Below are positions 1 to 64,000 of a stretch of 64,000 nucleotides of DNA, piece by piece. The notes below the pieces were generated by a model, which was given only the letters and a program-made list of their open reading frames with translations, did not search any database and was not told the DNA's origin. A program made the position numbers and the translations under genes. Source of the stretch: Rhizomicrobium palustre (GTDB lineage Bacteria > Pseudomonadota > Alphaproteobacteria > Micropepsales > Micropepsaceae); contig NZ_JAASRM010000001.1 of NCBI RefSeq assembly GCF_011761565.1, positions 3,224,139 through 3,288,138 of the forward strand. The letters run 5' to 3'. Numbering within the stretch: the stretch's first letter is position 1; the number at the start of each line of letters is the position of its first letter.

Positions 1-63
1 CGCGGCTTGTGCGCCGCCCAACGCAACGTATGCCCCCGCAACGAATGTGGGCAGTCTTCGCAT
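1..63 (-). CDS. Start of an exported protein, cut by the left edge
   Basis: Reading leftwards from an ATG at 63, 21 open codons begin MRRLPTFVAG and run to the window edge. Two arginines, a hydrophobic stretch and an AQAA end look like a Sec signal peptide. It lies 50 bases downstream of the fecR-like gene on the same strand. In FecI-FecR loci this is the usual place for the cognate TonB-dependent receptor, so a receptor is a reasonable guess, but nothing beyond the signal peptide is visible. The upstream GGGG (Shine-Dalgarno-like) is weak. Existence of the gene is likely; its function is open. Confidence 0.42.
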   Translation of the reverse strand, partial: MRRLPTFVAGAYVALGGAQAA

Positions 64-112
64 TCTGTGCCCCGGAATTTCCAGCCCTTTACTCTACATA
101 CTGGACTGAGAA

Positions 113-1090
113 TTATTTGTCTGCTTTATTCCTTTGGGCGGAGAGCAAGACTGTATTGCCTTTCTGATCGAAGGAGAGGTGGAACGCCTCTGCGGTGGCC
201 TTGGCAAATCCCACCGGGTCGTTTGCCTTGAAAAGGCCGCTCACCACGCGGTTTGAAACGGCTGGATCCGCCATGGTGATCGTGATTGGGCTATAGCGTG
301 AAAATTCGGCTGCGGCTTCGGCCAGGGTTCGGCGCGAAAGAAAAATATAGCCCTCGCGCCAAGCCAGGGCGTTGGTGACTTCGGCCGTGGAAGCGGAAGT
401 CATTGTGACTGCGCCGTTATCAGTGATGATCACCTTGCGGTTGGCCGGAGCTTGCAACGTGTGATTGCCGCTTGAATCGTGGGTTTCAATCGCCACGACA
501 CCTTCGCGAACCAGCACTTCAATGGGCGAACCTGCAACATTCTTGACGGAGAAGCTGGTGCCGACTGCGCGCACATGGGCATTTCGCGCTGCGACCCGGA
601 AGGGACGAAGCTTGTTTTTGGCGACGTCGAATAAAGCTTCACCCTTGGCGAGGGTCACGTCTCGGGAGAGCAGGGCGTATTGAATCTCCGCCTTGCTGCC
701 CGAATTCAACGTCATGGCAGAGCCATCCGACAGCGCCACGACCTCCATATGCCCGAGTGTCGTGGAATAGTGATGGTTTTCCAGGCTGAGGCGGAAGAGC
801 CCGGCGTACATCGCCACAATGAGGCTCGCCGCGATAGCGCCGATCATGACAAAACGCGTTGCGCTTTTTGGTCTGGCGGTGACGGCGGGCGCCAGTTCGG
901 GATGCGCTTTACCCATTTTCTCGAGGTGAATCTGGACTGCCAGCGCTTTCATGAAAGCGCCCTTATGGCGCGCATCGGCCGCCAGCCAGCGCCGGAAAGC
1001 CAGTTCATCCGCGGCGGGCACTTGTCCATGATCGGACTTCGCTGCCCATTCGGCCGCTTGCCGGTCGATTTCGCTGCTAGCTGCGCTCAT
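113..1090 (-). CDS. FecR-family anti-sigma factor
   Basis: Inner-membrane regulator that holds or activates a partner ECF sigma factor in response to an outer-membrane receptor. In order: an N-terminal DUF4880-like helix region (IDRQAAEWAA...FRRWLAAD), one membrane helix (FVMIGAIAASLIVAMYAGLF), the periplasmic FecR domain (VVALSDGSAMTLNSGSKA, then ALFDVAKN and VGTSFSV), and a C-terminal DUF4974/STN-like segment (ITITMADPAVSNRVVSGLF). About 325 residues is normal for the family. I place the start at the ATG at 1090 (MSAASSEID), which overlaps the sigma-factor gene by 14 bases; a start at 1120 would overlap it more. The overlap implies translational coupling with the sigma factor. Confidence 0.9.
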   Translation of the reverse strand: MSAASSEIDRQAAEWAAKSDHGQVPAADELAFRRWLAADARHKGAFMKALAVQIHLEKMGKAHPELAPAVTARPKSATRFVMIGAIAASLIVAMYAGLFRLSLENHHYSTTLGHMEVVALSDGSAMTLNSGSKAEIQYALLSRDVTLAKGEALFDVAKNKLRPFRVAARNAHVRAVGTSFSVKNVAGSPIEVLVREGVVAIETHDSSGNHTLQAPANRKVIITDNGAVTMTSASTAEVTNALAWREGYIFLSRRTLAEAAAEFSRYSPITITMADPAVSNRVVSGLFKANDPVGFAKATAEAFHLSFDQKGNTVLLSAQRNKADK

Positions 1091-1658
1091 GGGCTCCACC
1101 AAAATACGCAATATTGCCAACGTCCTCGGCTGGTGCGGCTTGCGCTTTCCGGCCGAACCGCGCCATCAAATGCAGGATGGCGCGGGCAAGATGGCGTTCG
1201 ACGGTGCGATCAGAGATGGCCAGGCGTTGTGCCGTCTCCTGCTCCGTCAGTCCCTCCACCCGTCTCAGCCAAAGAACTTCGCGCGTGCGCTCTGGAAGTT
1301 CAGCCAGAACCTGCGCCACTGCCTGAACTTCTTGGCGCAGAACTATGGCTTCTTCGGGGTCGGCCGCGGCTGAAGGGGTGCCCAGCGCGTCCAAATCGCC
1401 ATTCGCGGTGACAGACACGATCCGCGGGCGGCGGATGTGGTTCATAACGATCGAATGCGCGACGGTTTTGGCATAATGCAGCGGGGTGCGAATGGCGGAA
1501 ACGTCCTCCATGGCCCCGAATTTCGCATACATCTCCTGAATAACGTCGTCGATATCCAGCTCTGCGATGCGGTACCGCGACAACCAGGCGCGTATACGCG
1601 GTTCATGCGGCAGCAAATTTTCCTCGATCCATGCGGCACGCTTCCACAACTCACTCAT
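1077..1658 (-). CDS. ECF RNA polymerase sigma factor, FecI-like
   Basis: A 193-residue group 4 sigma factor. Region 2 is visible near residues 25-65 (LDIDDVIQEMYAKF) and region 4 near 125-180 (ELPERTREVLWLRRVEGL, then a helix-turn-helix with TEQETAQRLAISDRTVERH). Its stop lies inside the start of the FecR-like gene, so the two form a pair. The family is usually released by FecR when a TonB-dependent receptor binds its ligand. The TonB receptor gene that diverges from it has no N-terminal signalling domain, so the true receptor partner may be the exported protein cut at the left edge. Confidence 0.9.
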   Translation of the reverse strand: MSELWKRAAWIEENLLPHEPRIRAWLSRYRIAELDIDDVIQEMYAKFGAMEDVSAIRTPLHYAKTVAHSIVMNHIRRPRIVSVTANGDLDALGTPSAAADPEEAIVLRQEVQAVAQVLAELPERTREVLWLRRVEGLTEQETAQRLAISDRTVERHLARAILHLMARFGRKAQAAPAEDVGNIAYFGGAHERS

Positions 1659-2082
1659 GACGCGTCGGACCAGTGTTGCCCGCCATGCCCGGGCAATTTT
1701 GTACCGGTATCAGTAAAAAAAATCGCGCCCTCGATCGGTGGGGCAGGCTGGAGATGTGAGATGGCTACATCGTACTGCGGCATATTGAGCGGTCGTCCCT
1801 GCCGAGGCTTCTAACGAGCCTCTGAAACATGTGCCGGAAAAAGCTGTCAGGCCCCCCGGCGACTATCCTGCTCTTTATTATATCCCGCGCTGCATCGCTA
1901 GGCTGTTGTAGGGGCGCCACAGCTCGCACATGCCTCAAAAAAAGTTTGTCGGGTTTTGGGGGCGTCAGGTGTCTTGGATGCGAGAACATAAAAAAGAATT
2001 TTGGGGAGGCTGACCAGCCTTAGTTCGTCTCTAGCGGCAAACCCATCGGGCGCATTGCGCTGCCGGGTGAGGGTGGAGGCTT

Positions 2083-2104
2083 GCCTGTGGCCTGGGCCGC
2101 AGGC
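2083..2104. other. Stable hairpin in receptor leader region
   Basis: GCCTGTGGCC, two bases, then GGCCGCAGGC: ten pairs with one T-G wobble. Just upstream, around 2048-2065, GCGCA/TGCGC forms a second small hairpin. They may belong to a structured 5' leader or small RNA that ends at the 2265-2302 terminator. I recognise no riboswitch class. Confidence 0.4.
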
Positions 2105-2264
2105 GGATGAATGACGGTCCGGATCTAGCTTCTGATTGAGGAAGAAAAATCGTGCCCGTCGCATAAACACGATGGGCGCGCGAGGGGGATTCATGTCCGC
2201 AGCCGGCTCTCGTCATATCCGTCCAACGGATAGCATCGATGGGTTCCTCCCCGGTTGGGCGCTA

Positions 2265-2302
2265 CGGCGGCACTCTGTGCGGTGGGGTGCCGCCGCTTTT
2301 TT
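2265..2302 (+). terminator. Intrinsic terminator without an upstream gene on its strand
   Basis: CGGCGGCAC (2265-2273) pairs perfectly with GTGCCGCCG (2287-2295), followed by CTTTTTT. The plus-strand T tract is clear. No plus-strand gene precedes it within the window, and the receptor gene starts 185 bases later. It therefore either ends a small RNA or acts as an attenuator in the receptor operon leader. Confidence 0.65.
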
Positions 2303-2486
2303 CTCCTCGCAGGTTTTTGGCTCGGGCATAGCCAGCCGCGAACTCCACTGATCGGATTTTGAAGAGACAGCCTCCGGCCTCGGGGGCTTGATGGCACAAA
2401 AAATGAGACCGGTACCATCATCAGCAGGGCATACGCCGAGCGCGACACCAGCAATACGTGAACAAAAACAGCAGAGGGAGAAGGGA

Positions 2487-5400
2487 ATGCAAAACAGAAA
2501 CAGAGGGGGAAGGGGTATGAAACGTGTATTGATGGGCACCGCTGCCGTGGCGGGGCTCACCGCTTTGATGCCGGCGCAGGCCCAAGAGGGTGCGATCGAG
2601 ACGGTCGTTGTAACCGGCTATCAGCGCAGCCTTGTGAGCGCCGCCGATGCTAAGCGCAATGATATCGGCTTTACCGATGCCATCTTTGCCGAAGACATCG
2701 GCAAATTTCCCGACAGCAACATCGCGGAAGCCATCAACCGCATTCCCGGTGTCGTTCTGAACCGCGATCCGGCCACCGGCGAAGGCTTGCAGATTTCGGT
2801 ACGCGGTCTTGGCTCGCAATATACCAAGATCGTGCTCAACAACGCGCCGATCGCGGTGGCGACGGCCTCTGGTATCGACCAGACGAATTCCAATCGCGAA
2901 ACCGATATGAACATGTTCCCCGGCGAACTGTTCAGCAATATCTCGGTGGCGAAATCCTCGCGCGCGGATCAGCTTGAAGGTGGTGCGGCTGGCACGGTGA
3001 ATATGCGCAGCCGCCGTCCTTTCGACCGGCCAGGCCCTTATCTCTCCTACAATCTCACTGGCAACGGTAATTCCATCACCAATGGCCTTGGTGGCACCGC
3101 GGCGCTGATCGGCAGCAATACATGGAAAACCGGCACGATCTTTGGTGATGTCGGTGTGCTTGTCGGCGTGGTTGGAAACCGCATCGCCCAGTTCACCAGC
3201 GGTTGGGATGATGGCAACGGCGGCTGGGCGACGCCCACAATCAAGACCGCAAGCTCTACGGGCGTCGGCCAGTGCGCCACGGCGACCGGCTGCGACAACG
3301 ACAATACCTTCTCGATCGGCGGCAATTACATCACCGTTCCCGCGACGATCCCGCGTAATGTCACCTTCACGGGCGCGTCTGGCCACGCCTATGGCTACAG
3401 CTCCACTTGCCCGACGAATACGCCCGCGATGACCTATTCGCCTTGTGCGGTGAATGCCTACACACTGGCTGACATCAATCCGAAACTTGGTGCCGATGCG
3501 GCTTCGATCACCAATAAGCTCGCTAACGCGTTGTTCCCCCGCTTGCTGCGCAACATGTATCAGCGCAACAACCGCTGGAAATACAACGGCGTTGCAAGCT
3601 TCGAAGTGCGACCGAGCGACTCCTTGCACTTCTATGCGGATTTGGTCGCGGGCAAGTTCTGGGAAAATATCGACCGCACCGAACTGACGCAGCCGATGCG
3701 CTCCAACGGTTCATGGACGCAAGGTGTCATTCCGGCCGATGTGGTGATGGACCAGAACAGCGTCGTGCAATCCTTCACGGCGTATAACGCGCAATGGGCG
3801 ATCGATACCCGCCATTACGCCAACACGGCCGATTTCTTCGCGATCAATCCGGGCATGAGCTGGCAGGCCAGCGACATGCTCTTCATCGAGCTCAGCGCCA
3901 ATGCCAGCCGCAGCCACTGGATTCAGACGGTTTCGGAAATGGCGGTGGTGTCCTGCCCCAGCATGGGAACGTATCCGGGCTGCACGCCTGTTGATAGCAC
4001 CGGCGCGCCCGTGACCAATGGTGTCGTCACCAAGAACTGGTTCGACGGCAAGCAGTATTTGTGGTCGAGCAATATCGATCCCAATAACCCGCGCAATTAT
4101 CAGTGGGCCTCCTCAAGCCTTGGCACCGGCGGCGGCGTGTCGGTCAACGACAACAAGCGCTATTCGCAGACCTATGGCGTGCACTTGGATCTTACCTATG
4201 GCGGCGATTACTTCCGCGTCAAAGGTGGCGCCGCTTATGACGTCATCAGCCGCAACATGATCCAGGGTGATGCCAACGGGCCATGGTCCAAAGCGGTCTG
4301 TCAGGGCTTCCAGAACACCACGAGTTCTGCTTGCGACGGCCGTCCGGGTTCCTATGTCGCGCAGCAGAACCTCTACAACTTCCTCACGATGGGGCCGACG
4401 AATTTCTTGACGTTCGATTACGCGAACTTCGAGAGCTTCACCAACATGAAGGCCTATAACGCGCCGGTCGCGGGCTTGCGCAATCGCTGCGCCTATCAAA
4501 AAGCCACCCCGGAAAACGGCAATCCCGTGCAGTCTTCCACCGGTTCTTCGGGCTGTTACGAAGAACGCATCCTGGGCTCGTATATCGAGGCGGAAGGCAA
4601 GTTCAACTTCGATCTTCTCTGGGATAACCAGGAACTTCGCTACAATGTTGGCCTGCGCTATGTCACGACACGGCAGACCATCGATTCTCCGTTCCAGATG
4701 ACGAACCTGCCGCAGACGACGGCCTATTGGGGTAATGCCTTCTACGATTACACCTTCGTGCCGCAGACAAGGACCTACGATACCTTCTTGCCGTCGGCGA
4801 GCCTTGTCTATAAGCCGCTGGATGATCTTCTGATCCGTGCCAGTGCTTCGCGCACCATGACGCGCGCATCCTTGCCCTTGATGACGTCCAACCTCACCGT
4901 TGCGTCGCTCGGCTATCAGAATATTCCGACCAACGACGGGTACTACTTCACCTTCAATCCGGGTAACCCGGATCTGAAACCCTATTACTCGACCAATATC
5001 GATGTCGGTGTCGAGTATTACACCGGCAAGGAAGGTTATATTAGCGTCAGCGCCTTCCGCAAATTCCTCCATGGCGTGCCGATCAACCGCGTGCTCGATG
5101 GCAAGACCTTGGCGGATGTGGCGTCCTACGGCATCACCTACGATTACTTGAACTGGAACCAGATCCAGAACTTGAACAGCTATGGCGGCGCCACCAACAC
5201 CGGCTGTACCGATGCAGCAAGCTGCGCCGCTACGCCGGTTCGCTTCACCATCAACTACAACCAGCCGGGTGTTCAGACCTATACGGGTCTTGAGTTCGGC
5301 TATACCCAGCCCTTCGATTTCGTTCTCGAGGATTACGGCCTGAAGGGCTTTGGTATCTCGAACAACTTGACGATGATCGATTTCAAGCAAAGCGCGTCGA

Positions 5401-5855
5401 ACTTCGTCATCGCCTCGGATGGCAGTGCGCCCATTCATGCCGCGGCCGTGCCGCACTGGTCCTATAACGGCACGCTGTATTGGCAGGGTGACGGCTTCTC
5501 TGCGCGTCTGTCCTATAACTACCGCACCGGCTATTACAGCAGCGGCGTTTCGGGTGCGAATAGCGTGTGCTTGCCGGCGCTTTCTGCTGTGGCTGGCCAG
5601 AACACCTATCAGCGCGCGGGTTGCTCGGCGGGCGCCTATATGAGGAACGCGCCTTACTCCCAGTTCGACTTCTCCACCAGCGCCAAGATCTCGAAGATCA
5701 TCGACGCGACGATCCCGTCCGATCCCGAGATGAGCATTGGCGTGACCAATCTGTTCCGCTCCAAATACAACACCTACTTCCAGTACCCGGTTGCGCAGGA
5801 TCGCTATTACCTCAGCAACCAAACCTTCTCTCTCTCCCTGCGCGGGACTTTCTAA
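2487..5855 (+). CDS. TonB-dependent receptor, Caulobacter/Xanthomonas type
   Basis: Outer-membrane beta-barrel that imports a ligand using TonB energy. A signal peptide (KRVLMGTAAVAGLTALMPA, ending AQAQ) is followed by a TonB-box-like IETVVVTG, a plug domain (IGKFPDSNIAEAINRIPG, then ISVRGLGSQYTKIVLNN) and a long barrel ending in a typical ...LSLRGTF. The mature protein begins directly with the TonB box and plug, so it has no STN signalling domain. About 1,120 residues, in the range of the large carbohydrate-type receptors. The start at 2487 follows GGGAGAAGGGA; a second ATG at 2517 with GGGGAAGGGG also fits, and an upstream ATG at 2388 is unlikely. The ligand cannot be read from sequence. 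Confidence 0.92.
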   Translation: MQNRNRGGRGMKRVLMGTAAVAGLTALMPAQAQEGAIETVVVTGYQRSLVSAADAKRNDIGFTDAIFAEDIGKFPDSNIAEAINRIPGVVLNRDPATGEGLQISVRGLGSQYTKIVLNNAPIAVATASGIDQTNSNRETDMNMFPGELFSNISVAKSSRADQLEGGAAGTVNMRSRRPFDRPGPYLSYNLTGNGNSITNGLGGTAALIGSNTWKTGTIFGDVGVLVGVVGNRIAQFTSGWDDGNGGWATPTIKTASSTGVGQCATATGCDNDNTFSIGGNYITVPATIPRNVTFTGASGHAYGYSSTCPTNTPAMTYSPCAVNAYTLADINPKLGADAASITNKLANALFPRLLRNMYQRNNRWKYNGVASFEVRPSDSLHFYADLVAGKFWENIDRTELTQPMRSNGSWTQGVIPADVVMDQNSVVQSFTAYNAQWAIDTRHYANTADFFAINPGMSWQASDMLFIELSANASRSHWIQTVSEMAVVSCPSMGTYPGCTPVDSTGAPVTNGVVTKNWFDGKQYLWSSNIDPNNPRNYQWASSSLGTGGGVSVNDNKRYSQTYGVHLDLTYGGDYFRVKGGAAYDVISRNMIQGDANGPWSKAVCQGFQNTTSSACDGRPGSYVAQQNLYNFLTMGPTNFLTFDYANFESFTNMKAYNAPVAGLRNRCAYQKATPENGNPVQSSTGSSGCYEERILGSYIEAEGKFNFDLLWDNQELRYNVGLRYVTTRQTIDSPFQMTNLPQTTAYWGNAFYDYTFVPQTRTYDTFLPSASLVYKPLDDLLIRASASRTMTRASLPLMTSNLTVASLGYQNIPTNDGYYFTFNPGNPDLKPYYSTNIDVGVEYYTGKEGYISVSAFRKFLHGVPINRVLDGKTLADVASYGITYDYLNWNQIQNLNSYGGATNTGCTDAASCAATPVRFTINYNQPGVQTYTGLEFGYTQPFDFVLEDYGLKGFGISNNLTMIDFKQSASNFVIASDGSAPIHAAAVPHWSYNGTLYWQGDGFSARLSYNYRTGYYSSGVSGANSVCLPALSAVAGQNTYQRAGCSAGAYMRNAPYSQFDFSTSAKISKIIDATIPSDPEMSIGVTNLFRSKYNTYFQYPVAQDRYYLSNQTFSLSLRGTF

Positions 5856-5903
5856 ATGTCGATGAAGCAAGAGAACAACGAACACCAGGGGAGTACCCAG
5901 AGA

Positions 5904-8279
5904 ATGTCTAACTGCAATCGCGAACTGGATAAGAAGGGTTGGGGCCATTTGTCTGTGTGGCCGGGAAAGTCGCTCCTGACGGGCAGCACGGCGTTGTCTT
6001 TGATCGCGGCTTTCGGCGTGAGTGCTGGTTGTGCACTCGCCGATGTCAAAGTGTCGAGCGGGACGATGGTGGATTCCTCCACCGTCACCGCCGGTAGCGG
6101 AGCCATCGTTCTGAGCGGCGGCACCTTGAACTTCAGCTCGACGTCGAGCGTGAGCAATGCGGTTTCGGCGGCAACCGGTTCGTCCAGCAGCATCACCGCT
6201 GGCGGCAATAGCGGCACGCTGGCGGGAGCCTTGACGGGGACGGGGGCGATTACCCTCTACTCCGGCACTCTGATCCTGAAGAACACCGCGGATCAGGCGG
6301 GCTATACCGGCACCATGACCGTCGCCTCCGGCGCCACGCTGCAAATGGGCGATAACAGCACCAGCATGATCGGCGGCATCATTTCGGATGGAACGACGCT
6401 GATCAACAACGGAAGTGTGGTGTTCAAGTCCATCGCGACGACCGGAACCACGGCTGCCGCTTTGCTGCCCAACACTTATTGGGGAGCCATGTCGGGCAGC
6501 GGAGCGGTCCGGGTGAGCGGCAGCAATTCCCAAGTGTATCTGACGGGCACGAACACCTACACCGGAACCACCACGATCGATGCCGGCAATACGCTCTTTA
6601 TCGGTAATGCCAACAACTATGGCAGCATCACGAGCGGTTCGATTGCTGTTGCGGGCACGCTCGCCTTCAACCGTTCGGATCTCTATGTCTATAACGGCAC
6701 CATTACCGGCGCCGGCATTGTCAGCCAGTCCGGCGGCGGCACACTTATTCTCAATGGTAACAGCGTGCTGACCGGCGCTTCCTCAATGTCGTACAACAAC
6801 AACCTGACGCCGCCGGCCAAGGTGGGCTATATCGGTGCGTTGCGCGCGACCTCTGGCTGGCTTCAGATTGGCGATGCCGGTCACAAAACGGCGTCGATCA
6901 CCGTTCCGCTTGCCAACATCCTGAAGGGTGCGGGCATGTCGGGCTTCGGCACATTGAACGGCGACCTGATCAATGGTGACGATACGCAGGGCACGGTTTC
7001 GACGCCGACCACGCCGACCACCCAGCTTATGGGCGGCATCCTCATGCCGGGCGATGGCTCGACGCCCGGCACCTTCACGCTCAACGGCAATTACACCCAG
7101 GGCACTTATGGCGGCCTGCTGATCGCCACCACGCCGACCGTCACGTCCAAGCTTGTGGTCAGCGGCACGGCCAATATCAAAGGGCAGCTCAGCATTTCGG
7201 GCCTGAATGGCAGCTATACGCCGGGGCTTTATCCCATTCTGACCGCCAATACCGTTTCAGGTACGTTCAACACGGTTCTGACGGGCAGCCCGGATACGGC
7301 CAATGCCTTCGGCGTCTATTACAAGCCGAGTGAAGTGGATCTGGTGATTGCGCCGAAATCCATCGGCCAGGTCTACAATGATCTGGTGGTGCAGAATTTC
7401 GATGCGGCGATCAGCTTGAACGATATGGTGCTGGATCACACGTCATCCGCCGTGTGCAAGGATTGCCAAGGCTTCTCCGTCTGGGGCCATGGATATAATG
7501 GCTCCAGCGGGCTATCCGATGGCAACGGAGCGTCCGCATTCTCCAATCACACGGTCGGTCTGATCGGCGGCTTGGATTATCGCTATCTGAGCGGCTTGTC
7601 GTTCCATGCGGTGATCGGCGACAGCGAAGGCCATGTCCGCCTGCATGATCAGAGCGCTTCTGGGCACAACACCCAGATTTACATGTCGGCGGCGGCGCAT
7701 ATCCCGGCCGGTGCGGTTGTCTTTGACACCTCCACCTTCTTCCTCGATGCGGCCACGGATGTCAGCCGGAAAGACAGCTTGGGTAATAGTCTGACGTCGA
7801 CCGTCAAAGACACCGTATATGGCGCTTCGGTGCAGATCGGCGTGCCGCTTCTGCATGGCGACCTGCTGCCCTTCGGCAAGGTCACTTATAGTTTCCTCTC
7901 TGGTGGGGGGGCGAAGGAAGCCGGTGTCAGCCCGATGATCCTGGCGGTGAAGCATGGGCATCAGACGACCGGGCGCTATCAGCTTGGTGTCCGTTATGGT
8001 CACACCTATGCGTTGGATGATGATTTTCAGATCCGTCCGCAGATCATGCTGGGCGGCGAGGGGAATGACCGCGCCATCGGCAAGACCAATTTGATGTCGA
8101 TGTCTTCCGGCGCGCTCTTCTTCGCGACCTCAGCCGCGCCTGATCGTATAGCTGCAGTGGGCCAAGTTGGCGTGGATGTCTCCGCGAGCAATTTGACCTT
8201 CCAACTGGGAACAAGCGGCCGCAAGAGCGGCAACCAGGATCAGTTCCTGTTCAACTTCGGCGCCGCGTATCATTTCTGA
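5904..8279 (+). CDS. Autotransporter (type V secretion) with beta-strand repeat passenger
   Basis: A 791-residue surface protein. After an atypical N-terminus (signal-anchor-like hydrophobic stretch STALSLIAAFGVSAGCALAD) the passenger is rich in Gly, Ser and Thr. It carries autotransporter-associated beta-strand repeats such as NTYTGTTTIDAGNTLFIGN near residue 220. A linker with a CKDC pair leads into a C-terminal beta-barrel of about 270 residues (FSVWGHGYNG...) ending in aromatic F. An ATG at 5856 touches the receptor stop codon (TAAATG). The ATG at 5904 is preceded by AGGGGAG, like other genes here, and is preferred. The tight arrangement makes it co-transcribed with the receptor. Confidence 0.85.
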   Translation: MSNCNRELDKKGWGHLSVWPGKSLLTGSTALSLIAAFGVSAGCALADVKVSSGTMVDSSTVTAGSGAIVLSGGTLNFSSTSSVSNAVSAATGSSSSITAGGNSGTLAGALTGTGAITLYSGTLILKNTADQAGYTGTMTVASGATLQMGDNSTSMIGGIISDGTTLINNGSVVFKSIATTGTTAAALLPNTYWGAMSGSGAVRVSGSNSQVYLTGTNTYTGTTTIDAGNTLFIGNANNYGSITSGSIAVAGTLAFNRSDLYVYNGTITGAGIVSQSGGGTLILNGNSVLTGASSMSYNNNLTPPAKVGYIGALRATSGWLQIGDAGHKTASITVPLANILKGAGMSGFGTLNGDLINGDDTQGTVSTPTTPTTQLMGGILMPGDGSTPGTFTLNGNYTQGTYGGLLIATTPTVTSKLVVSGTANIKGQLSISGLNGSYTPGLYPILTANTVSGTFNTVLTGSPDTANAFGVYYKPSEVDLVIAPKSIGQVYNDLVVQNFDAAISLNDMVLDHTSSAVCKDCQGFSVWGHGYNGSSGLSDGNGASAFSNHTVGLIGGLDYRYLSGLSFHAVIGDSEGHVRLHDQSASGHNTQIYMSAAAHIPAGAVVFDTSTFFLDAATDVSRKDSLGNSLTSTVKDTVYGASVQIGVPLLHGDLLPFGKVTYSFLSGGGAKEAGVSPMILAVKHGHQTTGRYQLGVRYGHTYALDDDFQIRPQIMLGGEGNDRAIGKTNLMSMSSGALFFATSAAPDRIAAVGQVGVDVSASNLTFQLGTSGRKSGNQDQFLFNFGAAYHF

Positions 8280-8345
8280 TGTTCGCGATGGTGGCTCCTC
8301 ATTGGGGCCACCATTTCCGCCGTCTATCCTTAAAGCGTATTTGAG

Positions 8346-8370
8346 AAAGGGGCCTCTCGGCCCCTTTTTT
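8346..8370 (+). terminator. Intrinsic terminator after the autotransporter
   Basis: AAAGGGGCC, loop TCTC, then GGCCCCTTTTTT. It ends the receptor-autotransporter transcript and, read from the other strand, overlaps the stop codon of the convergent NifX-like gene, so it may serve both directions. Confidence 0.85.
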
Positions 8371-8740
8371 AATGTTCGTGGCTGCAGGAGCAGGCGCCCG
8401 CCTCGGTGAGCGGCGCAAGAATACCTAGCATATATGCGGCAACAGCCGTTGCCGGGGCCATATTCGGCGCCACCACCGTGGTGATACCGCGTTCCTTCAT
8501 CTTCTCGACAAAGCAGCCGCCCGCGCTTCCGGCAATGAGAACTTGAACGCCATCGAGCGGATGGGCGCCTCCCTTGAAATTATGAACGGTCTGCTCCTCG
8601 TTCAGATCGATACGGGCGATCTCAACCGGATGCTCGCCAGCTTCCGCTTCATAGACAAGAAAGCGGGCCGCATGTCCGGCATGTCCGGAAATGCTCTGGA
8701 AGTCTTCGCTAGCGACGGCAAATTTCACGATATTCTCCAT
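8369..8740 (-). CDS. NifX/NafY-type dinitrogenase cofactor domain protein
   Basis: A 123-residue protein of the small iron-molybdenum cofactor-binding family (COG1433-like): MENIVKFAVASEDFQSISGH at the N-terminus, a conserved glycine-rich core (VLIAGSAGGCFVEKMKERGI) and a C-terminal CSCSHEH that looks metal-binding. No nitrogenase or molybdenum genes lie nearby, so a nitrogen-fixation role should not be assumed; stand-alone relatives are common. It stands alone between two unrelated operons, convergent with the autotransporter. Confidence 0.75.
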   Translation of the reverse strand: MENIVKFAVASEDFQSISGHAGHAARFLVYEAEAGEHPVEIARIDLNEEQTVHNFKGGAHPLDGVQVLIAGSAGGCFVEKMKERGITTVVAPNMAPATAVAAYMLGILAPLTEAGACSCSHEH

Positions 8741-8818
8741 GGAAGGCTGGATGACAGCCTTTCATGGGCGCAGTTGGCGCGCGGGTTCAATTGCGCCAAA
8801 TGCGCGCAGAGTTCCGCC

Positions 8819-9841
8819 TCAGCCCGTGGCCGAGCTTCCGCGGACGATTAACTCCCCACCCAACATCACGGTGCGCGGCTGAAGGCCCGGATTTTGGATG
8901 CGATCCGACAAGAGCTGCATGGCGGCATGGCCGATATCGTCCACGGGTTGCGCAATAACGGTCAATCCCGGTTCGACAAGGCTCGCCCAAGGTTCATTAT
9001 CGAAGGCCGCAACGGCGAGGTCTTCAGGTATGCGCAACTTCAGCGCTTTTACCGCGCGTAGAATCCCGCCGGCGGTCAGGCTGTTGGAGGCGATGATTGC
9101 GTCGGGCTTCTCGCTGGCCCATAGCTGGCGCAGAGCGGATTCTGCATCGCTCGTATAAGGACGAATGAATTGGCCCAATACGGGCAGACCTGCTTTAGTC
9201 ACTGCCTCGGCATAGCCTTGATAGCGTTCCTGGCCTGTGCGGCTCGAATTGCCGAATAGTCCCGCAATGCGCTTTTTGCCCGAAGCAATCAAATGCTCCA
9301 CGAGCACACGCGCGGCCTGAACATTGTCGAGCGCCACCGCATCATAGCGGCTGCTCGCCAGATAGCGGTCAACCATCACCACGGGGACCTCGAGAAGTGG
9401 ATCTTTTTCGAGCTTGTGCAGCGTCGTTTCGGTCGGGGCTAGAATAAGCCCGGTAACGCGCTCTTCTTGCATGGAGCGCAAGTAAAAGGCTTCGCGTTCT
9501 GGATTCTCATCCGTGTTGCATAAGACAACGCGCATGCCTTGCGCATAGGCCATGTCCTCGACCACGCGGCTGACTGCGGTGAAGAAGGGATTGCGGATAT
9601 CTGCGACAACAAGCCCGATCGTTTTGGTGTTCTGTGAGCGCAGCCGGCGGGCCGAAAGGTTGGGGCGATAGCCGATCGCCTTCACCGCTTTTTCCACCTT
9701 TTTCCGCAGCTCGGCGCTGACGGGGCCGCCACTCAAAGCCCGCGACACAGTGGCCGGAGAGACGCCGGCGGCCCGCGCCACATCCTTGATCCCGGCGGGG
9801 GATGTCTGTTGATCTAATTTATTATTCAATGGCTTAACCAC
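8819..9841 (-). CDS. LacI-family regulator of the fructose PTS operon
   Basis: A 340-residue LacI/Cra-type repressor. Residues 17-37 form the classic helix-turn-helix (IKDVARAAGVSPATVSRAL), followed by the hinge (NLSARRLRSQ) and a periplasmic-binding-protein-like sensor domain (GLVVADIRNPFFTAVSRVVE). A GTG start at 9841 is preceded by AGGAAA. It faces fruB across 143 bases that contain two copies of a LacI-type palindrome, so control of fruBKA is very likely. The effector is inferred to be a fructose phosphate. It is named by family only, because equating it with enterobacterial Cra would be a guess. Confidence 0.88.
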   Translation of the reverse strand: MVKPLNNKLDQQTSPAGIKDVARAAGVSPATVSRALSGGPVSAELRKKVEKAVKAIGYRPNLSARRLRSQNTKTIGLVVADIRNPFFTAVSRVVEDMAYAQGMRVVLCNTDENPEREAFYLRSMQEERVTGLILAPTETTLHKLEKDPLLEVPVVMVDRYLASSRYDAVALDNVQAARVLVEHLIASGKKRIAGLFGNSSRTGQERYQGYAEAVTKAGLPVLGQFIRPYTSDAESALRQLWASEKPDAIIASNSLTAGGILRAVKALKLRIPEDLAVAAFDNEPWASLVEPGLTVIAQPVDDIGHAAMQLLSDRIQNPGLQPRTVMLGGELIVRGSSATG

Positions 9842-9904
9842 TTTCCTGGCCCTGATCGCGGCTCTGTCGGCCGCTTTCTATGAACACTTATTGACAAACG
9901 GGGG

Positions 9905-9918
9905 TGAAAACGATTTCA
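9905..9918. promoter_or_regulatory. LacI/Cra-type operator 1
   Basis: TGAAAACGATTTCA, a near-perfect palindrome with a central CG as in LacI-family sites. It lies between the regulator gene and fruB, 27 bases from the second identical copy. Confidence 0.75.
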
Positions 9919-9931
9919 GTTCCCTCGCGCA

Positions 9932-9945
9932 TGAAAACGATTTCA
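9932..9945. promoter_or_regulatory. LacI/Cra-type operator 2
   Basis: A second identical TGAAAACGATTTCA, 39 bases upstream of the fruB start. Two copies spaced 27 bases apart suggest cooperative binding over the fruB promoter. Confidence 0.75.
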
Positions 9946-9984
9946 GCGCCGTCACCATAATAAGCCCTCGGGAGGGGCGCAAGG

Positions 9985-12507
9985 ATGTCTGCCACATCAG
10001 TCGCGGGGCTGCTGTCCCCCAAGCTCATCCAGCTTGCGGCGCGTCCGGCCAGCAAGGCAGAAGCCATTGAACAAGCCGCGGCGCTTCTGGTTGCCGCCGG
10101 TATCGTCGCGTCGGGCTATGGCGCCTCCATGCAAAAGCGTGAAGCGGTCGCCAACACATTCCTCGGCCATGGTATCGCCATTCCGCATTGCTTGGCGGAA
10201 GACCGCAATCTGGTGCTGAAGAGCGGCCTCGCGATTCTGCAGGTCCCCGCTGGTGTCATTTGGAATGACGATCAAGAAGCCAAGCTCATCGTCGCCATCG
10301 CCGCGCAATCGGATACGCATTTGAGCGTGCTGCGCCGCCTGACGCGTCTGCTGCAGGACGAAGCCGCGCTCGCCAAACTCTTCGCGACGGAGAAGGCCGA
10401 CGATATTCTTGCTGCCTTCCTGGCCGACGAGGCGCAGACGCAATCTGCACCCGCCAGCGATTTTGCTGTCAGCGCGGTTTGGACGGTGACTTATCCCGCG
10501 GGCCTGCATGCCCGTCCCGCCACGCGCTGGGTCGAAACTGCTAAAGGCTTTGCGTCCAGCATCAAAGTGCGCCGCGGCGCTGAGGCGGGCGACGCCAAAT
10601 CCCTGGTTGCGCTATTGCAGCTTGGCGTGAAGCCGGGCGAAGAGGTGGTGTTCTCCGCTGAAGGCCGTGATGCCGAAGCCGCGGTTGCCGCCCTGAAAGT
10701 CGCCGCCGAATCTCTCGCCGCACAGGAAATCGCCGATGCCAAACGTGCGGCGGAAAAATCGGCGGCAAAGCTTCCGGGCTGGACCCCGCCGGGCAATCCC
10801 ATCGCGATCTCCGGTGTAGCGGCTGCGCCAGGTCTTGCCATTGGGCGTCTTCACATTCTGCGCGGTGCCAGCGAGGCGGTGCCTGATCATCCCGTGCCGC
10901 TGACCGAGGGCGGCAGCATGATCGATGCGGCGCTCACCGCCACGCGCTCGCGGCTGAAGGCTTTGGCGGATGATACGACCAGGCGCCTTGGCGCTTCCGA
11001 AGCGGCCATCTTCAAAGCCCAAGCTGAACTTCTCAACGATACCGATCTGATCACCCGCGCTTGTCAGTTGATGGTGGAAGGTCATGGTCCGGCGTGGTCG
11101 TGGAATGCGGCGGTGGAAGACATCGCCTCCAAGCTCGCTTCCTTGAATAATCCGGTGCTGGCGGGACGTGCCGCCGATCTGCGCGACGTTGGACGTCAGG
11201 TGTTGCTCGTCCTGGAGCCGGGTCTGGCTCGCAGTGAACTCTGCCACGATGTGCCGCCGACACTGGAAGAAAAATGCATCTTGGTGGCGAAGGATTTGTC
11301 GCCTTCTGATACCGCCGCGCTCGATAGCGCCATCGTAGCCGGTATCGTGACGGCGGAAGGTGGCCCGACCTCGCATACGGCTATTCTCGCCCGCACGCTC
11401 GGTATTCCGGCGCTCGTCGCGGCGGGGGCCGGTGTTCTCGGCCTTACCGATGGCGCGCCCGCAATCATCGAAGGCCAGGGCGGGCGGCTTTATCTTGATC
11501 CGTCGGCGGAAGATTTGGTTGCGGCCCGTGAGCACCTTGCCGCGCTGGCCGCGAAAAAGGCTCAGGAAGCTGAACGCCGCGCGCTGCCCGCCGTCACCAC
11601 CGACGGCAAGCGCACGGAAATCGTCGCCAATATCAATCAGGCCCATCAGGCCGCTTTTGCGATCGAGCAGGGTGCCGAGGGCGTCGGTTTGATGCGTACT
11701 GAATTTCTTTTCCTCGAAACCCGCAAGACCCCGGATGAGGATGAGCAATACGAAGCCTATGCCGCCATGTTGAAGGCGATGGATGGGCGCCAAGTGATCG
11801 TGCGCGCGCTCGATATTGGCGGCGACAAGCAGGTGCCGCATCTTGCCTTGCCCCAGGAAGCCAATCCCTTCCTCGGCGTGCGCGGGGCAAGGCTGCTCCT
11901 GCGCCGTCCCGAATTGTTGCTGCCGCAGTTGCGGGCGCTTTATCGCGCCGCGTCATCGGCTGCGGGCAAGCTCGCGATCATGTTCCCGATGATCACCTCG
12001 GCGGCTGAAATCATCCGCCTGCGCAGCATCTGCGAGGACATCCGTAAAGAGGTGAATGCGCCGGAAGTGCCGCTCGGCATCATGATCGAAGTGCCCGCCG
12101 CTGCCTTGCAAGCGCATGTCTTGGCCCAGCATGTCGATTTTTTCTCGGTCGGCACCAACGATCTTACGCAATATACCCTCGCGATGGATCGGCAGAATCC
12201 TGATCTCGCACCGGAAGCAGATTCCCTGCATCCCGCCGTGCTGCGTCTGATTGGTTTCACGGTCGATGGTGCCAAGCGTTATGGCCGCATGGTCGGCGTC
12301 TGCGGTGGTCTGGCGGGTGATCCCTTCGGGGCTTCGCTGCTTGCAGGTCTTGGGGTTGATGAACTCTCTATGACTCCGCTTGAAATCCCCGCGGTGAAAG
12401 ATCGTTTGCGGCGGGCGAGCCTCGCCGAGTTGAAGGGGCTTGCGGCGCGCGCGCTGGCCTGTGAATCCGCTGCGGATGTGCGGGCGTTGGAAGGCGTTGC
12501 ACCATGA
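9985..12507 (+). CDS. fruB: Fructose PTS multiphosphoryl transfer protein (EIIA-HPr-EI)
   Basis: An 840-residue cytoplasmic fusion that takes phosphate from phosphoenolpyruvate to the fructose permease. The EIIA-Fru domain covers residues 1-150 with active His68 (GIAIPHCL). The HPr domain is near 165-250 with active His175 (GLHARPA). Enzyme I fills the rest, with active His464 (GGPTSHTAILA) and the PEP-binding barrel (EVPAAALQAHVLAQHVDFFS). The start at 9985 follows GGGAGGGG. It overlaps fruK by four bases (ATGA). Because the protein contains its own HPr and EI, the fructose route can run without separate general PTS proteins. Confidence 0.95.
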   Translation: MSATSVAGLLSPKLIQLAARPASKAEAIEQAAALLVAAGIVASGYGASMQKREAVANTFLGHGIAIPHCLAEDRNLVLKSGLAILQVPAGVIWNDDQEAKLIVAIAAQSDTHLSVLRRLTRLLQDEAALAKLFATEKADDILAAFLADEAQTQSAPASDFAVSAVWTVTYPAGLHARPATRWVETAKGFASSIKVRRGAEAGDAKSLVALLQLGVKPGEEVVFSAEGRDAEAAVAALKVAAESLAAQEIADAKRAAEKSAAKLPGWTPPGNPIAISGVAAAPGLAIGRLHILRGASEAVPDHPVPLTEGGSMIDAALTATRSRLKALADDTTRRLGASEAAIFKAQAELLNDTDLITRACQLMVEGHGPAWSWNAAVEDIASKLASLNNPVLAGRAADLRDVGRQVLLVLEPGLARSELCHDVPPTLEEKCILVAKDLSPSDTAALDSAIVAGIVTAEGGPTSHTAILARTLGIPALVAAGAGVLGLTDGAPAIIEGQGGRLYLDPSAEDLVAAREHLAALAAKKAQEAERRALPAVTTDGKRTEIVANINQAHQAAFAIEQGAEGVGLMRTEFLFLETRKTPDEDEQYEAYAAMLKAMDGRQVIVRALDIGGDKQVPHLALPQEANPFLGVRGARLLLRRPELLLPQLRALYRAASSAAGKLAIMFPMITSAAEIIRLRSICEDIRKEVNAPEVPLGIMIEVPAAALQAHVLAQHVDFFSVGTNDLTQYTLAMDRQNPDLAPEADSLHPAVLRLIGFTVDGAKRYGRMVGVCGGLAGDPFGASLLAGLGVDELSMTPLEIPAVKDRLRRASLAELKGLAARALACESAADVRALEGVAP

Positions 12508-13478
12508 GCGCCATCGTCACCGTAACGCTCAATCCGGCGATCGATCTCACCGTCGCGCTTGATCATTTGACGCCCGGTGAGGTGCATCGCGCGCACAGCG
12601 CCGTGTCCAATGCGGGTGGCAAGGGCGTGAACGTCGCGGCCTGTCTTGCGGATTGGGGCGTCAATGTCTCCGCCACCGGCTTTCTCGGTGCGGGCAATGT
12701 CCATCCCTTCGAAACCCTGTTCCGGGATAAATCAGTTGGCGATGGCTTCATTCGATTACCCGGTGAGACGCGCATCAACGTCAAGATCACCGAGCCGGGC
12801 GGGCGCACCACCGATGTGAATCTGCCGGGACTGCCGATCGAAGCCGATCTTCTGCCGCGCCTTAATGATCGCATCCGCGCGCTGGAGCCTTCGCTGCTGG
12901 TGTTGTCGGGAAGTCTGCCTGCAGGTCTCTCGCCGTCGATCTGGGCAGATATGGCCAGCCATTGGCAGCAGCAGGGCGTGCGGGTGTTGCTCGATGTTTC
13001 CGGTGCGCCGCTGCAAGAAGCTCTAAGCCGGGAAGAGCTGCTCTTCGCCGTCAAACCCAATCGCGATGAGCTTGCTGCCGTGATGGGTGCTATTCCTGAT
13101 GACGCTGCGCTGCTCGCCCAAGCGCGTGCCTTGCATCGCAATGGTATCGGCCTTGTGGTGGTGTCGCTCGGCAGCGAAGGCGCGCTGTTCGTCTCGGAAG
13201 AGGGTGCGCTTTACGCGGCGCCTCTGAAAGTCGGCGTGGTGTCGAGCGTCGGCGCAGGTGACGCCATGGTGGCTGGTCTGTGCGCCGGGATCTCCGAAGA
13301 TGCCAGCCTTGAACGTCTCGCCCGGCTTTCGACCGCTTTTGCGGCGGGCAAGCTGCGCAAGATCGGGCCGCATCTGCCGCCGAAACAAGATGTCGAAGCG
13401 CTTGCCTCCGCGGTCTCCATCGCGGCGGCGGAAGATTGGATCATGTATGGCCGGCTTTCCGGCGAACAGTCCTCATAA
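12504..13478 (+). CDS. fruK: 1-phosphofructokinase
   Basis: A 324-residue PfkB-family sugar kinase that converts fructose 1-phosphate, the product of FruA, to fructose 1,6-bisphosphate. The N-terminal substrate motif (TLNPAIDLTV, then NAGGKGVNVA) and the C-terminal ATP/catalytic motif (SSVGAGDAMVAG) with its aspartate base are both present. The start overlaps the fruB stop and the gene lies between the two PTS genes, the usual order for this operon. Confidence 0.94.
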   Translation: MSAIVTVTLNPAIDLTVALDHLTPGEVHRAHSAVSNAGGKGVNVAACLADWGVNVSATGFLGAGNVHPFETLFRDKSVGDGFIRLPGETRINVKITEPGGRTTDVNLPGLPIEADLLPRLNDRIRALEPSLLVLSGSLPAGLSPSIWADMASHWQQQGVRVLLDVSGAPLQEALSREELLFAVKPNRDELAAVMGAIPDDAALLAQARALHRNGIGLVVVSLGSEGALFVSEEGALYAAPLKVGVVSSVGAGDAMVAGLCAGISEDASLERLARLSTAFAAGKLRKIGPHLPPKQDVEALASAVSIAAAEDWIMYGRLSGEQSS

Positions 13479-13501
13479 GAGGGACGTATCGGGAGTATCT
13501 C

Positions 13502-15154
13502 ATGACCTTACCGGTGATCATTGGCGATAGCGCCAAGACGGCACAGGCATTATTGGCAGCCGAGAGCCTTCGCAAAGCCGCCGCTGTACGCGGGCTGGAT
13601 GTGGCTGTTGAAGTGCGAGTGGAAGGCGTCACCCTGAATGCGCTTCCCACGGCGCAGTTGACGGATGAGACCGTCATCGTCGGTGCGCCCGATGGCGATC
13701 TGCCGAAAACCCAGCGCCATTTCACTATTGAAGCGATGCTCGCCGATGCGGGCGCATGCCTCGATCAGCTTGGTTCCGCAGAAAGCAAAAAAGCTTTCGT
13801 GGTCGCGGTGACCTCTTGCCCGACGGGCATCGCGCATACCTTCATGGCCGCCGAAGGCTTGAAAGCGGGTGCGGAAAAGCTGGGCTATGACATCCGCGTG
13901 GAAACCCAAGGTTCGGTCGGCTCCAACGATACGCTTTCCGAGGATGAAATCGCCCGCGCCGATGTGGTGATCGTGGCCGCCGACCGTCAGGTCTCGACCG
14001 ATCGTTTCGGCGGCAAGAAGCTCTTTGTCACCGGCACCAAGCCTGCCATCAAAGACGGCGCGGCGCTGATCTCGCAAGCGCTCACCGAAGCAAAAGTGCA
14101 GGGCGCTGCCGCCGCCCCGTCGGATGCAGCCGCCAAGCCGCAAGGCTCACCGGGCGTCTATAAGCATCTGATGACCGGCGTCTCCTTCATGCTGCCCTTT
14201 GTGGTGGCCGGCGGTCTGATGATCGCGCTCGCCTTCGCGCTGGGTGGCATTTATGCCGGTAATGTCGATGGCACCTTTGCCAATGCGCTCTTCAAGATCG
14301 GCGCTAAGGCCGCCTTCACCCTGATGGTTCCCGCCCTCGCAGGCTATATCGCGTTCTCGATTGCAGACCGGCCCGGCATAGCGCCCGGTATGATCGGTGG
14401 CGTGCTCGCGGCGCAAGTCGGCGCGGGCTTCTTAGGTGGCATCCTCGCGGGTTTCATCGCGGGCTATGCCGTCAAGCTTCTCACCAAATACATCCGCTTG
14501 CCGCAAGGCCTCGAAGGCTTGAAGCCGGTGCTGATCCTGCCTTTGCTCGGCACGGCGATCACGGGGCTTGCCATGATCTATGTCGTCGGCACGCCGATGG
14601 CCCAGATTCTCGCAGCCCTTACCAATTGGCTGCAAGGCCTGCGCGGCGCCAATGCTTGGGCGCTGGGCGCTATTCTCGGCGGCATGATGGCGGTCGATAT
14701 GGGCGGGCCGGTGAACAAGGCGGCTTATGCTTTCTCGACCGGGCTTCTCACCTCCAACATCTTCGCCCCGATGGCCGCCACCATGGCGGGCGGGATGGTG
14801 CCGCCGCTGGCGCTCTTCCTCGCCACGCGTTTCTTCGCCAACCGCTTCACCAGCGCCGAACATCAGTCCGGTCCGGCAACGGCGCTGCTCGGCCTTTCCT
14901 TCATCACCGAAGGGGCACTGCCGTATGTGGCGCGCGATCCCTTGCGCGTCATTCCGGCCCTGATCGCCGGATCGGCCACGGCGGGCGCTTTGGCGCTGGC
15001 TTTCGGTACCGAGCTGCGCGTGCCCCATGGCGGGGTCTTCGTGATGCTGATCCCGAATGCGGTCAGCCATGTCGCTGCCTATGCGCTCGCCATTCTGATC
15101 GGCTCTGCCGTCGGCGCCATCGCGTTGCGTCTGACCCTTCGCCGCCAAGCTTGA
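13502..15154 (+). CDS. fruA: Fructose PTS permease EIIB'BC
   Basis: A 550-residue membrane transporter that phosphorylates fructose as it enters. A degenerate IIB' domain without the catalytic cysteine (residues 1-95) precedes the active IIB domain with Cys106 (VTSCPTGIAHT). The IIC membrane domain follows (KHLMTGVSFMLPFVVAGGLM onward, about nine helices). The start at 13502 has GGGAG six bases upstream; an earlier in-frame codon at 13436 would overlap fruK and is rejected. B'BC order is the same as in the enteric protein. Confidence 0.94.
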   Translation: MTLPVIIGDSAKTAQALLAAESLRKAAAVRGLDVAVEVRVEGVTLNALPTAQLTDETVIVGAPDGDLPKTQRHFTIEAMLADAGACLDQLGSAESKKAFVVAVTSCPTGIAHTFMAAEGLKAGAEKLGYDIRVETQGSVGSNDTLSEDEIARADVVIVAADRQVSTDRFGGKKLFVTGTKPAIKDGAALISQALTEAKVQGAAAAPSDAAAKPQGSPGVYKHLMTGVSFMLPFVVAGGLMIALAFALGGIYAGNVDGTFANALFKIGAKAAFTLMVPALAGYIAFSIADRPGIAPGMIGGVLAAQVGAGFLGGILAGFIAGYAVKLLTKYIRLPQGLEGLKPVLILPLLGTAITGLAMIYVVGTPMAQILAALTNWLQGLRGANAWALGAILGGMMAVDMGGPVNKAAYAFSTGLLTSNIFAPMAATMAGGMVPPLALFLATRFFANRFTSAEHQSGPATALLGLSFITEGALPYVARDPLRVIPALIAGSATAGALALAFGTELRVPHGGVFVMLIPNAVSHVAAYALAILIGSAVGAIALRLTLRRQA

Positions 15155-15186
15155 ACCTATAACAACACTACTCCAGGGAGCATTTC

Positions 15187-16473
15187 ATGCGCCTTTTGCT
15201 GAAAACGTTTTCAATCCTGATGCTGAGTTCCGCGGCTGCTGCGCTGCCTGCAGTGGCGGCCGACAAGACCATTACCTGGAGCGCCTCCTACACGGGCGAG
15301 GCGGCTGAGGTGATGGATGGCGGTTTGGCCCGCCGTGGTGCCTTTGCGGGGCAGGTGTTTCTTGGCGCCGATACCGATCTCGACAAGCTCTTGGGCTGGG
15401 GCGGGGCCACGCTGCATCTTGGCCTCAACAACCGCCATGGTGAGGATCTGTCGGTGAAGGGCATCGGCAACTCCACCTCGGTGCAGGAAATCTATGGCGG
15501 CCAGAACACGCGTCTGGTGCGCGTGACAATCGAGCAGAAATTATTCAATGACCGCTTCGATCTGGAAGTGGGCCGCACGCCTGCCAATATCAGCTTTTTG
15601 GGCTCGTCCTACTGCCAGTATTTCCAGATGAATGCGGCTTGCGGAAATCCGACGTTTATTTTCAAAACCTCGAATTTCACCTGGTGGCCGACTTCAAGCT
15701 GGGCGGCGCATGCCACGGCTTGGCTGACCCCGGAAATCTATTTCCATGGCGGCATCTATGAAGTGAACCCGAAGCGCGCGCTCGACAGCGACCACGATCT
15801 CGATTGGAGCTTTGACGGCGCCACCGGCTATATCGCGCCATTCGCGCTCGGCCATAAGACGACCTTCGAGAACTCCCGCCTGCCGCATAAATGGGAAATC
15901 GGCGCCTGGTACGATGAATCCGATTACACAGATCCCTTGCGCGCCGCCAATGGTAAGCCCGCCTTGAGCCAAGGCCTTCCTTATGCCACCCGCACCTCGG
16001 GCCGCTCTGGCTTTTATGCCCGTTTCGAGCAGATGGTGTGGCGCCCGGATGAAGTCAGCCATCGCGGCCTCACGCTGATCGGCGCGGTGCTCGGCAAGAT
16101 CAACGGCCAGCTTGCGGAATCGAGCTATCAAATGGCGGGCTTTGAGTGGACCGGCCCGCTGAAAAGCCGCCCCACCGACAGCCTCGCTTTCGTCATTGCG
16201 CGGCAGGAATATTCCGGCCTCGAGCTTGATAACATTCGCATCGCACGCGCGCTGGTGGGCGGGGCAGGCACCCAGCATCGCGATCAGGTGATGATGGAAA
16301 TGAGCTATGGCTTCGATCTTGTGCCGAACATCCGCGTTCAGCCGAACGTCCAATACATCATCCATCCTGATCAGATGAATGATCCCTCGCGTCTGAAGGA
16401 TTTGCCGAACGCTTTCCTGTTCGGCCTGCGCTTCGACGTCAACTTTGCAGATGCCTTCAAGTTCAACGACTGA
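15187..16473 (+). CDS. OprB-type carbohydrate porin
   Basis: A 428-residue outer-membrane porin. The signal peptide covers residues 1-25 (FSILMLSSAAAALPAVAA). The barrel has the aromatic- and glycine-rich strands of the OprB family (LGWGGATLHLGLNNRHGEDL, LEVGRTPANISFLGSSYCQY) and ends VNFADAFKFND rather than in an aromatic residue. GGGAG precedes the ATG. It sits 32 bases after fruA, presumably to let fructose or related sugars cross the outer membrane. Its own coding start contains an operator for the local LacI-type regulator. Confidence 0.87.
   Translation: MRLLLKTFSILMLSSAAAALPAVAADKTITWSASYTGEAAEVMDGGLARRGAFAGQVFLGADTDLDKLLGWGGATLHLGLNNRHGEDLSVKGIGNSTSVQEIYGGQNTRLVRVTIEQKLFNDRFDLEVGRTPANISFLGSSYCQYFQMNAACGNPTFIFKTSNFTWWPTSSWAAHATAWLTPEIYFHGGIYEVNPKRALDSDHDLDWSFDGATGYIAPFALGHKTTFENSRLPHKWEIGAWYDESDYTDPLRAANGKPALSQGLPYATRTSGRSGFYARFEQMVWRPDEVSHRGLTLIGAVLGKINGQLAESSYQMAGFEWTGPLKSRPTDSLAFVIARQEYSGLELDNIRIARALVGGAGTQHRDQVMMEMSYGFDLVPNIRVQPNVQYIIHPDQMNDPSRLKDLPNAFLFGLRFDVNFADAFKFND
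15200..15213. promoter_or_regulatory. LacI/Cra-type operator inside the porin gene
   Basis: TGAAAACGTTTTCA, a perfect 14-base palindrome of the same motif that occurs twice before fruB. It covers codons 5-9 of the porin. Bound here, the regulator could block elongation or repress a promoter lying in the fruA-porin gap. Confidence 0.65.
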
Positions 16474-16479
16474 AGGCAA

Positions 16480-16513
16480 GGCCCGGCTGATTGGTCCCCC
16501 CCGCAGCCGGGCC
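16480..16513 (+). terminator. Probable terminator of the fructose operon
   Basis: GGCCCGGCTG and CAGCCGGGCC form a ten-pair stem with a 14-base loop just after the porin stop. It is followed only by TATTT, so termination may be partial; it lies between convergent genes. Confidence 0.5.
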
Positions 16514-16537
16514 TATTTGCGAAGCAAGGCTGCCTCT

Positions 16538-17863
16538 CTATTCCGCAGTGCTCTTCTGATGAAACCGGGCTGCGAGCAGGTGATAGACGCCATCGCGATT
16601 GATCGCGCCAGCCACAAGATTGGCCAGCAGCGCGGTTGTCATCAGCGGCACCAGCATGCCGTGGTCGCCGGTCATTTCCGACACGATGACAAAGCCGGTA
16701 ATGGGCGCGCGGACCACACCGGTGAAATAGGCGACCATGCCTAAAAGCACGATCGGGCCGGGCGCGGCGTGGTGAAAAAAATGCGCGACATCGGCCCCGA
16801 TTCCAGCACCAATGGACAAGGAGGGCGAGAAGATGCCGCCGGGAATGCCGCTCAGCGAGGATAGCGCCGTGGCAATGAGTTTCAGCGGCGCGTAGAGCAG
16901 CGAAAGCGTGCCGCTATGATGCAGCACCATTTTGGCTTGGTCATAGCCGGTGCCATACACGGCACTGCCGCTGGCCAAACCGCACAGGGCCAAACCGAAA
17001 CCGCAAAGCCCGGCGAACAAAACCGGATGGGCGGATATCCAGCTCCGCCAACGCACCGGCAAGCATCCCACCCCTGAAACCAGAAGCCAGCTAAAGCCGC
17101 CGCCCGCTAGGTCTCCCACCACCGCGCAAACAGGAACGGCGATCCAGGCTGTGCCAATCGGCAAGGACGCAACTGTGTAGCCGAAATAGGTGTAGTTGCC
17201 CATCAAGGCTTGCGCGGTGAGACCGGCGATAATCACCGCCGCGATGATGAGACCGCTGGTGCGCATTTCAAAACTGCGGCTCATCTCTTCAATAGCAAAG
17301 ACGATCCCGGCGAGCGGTGTGTTGAAGGCGGCCGCCACGCCTGCCGCCGAACCCGCCAGAATGAGCCCCGATTGGCGCTGCGGCGATAAATATCCCGCCA
17401 AGAACATCGTTGAGGCGCCAACTTGCACCGTGGGGCCTTCGCGGCCGGTGGAGGCGCCCACGAGAAGGCCGAAGAGGGTGAGAAAGACCTTGCCAATCGC
17501 GGGCCGCAGCCCGACCAGCGTGCTGCGATGTTCCCAATCCGTCGAGGCGCGCGCGGCAATGGCCTGCGGAATGCCTGAGCCTTGGCAATTTGGAAAAAAG
17601 CGCAACGTCAGAAAAAGCGCGAGCACAAAGCCCAGCGGTGTAACGATGAGCGGCAGATAGGGCCATTTGGCAATTTGGCTGCGAAAAATGGCTTGCGCGG
17701 CATCGGAGCCGAGTGCGAGCCCGACAGCGGTCAGGCCAACCGCTAGGCCTCCAATAAGGAAAGTCAGGCGCTGCCGCCATTTTACGGAATGCAGCAGCAG
17801 AAGGCGCTGATGATGAGGGTTAAATGCGCGCGCCAGAAGGGCCTTGCGGAAGGAAGCGAACAT
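16538..17863 (-). CDS. ClC-family chloride channel or Cl-/H+ antiporter
   Basis: A 441-residue integral membrane protein with about a dozen helices. The three anion-selectivity motifs are visible: GSGIPQ near residue 95, GREGPTVQVG near 140 with the gating glutamate, and a later GIPGGIFSPSLSIGAG. The pair of glutamates in FAIEEMS matches the internal proton glutamate of antiporter-type ClC proteins, so exchange is more likely than a passive channel (inference). No CBS domains follow. It is transcribed alone, convergent with the fructose operon. Confidence 0.9.
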   Translation of the reverse strand: MFASFRKALLARAFNPHHQRLLLLHSVKWRQRLTFLIGGLAVGLTAVGLALGSDAAQAIFRSQIAKWPYLPLIVTPLGFVLALFLTLRFFPNCQGSGIPQAIAARASTDWEHRSTLVGLRPAIGKVFLTLFGLLVGASTGREGPTVQVGASTMFLAGYLSPQRQSGLILAGSAAGVAAAFNTPLAGIVFAIEEMSRSFEMRTSGLIIAAVIIAGLTAQALMGNYTYFGYTVASLPIGTAWIAVPVCAVVGDLAGGGFSWLLVSGVGCLPVRWRSWISAHPVLFAGLCGFGLALCGLASGSAVYGTGYDQAKMVLHHSGTLSLLYAPLKLIATALSSLSGIPGGIFSPSLSIGAGIGADVAHFFHHAAPGPIVLLGMVAYFTGVVRAPITGFVIVSEMTGDHGMLVPLMTTALLANLVAGAINRDGVYHLLAARFHQKSTAE

Positions 17864-17925
17864 TGTACCTGTCTAAAGCATTGTCCCTGCGGCTGCCAGT
17901 GATTGCTGTCAGAGACAAATGTATC

Positions 17926-18528
17926 TCACGCGCCTTTTGCTTTTTGGGGATGGGGGATGTGTGCGTCGATCAAGGCGTCCGCTGCGGCCACCAGATGGCG
18001 GGCAGGGGCTTCTGCGCCAAACAACTGGCCGGAAAGATGCGCCCCTTCAATGAGTAGGATCAGCATATCAGCGAGCATGGCGGGATTTTTCGCGCCCAGC
18101 TTTTTGGCCACGTTGCGATAGCGCTCGCGGAACTGGCGTTTGACCTCCAGCGCGGCTTGGCGCGCGGGGTGATCGGGATGGGGATACTCCACCACCGCAT
18201 TGGAATTGCCGCAGCCGCGATATTCCGGCGTGGAGGCGCGTGTCTGGATACCGAAAAGCCATTTGCGCAAACTGGCGCGCGCGTCTTTGCCATCCGCAAA
18301 CAGCGCGTCGAAGGCTTTCAGCCTTTCCGCCCCGTGATGGCGCAGATAATCGGCCGCGAGTTCGTCTTTAGAAGGGTAGGTGCGATAGAGGCTCGGCTTG
18401 GTGACGCCCGCGCGGCTGACGATCTCGTCCACACCCACGGCGCGGATGCCTTCGCGGTAAAACAGCTCTTCGGCCGTCTCCCGGATACGCTCTGCCGCCC
18501 GCTTGGTCGGCTTGGAGGTGTCCTGCAC
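17926..18528 (-). CDS. TetR-family regulator
   Basis: A 200-residue repressor. The N-terminal helix-turn-helix is clear (VGVDEIVSRAGVTKPSLYRT, residues 32-51) and a ligand-binding helical domain follows. It diverges from the RND efflux operon across about 200 bases, the standard arrangement for a local drug-efflux repressor. The ligand is unknown. Confidence 0.87.
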   Translation of the reverse strand: MQDTSKPTKRAAERIRETAEELFYREGIRAVGVDEIVSRAGVTKPSLYRTYPSKDELAADYLRHHGAERLKAFDALFADGKDARASLRKWLFGIQTRASTPEYRGCGNSNAVVEYPHPDHPARQAALEVKRQFRERYRNVAKKLGAKNPAMLADMLILLIEGAHLSGQLFGAEAPARHLVAAADALIDAHIPHPQKAKGA

Positions 18529-18624
18529 CTGTTTCTCCCGTTCACTTCGTAATGGAAGCCATCAAAGCTTGCCCTGCGAAATGTCTTAATTTGTAAGCCT
18601 TCTAACTTCCGACTTGCCTGATAA

Positions 18625-18634
18625 GGGGTACCCC
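18625..18634. promoter_or_regulatory. Candidate TetR operator
   Basis: GGGGTACCCC is a perfect ten-base palindrome in the divergent TetR/RND promoter region. A second candidate, ACCGGTCAGT near 18656-18665, resembles half of an extended TetR-type palindrome. Either could be the site; I cannot decide between them. Confidence 0.35.
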
Positions 18635-18734
18635 GTATATCTGTTTTCTGGGACGTACCGGTCAGTAACATGCATATAGCCCCAATCGGCACATTTTGCC
18701 AGAACTATGACGCCAGCGTTACACGGGGGCGGGC

Positions 18735-21700
18735 ATGAACGCCATTGTCCGTATCGCGCTGGAACGGCCCTACACCTTTGTGGTGATGGCGCTTCTGATC
18801 CTGATCATCGGGCCTTTGGCGGCGCTTCGTACCCCGACCGATATTTTCCCCAGTATCGGTGTGCCGGTGATCGGCGTGGCCTTCCAATATACCGGCCTTT
18901 CGCCCGAAGAGATGTCGGGGCGCATCATCACGCCCTATGAGCGTGTGCTGACCACCACCGTCAACGATATCGAGCATACCGAGAGCACCTCGCTACCGGG
19001 TATCGGCATCGTGAAAATCTATTTCCAGCCCAATGTGGATATCCGCACCGCTACCGCGCAGGTGACCTCGATTTCGCAAACGGTGCTGAAGCAAATGCCT
19101 GCGGGCATCACCCCGCCGCTGATCCTCAATTATAATGCCTCGACGGTGCCGATTTTGCAGCTCGCCAGCTCCGGCTTGCCGGAACAAAAAGTGCTGGACC
19201 TGACGCAGAACTTCATGCGGCCGGTGCTGACCACGGTGCCGGGCGCGGCCATTCCGTATTCTTATGGCGGGCGCGTGCGCCAGGTGCAGGTCGATCTCGA
19301 TCCCCAGGCCCTGCAGGCCAAAGGCCTTTCCGCACAGGATGTCGGCAATGCGCTCGCGGCGCAGAACCAGATCATTCCCTCGGGCACGGTGAAGATTGGC
19401 GCGCTGCAATATACGGTGAAGCTCAACAACGCCGCCCAGACGATTGACGATCTCAACAATCTGCCCATGAAAGCGGTGAATGGCACGGTGGTGTACTTGC
19501 GCGATGTGGGGCAGGTGCGTGATGGCTCGCCACCGCAGCAGAGCTTGGTGCATGTCAACGGCCAGCGCGCCGTGCTGACTACGGTGCTCAAGACGGGCTC
19601 CGCCTCCACCCTGGATGTGGTGCAAGGCATCAAGAACGCTTTGCCCAAAGTGCTCGAAAGCCTGCCGGATGCCTTCAAGGTGACGGCGCTGAACGATCAG
19701 TCGCTGTTCGTGACGGCGGCGATCTCGGGCGTGGTGCGCGAAGGCCTGATCGCGGCACTGCTCACCAGCTTGATGATTTTGCTGTTTCTGGGGAGCTGGC
19801 GCTCCACCGTCATTATCGCGACCTCCATTCCTCTCGCCATTCTGGCGGCCTTGGCGGCGCTTTCCGCGGCGGGCGAAACCCTCAACATCATGACTTTGGG
19901 CGGCTTGGCGCTTGCCATCGGTATTCTGGTCGATGACGCCACCGTGACCATCGAGAACATCAATTGGCATCTGGAGCGGGGCAAGGCGGTGCGCCAGTCC
20001 ATCCTCGATGGGGCGCAGCAGATCGTGACACCGGCTTTCGTGTCGCTGCTCTGTATTTGCATCGTGTTTGTGCCGATGTTCATGCTGACGGGCATTTCCG
20101 GTTATCTCTTTGTGCCGATGGCCGAGGCGGTGATCTTCGCCATGATCGCCTCCTTTATCCTCTCGCGGACCTTGGTGCCGACCATGGCGATGTATCTGCT
20201 CCGCCCCCATATCGGCGAGCAGCATGCCGCGCGCGGGCATAAACCCGGAATGTTGGCTCGCTTTCAGCAAGGCTTCACGGCGCGGTTTGATCGCGTACGT
20301 GAGGGCTATCGCAATCTTCTCGCCATGGCGATGGCGCATCGCGCGCTGTTCGTGGGCGGCTTCATGGCCGTGGTGGTGCTGTCATTCGCGCTGATCCCGT
20401 TCCTAGGCTCGAACTTCTTCCCGTCGGTGGATTCCGGTCAGATCACCATCCATGCTCGCCCGCCGGTCGGCACGCGGCTGGAGGAATCCGCCGCCATTTT
20501 CGGTCGCATTGAAAAGACGATCCGCGCCACCATCCCGCCGAAAGAGCTCGATACCATTGTCGATAATCTCGGCCTGCCGACCAGTTCGATCAACACGATC
20601 TATAACAACTCCGGTTTGATCGGCTATCAGGATGGCGACATCTATATCAGCCTGAAGGATGGCCATAAGGCGACGCCGGATTATGTGCGCAAGCTGCGCG
20701 AGAGCTTGCCTGCGGCCTTTCCGGGCGTGACCTTTTCCTTCCTTCCTGCGGATATCGTAAGCCAGATCCTGAATTTTGGCACGCCTGCGCCGATCGACAT
20801 TCAGATCAGCGGCCCCAAGCTCGAAGCCAATCAGAAATACGCGCTCGCCTTCCTGAAGAAGCTGCGCCAGATCCGCGGTGTCGCCGATGCCCGTATGCAG
20901 CAGGCGATGGATAACCCCCAACTCCGTGTCGATGTCGACCGCTCGCGGATTGCTGGTTTCGGCCTCACCGAACGCGACGTCACCAACAGCCTGACCACGT
21001 CGCTGGCAGGCTCGTCGCAGGTCGCGCCGACCTTCTGGCTCGATCCCAAGAGTGGGGTGTCTTATCCCATCGTGGCGCAGATGCCGGAATTTGAGCTGGA
21101 TACGCTCGCCGGGCTCTCCAATGTCCCGATCACAGGCACGTCCGGTGGCCTGCAGGTGTTGGGTGGCCTCGCCCATATCAGCCGCGAGACCTCCGCCGCC
21201 GTCGTCACCCATTATAATGTGCGCCCCACCGTCGATCTTTATGCGGCGGTGCAGGATCGCGATCTGGGCGGGGTGGCCGCGGATGTGCGCCGGGTGATGG
21301 CTGAAATGGCGCCGCAAGTGCCAAAGGGGGCAACCGTCACCTTGCGTGGACAGGCCGCCACCATGGATACCGCCTTCACCAGCCTCTATTTCGGCATTCT
21401 GGCGGCGCTGGTGCTGATTTACCTCCTGATCGTGGTCAACTTCCAATCCTGGCTTGATCCCTTCGTCATTATCACCGCGCTGCCTGCGGCTTTGGCGGGG
21501 ATCGTCTGGATGCTGTTTGCGACCGGCACCACGCTCTCGGTGCCCGCGCTCACCGGCGCCATCATGTGCATGGGCGTAGGTACGGCGAATTCGATCCTGG
21601 TGGTCAGTTTCGCGCGTGAGTGTCTGGCCGAGACCGGCAATGCCGCCATCGCGGCGGTGGAGGCGGGGATCACCCGTTTCCGCCCGGTGTTGATGACGGC

Positions 21701-21914
21701 GCTGGCCATGATCATCGGCATGGCACCGATGGCGCTGGGCCTCGGCGAGGGCGGCGAGCAGAACGCGCCCCTGGGCCGGGCCGTTATTGGTGGTCTGATC
21801 TTCGCGACCTTCGCGACCCTGATCTTCGTGCCGGTGGTGTTCGCCATGGTGCATGGCAGGAAATCCCATGCCCCCGCGTCGGAAAGCTCAGCTACGGGAG
21901 AGGCCTATGCCTGA
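18735..21914 (+). CDS. RND-family efflux permease
   Basis: A 1,059-residue AcrB/MdtB-like inner-membrane proton-driven pump. The N-terminal helix, two large periplasmic loops and twelve helices are recognisable. The proton-relay aspartates are present in GILVDDATVTIENI near residue 395, and the C-terminal half carries GAIMCMGVGTANSILVVSFA. The product is full length. The permease precedes the adaptor gene, the reverse of acrAB order. No outer-membrane channel gene follows, so a TolC-like protein must be encoded elsewhere. Control by the divergent TetR gene is inferred. Confidence 0.93.
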   Translation: MNAIVRIALERPYTFVVMALLILIIGPLAALRTPTDIFPSIGVPVIGVAFQYTGLSPEEMSGRIITPYERVLTTTVNDIEHTESTSLPGIGIVKIYFQPNVDIRTATAQVTSISQTVLKQMPAGITPPLILNYNASTVPILQLASSGLPEQKVLDLTQNFMRPVLTTVPGAAIPYSYGGRVRQVQVDLDPQALQAKGLSAQDVGNALAAQNQIIPSGTVKIGALQYTVKLNNAAQTIDDLNNLPMKAVNGTVVYLRDVGQVRDGSPPQQSLVHVNGQRAVLTTVLKTGSASTLDVVQGIKNALPKVLESLPDAFKVTALNDQSLFVTAAISGVVREGLIAALLTSLMILLFLGSWRSTVIIATSIPLAILAALAALSAAGETLNIMTLGGLALAIGILVDDATVTIENINWHLERGKAVRQSILDGAQQIVTPAFVSLLCICIVFVPMFMLTGISGYLFVPMAEAVIFAMIASFILSRTLVPTMAMYLLRPHIGEQHAARGHKPGMLARFQQGFTARFDRVREGYRNLLAMAMAHRALFVGGFMAVVVLSFALIPFLGSNFFPSVDSGQITIHARPPVGTRLEESAAIFGRIEKTIRATIPPKELDTIVDNLGLPTSSINTIYNNSGLIGYQDGDIYISLKDGHKATPDYVRKLRESLPAAFPGVTFSFLPADIVSQILNFGTPAPIDIQISGPKLEANQKYALAFLKKLRQIRGVADARMQQAMDNPQLRVDVDRSRIAGFGLTERDVTNSLTTSLAGSSQVAPTFWLDPKSGVSYPIVAQMPEFELDTLAGLSNVPITGTSGGLQVLGGLAHISRETSAAVVTHYNVRPTVDLYAAVQDRDLGGVAADVRRVMAEMAPQVPKGATVTLRGQAATMDTAFTSLYFGILAALVLIYLLIVVNFQSWLDPFVIITALPAALAGIVWMLFATGTTLSVPALTGAIMCMGVGTANSILVVSFARECLAETGNAAIAAVEAGITRFRPVLMTALAMIIGMAPMALGLGEGGEQNAPLGRAVIGGLIFATFATLIFVPVVFAMVHGRKSHAPASESSATGEAYA

Positions 21915-23154
21915 CAGCCAGAACTTTACCTTTGAAACCGAAATGGCCGATCCGGCGGCGCCCAAGCATAACCCGAATGGCCTCAGCGAAAGCCAAAATG
22001 ACGTGCTGCGCTACACCCCGCCCAAGCATTTGAAGCGGATAGGCATCGGGGCTGGGGCTTTGGCGCTGGTGGTGGTCGGCATCGGCCTCGCCGGGCGCAT
22101 GGTTGCGGCCAGCAAGGTTCAGGATTGGACCGCCGATCAGGCCATTCCGGTCGTCAAGCTCATCGCCCCCGCCGGGCCGAGCGCCGGACATGATCTGGTT
22201 CTGCCGGGCTCGCTTCAGGCCTATAATAATGCGCCGATCTTTGCGCAGGTCGCTGGCACCATCCTGAAATGGCATGTCGATATCGGCGCCAAGGTCAAAT
22301 CGGGGGATGTTCTGGCCGAAATCGACCCGCGCAGCTATCGCGCGGCGCTGGATCAGGCCCGCGGGCAGCTCGCGCGCGATACCGCCAGCCTCGCCAATGC
22401 CAAGGATAACCTTCAGCGCTACCAGTCCCTCGCCAAGCAGAATGCGATTTCCAGTCAGCAACTGCAGAACCAAGAGTCGACGGTGGAGTCCAATGCCGGG
22501 GTGGTGGCGGCGGATCGCGCGGCTGTCGAGGCGGCCAGCATCAATCTTGGGTACACGCGTATCGTGGCGCCCTTTGATGGGGTGGTGACCAGCCGCTCCG
22601 TCGATATCGGGAATTTCGTGGCCGCGGGCAACGCGTCAGGCACGCCGCTCTTCACGGTTTCGGATCAGAACCGGCTCCGCCTTTATGTGCGTGTGCCGCA
22701 AGGCTACTCCGCCCAGGTTGTGCCCGGCACCAAAGCCAGCTTCACCGTGCCGGAATATCCCGGCCGCAGCTTCACCGCCACCGTCGGCGCCAGCGCCAGC
22801 GCCGTTGATTCGTCGAGCGGCAGCGTTCTGGTGCAGCTTCTGGCCGATAATTCCGAAAAGCTGCTCAAGCCTGGCTCCTATGCCCAGGTGCGCTTCGCCT
22901 TCACTGCTCCGGCCGTCAGCGCCGAAATCCCCTCCAGCGCGCTCATCTTCCGCAACGGGGGCATGGCGGTGGCTGCGGTGGGGCCGAAGAATAAGGTAGT
23001 GTTTCGTCCGGTGGAAATCCTGCGCGACAACGGCGCGACGGTGCAGCTCGCCTCTAGCTTCGAGCGCGGCGAGCGGATCATCGACAATCCGCCGGATTCC
23101 CTCGGCCAGGGTGACGAGGTTCGGGTCGCTTCTAAGGCAGCGGGGAGAAACTGA
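21907..23154 (+). CDS. RND membrane-fusion (periplasmic adaptor) protein
   Basis: A 415-residue HlyD/AcrA-type adaptor. A hydrophilic N-terminus of about 45 residues precedes a single helix (RIGIGAGALALVVVGIGLAG). The lipoyl-like half motif (FAQVAGTILKWHVDIGAKV), an alpha-hairpin (QARGQLARDTASLANAKDNL), the second lipoyl half (IVAPFDGVVTSRSVDIGNFV) and a beta-barrel domain follow. It has no lipobox. The start at 21907 follows GGGAGAGG and overlaps the permease by eight bases, so the two are coupled; an earlier in-frame start at 21853 is unlikely. Confidence 0.9.
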   Translation: MPDSQNFTFETEMADPAAPKHNPNGLSESQNDVLRYTPPKHLKRIGIGAGALALVVVGIGLAGRMVAASKVQDWTADQAIPVVKLIAPAGPSAGHDLVLPGSLQAYNNAPIFAQVAGTILKWHVDIGAKVKSGDVLAEIDPRSYRAALDQARGQLARDTASLANAKDNLQRYQSLAKQNAISSQQLQNQESTVESNAGVVAADRAAVEAASINLGYTRIVAPFDGVVTSRSVDIGNFVAAGNASGTPLFTVSDQNRLRLYVRVPQGYSAQVVPGTKASFTVPEYPGRSFTATVGASASAVDSSSGSVLVQLLADNSEKLLKPGSYAQVRFAFTAPAVSAEIPSSALIFRNGGMAVAAVGPKNKVVFRPVEILRDNGATVQLASSFERGERIIDNPPDSLGQGDEVRVASKAAGRN

Positions 23155-23395
23155 ACGGGATGGGTGCGACAGTTGTTGCGAGCCTTTCTCAAGGCCAGCG
23201 AACACAGCTTCCATCCCCGTAAATTTTCCTCATTTTTCCTGTTTTCAGCCCGCGACTCCTGGTCTAAACCCATTCTAAATCAGCGTTGTGCCGGTCGGTC
23301 GCAGGGGGAGCCGTCCCCGTTTGGCGCCCGCGTGACAGGTGGGGCAGGTTCTTGTCCCGGCCCGGTGGTCAGCTCTGGCGCGGTTAGGAAAGTCG

Positions 23396-23761
23396 ATGGA
23401 AAAGCTCCTTTTGGAATACCTGCCGATCCTGATCTTCATCGCAGTCGGCGGGCTGCTTTCGGTGTTTCTGGTGGTGGTGCCGTATCTGGTGGCGCCCAAG
23501 AGCCCGGATGCGGAAAAGCTCTCTGCTTATGAATGCGGGTTCAATGCTTTCGGCGATGCGCGCATGAAGTTCGATGTGCGCTTCTATCTGGTCTCGATCC
23601 TCTTCATCATCTTCGATCTGGAAGTGGCGTTCCTGTTTCCCTGGGCGATCACGCTCGGCGAGACGGGGCAGTTCGCTTTCTGGTCCATGCTGGTGTTCTT
23701 GGGCGTTCTGACCATCGGCTTTATCTATGAATGGAAAAAGGGAGCCCTCGAATGGGAGTGA
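23396..23761 (+). CDS. nuoA: Complex I subunit A
   Basis: A 121-residue membrane subunit of NADH:quinone oxidoreductase with three helices. The family hallmark is present ([20 protein letters not shown], then [12 protein letters not shown]). The start at 23396 follows AGGAAA. It opens the 14-gene complex I operon, which runs to 38705. The 240 bases upstream must hold its promoter, but no binding site stood out. The 3' end overlaps nuoB. Confidence 0.95.
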
Positions 23762-24312
23762 TCCCCGCGGGACAGGCTGGGCGCGCTGGTGTTGAAGGCG
23801 CTGGCCCCATCACCAATGAAGATCCTTATTTCAAGGCCATGCAGGCCGAGCTGGCCGATAAGGGCTTTCTCGTTGCCAACGCCGATGCGCTGATCAACTG
23901 GGCCCGCACGGGCTCGTTGATGTGGATGACCTTCGGTCTTGCCTGCTGTGCAGTGGAGATGATGCAGGCCTCGATGCCGCGGTATGATCTCGAGCGCTTC
24001 GGCATTGCTCCGCGCGCCTCACCGCGCCAATCCGATGTGATGATCGTGGCGGGCACGCTCTGCAACAAGATGGCGCCCGCGCTGCGCAAGGTTTACGACC
24101 AGATGCCCGAGCCGCGTTACGTGGTGTCGATGGGCTCCTGCGCCAATGGCGGCGGCTATTACCACTTCTCCTATTCGGTGGTGCGCGGTTGTGATCGCAT
24201 CGTTCCTGTCGATATTTACGTGCCCGGCTGTCCGCCGACTGCCGAGGCCTTGGTTTATGGACTTTTGATGCTGCAGCGGAAAATCCGCCGCACGGGATCG
24301 ATCGAACGGTGA
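23752..24312 (+). CDS. nuoB: Complex I subunit B
   Basis: A 186-residue peripheral subunit that carries the terminal [4Fe-4S] cluster N2 next to the quinone site. The adjacent cysteines in [10 protein letters not shown], the cysteine in MGSCANGGG and the one in [11 protein letters not shown] supply the ligands. It overlaps nuoA by ten bases. Unusually, it is followed by a non-complex-I gene before nuoC. Confidence 0.96.
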
Positions 24313-24316
24313 TGCC

Positions 24317-24628
24317 ATGATCGTACGTGTCTGGACAGGGGACGCCCTGGAAGAGAACGCCGAAGAATACCGCCGCCAGTTCGCAGAGGTGTACCTCAGG
24401 CGCTTTAAGGCCATTAAAGGGTTTCATGGGGTTCAAGTGCTGGAACGGGTCCATCACAACCATATCGAATTCGTCATTATATCGCGTTGGGACAGCATGG
24501 ATGCGATCCACGAATACACCGGGGAACGCGCGGATCATGCTGTGCTCGAAAAGGAAACACGTGAGGCCCTCGCGCGCTACGACGAAAAGGTGAAGCACTA
24601 CGTCCTGGTGCTGGAGGAGAACCGATGA
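24317..24628 (+). CDS. ABM-like small protein inserted between nuoB and nuoC
   Basis: A 103-residue protein resembling the antibiotic biosynthesis monooxygenase (ABM) ferredoxin-like fold: [20 protein letters not shown], then [28 protein letters not shown] and KHYVLVLEE. It starts four bases after nuoB and its stop overlaps the nuoC start (ATGA), so it is translated within the operon. Codon use matches its neighbours. Members of this fold include small oxygenases, haem-degrading enzymes and proteins without known activity, so no reaction is assigned. It is not a standard complex I subunit. Confidence 0.65.
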
Positions 24629-25251
24629 GCGTCGATTTTCCGGCTCTCGCCGGCGAGATTGCGGTGGCGCTGCCCGCCGTCACCACCAAGATTGCTTTTG
24701 GCGAGCTTACGGTTTGTGCCGAAGCCGCTGATATTCTCAATGTGCTGACGGTGCTGCGCGACAGCTTTGCCTTTAAGACCTTTATCGATCTTTGCGGCAA
24801 CGATTATCCCGCCCGCCCCAAGCGCTTCGATGTCGTCTATCATCTTCTCTCGATCACGCTGAATGCGCGTGTCCGCGTGAAGGTGCAGACAGACGAGGCG
24901 ACGCCCGTTCCCTCTGCTATCCCGGTCTTTGTCGGGGCAGGGTGGTATGAGCGCGAAGCCTGGGACATGTACGGCATCACATTCGCCGGCCATCCCGATA
25001 TGCGCCGCATCCTCACCGACTATGGCTTTGAAGGTCATCCTTTGCGCAAAGACTTCCCGGTCACGGGTTTTGTCGAACTGCGCTATGACGATGATAGCAA
25101 GCGTTGTGTCTATCAGCCGGTTCAGCTGGTGCAGGAATTCCGCGAATTCGATTTCTTGAGCCCCTGGGAAGGTGCACCGCACATCCTGCCGGGCGACGAG
25201 AAGGCGGCACTGGCACCGAACGCCACCTCTGGCGATCCGGGGAAGAAGTGA
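24625..25251 (+). CDS. nuoC: Complex I subunit C (30 kDa)
   Basis: A 208-residue hydrophilic subunit of the connecting module. The conserved stretches [19 protein letters not shown] and [19 protein letters not shown] are intact. It overlaps the preceding ABM-like gene and is separated from nuoD by one base. It is a separate gene, not fused to nuoD as in enterics. Confidence 0.95.
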
Positions 25252-25252
25252 C

Positions 25253-26485
25253 ATGCAAGATTACGAGAACTTCCGGAAAGATGAATGCCCACCCTGGCTG
25301 AAGGACGGCGCTAAATCCGACGACGGTCGCATCACCATCAATTTCGGCCCGCAGCATCCGGCAGCGCACGGCGTGTTGCGCTTGGTGCTGGAGCTTGATG
25401 GTGAGCTGGTGACCCGCGTTGATCCTCATATCGGTCTTCTCCATCGCGGCACTGAAAAGCTGATGGAGACCAAGACCTATATCCAGAGTATCCCGTATTT
25501 CGACCGTCTCGATTACGTGGCGCCGATGAACCAGGAGCATGCCTATTGCATGGCCATCGAGAAGCTCCTTGGCTTGGAAGTGCCCAAGCGCGGCCAATAT
25601 ATCCGCGTGCTCTTCTGTGAGGTGGGCCGCATTCTTTCGCACATGCTGCAAGTCACCACCCAGGCAATGGACGTGGGCGCGCTCACCCCGCCGCTGTGGG
25701 GCTTTGAAGCCCGCGAAGATCTGATGCAGTTCTATGAGCGCGCGTCCGGCTCGCGCCTGCACGCCAATTACTTCCGGCCCGGTGGCGTGCATCAGGATCT
25801 GCCGCCCAAGCTGATCGAAGACATGATCGCCTTCTGCGAGCGTTTCCCGAAGGTGCTCGACGATATCGAAACGCTTCTCACCGAGAATCGTATCTTCAAG
25901 CAGCGCAATGTCGAGATCGGCATTCTCACGCGCGAAGATGCCGAGGCTTATGGCCTGACTGGTGTGCTTCTGCGTTCGGTGGGCGTGCCATGGGATTTGC
26001 GCCGCGCTCAGCCCTACGAATGCTATAACGAGATGGATTTCCAGGTCGCCATCGGCAAGAACGGCGACAACTATGATCGCTATTGCATCCGCGTCGCTGA
26101 GATGCGCGAAGCCAATAAGATCATGCTGCAGTGCTTGAAGAACCTGCCGGAAGGCCCGGTGGTGTCGACCGACAACAAGATCGTGCCGCCGCGCCGCGCC
26201 GTGATGAAGTCCTCGATGGAAGCCTTGATCCATCACTTCAAACTCTACACCGAAGGTTTCCGCGTTCCGGAAGGCGAGGTTTATGCCTCGGTGGAAGCGC
26301 CCAAGGGTGAATTCGGCGTCTATCTTGTGTCGGACGGCTCCAACAAGCCGCATCGCTGTAAGATACGCGCGCCGTCTTATGCCTCGATGCAGGCGCTCGA
26401 ACATTTTGCCACGGGCCACATGCTGGCCGACGTCTCGGCCATTATCGGCTCGATCGACGTCGTTTTTGGGGAGGTGGACCGGTGA
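25253..26485 (+). CDS. nuoD: Complex I subunit D (49 kDa)
   Basis: A 410-residue subunit that forms much of the quinone-binding cavity with NuoB. It begins with the [20 protein letters not shown] motif and contains [15 protein letters not shown] and the C-terminal [14 protein letters not shown]. The start at 25253 is chosen because the earlier in-frame codon at 25172 would lie deep inside nuoC. It overlaps nuoE by four bases. Confidence 0.96.
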
Positions 26486-27090
26486 GCGTTCGCCGTTTGC
26501 ACGAACAACAGCCCGAAAGCTTCGCCTTCAATGAAGCGAATATGGAACGGGTCAATCAGTGGATCGCCAAATTCCCGCCGGAGCGTCAGCGCTCTGCGGT
26601 GATTGCATCGCTTTGGATCGGTCAGGAGCAGGAAGGCTGGGTCACCAAGCCGATGGTCGAAGAGATCGCCAAGCTGCTCGACATGCCCTACATCCGCGTG
26701 TTGGAAGTGGCGACCTTCTACACCATGTTCCAGCTTTCGCCGGTCGGAAAGCATCACGTCCAGGTCTGCACCACAACGCCGTGCTGGCTGCGTGGTTCCG
26801 ACGAGGTGGTGAAGGCCTGCAAGAAGCACATCCATGAAAAGCCGCACACGGTTTCGGCCGATGGCGAGTTTTCCTGGGAAGAGATGGAATGCCTTGGCGC
26901 TTGCGTGAATGCGCCGATGATCCTGATTGACAAGGATCCTTATGAGGACCTCACCGGCGAGAAGACCGGCGAAATTCTCGAAGCCATCCGCCGCGGCGAA
27001 CAGCCGAAGACCGGCCCCCAGAACGGCCGTCATTCCTCCGAGCCGGAAGGCGGGCCTACAACGTTGACGACGCTGGAGGAGAAGGTCTGA
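26482..27090 (+). CDS. nuoE: Complex I subunit E (24 kDa, 2Fe-2S)
   Basis: A 202-residue subunit of the NADH-oxidising module, thioredoxin-like with a [2Fe-2S] cluster. Cysteines in [11 protein letters not shown] and [10 protein letters not shown] are the four ligands. A 40-residue hydrophilic tail ([11 protein letters not shown]...) extends beyond the core. It overlaps nuoF by one base (TGATG). Confidence 0.95.
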
Positions 27091-28373
27091 TGCTCGCCGA
27101 TAATGACCGCATCTTTACCAACCTCTACGGCTTTCAAAGCGCAGGGCTTGAAGCTGCCAAGCGTCGTGGCAACTGGGATGGCACCAAGGCCATTTTGGAA
27201 CGCGGCGTCGATGCCATCATCGACACCATGAAGAAGTCGGGCTTGCGCGGCCGTGGCGGCGCGGGCTTCCCGACGGGCCTGAAATGGTCCTTCATGCCGA
27301 AGGAAGTGAAGGAGCGTCCGCATTACCTCGTGGTCAATGCCGACGAATCCGAACCCGGCACGTGTAAGGATCGCGATATCCTGCGCCATGATCCGCATAC
27401 GCTGATCGAAGGCTGCTTGATCGCGAGCTTCGCGATGCGCGCGCATGTTGCCTACATCTATGTGCGTGGTGAGTTCATCCGCGAGCGCGAAGCGTTGCAG
27501 CGCGCGGTGGACGAAGCCTATGCCGCAAAGCTCATCGGCAAGGATAACATCCACGGCTATCCCTTTGATCTTTATGTCCATCACGGCGCGGGCGCATATA
27601 TCTGCGGTGAAGAAACCGCACTGCTCGAAAGCCTTGAAGGCAAGAAGGGTCAACCGCGCCTGAAGCCGCCATTCCCGGCTAATGTCGGTCTCTATGGCTG
27701 CCCGACGACGGTCAACAATGTGGAATCCATTGCGGTGGCGCCGACCATCCTGCGCCGTGGCGCGGAATGGTTTTCCAGCATCGGCCGTCCCAACAACACG
27801 GGCACCAAGGTCTTCTGCATCTCCGGCCATGTGAACAAGCCGTGCAATGTCGAAGAGGAGATGGGTATTCCGTTAAAGGAACTCATCGAGAAGCATTGTG
27901 GTGGCGTGCGCGGCGGCTGGGATAATCTCCTCGCGGTTATTCCGGGCGGCGCCTCAGTGCCGGTGATCCCGAAATCGGTCTGCGACACGGTGCTGATGGA
28001 TTTCGACAGCCTGAAGGCGGCGCAAACCGGTCTTGGCACCGCTGCGGTGATCGTGATGGACAAGTCTACCGACATCGTGAAGGCGATCCAGCGTCTTTCC
28101 TATTTCTATAAGCATGAGAGCTGCGGTCAGTGCACGCCTTGCCGCGAAGGCACCGGCTGGATGTGGCGCGTGATGACTCGCATGGTGAAGGGCAATGCCT
28201 CGGTCGAAGAGATCGATCTGCTTTATGAAGTGACCAAGCAGGTGGAAGGCCACACGATCTGCGCCCTCGGCGATGCCGCGGCGTGGCCGATCCAGGGCCT
28301 GATCCGTCATTTCCGTCCGGAGATGGAGCGGCGCATCCTCGAATACCGCGCGGCGGCAAAGGCGGCGGAATAA
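27090..28373 (+). CDS. nuoF: Complex I subunit F (51 kDa, NADH/FMN)
   Basis: A 427-residue subunit where NADH reduces FMN. The NADH-binding [14 protein letters not shown], the FMN-region [16 protein letters not shown] and the [4Fe-4S] ligands [10 protein letters not shown] with a later ICALGDAA cysteine are intact. An exported hydrolase gene follows before nuoG, which breaks the usual nuoE-F-G run. Confidence 0.96.
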
Positions 28374-28374
28374 C

Positions 28375-29112
28375 ATGATGCTGCGGGGCTGGATCAAGGC
28401 GACGGTGCGGGCAGGGGTTTTTGCTCCCGCTTTCGCATGCCTTGCGCTTGCCCAGATAACACCGGACGCGTCTTCCAGCCTCCGTCCCAAGACGGAAAGC
28501 GTGGGCGTCACCATGCCCGCGCCGGAGTGGTTCCCCCATAGTTGGGACATCAACACCTACGTCCTGCGCGTCACCCAGTTCGGTATCATGCCGCCGCTCG
28601 ATGGTGGTGTGGCCTTTGTGGGCGACAGCCTGACCGATTGGATGCGCTGGAACGAGCTCTTCCCCGAAGTGCGTAGCCGTAATTTCGGCATCGCGGGCGA
28701 CACCACTGTGGGCTTGAAAGCGCGCATCAATCAGGTGATCGCGGCCAAGCCCGCCACGGTGCTCTTGCAGATTGGCACCAACGACGTCGAATTCGGCAAG
28801 CTTACGCCGGAAGGCATTGCCGCCAATGTCGGTGATTGCCTCGATGCGTTGAAGATCGGCCTGCCGGGCACCACCGTCTATGTCGAAAGCCTTCTGCCGC
28901 GCCAGCCGCAATACGACGACAAGGTGCGTGCCGTGAACGCCGCGATCAAAGCGGTGGCGGAGGGGCGCGGCCTGATTTTTATCGATCTCTATCCCCATTT
29001 CGTGGCCGGCGGACGGCTCGATCCCAAACTCACGCCCGATGATCTGCATTTGTCGGGTGAGGGTTACCTCCGCTGGCGCGATATTATCCGCCCCTATATC
29101 GGGAATAAGTGA
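28375..29112 (+). CDS. Exported SGNH/GDSL hydrolase inserted between nuoF and nuoG
   Basis: A 245-residue esterase-like protein. The N-terminus has a hydrophobic export signal (AGVFAPAFACLALAQ). All four SGNH blocks follow: FVGDSLTDW (nucleophile Ser), FGIAGDTT (Gly), IGTNDVEFG (Asn) and DDLHLSGEGY (Asp and His). The start lies one base after the nuoF stop, with only three bases between its stop and nuoG, so it is an operon member. The substrate is unknown; relatives act on acyl, acetyl or lysophospholipid esters. A periplasmic enzyme inside a respiratory operon has no established link to complex I. Confidence 0.82.
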   Translation: MMLRGWIKATVRAGVFAPAFACLALAQITPDASSSLRPKTESVGVTMPAPEWFPHSWDINTYVLRVTQFGIMPPLDGGVAFVGDSLTDWMRWNELFPEVRSRNFGIAGDTTVGLKARINQVIAAKPATVLLQIGTNDVEFGKLTPEGIAANVGDCLDALKIGLPGTTVYVESLLPRQPQYDDKVRAVNAAIKAVAEGRGLIFIDLYPHFVAGGRLDPKLTPDDLHLSGEGYLRWRDIIRPYIGNK

Positions 29113-29115
29113 CCC

Positions 29116-31245
29116 ATGGCCCGTAAACTGATTATCGACGGCAAGGAAATCGAGGCGGAGGACAACCTCACGCTGTTGCAGGCTTGCGAGCAGGCCGGCG
29201 CCGAGATTCCGCGCTTCTGCTATCACGAGCGGCTGTCCGTCGCCGGCAATTGCCGCATGTGCATGGTGGAGTGGGTCGGTGCGCCCAAGCCGCAAGTGTC
29301 GTGCTCTTTGCAGGTGAAGGATATCTTCCCGAACAAGGATGGCACGCCCGCCAAGATCAACACCACTTCGCCGGTGGCCCGCAAGGCGCGCGAAGGGGTG
29401 ATGGAATTCCTTCTCATCAACCACCCGCTGGATTGCCCGATCTGCGACCAGGGCGGCGAATGCGACCTGCAAGACCAGGCGATGTATTACGGGCGCGATG
29501 CCTTCAACCGCTTCCACGAGAACAAGCGCGCGGTCGAAGACAAGTATATGGGCCCGCTGATCAAGACCCAGATGAACCGCTGCATCCAGTGCACCCGCTG
29601 CGTGCGCTTTGCGACGGAAGTGGCGGGCGTCCCCGATCTCGGCGCCACGGGCCGCGGCGAAGATATGGAAATCACCACCTATCTCGAAAAGGCGTTCCAG
29701 TCCGAAATGTCGGGCAATGTGGTCGATCTCTGCCCGGTCGGCGCTCTGACCTCCAAGCCCTATTCCTACACCTCGCGTCCTTGGGAACTGCGCCACACCG
29801 AAAGCATCGACATCATGGATGCCCAGGGCTGCAACACCCGCGTCGATACGCGTGGCCGCGGCGTGCTGCGGATCCTTCCGCGCCTCAATGAAGACATCAA
29901 CGAAGAGTGGCTGCACGATAAGGGCCGTCACATTTGGGATGGTCTCGGCGCGCAGCGTCTGGACCGGCCTTATGTGCGCAAGAACGGCAAGCTCACGCCC
30001 GCCTCCTGGCAGGATGCCTTTGAAGTCATCGCCACCCGCGTGAAAGCTACCAAGCCCGAACGTATGGCGGCCATCGTCGGCGATCTTGCCGCCGCTGAGG
30101 AAATCAAGGCGCTGCGCGATCTGATGCGCGGCCTCGGTGTCGCCAACCTCGATTGCCGCCAGGACGGCGCCAAGATCGGCGGCGCGCGCGCGACGTATCT
30201 CTTCAACACCTCCATCGCGGGCGTGGAAGCGGCCGATGCCATTCTGTTGATCGGCACCAATCCGCGCTGGGAAGCCCCGGTGCTGAATGCCCGCATCCGC
30301 CGCGTTTGGTTGAACAGCTCTCTTGCCATCGCCAATATAGGCCCGGCGGTCGATCTCACCTATCCGGTGGAACAGCTCGGCAGTGATGTCGCTGTGCTCG
30401 ACGGCCTGCTCGATGGCTCGCATGTTTTCGCCGAGGTTCTGAAAAACGCCAAGCGCCCGATGATCATCCTCGGCAATGGCGCGCTCGTCCGCAAAGACGG
30501 GGCGCAGATCCTGTCGCGTGTCGCCAAGCTGGCGCGCGAGACCGGCGTCATCGGTCCGGCGGGCACGGCGGAAGAGGGCGGCTGGAACGGCTTCAACGTG
30601 TTGCACACCGCCGCCTCCCGCGTCGCGGCGCTCGATCTCGGTTTTGTGCCTGCTGAGGGTGGCCGTGACGTCGCCGGGATCATTGATGGCGCCCAGAAGG
30701 GCGAGATCGACTTTATCTATCTTCTCGGCGCCGATGAACTGCCGCTCGAAAGCATGGGCCGTCCTTTCGTGGTCTATCAGGGCAGCCATGGCGATGCCGG
30801 CGCCTCTTATGCCGACGTGATCCTGCCGGGCGCTGCCTTCACCGAGAAGGATGGGCTTTACGCGAACTTCGAAGGCCGGGTGCAGGAAGCCCCCCGCGCC
30901 ACCTTCCCGCCGGGACAGGCCAAGGAAGATTGGGCCATCCTGCGCGCTCTTTCCGTGGAGCTGAGCGCGCCGCTGCCCTATGACAGCCTTGATGCGCTGC
31001 GCCGCGCGCTCGCCGCGGAGCTGCCGCAGTATGGTGCGCTTGGTAAGCTGCCGCGCCATGAAGGCGCCGATCCCGCGATCTGGGGCAGCCTTGGGGCTGC
31101 GGGCCCGCTGGAAACAGAGGTGCCGCTCACCCATGCGATTTCCGATTACTACCTCACCAACCCGATTGCCCGGGCAAGCAAGGTGATGGCCGAATGCAGC
31201 CGCGTACTCCTCAACGGCGGCGAAACCCAGATGGCGGCGGAGTAG
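29116..31245 (+). CDS. nuoG: Complex I subunit G (75 kDa, multi Fe-S)
   Basis: A 709-residue subunit that carries the electron wire from FMN. The N-terminal ferredoxin-like part has cysteines in PRFCYHERL and NCRMCMVEW for the 2Fe-2S cluster. [20 protein letters not shown] and [18 protein letters not shown] provide the following clusters. The remainder is a molybdopterin-oxidoreductase-like domain without cofactor, as usual for the family. Confidence 0.96.
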
Positions 31246-31249
31246 GGCG

Positions 31250-32323
31250 ATGGGCGTTCTGATCCAATTCTTCACCAACCTGCCGACCTATTTCGGTCTG
31301 GGCACCATGCCCTATGCCGCGGCCTGGACCATCAGCCAGACGCTGCTGATCGTGCTCTATGCCGCCATCGTCATGGTCTCGGTCGCTTTCTGGATTTTGG
31401 CCGACCGCAAAATCTGGGCGGCAGTGCAGCTGCGCCGGGGCCCGAACGTGGTGGGCATCTTCGGCCTCTTGCAGACTTTCGCCGACGCCATGAAGTTCAT
31501 GTTCAAGGAGCCGATCATCCCGGCGGCCGCGAACAAGGTGATCTTCCTCGCTGCACCGATCATTTCGGCAACGCTGGCCTTCGCCGCGTGGGCGGTGGTG
31601 CCGGTCGATGATGGCTGGGTGATCGCCGACATCAATGTGGGCGTGCTCTACCTCTTCGCCATCTCCTCGCTGGGCGTCTATGGCATTATCATGGGCGGCT
31701 GGGCCTCGAACTCGAAATACGGCTTCCTCTCTGCGCTGCGCTCCGCCGCGCAGATGGTCTCTTATGAGGTCTCCATCGGCTTCGTCATTATTACGGTGCT
31801 GCTCTTTGCCGGATCGCTGAATCTGACGGCCATCGTCCATGCCCAGGCGCATGGCTGGTACGCCTTCTCGATCCTGTTCCCGATGTTCGTGGTGATGTTC
31901 ATCTCGAGCCTTGCCGAGACGCAGCGTCCGCCCTTCGACCTTCTGGAAGCCGAATCCGAGCTCGTGGCCGGCTTTATGGTGGAATATTCCTCCACCCCGT
32001 TCCTGCTCTACTTCCTCGGCGAATACATGAACATCATCATGCTCTGCGCACTGATGAGCATCATGTTCCTCGGTGGCTGGCTGCCGCCGGTTGATATCTT
32101 CCCGCTCAACGCGGTGCCGGGCGTGCTCTGGCTGCTGCTCAAGATCATCTTCCTTTTCTTCATGATCTCGATGACCAAGGCCTTTGTTCCGCGTTACCGC
32201 TATGACCAGTTGATGCGCATGGGCTGGAAGTTCCTGCTCCCCATTTCGATGGCTTGGGTGGTGATCGCGGCCGGTTGGGTGGTCTTCATCCGTCCTGTTC
32301 TTCCCCATCTGTTCGGAGGCTAG
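31250..32323 (+). CDS. nuoH: Complex I subunit H
   Basis: A 357-residue membrane subunit with about eight helices that closes the quinone chamber. Conserved stretches include [20 protein letters not shown], the charged loop [20 protein letters not shown] and the C-terminal [18 protein letters not shown]. It lies five bases after nuoG and four before nuoI. Confidence 0.96.
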
Positions 32324-32327
32324 TTCG

Positions 32328-32816
32328 ATGGCATACCTCGATAAAAAGGCACGCCAGATCTTCCTCTGGGAGTTCGTTCAGGCCTTCATCATCTCAATGC
32401 GCTACTTCTTTGCGCCCAAGGCCACGCTGAACTATCCCTTCGAGAAGGCCTCCCAGTCGCCCCGTTTCCGCGGCGAGCACGCGTTGCGCCGTTATCCCTC
32501 CGGGGAAGAGCGCTGCATCGCCTGTAAGCTCTGCGAAGCCATCTGCCCGGCGCAGTGCATCGTGATCGAAGCCGAACCGCGCGACGACGGCAGCCGCCGC
32601 ACCACGCGCTACGACATCGACATGACCAAATGCATTTATTGCGGCTATTGCCAGGAAGCCTGCCCGGTGGACGCCATCGTGGAAGGCCCGAACCTGGAAT
32701 TCTCGACGGAAACCCGCGAGGAACTTTTCTACGACAAGGCCAGACTGCTTGCGAACGGCGATCGCTGGGAACAGGCCATCTCCCGCAACATCGAACTCGA
32801 CGCGCCGTATCGGTGA
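32328..32816 (+). CDS. nuoI: Complex I subunit I (23 kDa, 2x 4Fe-4S)
   Basis: A 162-residue ferredoxin-like subunit with two CxxCxxCxxxCP motifs: [16 protein letters not shown] and [16 protein letters not shown]. They bind clusters N6a and N6b that pass electrons to NuoB. The alphaproteobacterial C-terminus ([16 protein letters not shown]) is intact. Confidence 0.96.
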
Positions 32817-32823
32817 GGCTGAC

Positions 32824-33432
32824 ATGATCTTGCAAGCAATCGCATTCTATATGTTCGCCGCGGTGCTGCTTCTCAGCGGACTGGTGGTGATCAATGCCAG
32901 GAACCCGGTTTACTCCGTGCTGTTCCTGATCCTCGCCTTCTTCAACGCTGCGGGTCTTTTCGTGCTGCTGGGGGCAGAGTTCCTCGCCATGCTGCTGGTC
33001 ATTGTTTATGTCGGCGCGGTGGCGGTGCTCTTCCTCTTCGTGGTGATGATGCTCGATGTCGACTTCGCCGAGCTGAAGAAGGGCGCGCAGTCCTACCTTC
33101 TGCCGGGCCTTGGCATAGGCGGCCTCCTGGTCGCCGAGCTTTTCATCGCGGTCGCTTCGCAGTGGAACTTCGCCACCAAGGCGGTGCGCGGCGCGGCGAT
33201 GCCTTCGGGTGTCACCAACACCGCCGCGCTGGGGCACATTCTCTACACAGATTACGTCTTCTACTTCGAGACGGCGGGCATGATCCTGCTCGTTGCCATG
33301 ATCGGGGCCATCGTTCTGACGCTGCGCCATAAGCCGGGCGTGCGCCGCCAGAAGGCTTGGGACCAGATCAGCCGCGAGAAGGCGGATTCACTGGCGCTCG
33401 TCGATGTGAAGCCGGGCGAGGGGGTACAATAA
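32824..33432 (+). CDS. nuoJ: Complex I subunit J
   Basis: A 202-residue membrane subunit with five helices ([20 protein letters not shown], then [20 protein letters not shown], which holds the conserved pi-bulge helix region). The start at 32824 is chosen over an upstream in-frame start inside nuoI. Its TAA shares its last base with the nuoK ATG. Confidence 0.95.
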
Positions 33433-33740
33433 TGGAAATCGGACTCGGCCATTATCTGGCAGTCGCCGCCGCGCTGTTCACCATCGGCGTGTTCGGCATC
33501 TTCCTCAACCGGAAGAACATCATCATCATCTTGATGTCGGTTGAGCTGATCCTCTTGTCGGTCAACATCAACTTCGTGGCGTTCTCGAGCTATCTCGGCG
33601 ATCTCATGGGACAGGTCTTCGCCCTGTTCGTGCTCACGGTCGCCGCCGCCGAGGCCGCCATCGGTCTTGCCATCCTCGTCGTCTACTTCCGCAACCGCAA
33701 CACCATCGCGGTCGACGACGTCAACCTGATGAAGGGCTGA
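33432..33740 (+). CDS. nuoK: Complex I subunit K
   Basis: A 102-residue membrane subunit with three helices and buried glutamates in the proton path ([20 protein letters not shown] and [20 protein letters not shown]). The ATG overlaps the nuoJ stop, so the earlier in-frame codon at 33357 is not used. Confidence 0.95.
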
Positions 33741-33741
33741 T

Positions 33742-35733
33742 ATGTTGTACGCAGCGCTCGTATTCATCCCGATCATCGCCGCCACCTTCGTCGGCGTCTT
33801 CCAGCGCTGGCTCGGGGCACGGCCGTCGGAGCTCATCACCACGATCGGGCTCTTCACCAGCCTCGCGCTCTCGGTTTACGCATTCTACGACGTGGCCATT
33901 CTCGGCCATGCCCAGATCGCCACGCTCTGGCAGTGGATCGCCTCCGGCGACTTCACCACCAGCTGGCAGGTGAGGGTAGACACGCTCACGGCGGTCATGC
34001 TGGTCGTGGTGACCGGCGTTTCCAGCCTCGTGCACCTCTACTCCTTCGGCTATATGCACGACGATCCGGATCGTCCGCGCTTCTTCAGCTATCTCTCGCT
34101 CTTCACCTTCGCCATGCTGATGCTGGTGACGGCCAACAACTTCCTGCAGGTTTTCTTCGGCTGGGAAGGCGTGGGTCTGGCCTCTTATCTGCTCATCGGC
34201 TTCTGGTACAAGAAGCCTAGCGCCAACGCCGCGGCCTTGAAGGCCTTCGTGGTCAACCGCGTCGGCGATTTCGGCTTCATGCTTGGCATCTTCGCGATCT
34301 ACTGGACCTTTGGAACGCTCGATTTCGATGCAGTGTTCCAGGCGGCGCCGGATTTTGCGGGCAAGACCTTCCTCTTCGCCGGTCATCAGGTCGATATCCT
34401 GACCACCATCTGCCTGCTTCTGTTCGTGGGTGCGATGGGTAAGTCGGCCCAGCTCGGCCTGCACACCTGGCTGCCGGACGCAATGGAAGGCCCGACCCCG
34501 GTCTCCGCGCTGATCCATGCCGCCACCATGGTGACGGCGGGCGTGTTCCTGGTCTGCCGCGCCTCGCCGCTGTTCGAGCTGGCGCCGGTCGCCTTGCAGT
34601 TCGTCACCATCATCGGCGCCACCACGGCATTCTTCGCCGCCTCGGTGGGCCTGTTCCAGAACGATATCAAGCGCGTGATCGCCTATTCGACCTGCTCGCA
34701 GCTCGGCTACATGTTCGTGGCGGCTGGCGTGTCGGCCTATGGCGCGGCCATGTTCCACCTCTTCACCCATGCCTTCTTCAAGGCGCTGCTGTTCTTGTCA
34801 GCGGGTGCGGTGATCGTCGCCATGCATCACGAGCAGGACATGCGCAAGATGGGCGGCCTTCGTAAGCAGCTTCCCTTCACCTATTGGATGATGCTGATCG
34901 GCAATCTGGCGCTCACCGGCGTCGGCCTTCCGGTCGCGGGGATCGGCCTTGCCGGTTTCTATTCCAAGGATGCGATCATCAACTCGGCCTATCTCTCGGG
35001 CACGACTGTCGGCCAATATGCCTTCGTGATGACCCTGGTCGCGGCCGCCATGACCTCCTTCTATTCCTGGCGTCAATTCCTCATGACTTTCCACGGCCGC
35101 TATCGCGGTCTTGATCACCACCATGACGAGGCTCATGCCCATCATGATGATCACGGCCACCATGCGCCCAAGCTGGAAGAGGTGCATGAGCCCACGACCG
35201 TCATGCTGATCCCGCTTGGCGTGCTCGCCGTTGGCGCGGTCATCGCGGGCTTTGCTTTCGTGCACTTCTTCATCGGCGAGGGCGAGTTCTGGCGCGGTGC
35301 GGTTGCGCTCGCCTTCGGCCACAATGCCGAGCACGAGCACGACATCCCGCTTCTGGTGGAATTCGCGCCGCTGCTCCTGACCGCCCTCGGCTTCGGCATC
35401 GCGTATTACTTCTACATCGTGAAGCCGGAACTGCCCGCGCAGCTCGCGGCGAAGAAGGGCGTTCTCTATCTCTTCCTGTATCGCAAATGGTACTTCGACG
35501 AGATCTACAACTTCCTCTTTGTGCAGCCAGCCAAAGCCATCGGTCGCTTCCTATGGAAATGGGGCGACGGCAAAACCATCGACGGGCTCGGGCCCGACGG
35601 CGTTGCCGCCCGCATCCTTGATGCCACGCGTGGCGCGGTCCGGCTGCAATCCGGTTACGTCTATCACTACGCCTTCGCCATGCTGATCGGCGTGGTGGGC
35701 CTGGCGACCTTTTTCATGTGGACCTGGAGGTAA
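33742..35733 (+). CDS. nuoL: Complex I subunit L (antiporter-like)
   Basis: A 663-residue proton-pumping subunit with a core of about 14 helices and a long C-terminal lateral helix. Proton-path residues lie in [18 protein letters not shown] (Glu) and in the lysine-bearing [21 protein letters not shown] histidine-rich loop (residues about 458-478, [17 protein letters not shown]) lies between late helices and is an embellishment rather than a core feature. Confidence 0.96.
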
Positions 35734-35739
35734 GGCGCC

Positions 35740-37272
35740 ATGAATCACCTCCTTTCCATCATCACCTTCCTGCCGCTGCTCGGGGTTCTGGCGATCCTCG
35801 CCACCAAGGGCAGTGACGCCACACGCTCCACCACGGCGCGCTGGGTTGCCTTGATCGTCACCGTGATCGATGCCGTGCTCACGGTGTATCTGTGGAGCGG
35901 CTTCGACGGGTCGACTGCGGCCTACCAGTTTGTCGAACAGGCCGAATGGTTCGGTCCCGGCACCGGCATCACCTATCACATGGGTGTGGACGGCATTTCG
36001 GTGCTCTTCATTGTGCTGACGGGCCTTCTGATGCCCTTCACCATCCTGTCGAGCTGGGATGCTGTGAAAACCCGCGTGCCCGAATACATGATCGCGTTCC
36101 TGGTTTTGGAAACGCTGATGATGGGCGTCTTCGCGGCGCTGGACCTGTTCCTCTTCTACGTCTTCTTCGAAGGCGGGCTGATCCCGATGTTCCTGATCAT
36201 CGGTATCTGGGGCGGCAAGCGGCGCGTCTATGCGAGCTTCAAGTTCTTCCTCTACACGCTCTTGGGCTCGCTTTTGATGCTGCTGGCGATGCTGTGGATG
36301 TACCTGACCACGGGCACCTCCGACATCCCCACCATCATTGCGACGGCGCATTTCCCGGTCTGGGCGCAGTACTTCCTCTGGTTCGCCTTCTTCGCGAGCT
36401 TCGCGGTGAAGATGCCGATGTGGCCGGTCCATACCTGGCTGCCGGATGCGCACGTCGAAGCGCCAACCGCGGGCTCGGTGATCCTCGCCGCCATTCTCTT
36501 GAAGATGGGCGGTTACGGGTTCCTGCGCTTCTCGCTGCCGATGTTCGCCTCGGCCTCGGCCGATCTGGCTCCGCTGGTCTTTGCCATGTCGGTGATCGCC
36601 ATCATCTACACCTCGCTGGTGGCCTTGGCGCAGGAAGACATCAAGAAGCTGATCGCCTATTCCTCGGTCGCCCATATGGGCTTCGTGACCATGGGCATCT
36701 TCACGCTGACCCAGCAGGGCATTGATGGCGGCATATTCCAGATGCTGAGCCATGGTGTCGTGTCGGGCGCGCTCTTCCTCTGCGTCGGTGTGGTCTACGA
36801 CCGCATGCACACCCGCGAGATTGCCGCCTATGGCGGGCTGGTGAACCGCATGCCGGTTTACGCGGCCTTCTTCATGGTCTTCGCGCTCGCCAATATCGGT
36901 CTGCCGGGCACCTCGGGCTTCATCGGTGAGTTCCTCACCATGCTGGGCGTCTTCCATGTCCAGACCTGGGTGGCGATCTTCGCCGCCACGGGCGTGATCC
37001 TCTCCGCCGCCTATATGCTCTACCTCTACTGGCGCGTGATCTTCGGCGATCTCGTCAAGCCCGCGCTGCAGAGCATCAAGGACCTCACCTTGCGCGAAGC
37101 CGCGATCCTGGCCCCCATGGTGGTGGTGACGATCCTGATGGGCGTGTATCCGAAGTTCGTCTTCGACGTCACCTCGACCTCGGTCGCGCATCTCATCCAG
37201 CAGCACCACACCGCGCTGGCCTATGACCGCAGCACGCATCAATCCGTTCATCTGGCGAGGAACGCCCAATGA
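35740..37272 (+). CDS. nuoM: Complex I subunit M (antiporter-like)
   Basis: A 510-residue proton-pumping subunit related to NuoL. The key glutamate lies in [17 protein letters not shown] and the lysine in [20 protein letters not shown]. It overlaps nuoN by four bases. Confidence 0.96.
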
Positions 37273-38705
37273 CCATCTCGCATGATCTTCTTGTCGTGGC
37301 GCCGGAACTGATCCTCGCGGTCGGTTCCATGGTGGCCCTGATGATCGGCGCGGCGACGGGCGAGGGCTCGGCCAAGCTCGTTTCGATCCTGATGGCCTTG
37401 CTGATGTTCCTCATCGGCTGTGTGGTGGTGACGGCGGAGCCGGCGACGGCCTTCGGTGGCGCCTTCACGGTCGATGCCTTCTCGCGCTTTGCCAAGCTTC
37501 TGATCCTGGGCACGGCAGCGCTCTGCACCATCATGGCCTCGAACTTCTTCAGCCTCGATAAGCAGAACCGCTTCGAACTTCCTGTTCTGATTGGCCTTTC
37601 CACCCTCGGTATGATGGTGATGGTGTCGGCGGGAAGCTTCCTCTCGCTCTATCTCGGCCTCGAATTGCAGTCGCTGGCGCTTTATGTGCTCGCCGCCTTC
37701 AACCGCGATAGCGTGCGCTCCACTGAAGCGGGCCTGAAGTATTTCGTTCTCGGCGCGCTCTCCTCGGGCATGATGCTCTATGGCATTTCGCTGATCTACG
37801 GCTTCACTGGTTCGATCGAGTTCTCGGCGGTGGCGGGCATCATCGTCGGCTCGGGCGTTTCCATCGGCCTGATCTTCGGCCTCGTGTTCCTGATCGCGGG
37901 CCTCTGCTTCAAGATTTCGGCGGTGCCGTTCCATATGTGGGCGCCGGACGTCTATGAAGGTGCGCCGACCCCCATCACCGCCTTCTTCACCACTGCGGCG
38001 AAGGTTGCAGCGCTGGCGCTGATGATCCGCGCCATCCTGGTGCCGTTCCCGGGTGCCTTCCATCAGTGGCAGCAGATCATCGTGGTGGTCTCGGTGCTCT
38101 CGATGTGGCTTGGCGCCGTGGCGGCGATTGGCCAGAACAACATCAAGCGTCTGATGGCCTATAGCTCCATCGGCCATATGGGCTATGCCTTGCTCGGTCT
38201 TGCAGCGGGCACGCAGGAAGGCGCCAAGGGCATGCTGGTCTACATCGCCTATTACGCCATCACCAATATCGGCACCTTCGTCTGCATCCAGGCGATGCGC
38301 CGCGACGGCAAGCCGGTGGAATCGATCTCTGACCTCGCTGGCCTTGCCCGCAGCCGTCCGGCTTTCGCCTTCGCGCTCTCCGCGCTGATGTGGAGCCTTG
38401 CCGGTCTGCCGCCGCTGGGTGGCATCGTCGCCAAGATCTACGTCTTCGGTGCCGCGGTGCATGCAGGCCTGTTCTGGCCGGCTGTGCTGGGCGTGCTCGC
38501 AAGCTGCGTGGCCGCTTACTACTATCTGCGCATCGCCAAGGTCATCTACTTCGATGAACCTGCCAAGGGCTTCGACAAGGGCTTCGGTGGTCCCGGCATG
38601 GGGCTGATCCTGGCGGGTTCGACTGTATTCACTGTGGCGCTCATCGCGGTGCCGTGGGTGCTGGTCAGCCCGGCGGGCGTGGCGGCTTCGGCTATCTTGC
38701 ATTGA
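37269..38705 (+). CDS. nuoN: Complex I subunit N (antiporter-like)
   Basis: A 478-residue antiporter-like membrane subunit. [20 protein letters not shown] and [20 protein letters not shown] carry the glutamate and lysine of its proton path. It ends the complex I genes; its stop TGA overlaps a TTG that is the likely birA start. Confidence 0.96.
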
Positions 38706-39442
38706 CGTCTTGGCCATCAGGCTGCGGCCTCCTCGAATTTGTGGACATCGACTCCACGAATGAGGAGGCCCGTCGGCGGGCGCTGGCGGGCGAGGCGGGG
38801 CCGCTCTGGATCACCGCCGAACGTCAGACCAAGGGGAGGGGGCGGCGCGGTCGCGTCTGGCAAGCCCCGCCGGGCAATCTCTCCGCCACGCTTCTGATCC
38901 GGCCCGATCGCCCTGCCCAAGAGTGCGCCCAGCTTTCCTTTGCCGCGGCGCTGGCGGTGTCCGACATGCTCGCTCATTACGCGAGCAGGCACGACATCCG
39001 TCTCAAATGGCCGAATGACGTCTTGGTCGAAGGGCGGAAAATCGCCGGAATCCTGCTGGAATCCGAAACCCAGCCGGATGGGCTGATGCGCTTTCTCGCC
39101 ATCGGCATTGGCGTCAATCTCGCCGCTTTCCCGCCCGAGACGGAATTTCCTGCCACCGCTTTGGGGGCTCTGGGGCTGACCCCGCCTGCGCCAAAGGCCG
39201 CGCTCACCCGCCTCGCTGGCGCCTTTTTGAAATGGTATGAGGTCTGGCGCGGGGAGGGTTTCGCCCCCTTGCGTGCGGCGTGGCTCGCCCGGGCTTATGG
39301 AATTGGGCGGCCCATCCGGGTTCGCCTCGCGGCGGAAGACATCCATGGCGTATTCCGCGATCTCGATGAGACGGGCGCGCTGCTCCTGGAGCTTCCGAAT
39401 GGCGCGGTGCGGACCATCGCCGCCGGTGAGGTGTTTTTCTAA
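38702..39442 (+). CDS. birA: Biotin-protein ligase
   Basis: A 246-residue enzyme that attaches biotin to carboxylase carrier domains. The core motifs are IDSTNEEARR, the biotinyl-AMP loop KGRGRRGRVW and KWPNDVLVEGRKIAGILLE. The N-terminal DNA-binding domain of enteric BirA is absent, so this is a ligase only, not a repressor. I favour the TTG at 38702, which overlaps the nuoN stop as elsewhere in the operon; a GTG at 38654 would add 16 residues and overlap nuoN by 52 bases. birA directly after nuoN is common in alphaproteobacteria. Confidence 0.92.
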   Translation: MTSWPSGCGLLEFVDIDSTNEEARRRALAGEAGPLWITAERQTKGRGRRGRVWQAPPGNLSATLLIRPDRPAQECAQLSFAAALAVSDMLAHYASRHDIRLKWPNDVLVEGRKIAGILLESETQPDGLMRFLAIGIGVNLAAFPPETEFPATALGALGLTPPAPKAALTRLAGAFLKWYEVWRGEGFAPLRAAWLARAYGIGRPIRVRLAAEDIHGVFRDLDETGALLLELPNGAVRTIAAGEVFF

Positions 39443-39484
39443 GTTCACCTGACCTCTCACCAATGGGGAGGTAGGAGAGATTGC

Positions 39485-40258
39485 ATGCTTCTGGCCATCG
39501 ATGTCGGCAATACCAATATCGTTTTCGCGGTCTTTGACGGCGAGACTATCCGCTGCCAATGGCGCACCGTCACTCAGCCCACGCGCACCGCCGATGAATA
39601 TGCCGTGCTTCTGAAATCGCTGATGGAGCTGAACGAGCTTTCCTTCGCCGATTTCGATGGCGCCATCATCGCCACCGTGGTGCCCGCCGCGCTGTTTGAT
39701 CTGCGCCAGCTCTGCAAACTCTATTTCAAGCTCGATCCTCTGGTGATCGGCGATCCGGCCGTGAAGCTCGGCCTCAACATTCTCACCAAGCGCCCGGAAG
39801 CGGTGGGTGCCGACCGTCTGGTCAATGCGGTGGCGGCGCATGCGCTTTATGGCGGACCGGCCATCGTGGTTGATTTCGGCACCGCCACCACCTTCGACAT
39901 TGTTGCCGCCAATGGCGATTACGAGGGCGGCATCATTTCGCCCGGCATCAATCTTTCGGCGGAGGCGCTGCACAAGGCTGCCGCCGCGCTGCCGCGGGTG
40001 GCTGTCGCCCGCACTCTTTCCGTGATCGGCAAGGACACGGTGCCCGCGATGCAGTCCGGCCTCTACTGGGGCTATATCGGTCTCATCGAAGGCATCGTGA
40101 ACCGCACCAAAGCCGAGTACGGCGAGGCGATGACGGTGATCGCAACCGGCGGGCTCGGCCGCGTCTTCTATCGCCAAACGGCGGCAATCGATCATTACGA
40201 CCCGGATTTGACTATTCGCGGCCTGGTGCAGCTTTACGCGCGCAATAAAGCCGAGTGA
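39485..40258 (+). CDS. coaX: Type III pantothenate kinase
   Basis: A 257-residue ASKHA-fold kinase for the first step of coenzyme A synthesis. AIDVGNTNIVFAVFDG forms the phosphate loop, GADRLVNAVAAH and VVDFGTATTFDIV complete the active site, and GGIISPGINLSAEALHKAAA is the substrate region. A good ribosome site (GGGGAGG / AGGAGAG) precedes the ATG. Confidence 0.95.
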   Translation: MLLAIDVGNTNIVFAVFDGETIRCQWRTVTQPTRTADEYAVLLKSLMELNELSFADFDGAIIATVVPAALFDLRQLCKLYFKLDPLVIGDPAVKLGLNILTKRPEAVGADRLVNAVAAHALYGGPAIVVDFGTATTFDIVAANGDYEGGIISPGINLSAEALHKAAAALPRVAVARTLSVIGKDTVPAMQSGLYWGYIGLIEGIVNRTKAEYGEAMTVIATGGLGRVFYRQTAAIDHYDPDLTIRGLVQLYARNKAE

Positions 40259-40276
40259 TAAAAATAGAAAGCAGAG

Positions 40277-41932
40277 TTGGTGGCGAAAATTAACGACGAC
40301 GAGTTGGTGCTTCTCCCGCTGGGTGGCGCGGGCGAGATTGGGATGAACTTCAACGCCTATGGCTATGGCCCTGGCGAGGACAAGCAATGGCTGGTGCTGG
40401 ATTGCGGCGTCTTGTTTGGCCGTGAGGCTGCGACCCCTGGCGTCGATCTCATTGTGCCGGATATCTCTTTCCTTGCCGAACGCCGCCGAGATGTTCTCGC
40501 CATTGTCGCGACCCATGCCCATGAAGATCACATCGGCGCCATCCATCTTTTGTGGCCGATGCTGAAATGCCCGGTCTATGCCACGCCGTTCACGGCGAAG
40601 CTGATCGAAGGCAAGCTGATCGAGGCAGGCATCCGCGAAAAGGTGAAGCTGCACGAGATCCCGCTGCATGGAAAATTCTCCATCGGGCCTTACGATCTGG
40701 AACTCGTCTCCATCACCCATTCTATTCTCGAGCCCAATGCGGTGGCGATCAAAACCCCGCTCGGCACGGTGGTGCATACTGGCGATTGGAAGATCGATCC
40801 CGCGCCGCAGCTTGGCGAAGCGACGGACATCAACCGCTTCAAGGCGCTGGGCGACGAGGGCGTGCTGGCAATGGTCTGTGACTCCACCAACGCGCTGGTG
40901 GAAGGCCATTCCGGTTCTGAAGGCGATGTGAAAAAATCGCTCACCGAACTCATCGGCACGCTGAAGGGCCGTATCGCGGTCACCGCTTTCGCCTCCAATG
41001 TGGCGCGCGTCGATACCATCGCCAAGGCCGCGAAGGCCAATGGCCGCCATATCGTGCTTGTCGGTCGCGCCATGCATAAGATCGTGCAGGCCGCCAAAGA
41101 CAGCGGCTATCTGAAAGACTTCCCGCCCATCCTCGATCCTGAGGATGCGGAGAATTTGCCCGCCTCCAAGGTGCTCTACATCTGCACCGGCAGCCAAGGT
41201 GAAAGCCGCGCCGCGCTTACCCGCATCGCCGCGGGTGAGCATGTGGTCAAGCTCGGGCCGGGCGACAGCGTGATCTTTTCCTCGCGCATCATTCCGGGCA
41301 ACGAGATCGGCATCTTCGATCTGCATAACAAGCTGACGGCGCTGGGTGTCGATGTTCTGTCGGCGGACGATCACTTCGTCCATGTCTCGGGCCATCCCTG
41401 CCGCGGCGAGCTTTCTGAGATGTATGGCTGGGTCAGGCCCAAGATCGCCGTGCCGGTGCATGGCGAGCTGCGCCATATGCATGCCCATGCCGAACTCGCC
41501 AAATCCTTGCAGGTGAGCCAGGCCGTGGTGATCGAGAATGGGCATATGCTCCGCCTTGCGCCGGGCAGGGCATCGGTAATCGATGAAACGCCCGCGGGGC
41601 GCGTGCATCTCGATGGCGAGGTGCTGGTGGCGGAGGGCCTCGGCTTGGCGCGGGCGCGCCGCTCGCTCAGTTTCGCAGGCATGATCGCGATCACGCTGGT
41701 GCTGGACGGCAAGGGCCGCCCGGCAACCGAAGCCTCCATCATCTTCGAAGGCATTCCAGAGCCGGTGCATGAGGCCGTGCGCGAAGCGGTGGAGAAATGC
41801 CTGCATCGCCATAACCCGAAGAAGGACGACGAGGGCAAGCTGAAAGAAGCGGTGCGCCGCGCGGCGCGCTCCACCGCCAATGACGCTTGGGGCAAAAAGC
41901 CGATCACGCGGGTGGATGTGGTGGTGGTGTAG
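40277..41932 (+). CDS. rnj: Ribonuclease J
   Basis: A 551-residue metallo-beta-lactamase/beta-CASP nuclease for RNA processing and decay. The zinc motif THAHEDHIGA is near residue 79, and the beta-CASP region and later HVSGHPCRGEL and VPVHGELRHM motifs are present. A conserved C-terminal domain ends ITRVDVVVV. The start is either TTG at 40277 or GTG at 40280; both have only weak ribosome sites. The position after coaX is the alphaproteobacterial norm, and the methylmalonyl-CoA epimerase gene would normally come next. Confidence 0.93.
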   Translation: MVAKINDDELVLLPLGGAGEIGMNFNAYGYGPGEDKQWLVLDCGVLFGREAATPGVDLIVPDISFLAERRRDVLAIVATHAHEDHIGAIHLLWPMLKCPVYATPFTAKLIEGKLIEAGIREKVKLHEIPLHGKFSIGPYDLELVSITHSILEPNAVAIKTPLGTVVHTGDWKIDPAPQLGEATDINRFKALGDEGVLAMVCDSTNALVEGHSGSEGDVKKSLTELIGTLKGRIAVTAFASNVARVDTIAKAAKANGRHIVLVGRAMHKIVQAAKDSGYLKDFPPILDPEDAENLPASKVLYICTGSQGESRAALTRIAAGEHVVKLGPGDSVIFSSRIIPGNEIGIFDLHNKLTALGVDVLSADDHFVHVSGHPCRGELSEMYGWVRPKIAVPVHGELRHMHAHAELAKSLQVSQAVVIENGHMLRLAPGRASVIDETPAGRVHLDGEVLVAEGLGLARARRSLSFAGMIAITLVLDGKGRPATEASIIFEGIPEPVHEAVREAVEKCLHRHNPKKDDEGKLKEAVRRAARSTANDAWGKKPITRVDVVVV

Positions 41933-42522
41933 CATCTTTCCGGCTGAAGACAGGTCTGCGCGCTCTGCTGCGTTTGCAGCAGAGGGGCGGTGCGGGGCGC
42001 CAGAGGCGGCGTGCAGCACAGTTTATTCGCTTCAAGCATGGTGACTTGAAGCCATCGCGTATATCCGCCTTCCGGCGTCCCGCACCCGGCGTTCTATGAC
42101 GTGACATCGGCCGCGCTATCACCCGAAAGATTTCGCGGTGAAGCGGCTTTCGCAACGGTCCGGGGCCTGACCCGCAATCGTTCCAAAACACCGTTTCAGC
42201 GCAGCCTTCCGACCAGCGACGTCTCGCGCGCATCTGCTCTCTGGAGCGTCTCCATTGGTGAGCAGGCGGGGCGACCGAGCACACCCTTTGCTGTCCCCGG
42301 TTCGTTACTCCGGTTGGGCAAAGCGCCGATCACAGCTCGCAAATCGGACGACCGGTTCGCCCCCTCTTCGAGCTGCAACGGGTGAAGTGTAAGTCCGGTT
42401 TGAAAGAGGGGGATAGATTTTTGGAAGTTTTTTTACGCGCGGGGGATTGGTGAGATGCGCGAAGAGGTTAGTGCGTTTGTGGAATTGGTTGATGTGGGGG
42501 ATAGAGTTCTTTCCAAGCACAT

Positions 42523-42557
42523 CCATTTAACCTCCCCGCAAGGGGGAGGTTAAATGG
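42523..42557. repeat. Perfect 15-bp stem-loop, REP-like
   Basis: CCATTTAACCTCCCC, five bases, then GGGGAGGTTAAATGG: a 15-pair perfect stem. AT-rich ends with a GC-rich core are typical of dispersed intergenic palindromes. There is no T tract, so it is not a classical terminator. Confidence 0.6.
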
Positions 42558-42565
42558 GGATCACA

Positions 42566-42712
42566 TTGTCATCCCTGCCGAAGTGCGCGCTGCGAAGCAG
42601 AGTGCACGCAGGTTGGTAGCGCCAGCGAAATCTGCGCTGGCGTAGAAGCGGGTCCCAGATCGCGCCCGCGTGCCAGATGACGCGATCATCGCGGGCGCGT
42701 CCGGGATGACAA
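42566..42712. repeat. MITE/REP-like palindromic element
   Basis: It is bounded by TTGTCATCCC and its exact inverted copy GGGATGACAA. Inside are two further hairpins: GCGCCAGCG...CGCTGGCG around 42618-42645, and CGCGCCCGCG...CGCGGGCGCG (42661-42699). GGGTCCCAGATC and TCCGGGATGAC recall widespread alphaproteobacterial intergenic repeats. No open frame and no obvious target duplication. Confidence 0.6.
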
Positions 42713-42733
42713 TTTGGTTTTCCCTTCCCTAAG

Positions 42734-43684
42734 TTACTTCTTCGGGCTCAGCATGCCGTGCATGTCCAGCCAGCGGACATATTCCTCGAACCAGCCGGTG
42801 CTGGTGGTTTTTTTCGGATACATGCCGAAGCCATGGCCGCCTTGTTCGAAGAGGTGGAATTCCACCGGCTTCTTCGCCGCGCGCCAGCTATCGATCAAGC
42901 CATAGCCGCCATTGCCGAACAACGGATCGTCGGCCGCGAGGCCTACGAACATCGGCGGCGCATCCGCCGGAACCGCGACCGGTGCCATGGAGCCATAAAT
43001 GATGCCGATGAAGGCAGGCTTGGCGTCTTGGCCCGCCAGCGTCGTTGCCATGGTGAGGCCTGCACCCGCGGAGAAGCCAACCATGCCGATGCGATCAGGA
43101 TCGATATGCCATTCGGCGGCGCGGCTGCGCACCAGCGCGAAAGCGGCGCGCGCATCGGCAATCTGCGGGCCAAGGCTTGCGTTCACATCATCGGCTGAGG
43201 TGGGGTTCGACGGGCGGGGGCCTTTGCCGACGCTGGCGAACATCGCCGCCATGGATTTTCCGAAGTCATCGATGCCCGCCGGGGTTTGGCGGAGCCGGTA
43301 TTTGAGCACAAAAGCCGTGACGCCTTTGGCGGCCAGCGCCTTGGCGACATCCCAGCCTTCATTCTGCATGGAGAGCGTCATGAACCCGCCGCCGGGGGCG
43401 ACGATGACGGCTGCGCCGCTCGCCTTGCCCGCATCGGGCAGGAAGGGCGTCAGCGTGGCGACGGTGACGTTGCGGGCGAAGACGCTGCCATATTGGCTGT
43501 GCCAGGATTCCTGCACCGTTGCGCCCGGCAATGGCCCGGTGTTGAGCGTGATGGCGTTCGGCTGCGCCGGTACCGCGATCGGCTCCATCTTGTCGCTCTG
43601 GGCCAGAGACGGCACCGCAAGGACGCATGCAAAGGCTAGAGTTGCCGCGGCCATGCGCAGCGTATTCGAAATTATGTGTGTCAT
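42734..43684 (-). CDS. Exported alpha/beta-hydrolase (esterase)
   Basis: A 316-residue secreted esterase/lipase-like enzyme of the acetyl-xylan-esterase or BD-FAE type. The signal peptide covers residues 1-28 (MAAATLAFACVLAVPSLAQ). The oxyanion region is VIVAPGGGFMTLS, the nucleophile elbow GFSAGAG near residue 200, an acid in GLAADDPLFG, and the histidine in EQGGHGFGMY. All members of the triad appear present. It is transcribed alone, divergent from the epimerase gene. The true substrate (acetylated sugars, short acyl esters) is unknown. Confidence 0.83.
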   Translation of the reverse strand: MTHIISNTLRMAAATLAFACVLAVPSLAQSDKMEPIAVPAQPNAITLNTGPLPGATVQESWHSQYGSVFARNVTVATLTPFLPDAGKASGAAVIVAPGGGFMTLSMQNEGWDVAKALAAKGVTAFVLKYRLRQTPAGIDDFGKSMAAMFASVGKGPRPSNPTSADDVNASLGPQIADARAAFALVRSRAAEWHIDPDRIGMVGFSAGAGLTMATTLAGQDAKPAFIGIIYGSMAPVAVPADAPPMFVGLAADDPLFGNGGYGLIDSWRAAKKPVEFHLFEQGGHGFGMYPKKTTSTGWFEEYVRWLDMHGMLSPKK

Positions 43685-43835
43685 GATGCTCCCCGTTTTT
43701 GCGCTCGTATGTTTGGCGCATCAAATACTCCTACAATATCAAGATGGGCATCACAACCGAAGCGCGCTATGCTCCCGTATTCGTGAGAGGCGCGTCATGA
43801 GGTAAGGGATGGGGGCAATGGATGGGAGCAAGCTT

Positions 43836-44234
43836 ATGATCGGCCGTCTCAATCACGTCGCCATCGCCACCAGCGATCTTGCCAAAGCGGCGGCGGTCTA
43901 TCGCGATCAATTGGGGGCGGAGGTCTCGGCGCCGGTCGATCTGCCGGAGCATGGCGTGACGGTGGTATTCGTCGCGCTGCCCAATACCAAGATCGAGCTT
44001 TTGCAGCCCTTGGGGGAGCATTCACCCATCGCGGCGTTTCTCGAAAAGAATCCGTCCGGCGGGATGCATCATCTCTGCTATGAGGTGGAAGATGTTGAAG
44101 CCGCCGCCGCGTATCTGAAAAGCCAAGGCGCGCGCGTGCTGGGTGAGATCAAGATCGGCGCGCATGGAAAGCCGGTGCTGTTCCTGCATCCCAAAGATTT
44201 CGGCGGTGTGCTGATCGAGTTGGAACAGGCCTGA
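43836..44234 (+). CDS. mce: Methylmalonyl-CoA epimerase
   Basis: A 132-residue VOC-fold enzyme that interconverts the two methylmalonyl-CoA epimers in propionate metabolism. Metal ligands are seen in RLNHVAIATSDL (His), GGMHHLCYEVED (His) and VLIELEQA (Glu). The ATG at 43836 has GGGAG seven bases upstream; in-frame starts at 43809 and 43818 are less convincing. This gene normally follows rnj in alphaproteobacteria, so here it marks a displaced piece of the core order. Confidence 0.9.
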   Translation: MIGRLNHVAIATSDLAKAAAVYRDQLGAEVSAPVDLPEHGVTVVFVALPNTKIELLQPLGEHSPIAAFLEKNPSGGMHHLCYEVEDVEAAAAYLKSQGARVLGEIKIGAHGKPVLFLHPKDFGGVLIELEQA

Positions 44235-44258
44235 ACGGCGCCCGGGGAAGGGCGCCGT
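44235..44258. terminator. Stem-loop between convergent genes
   Basis: ACGGCGCCC, loop GGGGAA, GGGCGCCGT: a nine-pair stem directly after the epimerase stop, followed by the small palindrome CCGTATACGG. There is no T tract, so any terminator function for the convergent genes is inferred from position. Confidence 0.45.
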
Positions 44259-44270
44259 CCGTATACGGAT

Positions 44271-44672
44271 TTATTGCGCCAGCCATTCCACCGAGACCAG
44301 GGCCTTGGAAACGACCGTGGGATGCGGCGTGTCGTTATAGACCATGAAGCTGCCCGTGCCCTTACTGGCCCAGATGCCATCCAGCGCGATGACGAGCTGG
44401 GAGATATAGGTCGCGCCGAGGCGTGGCGGGATCGCATGACCCTGCAGCGAGAAGATCTGCTGTGTGCTGCCGAGGCCGGTGGCATGCACGACGCCGGTGA
44501 AGGCAGTGGGCGCATGCGGCGGGGGATTGATGGCCTGGTTCAGCTCGCCGGTGCCATTCACGATGCTGGTGCCCGCGGGGACCGTCAGCACGGCCTTGAC
44601 CGTTGGCGCGCCATCGGCGCCTGTCGTGATCGTGAAAATACCGGTTTGGTTCAACGGATGTGGATTGGACAT
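44271..44672 (-). CDS. DUF1842-like protein of unknown function
   Basis: A 133-residue protein without signal peptide: GIFTITTGADGAPTVKAVLT, then a beta-rich body with TAFTGVVHATGLGSTQQIFS and a C-terminal VSKALVSVEWLAQ. It resembles the DUF1842 family as I remember it, but I cannot confirm that by search. CTGGAGGG lies before the ATG, and the upstream 90 bases are AT-rich with a TATACT that could be a -10. It is transcribed alone. Confidence 0.6.
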   Translation of the reverse strand: MSNPHPLNQTGIFTITTGADGAPTVKAVLTVPAGTSIVNGTGELNQAINPPPHAPTAFTGVVHATGLGSTQQIFSLQGHAIPPRLGATYISQLVIALDGIWASKGTGSFMVYNDTPHPTVVSKALVSVEWLAQ

Positions 44673-44783
44673 GAAGCCCTCCAGATGTTGTGAAGGGCTC
44701 AGTATACAACCAAAAGAATAAGTTATCTATATTAACTCAACTAATGAGAGTGGTTCTCCCTCGCTTAACATTGGCACCTGCAT

Positions 44784-45938
44784 TCAGCCACCTAAGTTGA
44801 AGGCGATCTTGGCCGCGAATGCCGCTGCGATAATCGCCACCGCCCAATTGAGGTCGCGCCAGCGCCCCGCCACCAGCTTCAGCACCACAAAGGCGATGAA
44901 GCCGATGCCGATGCCGGTGGCGATGGAATAGGTGAGGGGAATGGCGAGCGCGGTGAGAAGCGCAGGCGCGGCTTCAGTTAGATCGTCCCAGTGAATTTCC
45001 TTGAGGCCTTTGACCATCAGCGCGGCGACAAAGATCAGCGCCGGCGCCGTAGCAAAACCGGGCACAGCAAGTGCGAGCGGGCTGAAGAACAGCGCGAGCA
45101 GGAAGAGAAGGCCGACGACGACCGCCGTCAGCCCCGTGCGTCCGCCCGCCTGAATGCCCGCCGCGCTTTCGATGTAGGCGGTAAGCGGCGAGGTGCCGAG
45201 CACGGCGCCGATCATGCTGCCAAACGCGTCGGTGGTGAGCGCGCGCCTGAGGTTCGGAATGCGCCCTTTTTCGTCCAGCATATTGGCTTGATAGGCGACG
45301 GCGGTCAGCGTGCCGGAAGCATCGAGCATTTCGACCAGGAGGAAGATCAGCACCGCGCCGATCACCCGGCGATGGGCGAGGGCGACGATCACGACCAACC
45401 CCGCGCCCGCCAGAAGCACTTCAGGGGAATTGAGCTCGCCCGCCATCATCGGCACGCCGTTATGGCCGCTGACCACGAAGCCGGCGTTGTAAAGACCGAT
45501 AAAGGCGAGGAAGAATCCGATACCCGCTGCGATGGAAAGCTTCAGGCTGCGAGGAATCGCGTTGATCAGCCACTCGCGGGCAGGCGTGATCGAGATAGCC
45601 ACGAATAAGATGCCGCTAAGGAAGACGCAGCCGAAGCCCAACCGCCAATCCATGTTCAGGCCAGGCACCACGCTGTACGCAAAATAGGCATTCAGCCCCA
45701 TGCCCGGCGCCAGCGCTACGGGAAGTTTGGCGTAAAGCCCCATCATCAAGGTCGTCAGCGCCGCCGCAAGGCAGGTCGCCACGAAGACCGATTCATAGGG
45801 AAGCGAGCCCAACGAATGCAGCGTGGTGGGATTTAAGACCACGATATAGGCCATGGTCAGGAAGGTGGTGAGACCAGCTATCACCTCGCGACGCAAGGTT
45901 GTTCCGTGGGCGGAGAGTTGGAAAAAACGCTCGAACAT
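44784..45938 (-). CDS. NCS2/AzgA-type purine permease, internally shortened
   Basis: A 384-residue nucleobase permease. The family opening ERFFQLSAHGTTLRREVIAG and the motifs LAPGMGLNAYFAYSVV, GTSPLTAYIESAAGIQAGGR and TGLTAVVVGLLFLLALFFSP are strongly conserved. AzgA-type proteins are usually about 430-450 residues. Here AHRRVIGAVLI runs straight into FLLVEMLDASGTL near residue 198. That skips about 50 residues that normally hold the end of one helix, a loop and the next helix start. The frame is intact, so the protein may be made, but purine transport should not be assumed. Confidence 0.85.
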   Translation of the reverse strand: MFERFFQLSAHGTTLRREVIAGLTTFLTMAYIVVLNPTTLHSLGSLPYESVFVATCLAAALTTLMMGLYAKLPVALAPGMGLNAYFAYSVVPGLNMDWRLGFGCVFLSGILFVAISITPAREWLINAIPRSLKLSIAAGIGFFLAFIGLYNAGFVVSGHNGVPMMAGELNSPEVLLAGAGLVVIVALAHRRVIGAVLIFLLVEMLDASGTLTAVAYQANMLDEKGRIPNLRRALTTDAFGSMIGAVLGTSPLTAYIESAAGIQAGGRTGLTAVVVGLLFLLALFFSPLALAVPGFATAPALIFVAALMVKGLKEIHWDDLTEAAPALLTALAIPLTYSIATGIGIGFIAFVVLKLVAGRWRDLNWAVAIIAAAFAAKIAFNLGG

Positions 45939-46298
45939 AGGCCCCCCAATGCATGAGAGGCCAAGCTAAAGCGATGCGGCATGGGCTACAATGCGAAAGG
46001 CCGGGCGTTGGCCCGGCCTTTCTTCCGCAGGGTCCCCCCCGACGGATACCTCTCCCCGAACTTGGCCGTTCACGAGCTTAGGCGCTGGCCTTTTTTTCTT
46101 CGGTTTATGTGGGCCATCTTGTAGTCGCATTTCATGCAATTGTCACGATGGATTGCGTAAGGAGTGACCCCTATTTGCCTGAAAAATTCGCGGCGCTCTG
46201 TCTCGTGACAGCGCTGCCATTTATAGCGATTATAAGGTAACCGGTGACATAATCCCGCCAAGCTTGACACTGCTCCCTCCAAACCGGAGCTTTGGCCT
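45939..46298. other. Intergenic region of 360 bases
   Basis: It holds a strong hairpin (45996-46021: AAAGGCCGGGC, loop GTTG, GCCCGGCCTTT, then CTTCC) and a shorter one around 46190-46213 (CTGTC-ACGA-GACAG). The lower-GC stretch 46075-46240 can be read on the minus strand as a short CxxC-containing peptide, but it uses codons rare in the neighbours and has no clear start. I do not call a gene here. Confidence 0.55.
45996..46021. terminator. Strong GC hairpin, possible terminator
   Basis: An 11-pair perfect stem AAAGGCCGGGC / GCCCGGCCTTT with a GTTG loop and CTTCC following on the plus strand. It lies upstream of the permease gene, so it would end a transcript from the right on the minus strand or a small plus-strand RNA. 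Confidence 0.45.
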
Positions 46299-47906
46299 AT
46301 GCGCGGGTGGGTGGGGTTGCTGTTCGGGGCGTGTTTGATTCTTTCGGCGGGCCATGCCGAGGGCATCTGGCGCATTACCAAGGATCACTGGTCGGAGGCG
46401 GATGAGGCGGGCTTCTCCCGCTTCGTTCAGGCGATCGGGGAAAGCAACTGTTCCTCCTCGCAAAGCTGCTTGCGCGACCCCGCCAATCCTTTTCGGGACA
46501 GCGATAAGCACTTCCTCGATATCGACACCGATTGCGCCAAATGGGCGTATCTCTTGCGCGGCTACTACGCCTGGAAAAACGGTTTGCCGTTTTCTTTTGT
46601 CGATGGGGTGACGGGGGCGGGGGATGAGAAACATTCCTCCGCCGGTAATCGCCCTACGAGCCGCCGCGCCTTCGTCGATCATGGTGAGGGTATCGGCGGG
46701 GCCTCCGCTGTGCGGGAGCTGATTTCGTCGGTCTTCTCGGCGAATTTTCGCACCGATGCAGCGCGCGGTGACGGTGTGCTTGCCGATTTCTATGCGCCGC
46801 GCATCGCGCCCGGGGTGATCCGCCCCGGTACGGTGATCTACGACACCAATGCGCATGTCGGCATTGTCTATAAGGTCGATCCCGATGGCCGCATCTATTA
46901 CATGGACGCGCATCCCGATTTCACCATCACCCGCAGCGTCTATGGCGCGCAGTTCGGCCAGAGCCCCGCCAAGCTTGGCGGCGGCCTGAAGAACTGGCGC
47001 CCTTTGAAGCTGGTGGGTGCGCAGGACGATGGCAAAGGCCATCTCATTGGCGGGCGCATCGTGGCGGCGAAGAATGGCGAGATCGCCGATTTCTCGCTTG
47101 AGCAATATAGCGGCACCGAGCCCCACAGCAAAAAGCCGCGCTTTATTTGGGATGGCGAGGAGATGGGCTTCTACGCCTATGTCCGCACCGCCATGTCGGG
47201 CGGCAAGACGCCGTTCAATCCCTTGCACGAATTGCGCGTCACGCTGCGCGGGCTTTGCAGCGATCTGAAAGACCGCGCCGCGACGGTCGATCTTGCCATC
47301 AGTCAGAGGGTGCAAGAGGCGCCGCATCCCGCGCGGCTGCCTTCCAATATTTTCGATTCCGGCGATGCGGCGTGGGAGCAATACGCGACGCCCGCGCGCG
47401 ATGCGCGGTTGCGCGCGGGTTTTGCCGATTTCTATTCCCAGATGGCGGCGATGATCGATCTGTGGGTGAAGCGCGATCCCAGGCTCATCTATGACGGGCT
47501 CGATCTGAAGACCGATATGCTTGCCGCCTATGATCGCGAGGCGAAAACCTGCGATCTCACCTATCTTAATTCCGCGAAACAGCCGGTGGCGCTGAGCCTT
47601 TTGGATATGCCCGCGCGGCTCTATGATATCAGCTACGACCCTTACGATTGCATTGAGCTGCGCTGGGGTGCGCGCGGTGAGGAACGCAAAACCTGCTCCA
47701 ATGGCGAGCGTAAAAACCGCTGGTATGAAGCACAAGCGCGCTTGCGGCACATGAAGGAGCGCGCGACCAATACGGCCTATAGTTTGGACGATCTCGAATC
47801 CCGCCCGCCGCGCGATAGCGCCCCGCCGCCGGTAGACGTCCGCGCCCTGATCACCGCCATGCCTGCGCGCATACCGCTCGCCCCGATGCAGCCGGTGGGA
47901 CGTTAG
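46299..47906 (+). CDS. Exported protein with possible papain-like (C-H-D) core
   Basis: A 535-residue secreted protein of no family I recognise. The signal peptide spans residues 1-20 (LLFGACLILSAGHA). A cysteine in an amphipathic helix (Cys79 in DTDCAKWAYLLRGYYAWKNG) is followed by RPGTVIYDTNAHVGIVYKV (His186) and GRIYYMDAHPD (Asp203). That order and spacing suit an NlpC/P60- or CHAP-like papain fold, which is my inference. The C-terminal half has CDLTYLN, DCIELRWG and KTCSNGE, possibly disulfide-bonded, and a proline-rich tail (SAPPPVDVRALITAMP). GGAG lies nine bases before the ATG. Part of its 3' end is repeated at 50268-50351. Confidence 0.75.
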   Translation: MRGWVGLLFGACLILSAGHAEGIWRITKDHWSEADEAGFSRFVQAIGESNCSSSQSCLRDPANPFRDSDKHFLDIDTDCAKWAYLLRGYYAWKNGLPFSFVDGVTGAGDEKHSSAGNRPTSRRAFVDHGEGIGGASAVRELISSVFSANFRTDAARGDGVLADFYAPRIAPGVIRPGTVIYDTNAHVGIVYKVDPDGRIYYMDAHPDFTITRSVYGAQFGQSPAKLGGGLKNWRPLKLVGAQDDGKGHLIGGRIVAAKNGEIADFSLEQYSGTEPHSKKPRFIWDGEEMGFYAYVRTAMSGGKTPFNPLHELRVTLRGLCSDLKDRAATVDLAISQRVQEAPHPARLPSNIFDSGDAAWEQYATPARDARLRAGFADFYSQMAAMIDLWVKRDPRLIYDGLDLKTDMLAAYDREAKTCDLTYLNSAKQPVALSLLDMPARLYDISYDPYDCIELRWGARGEERKTCSNGERKNRWYEAQARLRHMKERATNTAYSLDDLESRPPRDSAPPPVDVRALITAMPARIPLAPMQPVGR

Positions 47907-47922
47907 TTTGGGGCGTACAGGC

Positions 47923-49818
47923 TTATTGCTTAAACGGCGCAGGATCGGCGGGCGGGCAGACGTCTGACGGCTGTTTGTTGGGCCTGACAACGCGGACGCA
48001 ATCGGGGCCTAGGTCGTTCCAGCTTTCGCTGCCGAAATTGGCGGTGATGCTGCGGCCATCGGCGAATTTTGTCTGCTGTACCGACTGATCCGGCGTCAGC
48101 CAGGCAAAGCCGGTGAGGGCGACGGGCACATCCGTTCCATGGATGCTGCGAAAATCATCTTGCGCGGCCTTGAGCCATGTTCCGACACGGGCGAGTTCGC
48201 GGCGGTCGAGATTCCAGATGGTGGGCGTGCCATAGAGCAGGGCACGGGCAAAGCGTTGGCGTTCCAGCCCGCGCATTTTCATCAAGCCGAATTCCCAGCG
48301 ATCAAGCGCCACCACGCTGTCGTGAAAGGCAGCCTCGAACAAGGGCAGGCGGTCGGCGGCGCCGAACAAGAGGCGCACTTCGTCTGGCGTCGGCGTGTAG
48401 GGGGCGAAATAGATCGCCTGGCGCTCCGGGGGCCAATATCCGCCGAAGCGGTTCGCCTTCGGCTTTTCCCAGATGGCCATGACATGCGCCTGCGCTGTGC
48501 CATGAGAGTAATGGGCGACGGGCGCGCTCCAGGCGGTGACGTTCTCCGATCCCTGCAGCAGATCGAAACGGGAGAGGGCCAAGTCGAGCCGGGCCAAGCG
48601 GTGGGCGCGGTCTTTGGCTTTGGTCATGAGGTGGCCGGGGGTGAAATCGTTGTAGAAATCTCCGAAGGCATCGACATCGATGAAGACTTGGCTGGCACCT
48701 TCGGCGCGGTGATCGCGATAGCGTTCTGCCGGAACGAATGGCGTGCGTTGGGCGATTGCCTCACTGGACATCTCGCAGCCGCGATTGGCAAAGCCGGGAA
48801 CAAGTTTGCCTTGCGCATCGTGCAAGCAGCCTGAGGGATAAAGGTCATCAGGCCATATCGCGGCGGGGCTGTCGGCGGTTTTCGCGGGCTGACCATTCTC
48901 GAAGGCGTCGTAAGGCCCGGCGAGATAGCCCTCGGTATAGGCTTTTTTCAGATAGGCCGGGCCAACGAGATGCTTGTCGCTGTGCGGGTCCTGGTCGTAG
49001 CTGAGGACGATGCGTTCGATACCGAGCTTTTTCAGATCGTCGAGAAAGGCAAGGTCGCGCCCGTCGCCCCAGACATAGGCATGCGGAGCGCCGAACAGCC
49101 GGGGCAGGTTGGTCACGGCCTTATCGGCAAAGGATTTGAACTGGCCATGTTCTTTGAGGAGCCTGCGGTAGAACAGGGCGGGCGCCAGCGGATTGGGTTT
49201 GCCGATATCGACATGCAGATCGATGGTTTCGGCGCCATCGGCGAAATCATGGACCAATTCTGCTTGCAGACCGTCTTTGTTTTGCAGGCACAGTTTCGAT
49301 TGAAAGCCGTCGTCCAGCGCATAGGTGAGGGCATGGGTCTCGCTTATGTGGCTCCAGGCAGGAAAGGAAAGCAGCGTGGTGCCGCCAAGACATCTGCGGC
49401 GATGATAGACGTTTTGCCAGAAGGGATCATTCACCTGATAGGCCATGCCTTCGCCATCTGGGATCGACCATGTGCCCGATGCGACTTGCGGCATGGCCCA
49501 GGACAGAGAGGTGCCGGGTTTGCCCGAAATGATCAGGTGCAGGCCCGTGCCTTCTGCCGAGACATGAAACTCTCGGCCCTCAACATCGCTCCAACGCCAG
49601 CCTTGGCCTTCGGCGGTGACTGTGACGGATTCCGGCGCATGCAGTGGCGGCATAATTTGAAGAGGTGATGGTGCGGTGGCCCGGATCTCTAAGCTCGCTG
49701 GATCTATGGTGTAGGTGTTCGATCCCGCCTGGAGCTGAAGCGGGGCCGCAGGGGCCGGTATCGCGAGGCAGGCCCCGATCAGAACCGCACTTCCAACTCG
49801 CATGGTCACCTGTTTCAC
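47923..49818 (-). CDS. Exported putative glycoside hydrolase
   Basis: A 631-residue secreted protein with a signal peptide (SAVLIGACLAIPAPAA). An N-terminal beta-sandwich-like part (residues 25-230) is followed by what looks like a TIM barrel: LAFLDDLKKLGIERIVLSYD, then FIDVDAFGDFYNDFTPGH with acidic residues suited to catalysis, and a C-terminal beta domain. The layout recalls GH101/GH129-type enzymes, but the similarity is by eye only. The GTG start at 49818 has GAGGAG eight bases upstream. It converges on the papain-like gene, with 16 bases between stops. Confidence 0.65.
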   Translation of the reverse strand: MKQVTMRVGSAVLIGACLAIPAPAAPLQLQAGSNTYTIDPASLEIRATAPSPLQIMPPLHAPESVTVTAEGQGWRWSDVEGREFHVSAEGTGLHLIISGKPGTSLSWAMPQVASGTWSIPDGEGMAYQVNDPFWQNVYHRRRCLGGTTLLSFPAWSHISETHALTYALDDGFQSKLCLQNKDGLQAELVHDFADGAETIDLHVDIGKPNPLAPALFYRRLLKEHGQFKSFADKAVTNLPRLFGAPHAYVWGDGRDLAFLDDLKKLGIERIVLSYDQDPHSDKHLVGPAYLKKAYTEGYLAGPYDAFENGQPAKTADSPAAIWPDDLYPSGCLHDAQGKLVPGFANRGCEMSSEAIAQRTPFVPAERYRDHRAEGASQVFIDVDAFGDFYNDFTPGHLMTKAKDRAHRLARLDLALSRFDLLQGSENVTAWSAPVAHYSHGTAQAHVMAIWEKPKANRFGGYWPPERQAIYFAPYTPTPDEVRLLFGAADRLPLFEAAFHDSVVALDRWEFGLMKMRGLERQRFARALLYGTPTIWNLDRRELARVGTWLKAAQDDFRSIHGTDVPVALTGFAWLTPDQSVQQTKFADGRSITANFGSESWNDLGPDCVRVVRPNKQPSDVCPPADPAPFKQ

Positions 49819-49997
49819 GAGAACTGCTCCTCTGCTGATCGGGCTTAAACTAGCTGTATTTACATCGCGCTTCTCACCAGCTTATCCTCGCACGTAATAG
49901 GTGATGTCGTGACAAGTGCGACCCTGGGTAATGGTTTTGTGCCGGCCTGGACGGTGCAGCTGGACTTGCCGCACATACCCAAAAGCGAGAGCGCCCG

Positions 49998-50252
49998 ATG
50001 TTCGATTTGGCTGATGTGAAGTATGTGCGGCGTATCACGGTCGGGAGTTCCGATCCCGAAAAACGCATGACGGAAGAGGAGGCAGCCCAGGCGATGGCGT
50101 TCCTCAATCGCTGTCTGAGCGAGGGCCAGCTTATCGGCTTGGAGAAATCCTTCTCCGTCTTCAACATCGATGAAGAGCAGGTGGTGGTGCAGGCGGTCAT
50201 CTATCATGTCGGCTTCACCCGCCGTCCGCAGTGGATGCCGGAGGAATCGTAA
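49998..50252 (+). CDS. Small protein of unknown function
   Basis: An 84-residue soluble protein: MFDLADVKYVRRITVGSSDP, an acidic helix KRMTEEEAAQAMAFLNRCL, then LIGLEKSFSVFNIDEEQVVV and a basic C-terminus. Composition and codon use are those of a real gene, and GCGAGAG lies upstream. No domain is recognised. It immediately precedes the truncated 3' fragment of the papain-like gene. Confidence 0.6.
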   Translation: MFDLADVKYVRRITVGSSDPEKRMTEEEAAQAMAFLNRCLSEGQLIGLEKSFSVFNIDEEQVVVQAVIYHVGFTRRPQWMPEES

Positions 50253-50267
50253 AGCTCCAAAAGGGTC

Positions 50268-50351
50268 AGCGCGCCCCCGCCGCCAGTAGATGTCCGCGCT
50301 CTGATTAACGCGATGCCGCCGCGCGTGCCGATGAAGCCGGTGGGGCGGTGA
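50268..50351 (+). pseudogene. Truncated 3' end copy of the papain-like gene
   Basis: Read in frame, this stretch encodes SAPPPPVDVRALINAMPPRV and ends MKPVGR followed by TGA. The intact gene ends SAPPPVDVRALITAMPARIP...MQPVGR. The match starts abruptly at 50268 and continues to the stop codon, so this is the remaining tail of a second copy. It overlaps antisense the 3' end of the nuclease-fold gene on the other strand. Confidence 0.75.
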
Positions 50352-50949
50352 GGACATACCGCCCCTCGCGGTCCATCGCACCTATCATCATCGCTAGGCT
50401 TTCCATCAACGCGGCGGTGTCGCGTTTGCGGGGGTGGCGGTTCAAAACGCCTAAGCGGTTTGTGCGCGTGATGGTGGTGTGGCCGATGTGCAGGTGATGG
50501 CGCCAGAGTTCTTTTCGCACGCGCGGGGAGCGCCATTTGAGGGCGCGGATGATGGCGTCCGATGTCGCCCAATCGAGCGCACCCATCGCATAGAGGTCAC
50601 CGAGGGCGCGGATCAGTTTGGCGGTTTCAAGCTGGGCAGGGCGGTAGCTGCTGGCATTGCATTTGGTCTCGGTTATCAAGACCCGCCAGCCGATCAGGCC
50701 GCGGCGGATGAAGAGCCCGTCTATGCCATGTCCGCCCGCATCGATTTTGGAGGGGAGCTGGCGCCAGCCTTGCTGGGTGAGGATCGCCGCCGTCAGAAGC
50801 TCGCCGAAATCGCCTTTGACTTGGCCATGCCCCAGGAAGCGCACCCGCGCCTCGGTCCAGCGGGCAGGGGGCGATAGCGCGATGCGGGCCCAGAAAAGGA
50901 CCAGCGCGGCGGTAGCGCCCAAAAACGCTGCAAAAACAACTGCCCACAT
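50305..50949 (-). CDS. Membrane-anchored nuclease-fold (NERD-like) protein
   Basis: A 214-residue protein with one N-terminal helix (VVFAAFLGATAALVLFWARI). A restriction-endonuclease-like core follows: GDFGELLTAAILTQQGW (Glu), GGHGIDGLFIRR (Asp) and VLITETKCNA (ExK). These fit the PD-(D/E)xK pattern of NERD and related nucleases. The C-terminal half is basic (RALKWRSPRVRKELWRHHLH). It diverges from vapBC. Its last 15 codons lie over the truncated copy on the other strand, so its present C-terminus may be the result of a rearrangement. Target unknown. Confidence 0.7.
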   Translation of the reverse strand: MWAVVFAAFLGATAALVLFWARIALSPPARWTEARVRFLGHGQVKGDFGELLTAAILTQQGWRQLPSKIDAGGHGIDGLFIRRGLIGWRVLITETKCNASSYRPAQLETAKLIRALGDLYAMGALDWATSDAIIRALKWRSPRVRKELWRHHLHIGHTTITRTNRLGVLNRHPRKRDTAALMESLAMMIGAMDREGRYVLTAPPASSARAAASR

Positions 50950-50971
50950 ACTGCCCCCGGCTCAGGTGAGG

Positions 50972-50993
50972 GTGTATATACATGTATTTACAC
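50972..50993. promoter_or_regulatory. Near-perfect palindrome before vapBC
   Basis: A 22-base palindrome with only one mismatched symmetric pair: GTGTATATACA followed by TGTATTTACAC. It sits 46 bases upstream of the antitoxin start and 22 bases from the divergent nuclease-fold gene. VapB-type antitoxins usually autoregulate through such sites, so it is the likely operator. Confidence 0.7.
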
Positions 50994-51039
50994 CGCCACC
51001 CAGAAGGACTAGTATGACGGGAAATCGGTGAGGTCCGCC

Positions 51040-51303
51040 ATGGACAAGAACGATACAAGCAACAGGCTCGTTAGCCGCGTCTTCAAATCCGGCAACAGCC
51101 AAGCGGTACGTATCCCGGCTGAGCTGGCTTTCGCGAGCAACGACATGGAAGTGACCGTCACCCGCCGTGGTGACGAACTCGTCATTGCGCCGAGGCGGCC
51201 AAGCGTCGAAGAAATGTTCGCCAAGCTGCGGGCTTTACCCGAGGACTCAAAGTTCGGGCCGATCGAGCGGACTCTAACGCGCGAAACCGAATGGGATCGC
51301 TAG
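51040..51303 (+). CDS. vapB: VapB-type antitoxin (AbrB/SpoVT fold)
   Basis: An 87-residue antitoxin. The N-terminal swapped-hairpin DNA-binding domain is clear (RVFKSGNSQAVRIPAELAF, then EVTVTRRGDELVIAPRR) and a C-terminal tail (EEMFAKLRALPEDSKFG) would embrace the toxin. The ATG at 51040 follows GTGAGG; an earlier GTG at 51028 is possible. One base separates it from the toxin gene. Confidence 0.88.
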   Translation: MDKNDTSNRLVSRVFKSGNSQAVRIPAELAFASNDMEVTVTRRGDELVIAPRRPSVEEMFAKLRALPEDSKFGPIERTLTRETEWDR

Positions 51304-51304
51304 G

Positions 51305-51697
51305 GTGGCGTATCTGCTCGATACCAACGTTCTCATCGATATCGGCGATATGAATGAACCGGTAGCGGCGCGATTTGCCCGGCATGCGGGGCAATCGTGC
51401 ACGTCGGTTCTCAATCTTGTCGAAATGGAACGCGGCGTGGCGCTGCTGAAGGCTGGAAGCGAAAAGCGGCGCGCGCGGCTGGCGGCGATTTTGGAGATTC
51501 TCCCCGTGCGGACATTCGACCGCCGAGCGGCGGCGGTGTATGGCACGATTATCGCCGAGCTGGGCCTGAACCGGGCTCGCGATTTCGACCGTATGATCGC
51601 GGCCCATGCCATAGCGCTGGAGGCCGTGCTGGTGACGGCCAATACCGAGGATTTCCGTGACATTCCCGGCCTGAAATTCGACAACTGGGCTATCTGA
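51305..51697 (+). CDS. vapC: VapC-type PIN-domain toxin
   Basis: A 130-residue PIN-domain ribonuclease. The acidic residues of the active site are in YLLDTNVLIDIG (Asp), NLVEMERGV (Glu), RARDFDRMIAAHA (Asp) and TANTEDFRDI (Asp). The GTG start overlaps the preceding ribosome site region. Paired with the antitoxin upstream; its RNA target is unknown. Confidence 0.9.
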   Translation: MAYLLDTNVLIDIGDMNEPVAARFARHAGQSCTSVLNLVEMERGVALLKAGSEKRRARLAAILEILPVRTFDRRAAAVYGTIIAELGLNRARDFDRMIAAHAIALEAVLVTANTEDFRDIPGLKFDNWAI

Positions 51698-51800
51698 CAG
51701 CCTGTCCAATTCGCCATTTGCCCCGGGAGCCTTCGCCCCTTATGAAAGGGCGCCCCAAGGGGCTCCGCTTCGTCCCTGACTTATCCCCAGGATATCCACA

Positions 51801-53120
51801 ATGCGCCTTTCCCGCTTTTTCCTGCCCGTTTTGAAAGAAACGCCCTCTGAGGCGCAGATCGTCTCCCACCGGCTGATGCTGCGTGGCGGGCTGATCAAGC
51901 AGGAGGCCGCCGGCATCTACGCCTGGCTGCCGTTGGGCTTCAAAGTGCTGCAGAAGGTCGAGCAGATCGTGCGCGAGGAAATGGATCGCGCCGGGGCCGT
52001 CGAAATCCTGATGCCGACGCTGCAATCCTCCGATTTGTGGCGCGAGAGCGGGCGCTATGACGCCTATGGTCCGGAAATGCTGCGCATCACTGATCGGCAC
52101 GAACGTGAATTGCTTTACGGGCCCACCAACGAAGAAATGGTGACGGATATCTTCCGCGCCTATGTGAAGAGCTATAAGGCGCTGCCGCTGAATCTCTATC
52201 ACACCCAGTGGAAATTCCGCGACGAAGTCCGCCCGCGTTTCGGCGTGATGCGCGGCCGCGAATTTTTGATGAAGGACGCCTATAGCTTCGACATCGATAA
52301 GGCTGCCGCCCGCCGCGCCTATAACCGCATGTATGTCGCGTATTTGCGCGCCTTCGCCCGCATGGGGCTGACCGCCATTCCGATGCGCGCCGACACCGGC
52401 CCGATTGGCGGCGACTTGAGCCACGAATTCCATGTTCTGGCCGAGACCGGCGAAAGCCAGGTCTTCCTCGACAAGAACCTGCTCGATATGCCGATCCCGC
52501 CCGCCGATACCGATTTCGATGGCGATCTCGAACCCATCGTGCAGGCGCGTTCGGCGATGTATGCCGCCACCAGCGATGTGCATGATCAGGCCCGCTTTGA
52601 AGCCGAAGTGCCGGAAGAGCGCCGCATGTCGACCCGCGGTATCGAAGTCGGCCAGATCTTCTATTTCGGCACCAAATATTCTGCGCCGATGAAGGCCAAT
52701 GTCACCGGGCCAGACGGCAAGGATGTGCCGGTGGAAATGGGCTCTTACGGCATCGGCGTGTCGCGTCTTCTCGGCGCGATCATCGAAGCCAGTCACGACG
52801 ATAAGGGCATCATCTGGCCCGAACCCGTCGCGCCCTTCGATATCGCCGTCATCAACCTCAAAAAGGGCGATGCCAAGACCGATGCGGCTTGCGAAGAGCT
52901 TTACGCGAAGCTCAAGGCGCAGGGCAAAGACGTGCTCTATGACGATCGCGACGAGCGCCCCGGTGCGAAATTCGCCACCGCCGAACTGGTTGGTATTCCG
53001 TGGCAGGTGGTGGTCGGCCCGCGTGGCTTGGAAAAGGGCGTGATCGAGGTCAAGGAACGCGCCAGCGGCAAGACGGAAGAACTCTCCGCCGAGGCCGTGC
53101 TGAACCGGTTTGCGAAATAA
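51801..53120 (+). CDS. proS: Prolyl-tRNA synthetase, short type
   Basis: A 439-residue class II synthetase that charges tRNA-Pro. Motif 2 ([20 protein letters not shown]) and motif 3 ([16 protein letters not shown]) are intact, with a C-terminal anticodon-binding domain. The editing insertion of the enteric enzyme (about 570 residues) is missing, as in other alphaproteobacteria, so removal of Ala-tRNA-Pro must rely on a separate protein not in this window. The start follows CCAGGATATCC, a weak ribosome site. Confidence 0.96.
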
Positions 53121-53123
53121 GCC

Positions 53124-54383
53124 ATGAAACAAACCCGCCCTTTTGCGCCGTTCGAATGGATGCTGGCGCTGCGCTATTTGCGGGCCAAACGGGCGGAGAG
53201 TTTCATCTCCATCATCTCGGTGATCTCGCTGGTCGGCATCGCCTTGGGTGTCGCCACCCTGATCATCGTGATGGCGGTGATGAACGGTTTTCGCCATGAC
53301 CTGATGAACCGCATCCTCGGCATCAACGGCCATGTCATGGTGCAGATGCAGGATGGCTCGGGCATCGCCGATTACGACGCCATCGCCAAGCGCATCTCTG
53401 CCATCAAAGGCGTGGAGCATGTCTCGCCGCTGGTGCAAGGCTTTGCCGCCGTGGATGCCAATGGCGTGGCGACAGGGGTGCAAATCCGCGGGCTTCGCAA
53501 AGCCGATCTGCAAGCCCTCAGCATGGTGTCGAAGTCTCTGTCACCCGTGGCGATGCAGAATTACGGCGACGACACGGTTCTTATAGGCGTGCGACTGGCG
53601 CAAAATCTGGGACTGGCGCCGGGGCTCGATCTGAAGCTGATGGGGCTGAAAGGCGATGTCACGCCCTTCGGCACCACGCCGCGGGTCAAAGCTTATACCG
53701 TGGCAGGACTCTTCAATATCGGCATGAGCGAATACGACCGCACCATCGTCTTCATGCCGCTGGATCAGGCGCAGCTCTTCTTCAATCTCGGCGATTCCGT
53801 GCCTTCGCTGGAAGCGATGGTCAGTGATCCCGATCATGTGCAGGACCTCGTGCCTGCGATCCAGAATGCGGCGGGGCCGGGGATGCGGGTCTTGACCTGG
53901 CGCGATACGCAATCGACCTTTTTCGAAGCGGTGGAGACCGAGCGGGTGGTGATGTTCCTCATCCTTACCCTGATCATTGTGGTCGCCGCGCTGAATATCG
54001 TCTCCGGCCTTTATATGCTGGTGAAGGATAAATCGCCGGATATCGCCATCCTGCGGACCATGGGCGCGAGCCGGGGTTCGGTGATGCGCGTGTTCCTGAT
54101 TGCGGGCATGAGCATTGGCGTGGTGGGGACCTTCGCGGGCTTTCTTCTGGGCGTCGCCTTCTGCGCCAACATCGAAACCATCCGCATCATTCTGATGAAA
54201 GTCACCGGCGCGAATTTGTTCAGCCCGGAAGTCTATTTCCTCTCGCATATGCCCGCGGAGATGGATTTTGGCGAGGTGATGTCGGTGGTGATCATGGCGT
54301 TGTCGTTGAGCTTCCTGGCGACGCTCTATCCGGCTTGGCGGGCCGCGCGTTTGGATCCGGTGGAGGCGCTGCGTTATGAGTGA
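53124..54383 (+). CDS. lolC: Lipoprotein-releasing system permease
   Basis: A 419-residue inner-membrane protein of the Lol system that extracts lipoproteins for delivery to the outer membrane. It opens with [20 protein letters not shown], has one N-terminal helix ([19 protein letters not shown]), a periplasmic domain of about 220 residues, and three C-terminal helices ending [13 protein letters not shown]. Only one permease gene is present, as in alphaproteobacteria where a single LolC/E-type subunit forms a homodimer (family knowledge). It overlaps lolD by eight bases. Confidence 0.93.
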
Positions 54384-55077
54384 GACCGCACTGGAACTCG
54401 TCAATATCGTCCGAATCTTCCGCGAAGGCGTAGGCGAACTCGAAATTTTCCGCGATGCCAATGCGGTGCTGGTGCCCGGCGAAATCGTGGCGCTGGTCGG
54501 CCCTTCAGGCGCTGGCAAATCCTCGCTTCTGCATATCGCGGGGCTGCTCGAAGCGCCGACCTCGGGCGAGATCGTGATCTGCGGCGTGCCCGTTTCCGGG
54601 CTTTCCGAGCGCGAACGCACCGCCATCCGGCGCGAGACCATCGGCTTTGTCTATCAGGCGCATCATCTGCTGCCGGAATTTTCCGCGTTGGAAAATGTGG
54701 TGCTGCCGCAGATGATCGCGGGCGTATCGCGCAAAGACGCGGCGGTGGAAGCCGAACGCCTTCTCACGCTGATGGGGCTGGAAGGCCGTCTCACGCATCG
54801 CCCGGCGCAGCTTTCCGGCGGTGAGCAGCAGCGCGTGGCCATTGCCCGCGCGCTCGCGAACAAGCCGCGTATCCTTTTGGCCGATGAGCCGACGGGCAAT
54901 CTCGATCCGAAAACGTCCGCGGGCGTGTTTGAAACCCTGGTGCAGGTGGTGCGAGCGGAAGGCGTCGCGGCGCTGATCGCCACGCATAATCTGCAGCTCG
55001 CCGCCAAGATGGACCGCGCTTTGGTGCTGCATGAAGGCCAGCTGCACGATGCGGGCAAGCTAGGGGCGCAGGCGTAA
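54376..55077 (+). CDS. lolD: Lipoprotein-releasing system ATPase
   Basis: A 233-residue ABC ATPase. Walker [13 protein letters not shown]-loop in [10 protein letters not shown], signature [15 protein letters not shown], Walker [13 protein letters not shown] and switch His in ATHN are all present. It works with the LolC-type permease upstream. Confidence 0.95.
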
Positions 55078-55090
55078 GCATCTCCACTGT

Positions 55091-55151
55091 CGTCATGGCC
55101 GCCCTCCGAGGCGGCCATCCATGGATGGCCGGGTCAAGCCCGGCCATGACG
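55091..55151. repeat. Intergenic palindromic repeat
   Basis: Bounded by CGTCATGGCC and its inverted copy GGCCATGACG. Inside are a hairpin GGCCGCC...GGCGGCC and a strong one, ATGGCCGGG-TCAAG-CCCGGCCAT. It is the same general class as 42566-42712 but a different sequence. It lies between convergent lolD and racemase genes and may also terminate both. Confidence 0.6.
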
Positions 55152-55158
55152 GGTAGGG

Positions 55159-55848
55159 TTACGCCGCCATGGCCCAATTGACCGCGTAGAGGCAGTGCAG
55201 GTCGATGGAGGAGAGCTGCGGGATTGGGGTCTCAGGCAACAGCACCGGCAATTCAGTGCAGCCCAGGATCACGGCTTCCGCGCCTTGCGCTTGCAGCTCT
55301 GCGATGATGCTGAGGAAGCGGGCGCGGTCTTCATCCAGATACACATTCGCGCACATGCGGCTGAAGATGGCGGTGTCGATATATTGGCAATCCGCATCGT
55401 TCGGGATGAGGATTTCCGCGCCGCTCTTCTCAGCAATACGGCCGCGATAGAAGGTTTCCTGCATGGTGTGGCGCGCGCCGAGCAGGGCGACTTTCTTGTA
55501 GCCCTTGGCCTTGATGTCGGCGGCGAGCGCATCGCCCAGATGCAGCACCGGCACTTCGACCGCACCCTGCACCTGGTCATACATGCGATGGATGAGGTTG
55601 GAGCACATCACCACGGCATCGGCGCCAGCGGCCTGAAGCTTGCCGGCAGCGGTGGAGAGAATGTTCGCCGCATCGTCCCAGCGCCCGGAATGCATGGCGC
55701 CTTCGAGCTCGGAAAACTGCACATTGTAGATCACCATCTGGCAGCAATTGAGCCCGCCGAGGCGCCGCGCCACTTCTTCATTGAGAACGCGGTAATATTC
55801 GATGGTGGAGGTCCAGCTGGTGCCGCCGATCAGGCCGATGGTTTTCAT
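55159..55848 (-). CDS. Aspartate/glutamate racemase-family protein
   Basis: A 229-residue enzyme of the two-cysteine, cofactor-free racemase family. It starts MKTIGLIGGTSWTSTIEYYR. The two catalytic cysteines are in VVMCSNLIHRM and VILGCTELPVLL, and a QETFYRGRI segment is typical of the YgeA-like branch. The start at 55848 is preferred over 55899, which would cover the divergent promoter. It diverges from a MocR-type regulator, suggesting amino-acid-dependent control. The amino acid is not predictable. Confidence 0.86.
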   Translation of the reverse strand: MKTIGLIGGTSWTSTIEYYRVLNEEVARRLGGLNCCQMVIYNVQFSELEGAMHSGRWDDAANILSTAAGKLQAAGADAVVMCSNLIHRMYDQVQGAVEVPVLHLGDALAADIKAKGYKKVALLGARHTMQETFYRGRIAEKSGAEILIPNDADCQYIDTAIFSRMCANVYLDEDRARFLSIIAELQAQGAEAVILGCTELPVLLPETPIPQLSSIDLHCLYAVNWAMAA

Positions 55849-55902
55849 GGCAAATCCGGGTGTTTCGCGCGGGGAACTTGTCGCGCCATACGCCCTCATG
55901 CA

Positions 55903-55927
55903 ATTGTTCTATTGCAAACCGAACAAT
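55903..55927. promoter_or_regulatory. Candidate MocR/GntR operator
   Basis: ATTGTTC (55903-55909) and its perfect inverted copy GAACAAT (55921-55927), 11 bases apart, lie in the divergent racemase/MocR promoter region just before the regulator start. Confidence 0.5.
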
Positions 55928-55937
55928 GCCGGATTGT

Positions 55938-57317
55938 ATGACGCACAATCCCTACCGCCTGGACTGGATTCCCGAGCTTTCCGGCCGCGAGGGCGATGTT
56001 TACCAAGCCCTGGCCGAAGCCATCGCGGAGGACATCGCCTCCGGCCGCCTGAAGCCCGGCACGCGGCTGCCGCCGCAACGTCTGCTGGCCTATACGCTGG
56101 GGCTCAACCCCGGCACGGTGAATAAGGCCTATCGCCTTGCCATGCAGCGCGGGCTTTTGTCGGGCGAGGTGGGGCGGGGCAGTTTTGTGCGCGGCGGCGC
56201 CTCCAGCGGACTTTCCTGGCCGAATGCCGATCCATACGCGCGCGCCATCGATTTTTCCGACAACTTTCCCTGCGCCATCAAGAATGCCGCTTTGTTCCAG
56301 AAGCAGCTTTCGGCCCTGGCGGCGACGCCGTACTTCGCGCAGCTTTTACAGTATCAGCAGAACAGTGCCTTGGAAGGCCATCAGAAGGTGGCGGCTTCCT
56401 GGGTGTCGCGTTGCGGCGTGGCGGCGGAGCCGCGTAATATCCTCATCACCTCGGGCGCGCTGCATGCGGGGTTCATCAGCCTGATGACGCTTTGCCGTGC
56501 GGGCGATACCGTTCTTACCGAGGAGTTCACCAGCCAGGCGGTGAAGGGCGCGGCCCAAAGGCTGAAGCTGAAACTCGTCGGCATCAAGATGGATCGCGCG
56601 GGCATCCTGCCAGATCATCTCGAATGTCTGCTGAAGTCGAACAAGACTGCGGCGGTCTATCTGGTGCCGACGCTGCATAACCCCACCGCGACGCTGCTCA
56701 GCCTGTCGCGGCGCAAAGCGGTGGCGAAGCTTCTGGAACGCCATGGCGTGCCGCTGATCGAGGATGATGTCTTCGCGCCGCTGCTGGATGATCCCATGCC
56801 TCCGGTATCGAGTTTCCTGCCGGGTGCGGGCTTCTATATTGCGGGGCTGTCGAAAGCCTTGGCGCCGACCTTGCGGCTGGCGTTCCTTTCTGTGCCGGAA
56901 CGCTATTACCAGGATGCGCTCTCGAATTTGCGCATCACCTCCTGGCTGGCCTCGCCGCTGCTGATGGAACTGGCGAGCAATCTGATCGCGCGCGGCGATG
57001 CCGATAAGCTGATCAAGGATCAACGCGCCGAAATCCGCCGCCGACAAGCCTTGGCGAAAGACATGCTGGCGGGGTTCGAAGTGACTTCGCATCTGAACGC
57101 GCCACATCTCTGGCTGAAATTGCCCGCACCCTGGCGCGCGGCACAGTTCAAGGATGCCTTGGCGCGGCGCGAAGTCTTGGCGGAAGCGACGGATTCCTTC
57201 GTGGTCGATCGCGGTAATCCCACCCATGCTTTGCGGTTATGCCTCGGCACACCGCCATCCTTCGAGCGGGTGAAAGAAGGGCTTTCCATTGTCAAAGAAA
57301 CCCTAGCCGATGTGTGA
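55938..57317 (+). CDS. MocR-type regulator (GntR HTH plus aminotransferase fold)
   Basis: A 459-residue regulator. The N-terminal winged helix (IASGRLKPGTRLPPQRLLAY, then NPGTVNKAYRLAMQRG) is joined to a fold-type I aminotransferase domain. The latter has HNPTATLLS, LIEDDVFAPLL and the pyridoxal phosphate lysine in GLSKALAPTLRLAF. MocR proteins sense amines or amino acids through PLP and control divergent genes, here the racemase gene. The start at 55938 is chosen because earlier in-frame codons (55860, 55926) lie inside the operator region. Confidence 0.9.
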   Translation: MTHNPYRLDWIPELSGREGDVYQALAEAIAEDIASGRLKPGTRLPPQRLLAYTLGLNPGTVNKAYRLAMQRGLLSGEVGRGSFVRGGASSGLSWPNADPYARAIDFSDNFPCAIKNAALFQKQLSALAATPYFAQLLQYQQNSALEGHQKVAASWVSRCGVAAEPRNILITSGALHAGFISLMTLCRAGDTVLTEEFTSQAVKGAAQRLKLKLVGIKMDRAGILPDHLECLLKSNKTAAVYLVPTLHNPTATLLSLSRRKAVAKLLERHGVPLIEDDVFAPLLDDPMPPVSSFLPGAGFYIAGLSKALAPTLRLAFLSVPERYYQDALSNLRITSWLASPLLMELASNLIARGDADKLIKDQRAEIRRRQALAKDMLAGFEVTSHLNAPHLWLKLPAPWRAAQFKDALARREVLAEATDSFVVDRGNPTHALRLCLGTPPSFERVKEGLSIVKETLADV

Positions 57318-57368
57318 TTGATCGCCGCCGCCAAGGCGCTAGTGTTCTCTCTCAAAGAGGAGACAGAT

Positions 57369-58022
57369 ATGGCGGAACAGCTTTGGTCGGCGGTGGATGA
57401 TTACCTTTCGGAAGTCGCGGTCAGGCCTGACCCGTCTTATGCGGCGACCTATCAGGCGAGCGTTGCGGCGGGCCTGCCCGATATCGCGGTGAGTGCTGCG
57501 GAGGGTAAGCAGCTGCATCTTCTCGCGCGCATGCGGGGCGCCAAGCGCATTCTCGAGATCGGCACGCTGGGCGGCTATTCCACGCTGTGGCTGGCGCGGG
57601 CGCTGCCGGATGGCGGCAAGCTTATCAGCCTGGAATATGATGCCCATCACGCGGATGTGGCGCGCGAAAACCTTTCCAAGGCGGGCGTGGGCGAGAAGGT
57701 GGAGATTATCGTCGGCCCGGCGCTTGAAACCTTACCCAAGCTCGAGGGCGCCTTCGATTTCTTCTTCGTCGATGCCAATAAGGATGGCTATCCCGACTAT
57801 TTCCGCTGGGCCTTGAAGCTGGCGGCGCCCGGGGCAGTGCTGGTTGCCGATAATATGGTGCGCCAAGGCAAGGTTGCGGACGCCACCAGCGACGATCCTT
57901 CGGTGATCGGCGTGCGCGCCGCGCTGGAAGTTGCCCGCGCCGAACCGCGCGTCTCCGCCACCGCGATACAAACGGTGGGAGCGCGCGGCCATGACGGCTA
58001 TCTGCTCGCCATTATCGATTAG
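57369..58022 (+). CDS. SAM-dependent O-methyltransferase
   Basis: A 217-residue class I methyltransferase related to caffeoyl-CoA/catechol O-methyltransferases. The SAM loop is ILEIGTLGGYSTLWLA, the acidic ribose-binding residue lies in ISLEYDAHH, and metal ligands are seen in FFFVDANKDGYPDY and LVADNMV. GAGGAG precedes the ATG at 57369; the earlier in-frame start at 57318 lacks a site. The substrate is unknown. Its stop overlaps the convergent GST stop. Confidence 0.87.
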   Translation: MAEQLWSAVDDYLSEVAVRPDPSYAATYQASVAAGLPDIAVSAAEGKQLHLLARMRGAKRILEIGTLGGYSTLWLARALPDGGKLISLEYDAHHADVARENLSKAGVGEKVEIIVGPALETLPKLEGAFDFFFVDANKDGYPDYFRWALKLAAPGAVLVADNMVRQGKVADATSDDPSVIGVRAALEVARAEPRVSATAIQTVGARGHDGYLLAIID

Positions 58023-58702
58023 GCGACGCGTTTCTGCATCATCTCGCGCGCCATGGCTTTGGTGGTCGCCATCAGCTCTGCCATGGCAGGCGGTTTGGTC
58101 GCCTCAAAGCTTTTGCGTGCGGAATGTTTGGCGAGATAGGCCCCGAGCGCCGGGATTTCGGCGATGATGGTGCCCGTTTCCGGCAGATCTTTCAGATAGT
58201 CGAGCATCGGCAGGGCTGCGATATCGGCATAGGTGAAGCTGCCGCCGACGAAATAGCCGGACTCGCCCAGGACGCGGCCCAAAAGCTGAAGATGATCACG
58301 CGTTTTGGGAAGGCTGGCGGCAATTGTATCGGGGCAGGGCTCGCCATCCGCCGTCATGGGAAAGAAATGGCACATGGCGAAGGCCTGAAACGCCGGAACC
58401 AGGCTGGAATTGAGCAGCGAGACCCATTGCATGCAGCGCGCAGCAGCTTGCGGCTCGGCCGGGAAAAGGGCGGGGCCTTCAAAGGCGCGGTCGATATAGG
58501 TGGCGATGGCGGCGGACTCAAACAGTGTGAAGTCGCCATGCTTGAGGCAGGGGATCTTGCCCAGCGGGTGAATGGCATTCACCTCCGGTGCGTGGGCGCG
58601 GCTGGGCGTCACTGTATAAGGCACGCCTTTTTCCTCCAGCGCCATCAGCGCAGAGCGGACATAGTTGGAGAATGGCGCACCCAGAATTTCGACGGTCGTC
58701 AT
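58019..58702 (-). CDS. Glutathione S-transferase
   Basis: A 227-residue GST. The N-terminal thioredoxin-like domain has LGAPFSNYVRSALMALEEKG with the active-site Ser, cis-proline in GKIPCLKHGDF and the glutathione-binding FESAAIATYIDRAF. The helical C-terminal domain includes GGSFTYADIAALPMLDYL. It is the last gene of a possible ArsR-AHSA1-GST operon, with 11 bases between it and the AHSA1 gene. Confidence 0.9.
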   Translation of the reverse strand: MTTVEILGAPFSNYVRSALMALEEKGVPYTVTPSRAHAPEVNAIHPLGKIPCLKHGDFTLFESAAIATYIDRAFEGPALFPAEPQAAARCMQWVSLLNSSLVPAFQAFAMCHFFPMTADGEPCPDTIAASLPKTRDHLQLLGRVLGESGYFVGGSFTYADIAALPMLDYLKDLPETGTIIAEIPALGAYLAKHSARKSFEATKPPAMAELMATTKAMAREMMQKRVA

Positions 58703-58713
58703 GAATGTCCCCT

Positions 58714-59130
58714 TCAAAGTATGTGTGAAAGATTTTCGAGAGAGCCCGTCCAGCCGCGGCGATGCTGTTCGCAACGCTCTTCGCTGTGGAAGCCTTCATG
58801 GCGCAGGGTGAGCACCGTGCCGCTGCCTTCCGCGCGGAAAGTGAGGGTGACGAGGGTTTCGATCTCGTCGTCCTCCCAAACCCAGGTGAAAACCAATTTG
58901 TTCGGCCGGTCGATGGTGCGGTAGACACCATGGACGGGATAGGGCGCGCGGCCCTCCTGCAGCATGGCGATGCGAAAGCGCCCGCCTTCGCGCGGATCAA
59001 GTTCGGTGATCTCGCCGCGAATGCCATGCGGGCCGATCCAGTCGCCCCAATGGCGCGAGAGCCAAGCATCGAAGACGCGTTCCGGCGCGGCATCGAAGCT
59101 GCGCGTCATCTGTAAGAACGTGCCGTTCAT
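58714..59130 (-). CDS. SRPBCC/AHSA1-domain protein
   Basis: A 138-residue lipid-binding-fold (START-like) protein: FLQMTRSFDAAPERVFDAWL, HGIRGEITELDPREGGRFRI, RPNKLVFTWVWEDDE and a C-terminal helix with RRGWTGSLENLSHIL. The start at 59130 overlaps the ArsR stop (ATGA), so the pair is translationally coupled. ArsR-AHSA1 pairs are common; the ligand is unknown. Confidence 0.87.
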   Translation of the reverse strand: MNGTFLQMTRSFDAAPERVFDAWLSRHWGDWIGPHGIRGEITELDPREGGRFRIAMLQEGRAPYPVHGVYRTIDRPNKLVFTWVWEDDEIETLVTLTFRAEGSGTVLTLRHEGFHSEERCEQHRRGWTGSLENLSHIL

Positions 59131-59441
59131 CTTGTCTCCTTCAGGTGTTCGGCAAGGCGGTCGAGGCTGCCTGACCAGAAGCGGGCATAGAATTCCAGCC
59201 AATCGCTTGCGGCTTTCAGGGCGCCGGATTTGAGGTGGCAGCGCTGATGCTGGCCGACTTTGCGCCGTTCGATCAGCTCGGCTTGCTCCAGCACTTTGAG
59301 ATGGCGTGAAATCGCGGGCTGGGAAATCGCAAAAGGTTCGGCGAGTTCGCCCGCGGTGGCATCGCTTTCGGCCAGTCGCGCGAGGATGGCCCGGCGGGTC
59401 GGGTCGGCGAGGGCGGCGAAGGTGCGATCCAACTGTTTCAT
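59127..59441 (-). CDS. ArsR-family regulator
   Basis: A 104-residue winged-helix repressor: RTFAALADPTRRAILARLAE, recognition helix FAISQPAISRHLKVLEQAEL and IERRKVGQHQRCHL. It has no metal-binding CxC motif, so it belongs to the non-metal ArsR group that travels with AHSA1 proteins. The start at 59441 is chosen over longer frames that run across the operator. It probably represses itself and the two genes after it. Confidence 0.88.
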   Translation of the reverse strand: MKQLDRTFAALADPTRRAILARLAESDATAGELAEPFAISQPAISRHLKVLEQAELIERRKVGQHQRCHLKSGALKAASDWLEFYARFWSGSLDRLAEHLKETR

Positions 59442-59452
59442 AACGATGAGGT

Positions 59453-59474
59453 TATATAACTTTCTCGTTATATA
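59453..59474. promoter_or_regulatory. Candidate ArsR operator
   Basis: TATATAAC (59453-59460), six bases, then the perfect inverted copy GTTATATA (59467-59474). It lies immediately upstream of the arsR-like start, in an AT-rich pocket that should also hold its -10. Confidence 0.7.
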
Positions 59475-59515
59475 CAAACGGTTCGGCTTGCCAGGGTTTT
59501 GGACACGTTTTGTTC

Positions 59516-59544
59516 TTGACAGAACAGAGAGAGAACAATAACCT
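59516..59544 (+). promoter_or_regulatory. Sigma70-like promoter of the small membrane protein gene
   Basis: A perfect -35 TTGACA (59516-59521), 17 bases, then a -10-like TAACCT (59539-59544). The LexA-type box lies exactly in the spacer. The start codon of the small protein follows about 48 bases after the -10. Confidence 0.6.
59522..59536. promoter_or_regulatory. Candidate LexA (SOS) box
   Basis: GAAC (59522-59525), seven bases, GAAC (59533-59536). GAAC/GTTC-N7-GAAC/GTTC direct repeats are the LexA recognition pattern in alphaproteobacteria (established). It sits between the -35 and -10, where LexA would block the promoter. GTTCT...AGAAC also forms an inverted repeat at 59512-59525. Confidence 0.6.
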
Positions 59545-59591
59545 GTGCGCAAGGCTGTGGACAAGCGGTGCATATCCCTGTGGAGGGTCAA

Positions 59592-59696
59592 ATGAACTGG
59601 TTGAAGGATGCGGTGGCAGGCGTTGGTTTGATTGTCTTTTTTGCTTCGGGCCTGTTTTTGGCCGGAGCAGCTCAGTCTCTTCTCGCGGTGAGTTAA
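59592..59696 (+). CDS. 34-residue membrane protein, candidate SOS-induced division inhibitor
   Basis: A short open frame with a strong ribosome site (GGAGG five bases before the ATG). It encodes a short polar N-terminus (MNWLKDAVAG), a single hydrophobic helix (VGLIVFFASGLFLAGAA) and a short tail (QSLLAVS). Its promoter carries a LexA-type box. Small size, one helix and SOS control resemble the division inhibitor SidA of Caulobacter (29 residues), but I cannot claim sequence homology. No clear terminator follows before the next gene, so the transcript may run into the downstream genes. Confidence 0.55.
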   Translation: MNWLKDAVAGVGLIVFFASGLFLAGAAQSLLAVS

Positions 59697-59789
59697 GAGG
59701 GATCTGTGGATAGGCCGGATTGCCTTCGTTTACGGCCTTAACGGAGGCGCCGGAACAGAGTAGCGGTGTGGCCTGCCGGAGGTGGGTCT

Positions 59790-60230
59790 GTGGCCGTCAA
59801 TAATGCGACAGCGGAGATAGAGGCGCCGTCCCGTGCACAGTTGCACGCGGCGTTGGGCAGGAGTGCCTCGGTCTGGCCTGGGATCATCTCCGGATTGGAA
59901 GAGCGGTTCTCACCGCTCGAGCTTCAATGGCGCCCTTCCGGTCTCGCTTTTGGACGGATGTGTGCGCTGCGTCACAAGGGCTTGGCGCTGGCTTATCTTC
60001 TGCCTATGGCGGGACAGTTGCTGGTTGGCGTAGCGCTCGATGAGCGGGCTTATGAGCTGGCGCAGGCTTCCGCGTTGCGGGAGGCCATCAAGAAAATGCT
60101 CCGCGACACACCGCCAGCGCCGGATGGGCGTGGCATCCGCTTTGTGGTGAAGAATGAAGCCGATATCGGGCAGGTGGTGATCCTGGCCGAATGCATTATG
60201 GCGGATGCCAGAGTGGGAGGCCTCTCGTGA
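59790..60230 (+). CDS. DUF3788-like protein of unknown function
   Basis: A 146-residue cytoplasmic protein: SRAQLHAALGRSASVWPGII, PLELQWRPSGLAFGRMCALR, LALAYLLPMAGQLLVGVALD and GRGIRFVVKNEADIGQVVIL. It resembles DUF3788 proteins as I remember them, without confirmation. I choose the GTG at 59790 because GGAGG lies seven bases upstream; a GTG at 59766 is also in frame. Its stop overlaps the likely dnaE start, so it is coupled to dnaE. Confidence 0.65.
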   Translation: MAVNNATAEIEAPSRAQLHAALGRSASVWPGIISGLEERFSPLELQWRPSGLAFGRMCALRHKGLALAYLLPMAGQLLVGVALDERAYELAQASALREAIKKMLRDTPPAPDGRGIRFVVKNEADIGQVVILAECIMADARVGGLS

Positions 60231-63200
60231 GTGATCCGCGCAGCTTCGTTCATCTTCGGGTGAAGAGTGCCTATTCGTTGATCGAAGGCGCGATCCGGCC
60301 GAAGGAGCTCGCCAAGCTCTGTGTCGAATACGGCATGCCCGCGGTCGCGGTCACCGATGTCGGCAACCTCTTCGGTGTCTTTGATTGGACCGATGTGGTG
60401 ATGAAATCCGGCGTGCAGGCCATTGTGGGCTGTTTGCTGCCAGTGGAGCTGACCGGTGCTCAGGTGCTCGGCTCCAAGCCGAAGCCGCCTTATCTGCCGG
60501 TCTATGTGCAGAGCGATCTTGGCTATTTTCATCTCTGTAAGCTGCTTTCTAGCGCCTATCTCGATGTCGCGCCCGGCGACTGGCCCCATGTCACCGCGGA
60601 AAAGCTCGCGGCCTATTCGGAAGGGATCATTGCGCTGACGGGCGGTCCCGGCGGGCCGATCAACAAGCTCGTCGAAACCGGCCAGATGGAGGCGGCGGAA
60701 GCTATCCTCGATAAGCTGACGGCGATTTTCCCCGACCGGCTCTATGTCGAATTGCAGCGCCACGATCTGGCGGAAGAGCGCGCGGCGGAGCCGGGGCTGA
60801 TCGATTTTGCTTATGCCAAGCGCCTGCCGCTGGTCGCGACCAATGACGCGCATTTCGGCAAGGAAGAGATGTATGAGGCGCATGATGCGCTGCTCTGCAT
60901 CGCCGATGGCGCCTATGTCTCCCAGGAGGACCGGCGCAAGGTCACCGCCGAGCATCGCTTCAAATCCGCCGGCGAGATGATCGCCAAATTTGCCGATCTG
61001 CCCGAAGCCATCGCCAATACGCTGGAGATCGCCAAGCGCTGCGCCGCCAAGCCCAAAAAGCGCAATCCGCTTCTGCCTGTGTTCGAGCCCGTGTCGGGGC
61101 TTTCGGCGGAAGAAGAGTTGAAGGCGCAGTCCTGGGCGGGTCTTGAGCGGCGTCTGGCAAAGAACGGGCTTTATGCTGAACGCGAGGCCTATAACAAGCG
61201 CCTGGAATACGAGCTCGACATCATCATCAAGATGCAGTTTCCGGGCTACTTCCTGATCGTGTCCGACTTCATGAAATGGACCCGCGCGCAAGGCATTCCG
61301 GTGGGCGTTCGTGGATCGGGTGCCGCTTCGCTGGTCGCCTGGTCGCTCGATATTACCAACCTTGATCCCTTACGTTTCGGTCTCTTCTTCGAGCGCTTCC
61401 TGAACCCGGAACGTATCTCGATGCCTGACTTTGATATCGACTTCTGTCAGGAGCGGCGCGACGAGGTTATTCACTACGTCCGCGATAAATACGGCCATGA
61501 TAAAGTGGGCCATATCCTGGCGCTGGGCTCCTTGCAAGCGCGCGCCGCGATACGTGACGTTGGCCGCGTGCTGCAGATGCCGCTGGGTCTCGTCGACCGT
61601 ATCGCCAAGCTGATCCCGGCCCCGCCCGGCAAGCATATCAGCCTCGACGATGCCATGGGGATGGAGCCGCGCCTCGGCCAGATCGCCGAGCAGGAGCCGA
61701 TCGCACAGAAGCTCTTCAGCGTCGCCAAGAAGCTGGAAGGGCTTTACCGCAACGTCTCCACCCATCCGGCTGGCGTCATCATCGGCGACCGCCCGTTGGA
61801 TGAGCTGCTGCCGCTCTATTTCGATCCCCGTTCCGATGTGCCGGTGGCGCAGTTCGACTATAAGGGCGCGGAAAAATCGGGTCTGGTGAAGTTCGACTTC
61901 CTTGGCCTGAAGACCCTGACCGTGATCGCCAAAGCGCAAGACCTCTTGAAGGCGCGCGGCATCGAGCTTGATACCCAATCGATCGATTTCACCGACCGGC
62001 CCACCTTCGAGATGCTGTCCAAAGGCGATAGTGTCGGCGTGTTCCAGCTCGAATCCACGGGTATGCGCGATCTGATGCGCAAGATGAAGCCTGACCACAT
62101 CAACGACTTGGTCGCTCTTGTGGCGCTCTATCGCCCGGGTCCGATGGACTCGATCCCGAAATACATCGCGGTGAAGAATGGCCGCGAGGAGCCGGAATAT
62201 CTCCATCCCAAGCTCGAGCCGATCCTGAAAGAAACCTATGGCGTGATGACGTATCAGGAAGACGTCATGCACATCGCCCAGGAGCTTGCGGGCTACTCGA
62301 TGGGGCAGGCCGATAACTTACGCCGCGCCATGGGTAAGAAAATCGTCGCCGAGATGGTCAAGGAGCGCGAACGCTTCCTGAAAGGCTCCGGCGAGCGCGG
62401 GGTCGCGACCGATGTCGCCGAACAGATCTTTGATCAAGCCGCAAAGTTCGCAGGTTACGGCTTCAATAAAGGCCATGCCGCCGCGTATGCGCAGGTCGCC
62501 TATCAGACCGCGTATCTGAAGGCCAATTACCCGGTCGAATTCCTTGCCGCCTCGATGACGCTGGATATCGGGGCCACCGACCGTCTCGATGTCTTCCGCC
62601 AGGAGGCGCAGCGTCTTGGCATCAAAGTGCTGCCGCCGGACATCAACCGCTCCGCAGCGGTGTTTTCGTGCGATGCGGGCAAGAAGGAAATCTATTACGC
62701 GCTTGCCGCCGTGAAAGGCGTAGGCCGTCAGGCCATGGACCATCTGGTAGAGTTGCGCAAAAGCGGCGGGCCGTTCAAATCGCTGGCCGATTTCGCTGCC
62801 CGCATCGATCCCAAGCAGGTCAATAAGCGCGTCTTTGAAAATCTGGCGCGGGTGGGCGCCTTCGATTGCTTCAATTCCAACCGCCGCCAAGTCACCGAAG
62901 CCGCAGACGTTATCTTGGGGGCGGCGCAAGCCGCGGCCTCGGAGCGCGAAAGCGGCCAGTTCAGCCTGTTGGGCGGGCCTTCGCAATCGAAGTCCGATCT
63001 GCGTCTTCCCAATGTGCGCGATTGGCCGGCGCATGAGCGCTTGTCCGAAGAATTCTCCGCCATCGGCTTTTATCTGTCCGGCCATCCGCTCGATCAATAT
63101 CGCGTGGCGTTGAAGCGCTTGCAGGCGGTGACCTTTGCCGAGGTGCAGCAGGACCGGCGCAGCTCGTCCCAGCCTATCGTGGCGGGGACCGTGATCCGCA

Positions 63201-63643
63201 AGATGGAGCGGCGCGGCAAGAACGATCAGATGTATGCCTATGTCTCCTTCTCGGACGCGACGGGCATGTTCGAGGCGATGTTCTTCTCGGAGGTATTGAT
63301 GGCCTCGCGGCCCTTGCTGGAGCCGGGCAAGTCGGTGCTGGTGAAGCTTTCCGCGGTGTGGGAAGGCGAGGAGCTGAAGCTGCGCGCCGTCTGGGTGAAG
63401 GACCTTGATGTCGAAGCCGCCCAAGCGGGCGAGGGGCTGAGGCTGCACCTTAATGATGTCGCCGCCTTGCCGGGGATTGCTGCGCAACTCACCAAGCCGG
63501 GCAAAGGCGTGATCAGCATTGTGGTGCCGGGTGCGCCGGGCGAAGAGGTCGAAATCGCGCTGCCCAAAAAGCACCAGGTCACGGCGCAAATGAAAGACGC
63601 CTTGCGCGAGCTGCCAGGGGTGATGATGGTGGAGGCGGTATAG
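60227..63643 (+). CDS. dnaE: DNA polymerase III alpha subunit (replicative)
   Basis: A 1,138-residue replicative polymerase. The N-terminal PHP domain begins FVHLRVKSAYSLIEGA, where the metal-binding HxH is HxR...K, so its phosphoesterase site is degenerate. The palm has GVRGSGAASLVAW and the catalytic aspartates in MPDFDIDFCQERRDE. Fingers, helix-hairpin-helix and an OB domain (VAGTVIRKMERRGKNDQMYA) follow. Size and motifs fit DnaE1, not the error-prone DnaE2. The GTG at 60227 (GTGA overlap, GGGAGG upstream) is preferred to the in-frame codon at 60191. Confidence 0.95.
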   Translation: MSDPRSFVHLRVKSAYSLIEGAIRPKELAKLCVEYGMPAVAVTDVGNLFGVFDWTDVVMKSGVQAIVGCLLPVELTGAQVLGSKPKPPYLPVYVQSDLGYFHLCKLLSSAYLDVAPGDWPHVTAEKLAAYSEGIIALTGGPGGPINKLVETGQMEAAEAILDKLTAIFPDRLYVELQRHDLAEERAAEPGLIDFAYAKRLPLVATNDAHFGKEEMYEAHDALLCIADGAYVSQEDRRKVTAEHRFKSAGEMIAKFADLPEAIANTLEIAKRCAAKPKKRNPLLPVFEPVSGLSAEEELKAQSWAGLERRLAKNGLYAEREAYNKRLEYELDIIIKMQFPGYFLIVSDFMKWTRAQGIPVGVRGSGAASLVAWSLDITNLDPLRFGLFFERFLNPERISMPDFDIDFCQERRDEVIHYVRDKYGHDKVGHILALGSLQARAAIRDVGRVLQMPLGLVDRIAKLIPAPPGKHISLDDAMGMEPRLGQIAEQEPIAQKLFSVAKKLEGLYRNVSTHPAGVIIGDRPLDELLPLYFDPRSDVPVAQFDYKGAEKSGLVKFDFLGLKTLTVIAKAQDLLKARGIELDTQSIDFTDRPTFEMLSKGDSVGVFQLESTGMRDLMRKMKPDHINDLVALVALYRPGPMDSIPKYIAVKNGREEPEYLHPKLEPILKETYGVMTYQEDVMHIAQELAGYSMGQADNLRRAMGKKIVAEMVKERERFLKGSGERGVATDVAEQIFDQAAKFAGYGFNKGHAAAYAQVAYQTAYLKANYPVEFLAASMTLDIGATDRLDVFRQEAQRLGIKVLPPDINRSAAVFSCDAGKKEIYYALAAVKGVGRQAMDHLVELRKSGGPFKSLADFAARIDPKQVNKRVFENLARVGAFDCFNSNRRQVTEAADVILGAAQAAASERESGQFSLLGGPSQSKSDLRLPNVRDWPAHERLSEEFSAIGFYLSGHPLDQYRVALKRLQAVTFAEVQQDRRSSSQPIVAGTVIRKMERRGKNDQMYAYVSFSDATGMFEAMFFSEVLMASRPLLEPGKSVLVKLSAVWEGEELKLRAVWVKDLDVEAAQAGEGLRLHLNDVAALPGIAAQLTKPGKGVISIVVPGAPGEEVEIALPKKHQVTAQMKDALRELPGVMMVEAV

Positions 63644-63682
63644 GCTTCCCTGGCGGTATGGTTGCCAGAAGGAATATCTGAG

Positions 63683-63707
63683 GGAACAAAAGCAGGGACG
63701 CGGCGTT
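63683..63707 (+). promoter_or_regulatory. Candidate EcfG (general stress) promoter
   Basis: GGAAC (63683-63687), 16 bases, then CGTT (63704-63707). This matches the alphaproteobacterial general-stress consensus GGAAC-N16/17-CGTT exactly. It lies 31 bases upstream of the CHASE3 gene start. Confidence 0.55.
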
Positions 63708-63737
63708 TTCACCGTTCTTGCTCAAAAGTTCCCTTCT

Positions 63738-64000
63738 ATGCTGCAAACAGCCCTCAAGAATGCGCGCACGCCCATCCTGCTGATGGGGGCCGGCGCCGTT
63801 GTGTTGGCCACCATTGTTGCGACCTCGATTTCGCTGTCTGTCCAGACTGCGGAACGGTCTAAGCAGATCGTCGCGTCCCGCGCACTGCGCTCGGCGGCTT
63901 CCGAGGAAATGCAGACCTTGCTCGACGCCGAGACGGGGCAGCGCGGCTATCTTCTTACCGGTCAGCGTGAATATCTTCTGCCGTTTCAAACCGCGCGCGA
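63738..64000 (+). CDS. CHASE3-domain sensor protein, cut by the right edge
   Basis: The first 87 codons of a membrane sensor. A transmembrane helix (ILLMGAGAVVLATIVATSIS) is followed by the start of a CHASE3 domain with SEEMQTLLDAETGQRGYLLT and GQREYLLPFQTA. CHASE3 usually precedes histidine kinase, GGDEF or chemoreceptor modules; a histidine kinase is most likely but its output lies beyond the window. The promoter matches the general stress sigma factor consensus. Confidence 0.75.
   Translation, partial: MLQTALKNARTPILLMGAGAVVLATIVATSISLSVQTAERSKQIVASRALRSAASEEMQTLLDAETGQRGYLLTGQREYLLPFQTAR

Follow-up and report, generated by a model that had tools for sequence, protein, structure and literature searches.

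A 34-residue single-helix peptide with a LexA operator upstream of dnaE1 in Rhizomicrobium palustre, probably a SidA-type division inhibitor

The small gene and its surroundings

The analysed stretch of DNA (the window) comprises 64,000 nucleotides of the Rhizomicrobium palustre genome, which is 4.26 Mb in size and consists of a single contig. It contains a 34-codon gene on the forward strand (59592..59696) with an ATG at 59592, a TAA stop at 59694-59696 and a ribosome binding site, GGAGG, read from the sequence at 59582..59586 (+). This frame and its GGAGG had been described in the original prediction and were confirmed to the base. The encoded peptide (MNWLKDAVAGVGLIVFFASGLFLAGAAQSLLAVS) has a single predicted transmembrane helix, and the AlphaFold model agrees with the clear membrane helix claimed earlier, as it predicts one helix over residues 2-33 with a mean pLDDT of 95.8.

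Between the small gene and dnaE1 (60227..63643, +), which encodes the DNA polymerase III alpha subunit and is the conserved downstream neighbour, lies a gene of the DUF3788 family (59790..60230, +; E 4e-13; alternative upstream GTG at 59766). The predicted placement beside dnaE with a DUF3788 gene in between was therefore correct, and dnaE1 is found downstream of the small gene on the same strand in 27/27 named loci. An intervening DUF3788 gene, sometimes two, occurs only in the close relatives of the window. Two tandem DUF3788 genes separate the small gene from dnaE at loci L078 and L079, compared with one in the window. The divergent neighbour on the minus strand encodes an ArsR-family regulator (59127..59441) and is regarded as outside the system. 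It is followed by a gene for an AHSA1 (SRPBCC) protein (58714-59441 for both, -), a common pair that is kept in some relatives only, with a GST-like gene beyond.

A single-sequence search found the peptide in 48 of the 96 genomes of its own GTDB family (Micropepsaceae), and a profile built from 30 homologs extended this to 64/96. By genus, the profile matched 61 of the 69 Rhizomicrobium genomes and 3/7 genomes of a second (sister) genus, and gave no matches in the other five Micropepsaceae genera. Several of the approximately 8/69 Rhizomicrobium genomes in which the profile found nothing are incomplete. Named genomes with a match were Rhizomicrobium electricum and alphaproteobacterial MAGs. 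In 20 independent homolog pairs the small ORF showed a pN of 0.093 and a pS of 0.444, with 82, 44 and 237 differences at codon positions 1, 2 and 3, respectively, and such a pattern was absent from the remaining two reading frames. Peptide lengths among the 64 homologs are 30-36 amino acids. In a 30-row alignment W3, D6, A9 and G10 are invariant, and K5, A7, L13, F16, S19 and L23 nearly so. The 34-codon ORF is a real gene that is conserved as a protein under purifying selection. Scans of the peptide and two relatives against Pfam, NCBIfam and PHROGs gave no convincing match; the best PHROG match (E 0.0093) belonged to a 29-residue peptide. The small-protein family is thus not covered by any Pfam, NCBIfam or PHROG model.

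Promoter and LexA operator

The small gene is preceded by a -35 element TTGACA (59516..59521, +), read directly and also the commonest hexamer among the homologs, and by a weak -10 element TAACCT (59539..59544, +) at the spacing of 17 bases that is commonest among them. The spacer (59522-59538) contains the LexA operator of the small gene at 59522..59536, which reads GAAC-AGAGAGA-GAAC, i.e. GAAC-N7-GAAC, or GTTC-N7-GTTC on the opposite strand. All of these elements, including the filling of the spacer by the box, had been predicted and every base was confirmed. A sigma-70 consensus scan called no promoter at TTGACA/TAACCT, because TAACCT is too weak.

Within the 64-kb window GAAC-N7-GAAC occurs once, against 1.43 matches expected from shuffles. 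Since the box alone is no more than chance, the case for the small gene must rest on conservation. In every one of the 64 homologs the small gene is preceded by a perfect GAAC-N7-GAAC, so both the frame and the box, which the original prediction expected to persist in relatives, are kept. The genome encodes a single LexA, and the motif is found just upstream of lexA itself as well as upstream of recA, uvrA, uvrD, imuA and ssb (genes recognised from their translated sequences), which identifies it as the organism's own LexA box. The earlier assumption that LexA recognises this motif, rather than a different one, therefore stands. Genome-wide, GAAC-N7-GAAC has 75 matches versus 179 for the reversed pattern; most of the 75 are chance, so the SOS gene set counts by identity and not by number. 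In one homolog group the -10 element TAGAAC overlaps the downstream LexA box, and thus promoter and operator shift relative to each other yet always overlap. At locus L040 (G019) the box lies 212 nt from the peptide start, compared with 40-70 nt elsewhere. The intervening sequence, at about -110 to -10 relative to the peptide start, has the ends CTAGTGTCC...GGGACACTAG and resembles a small inverted-repeat element that has been inserted between the promoter and the gene.

A second, convergent LexA-like box may lie at 59501..59515, in the degenerate form GGAC-N7-GTTC. Immediately 5' of the TTG of the -35 element, GTTC is present in 60/64 homologs. The far half-site, 11 bases before that GTTC, always begins with G and in most homologs ends with TC; its variants are GATC (34), GGTC (10) and GTTC (9), the last giving a perfect GTTC-N7-GTTC in 9/60 homologs, and the GGAC of the window is a decayed form. 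Because the half-sites stand in the GTTC-N7-GTTC register, the -35 element of many homologs seems to be flanked by two LexA sites in convergent orientation. Convergent pairs of strict boxes occur in other families as well (G193, G140). Binding of LexA to the second candidate box is suggested by this register; alternatively, the conserved bases could belong to the -35 or an upstream promoter element.

Distribution in Alphaproteobacteria and relation to SidA

The region upstream of dnaE1 was taken from 200 genomes of a class sample, 194 of them outside Micropepsaceae, and searched for a strict LexA box ahead of a frame of 25-65 residues that begins with ATG after a Shine-Dalgarno-like stretch and encodes a membrane helix. 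The combination of LexA box, single-helix ORF (29-47 residues) and dnaE1 was present in 29/194 non-Micropepsaceae genomes. The 11 further permutations of these four letters gave 0 genomes each, and other GC-matched motifs gave at most 2 genomes each among the same 194. The arrangement occurs in 12 GTDB families (f3, f8, f33, f46, f52, f58, f67, f99, f103, f105, f108 and f147), and many of the dnaE1-linked peptides have in common W/F-x-K/R-D/E at the start and A-L ahead of the helix. Among the new weak matches of a class-wide profile search, G355 was the sole true distant homolog; six others lay inside unrelated frames and were dismissed as chance.

Family f52, which we infer to be Caulobacteraceae, has peptides that match Caulobacter SidA in length. 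The peptide was matched in 126/199 sampled f52 genomes. In the 30 loci that were read, it was always exactly 29 residues long, dnaE began 34-76 nt after its stop codon, and a strict LexA box lay upstream in 22. Five f52 loci (L258 = G325, L263 = G146, L339, L357 and L361) carry two LexA boxes in the same direction, spaced by 18 or 25 bases, upstream of peptides of 29-31 residues. SidA of Caulobacter crescentus is an SOS-induced inner-membrane protein of 29 amino acids that acts on FtsW (PMC4211646). In this species dnaE is CC1926 (PMC1839093) and sidA is CCNA_02004 (PMC10769358). The offset between the CC and CCNA numbering is 77 at lexA (CC1902 = CCNA_01979) and 79 at recN (CC1983 = CCNA_02062), and by interpolation dnaE is CCNA_02003-02005, beside sidA. 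In the CC numbering we take sidA to be CC_1927. Most likely, therefore, the 29-residue family of f52 is SidA.

Like the window gene, SidA is a tiny single-helix membrane protein with a short polar N-terminus before the helix and a GTTC-N7-GTTC LexA box, and it adjoins dnaE, with the Caulobacter adjacency interpolated from locus tags. The two differ in length (29 versus 34 residues), and when the profiles of the window family and of the 29-residue f52 peptides are compared directly, the sequence similarity falls short of significance (E 0.085). Homology between them therefore rests on intermediates. Among 5652 frames, the Micropepsaceae profile placed LexA-box ORFs at ranks 1-4, 6, 8 and 9, and an f52 profile, with f52 itself left out, placed them at ranks 1 and 3-9. 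Shuffled peptides rarely reached the real Micropepsaceae-profile scores of f103, f67, f105 and one f8 peptide, or the real f52-profile scores of f3, f8, f58 and f147; in the same test several families gave no signal with either profile. Both profiles match the f8 peptide of G365. In profile-profile comparisons an intermediate set matched the window family with E 2.3e-7 and f52 with E 6.3e-9, and 0/40 block-shuffled controls reached either score in hhalign, even without f103. The members of the intermediate set were chosen among the LexA-box ORFs by visual inspection, and this choice favours a match somewhat; the ranking of 5652 frames is without that bias. Short hydrophobic peptides can become alike by convergence. 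Even so, homology of the window family with f52, chained via intermediates, is probable, and the likeness to SidA probably reflects common descent. The analogy with SidA drawn in the original prediction gains support from this, since SidA-sized peptides under putative LexA control adjoin dnaE throughout the class. The comparison is stronger than was first supposed, because it now includes the same dnaE-adjacent place class-wide and profiles that suggest homology through intermediates.

Proposed function and alternatives

We propose that the ORF encodes, under LexA repression, a SidA-type single-helix inner-membrane protein of 34 residues that inhibits division by acting on the late divisome, with a probability of roughly three in four. 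Caulobacter SidA and the small protein are probably both members of a family of cell-division brakes that extends across Alphaproteobacteria. LexA bound to the operator inside the promoter spacer would block RNA polymerase. Upon DNA damage, RecA-stimulated self-cleavage of LexA would free the promoter, and the peptide would be made and inserted in the inner membrane. There, in the way proposed for SidA (PMC4211646), it may hold FtsW/FtsI/FtsN inactive and so stop septation until repair is complete. The helix could make contact through the pair K-D or R-E that is conserved at its N-terminal end. The regulatory half of this mechanism is well supported by the operator and promoter sequences. For the effector half we draw on the analogy with SidA, a division inhibitor; for the window gene, damage induction, membrane insertion, division arrest and a target in FtsW/FtsN are all predictions.

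The same SOS control could serve a toxin instead of a checkpoint. TisB of E. coli, with approximately 29 residues, is SOS-induced and has a single hydrophobic helix, as the window peptide is predicted to have, and a product that needs tight repression would be well served by a second LexA-like site. A peptide of this kind would depolarise the membrane and promote dormancy without blocking the divisome. Yet sequence and position tie the window peptide to the SidA-like, dnaE-adjacent family, and its conserved W-x-K-D end and the pattern of its small residues would fit a protein with a specific binding partner. Moreover, TisB has an antisense RNA antitoxin, whereas a search of 59400-60300 found no Rfam RNA and so gave no hint of a known antisense antitoxin there. 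We consider a TisB-like toxin unlikely. Still less probable is that the LexA box serves dnaE1 (or DUF3788-dnaE1) and makes the replicase SOS-inducible, the small ORF being a translated leader that tunes dnaE. The shared strand and the short distance between the starts of peptide and dnaE, in many cases 150-230 nt, fit such an arrangement, but this distance varies, one or sometimes two DUF3788 genes lie in between in relatives of the window, and the peptide is conserved as a protein with an amino-acid pattern that persists across families. Transcript read-through from the small gene into dnaE may still occur as an added effect. The peptide might also be a conserved SOS membrane peptide with another role, such as the regulation of a transporter, a protease or an enzyme of the envelope, as many bacterial micro-membrane proteins bind such partners. 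The tie to the SidA-like family through position and profiles speaks against this reading, to which we assign the lowest probability.

Other known division inhibitors are less similar to the proposed SidA-type protein. DidA of C. crescentus is alike in kind, as a damage-induced single-helix division inhibitor that acts through FtsN, but it has 71 amino acids, is SOS-independent and is driven by DriD (PMC4211646). The LexA operator and a length of 34 amino acids, half that of DidA, set the window gene apart from DidA. SulA and the Gram-positive YneA, SosA, DivS and ChiZ, likened here by description, form SOS-controlled division checkpoints such as we propose for the window gene. In those descriptions YneA and SosA are small membrane proteins as well, but the Gram-positive inhibitors are larger than the window peptide and come from other phyla, and SulA is cytoplasmic and targets FtsZ, in contrast to a predicted membrane helix.

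The usual view of SOS division inhibitors is that each lineage has invented its own and that their sequences are too short and too variable to be traced. In this case the dnaE1 position, the operator and a weak sequence pattern jointly recover a class-wide family that is absent from Pfam, NCBIfam and PHROGs. A limited text search, which is no proof of absence, found no description of SidA homologs in other Alphaproteobacteria. As far as the searched literature goes, the new part is the class-wide, dnaE-linked distribution, and the SidA-like kind of the small gene was already known. In this family, dozens of naturally occurring SidA variants can be used to map the action of a 30-residue helix that stops the divisome, and the family predicts an SOS checkpoint gene in organisms for which none is annotated. 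It also raises the question why a division brake stays beside the gene of the replicative polymerase. Tentatively, and with less than even confidence, we suggest an ancient SOS module across Alphaproteobacteria, in which a fast-evolving SidA-type micro-protein is locked upstream of dnaE1. In many lineages two convergent LexA operators around the -35 element would keep the brake tightly repressed, and read-through may raise the replicase after damage.

Further LexA-like boxes were seen in the same genome. One (GTTCCTGCTTTGTTC, L009) precedes a 2'-5' RNA ligase-like gene and another (GTTCTGTGTTAGTTC, L024) a manganese-catalase-like gene, both named by eye; these are possibly further SOS genes or chance matches. 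Two strong boxes, GTTCTTATTTTGTTC (L062) and GTTCCCATTTTGTTC (L017), have no obvious downstream gene, and the short frames near them resemble one another.
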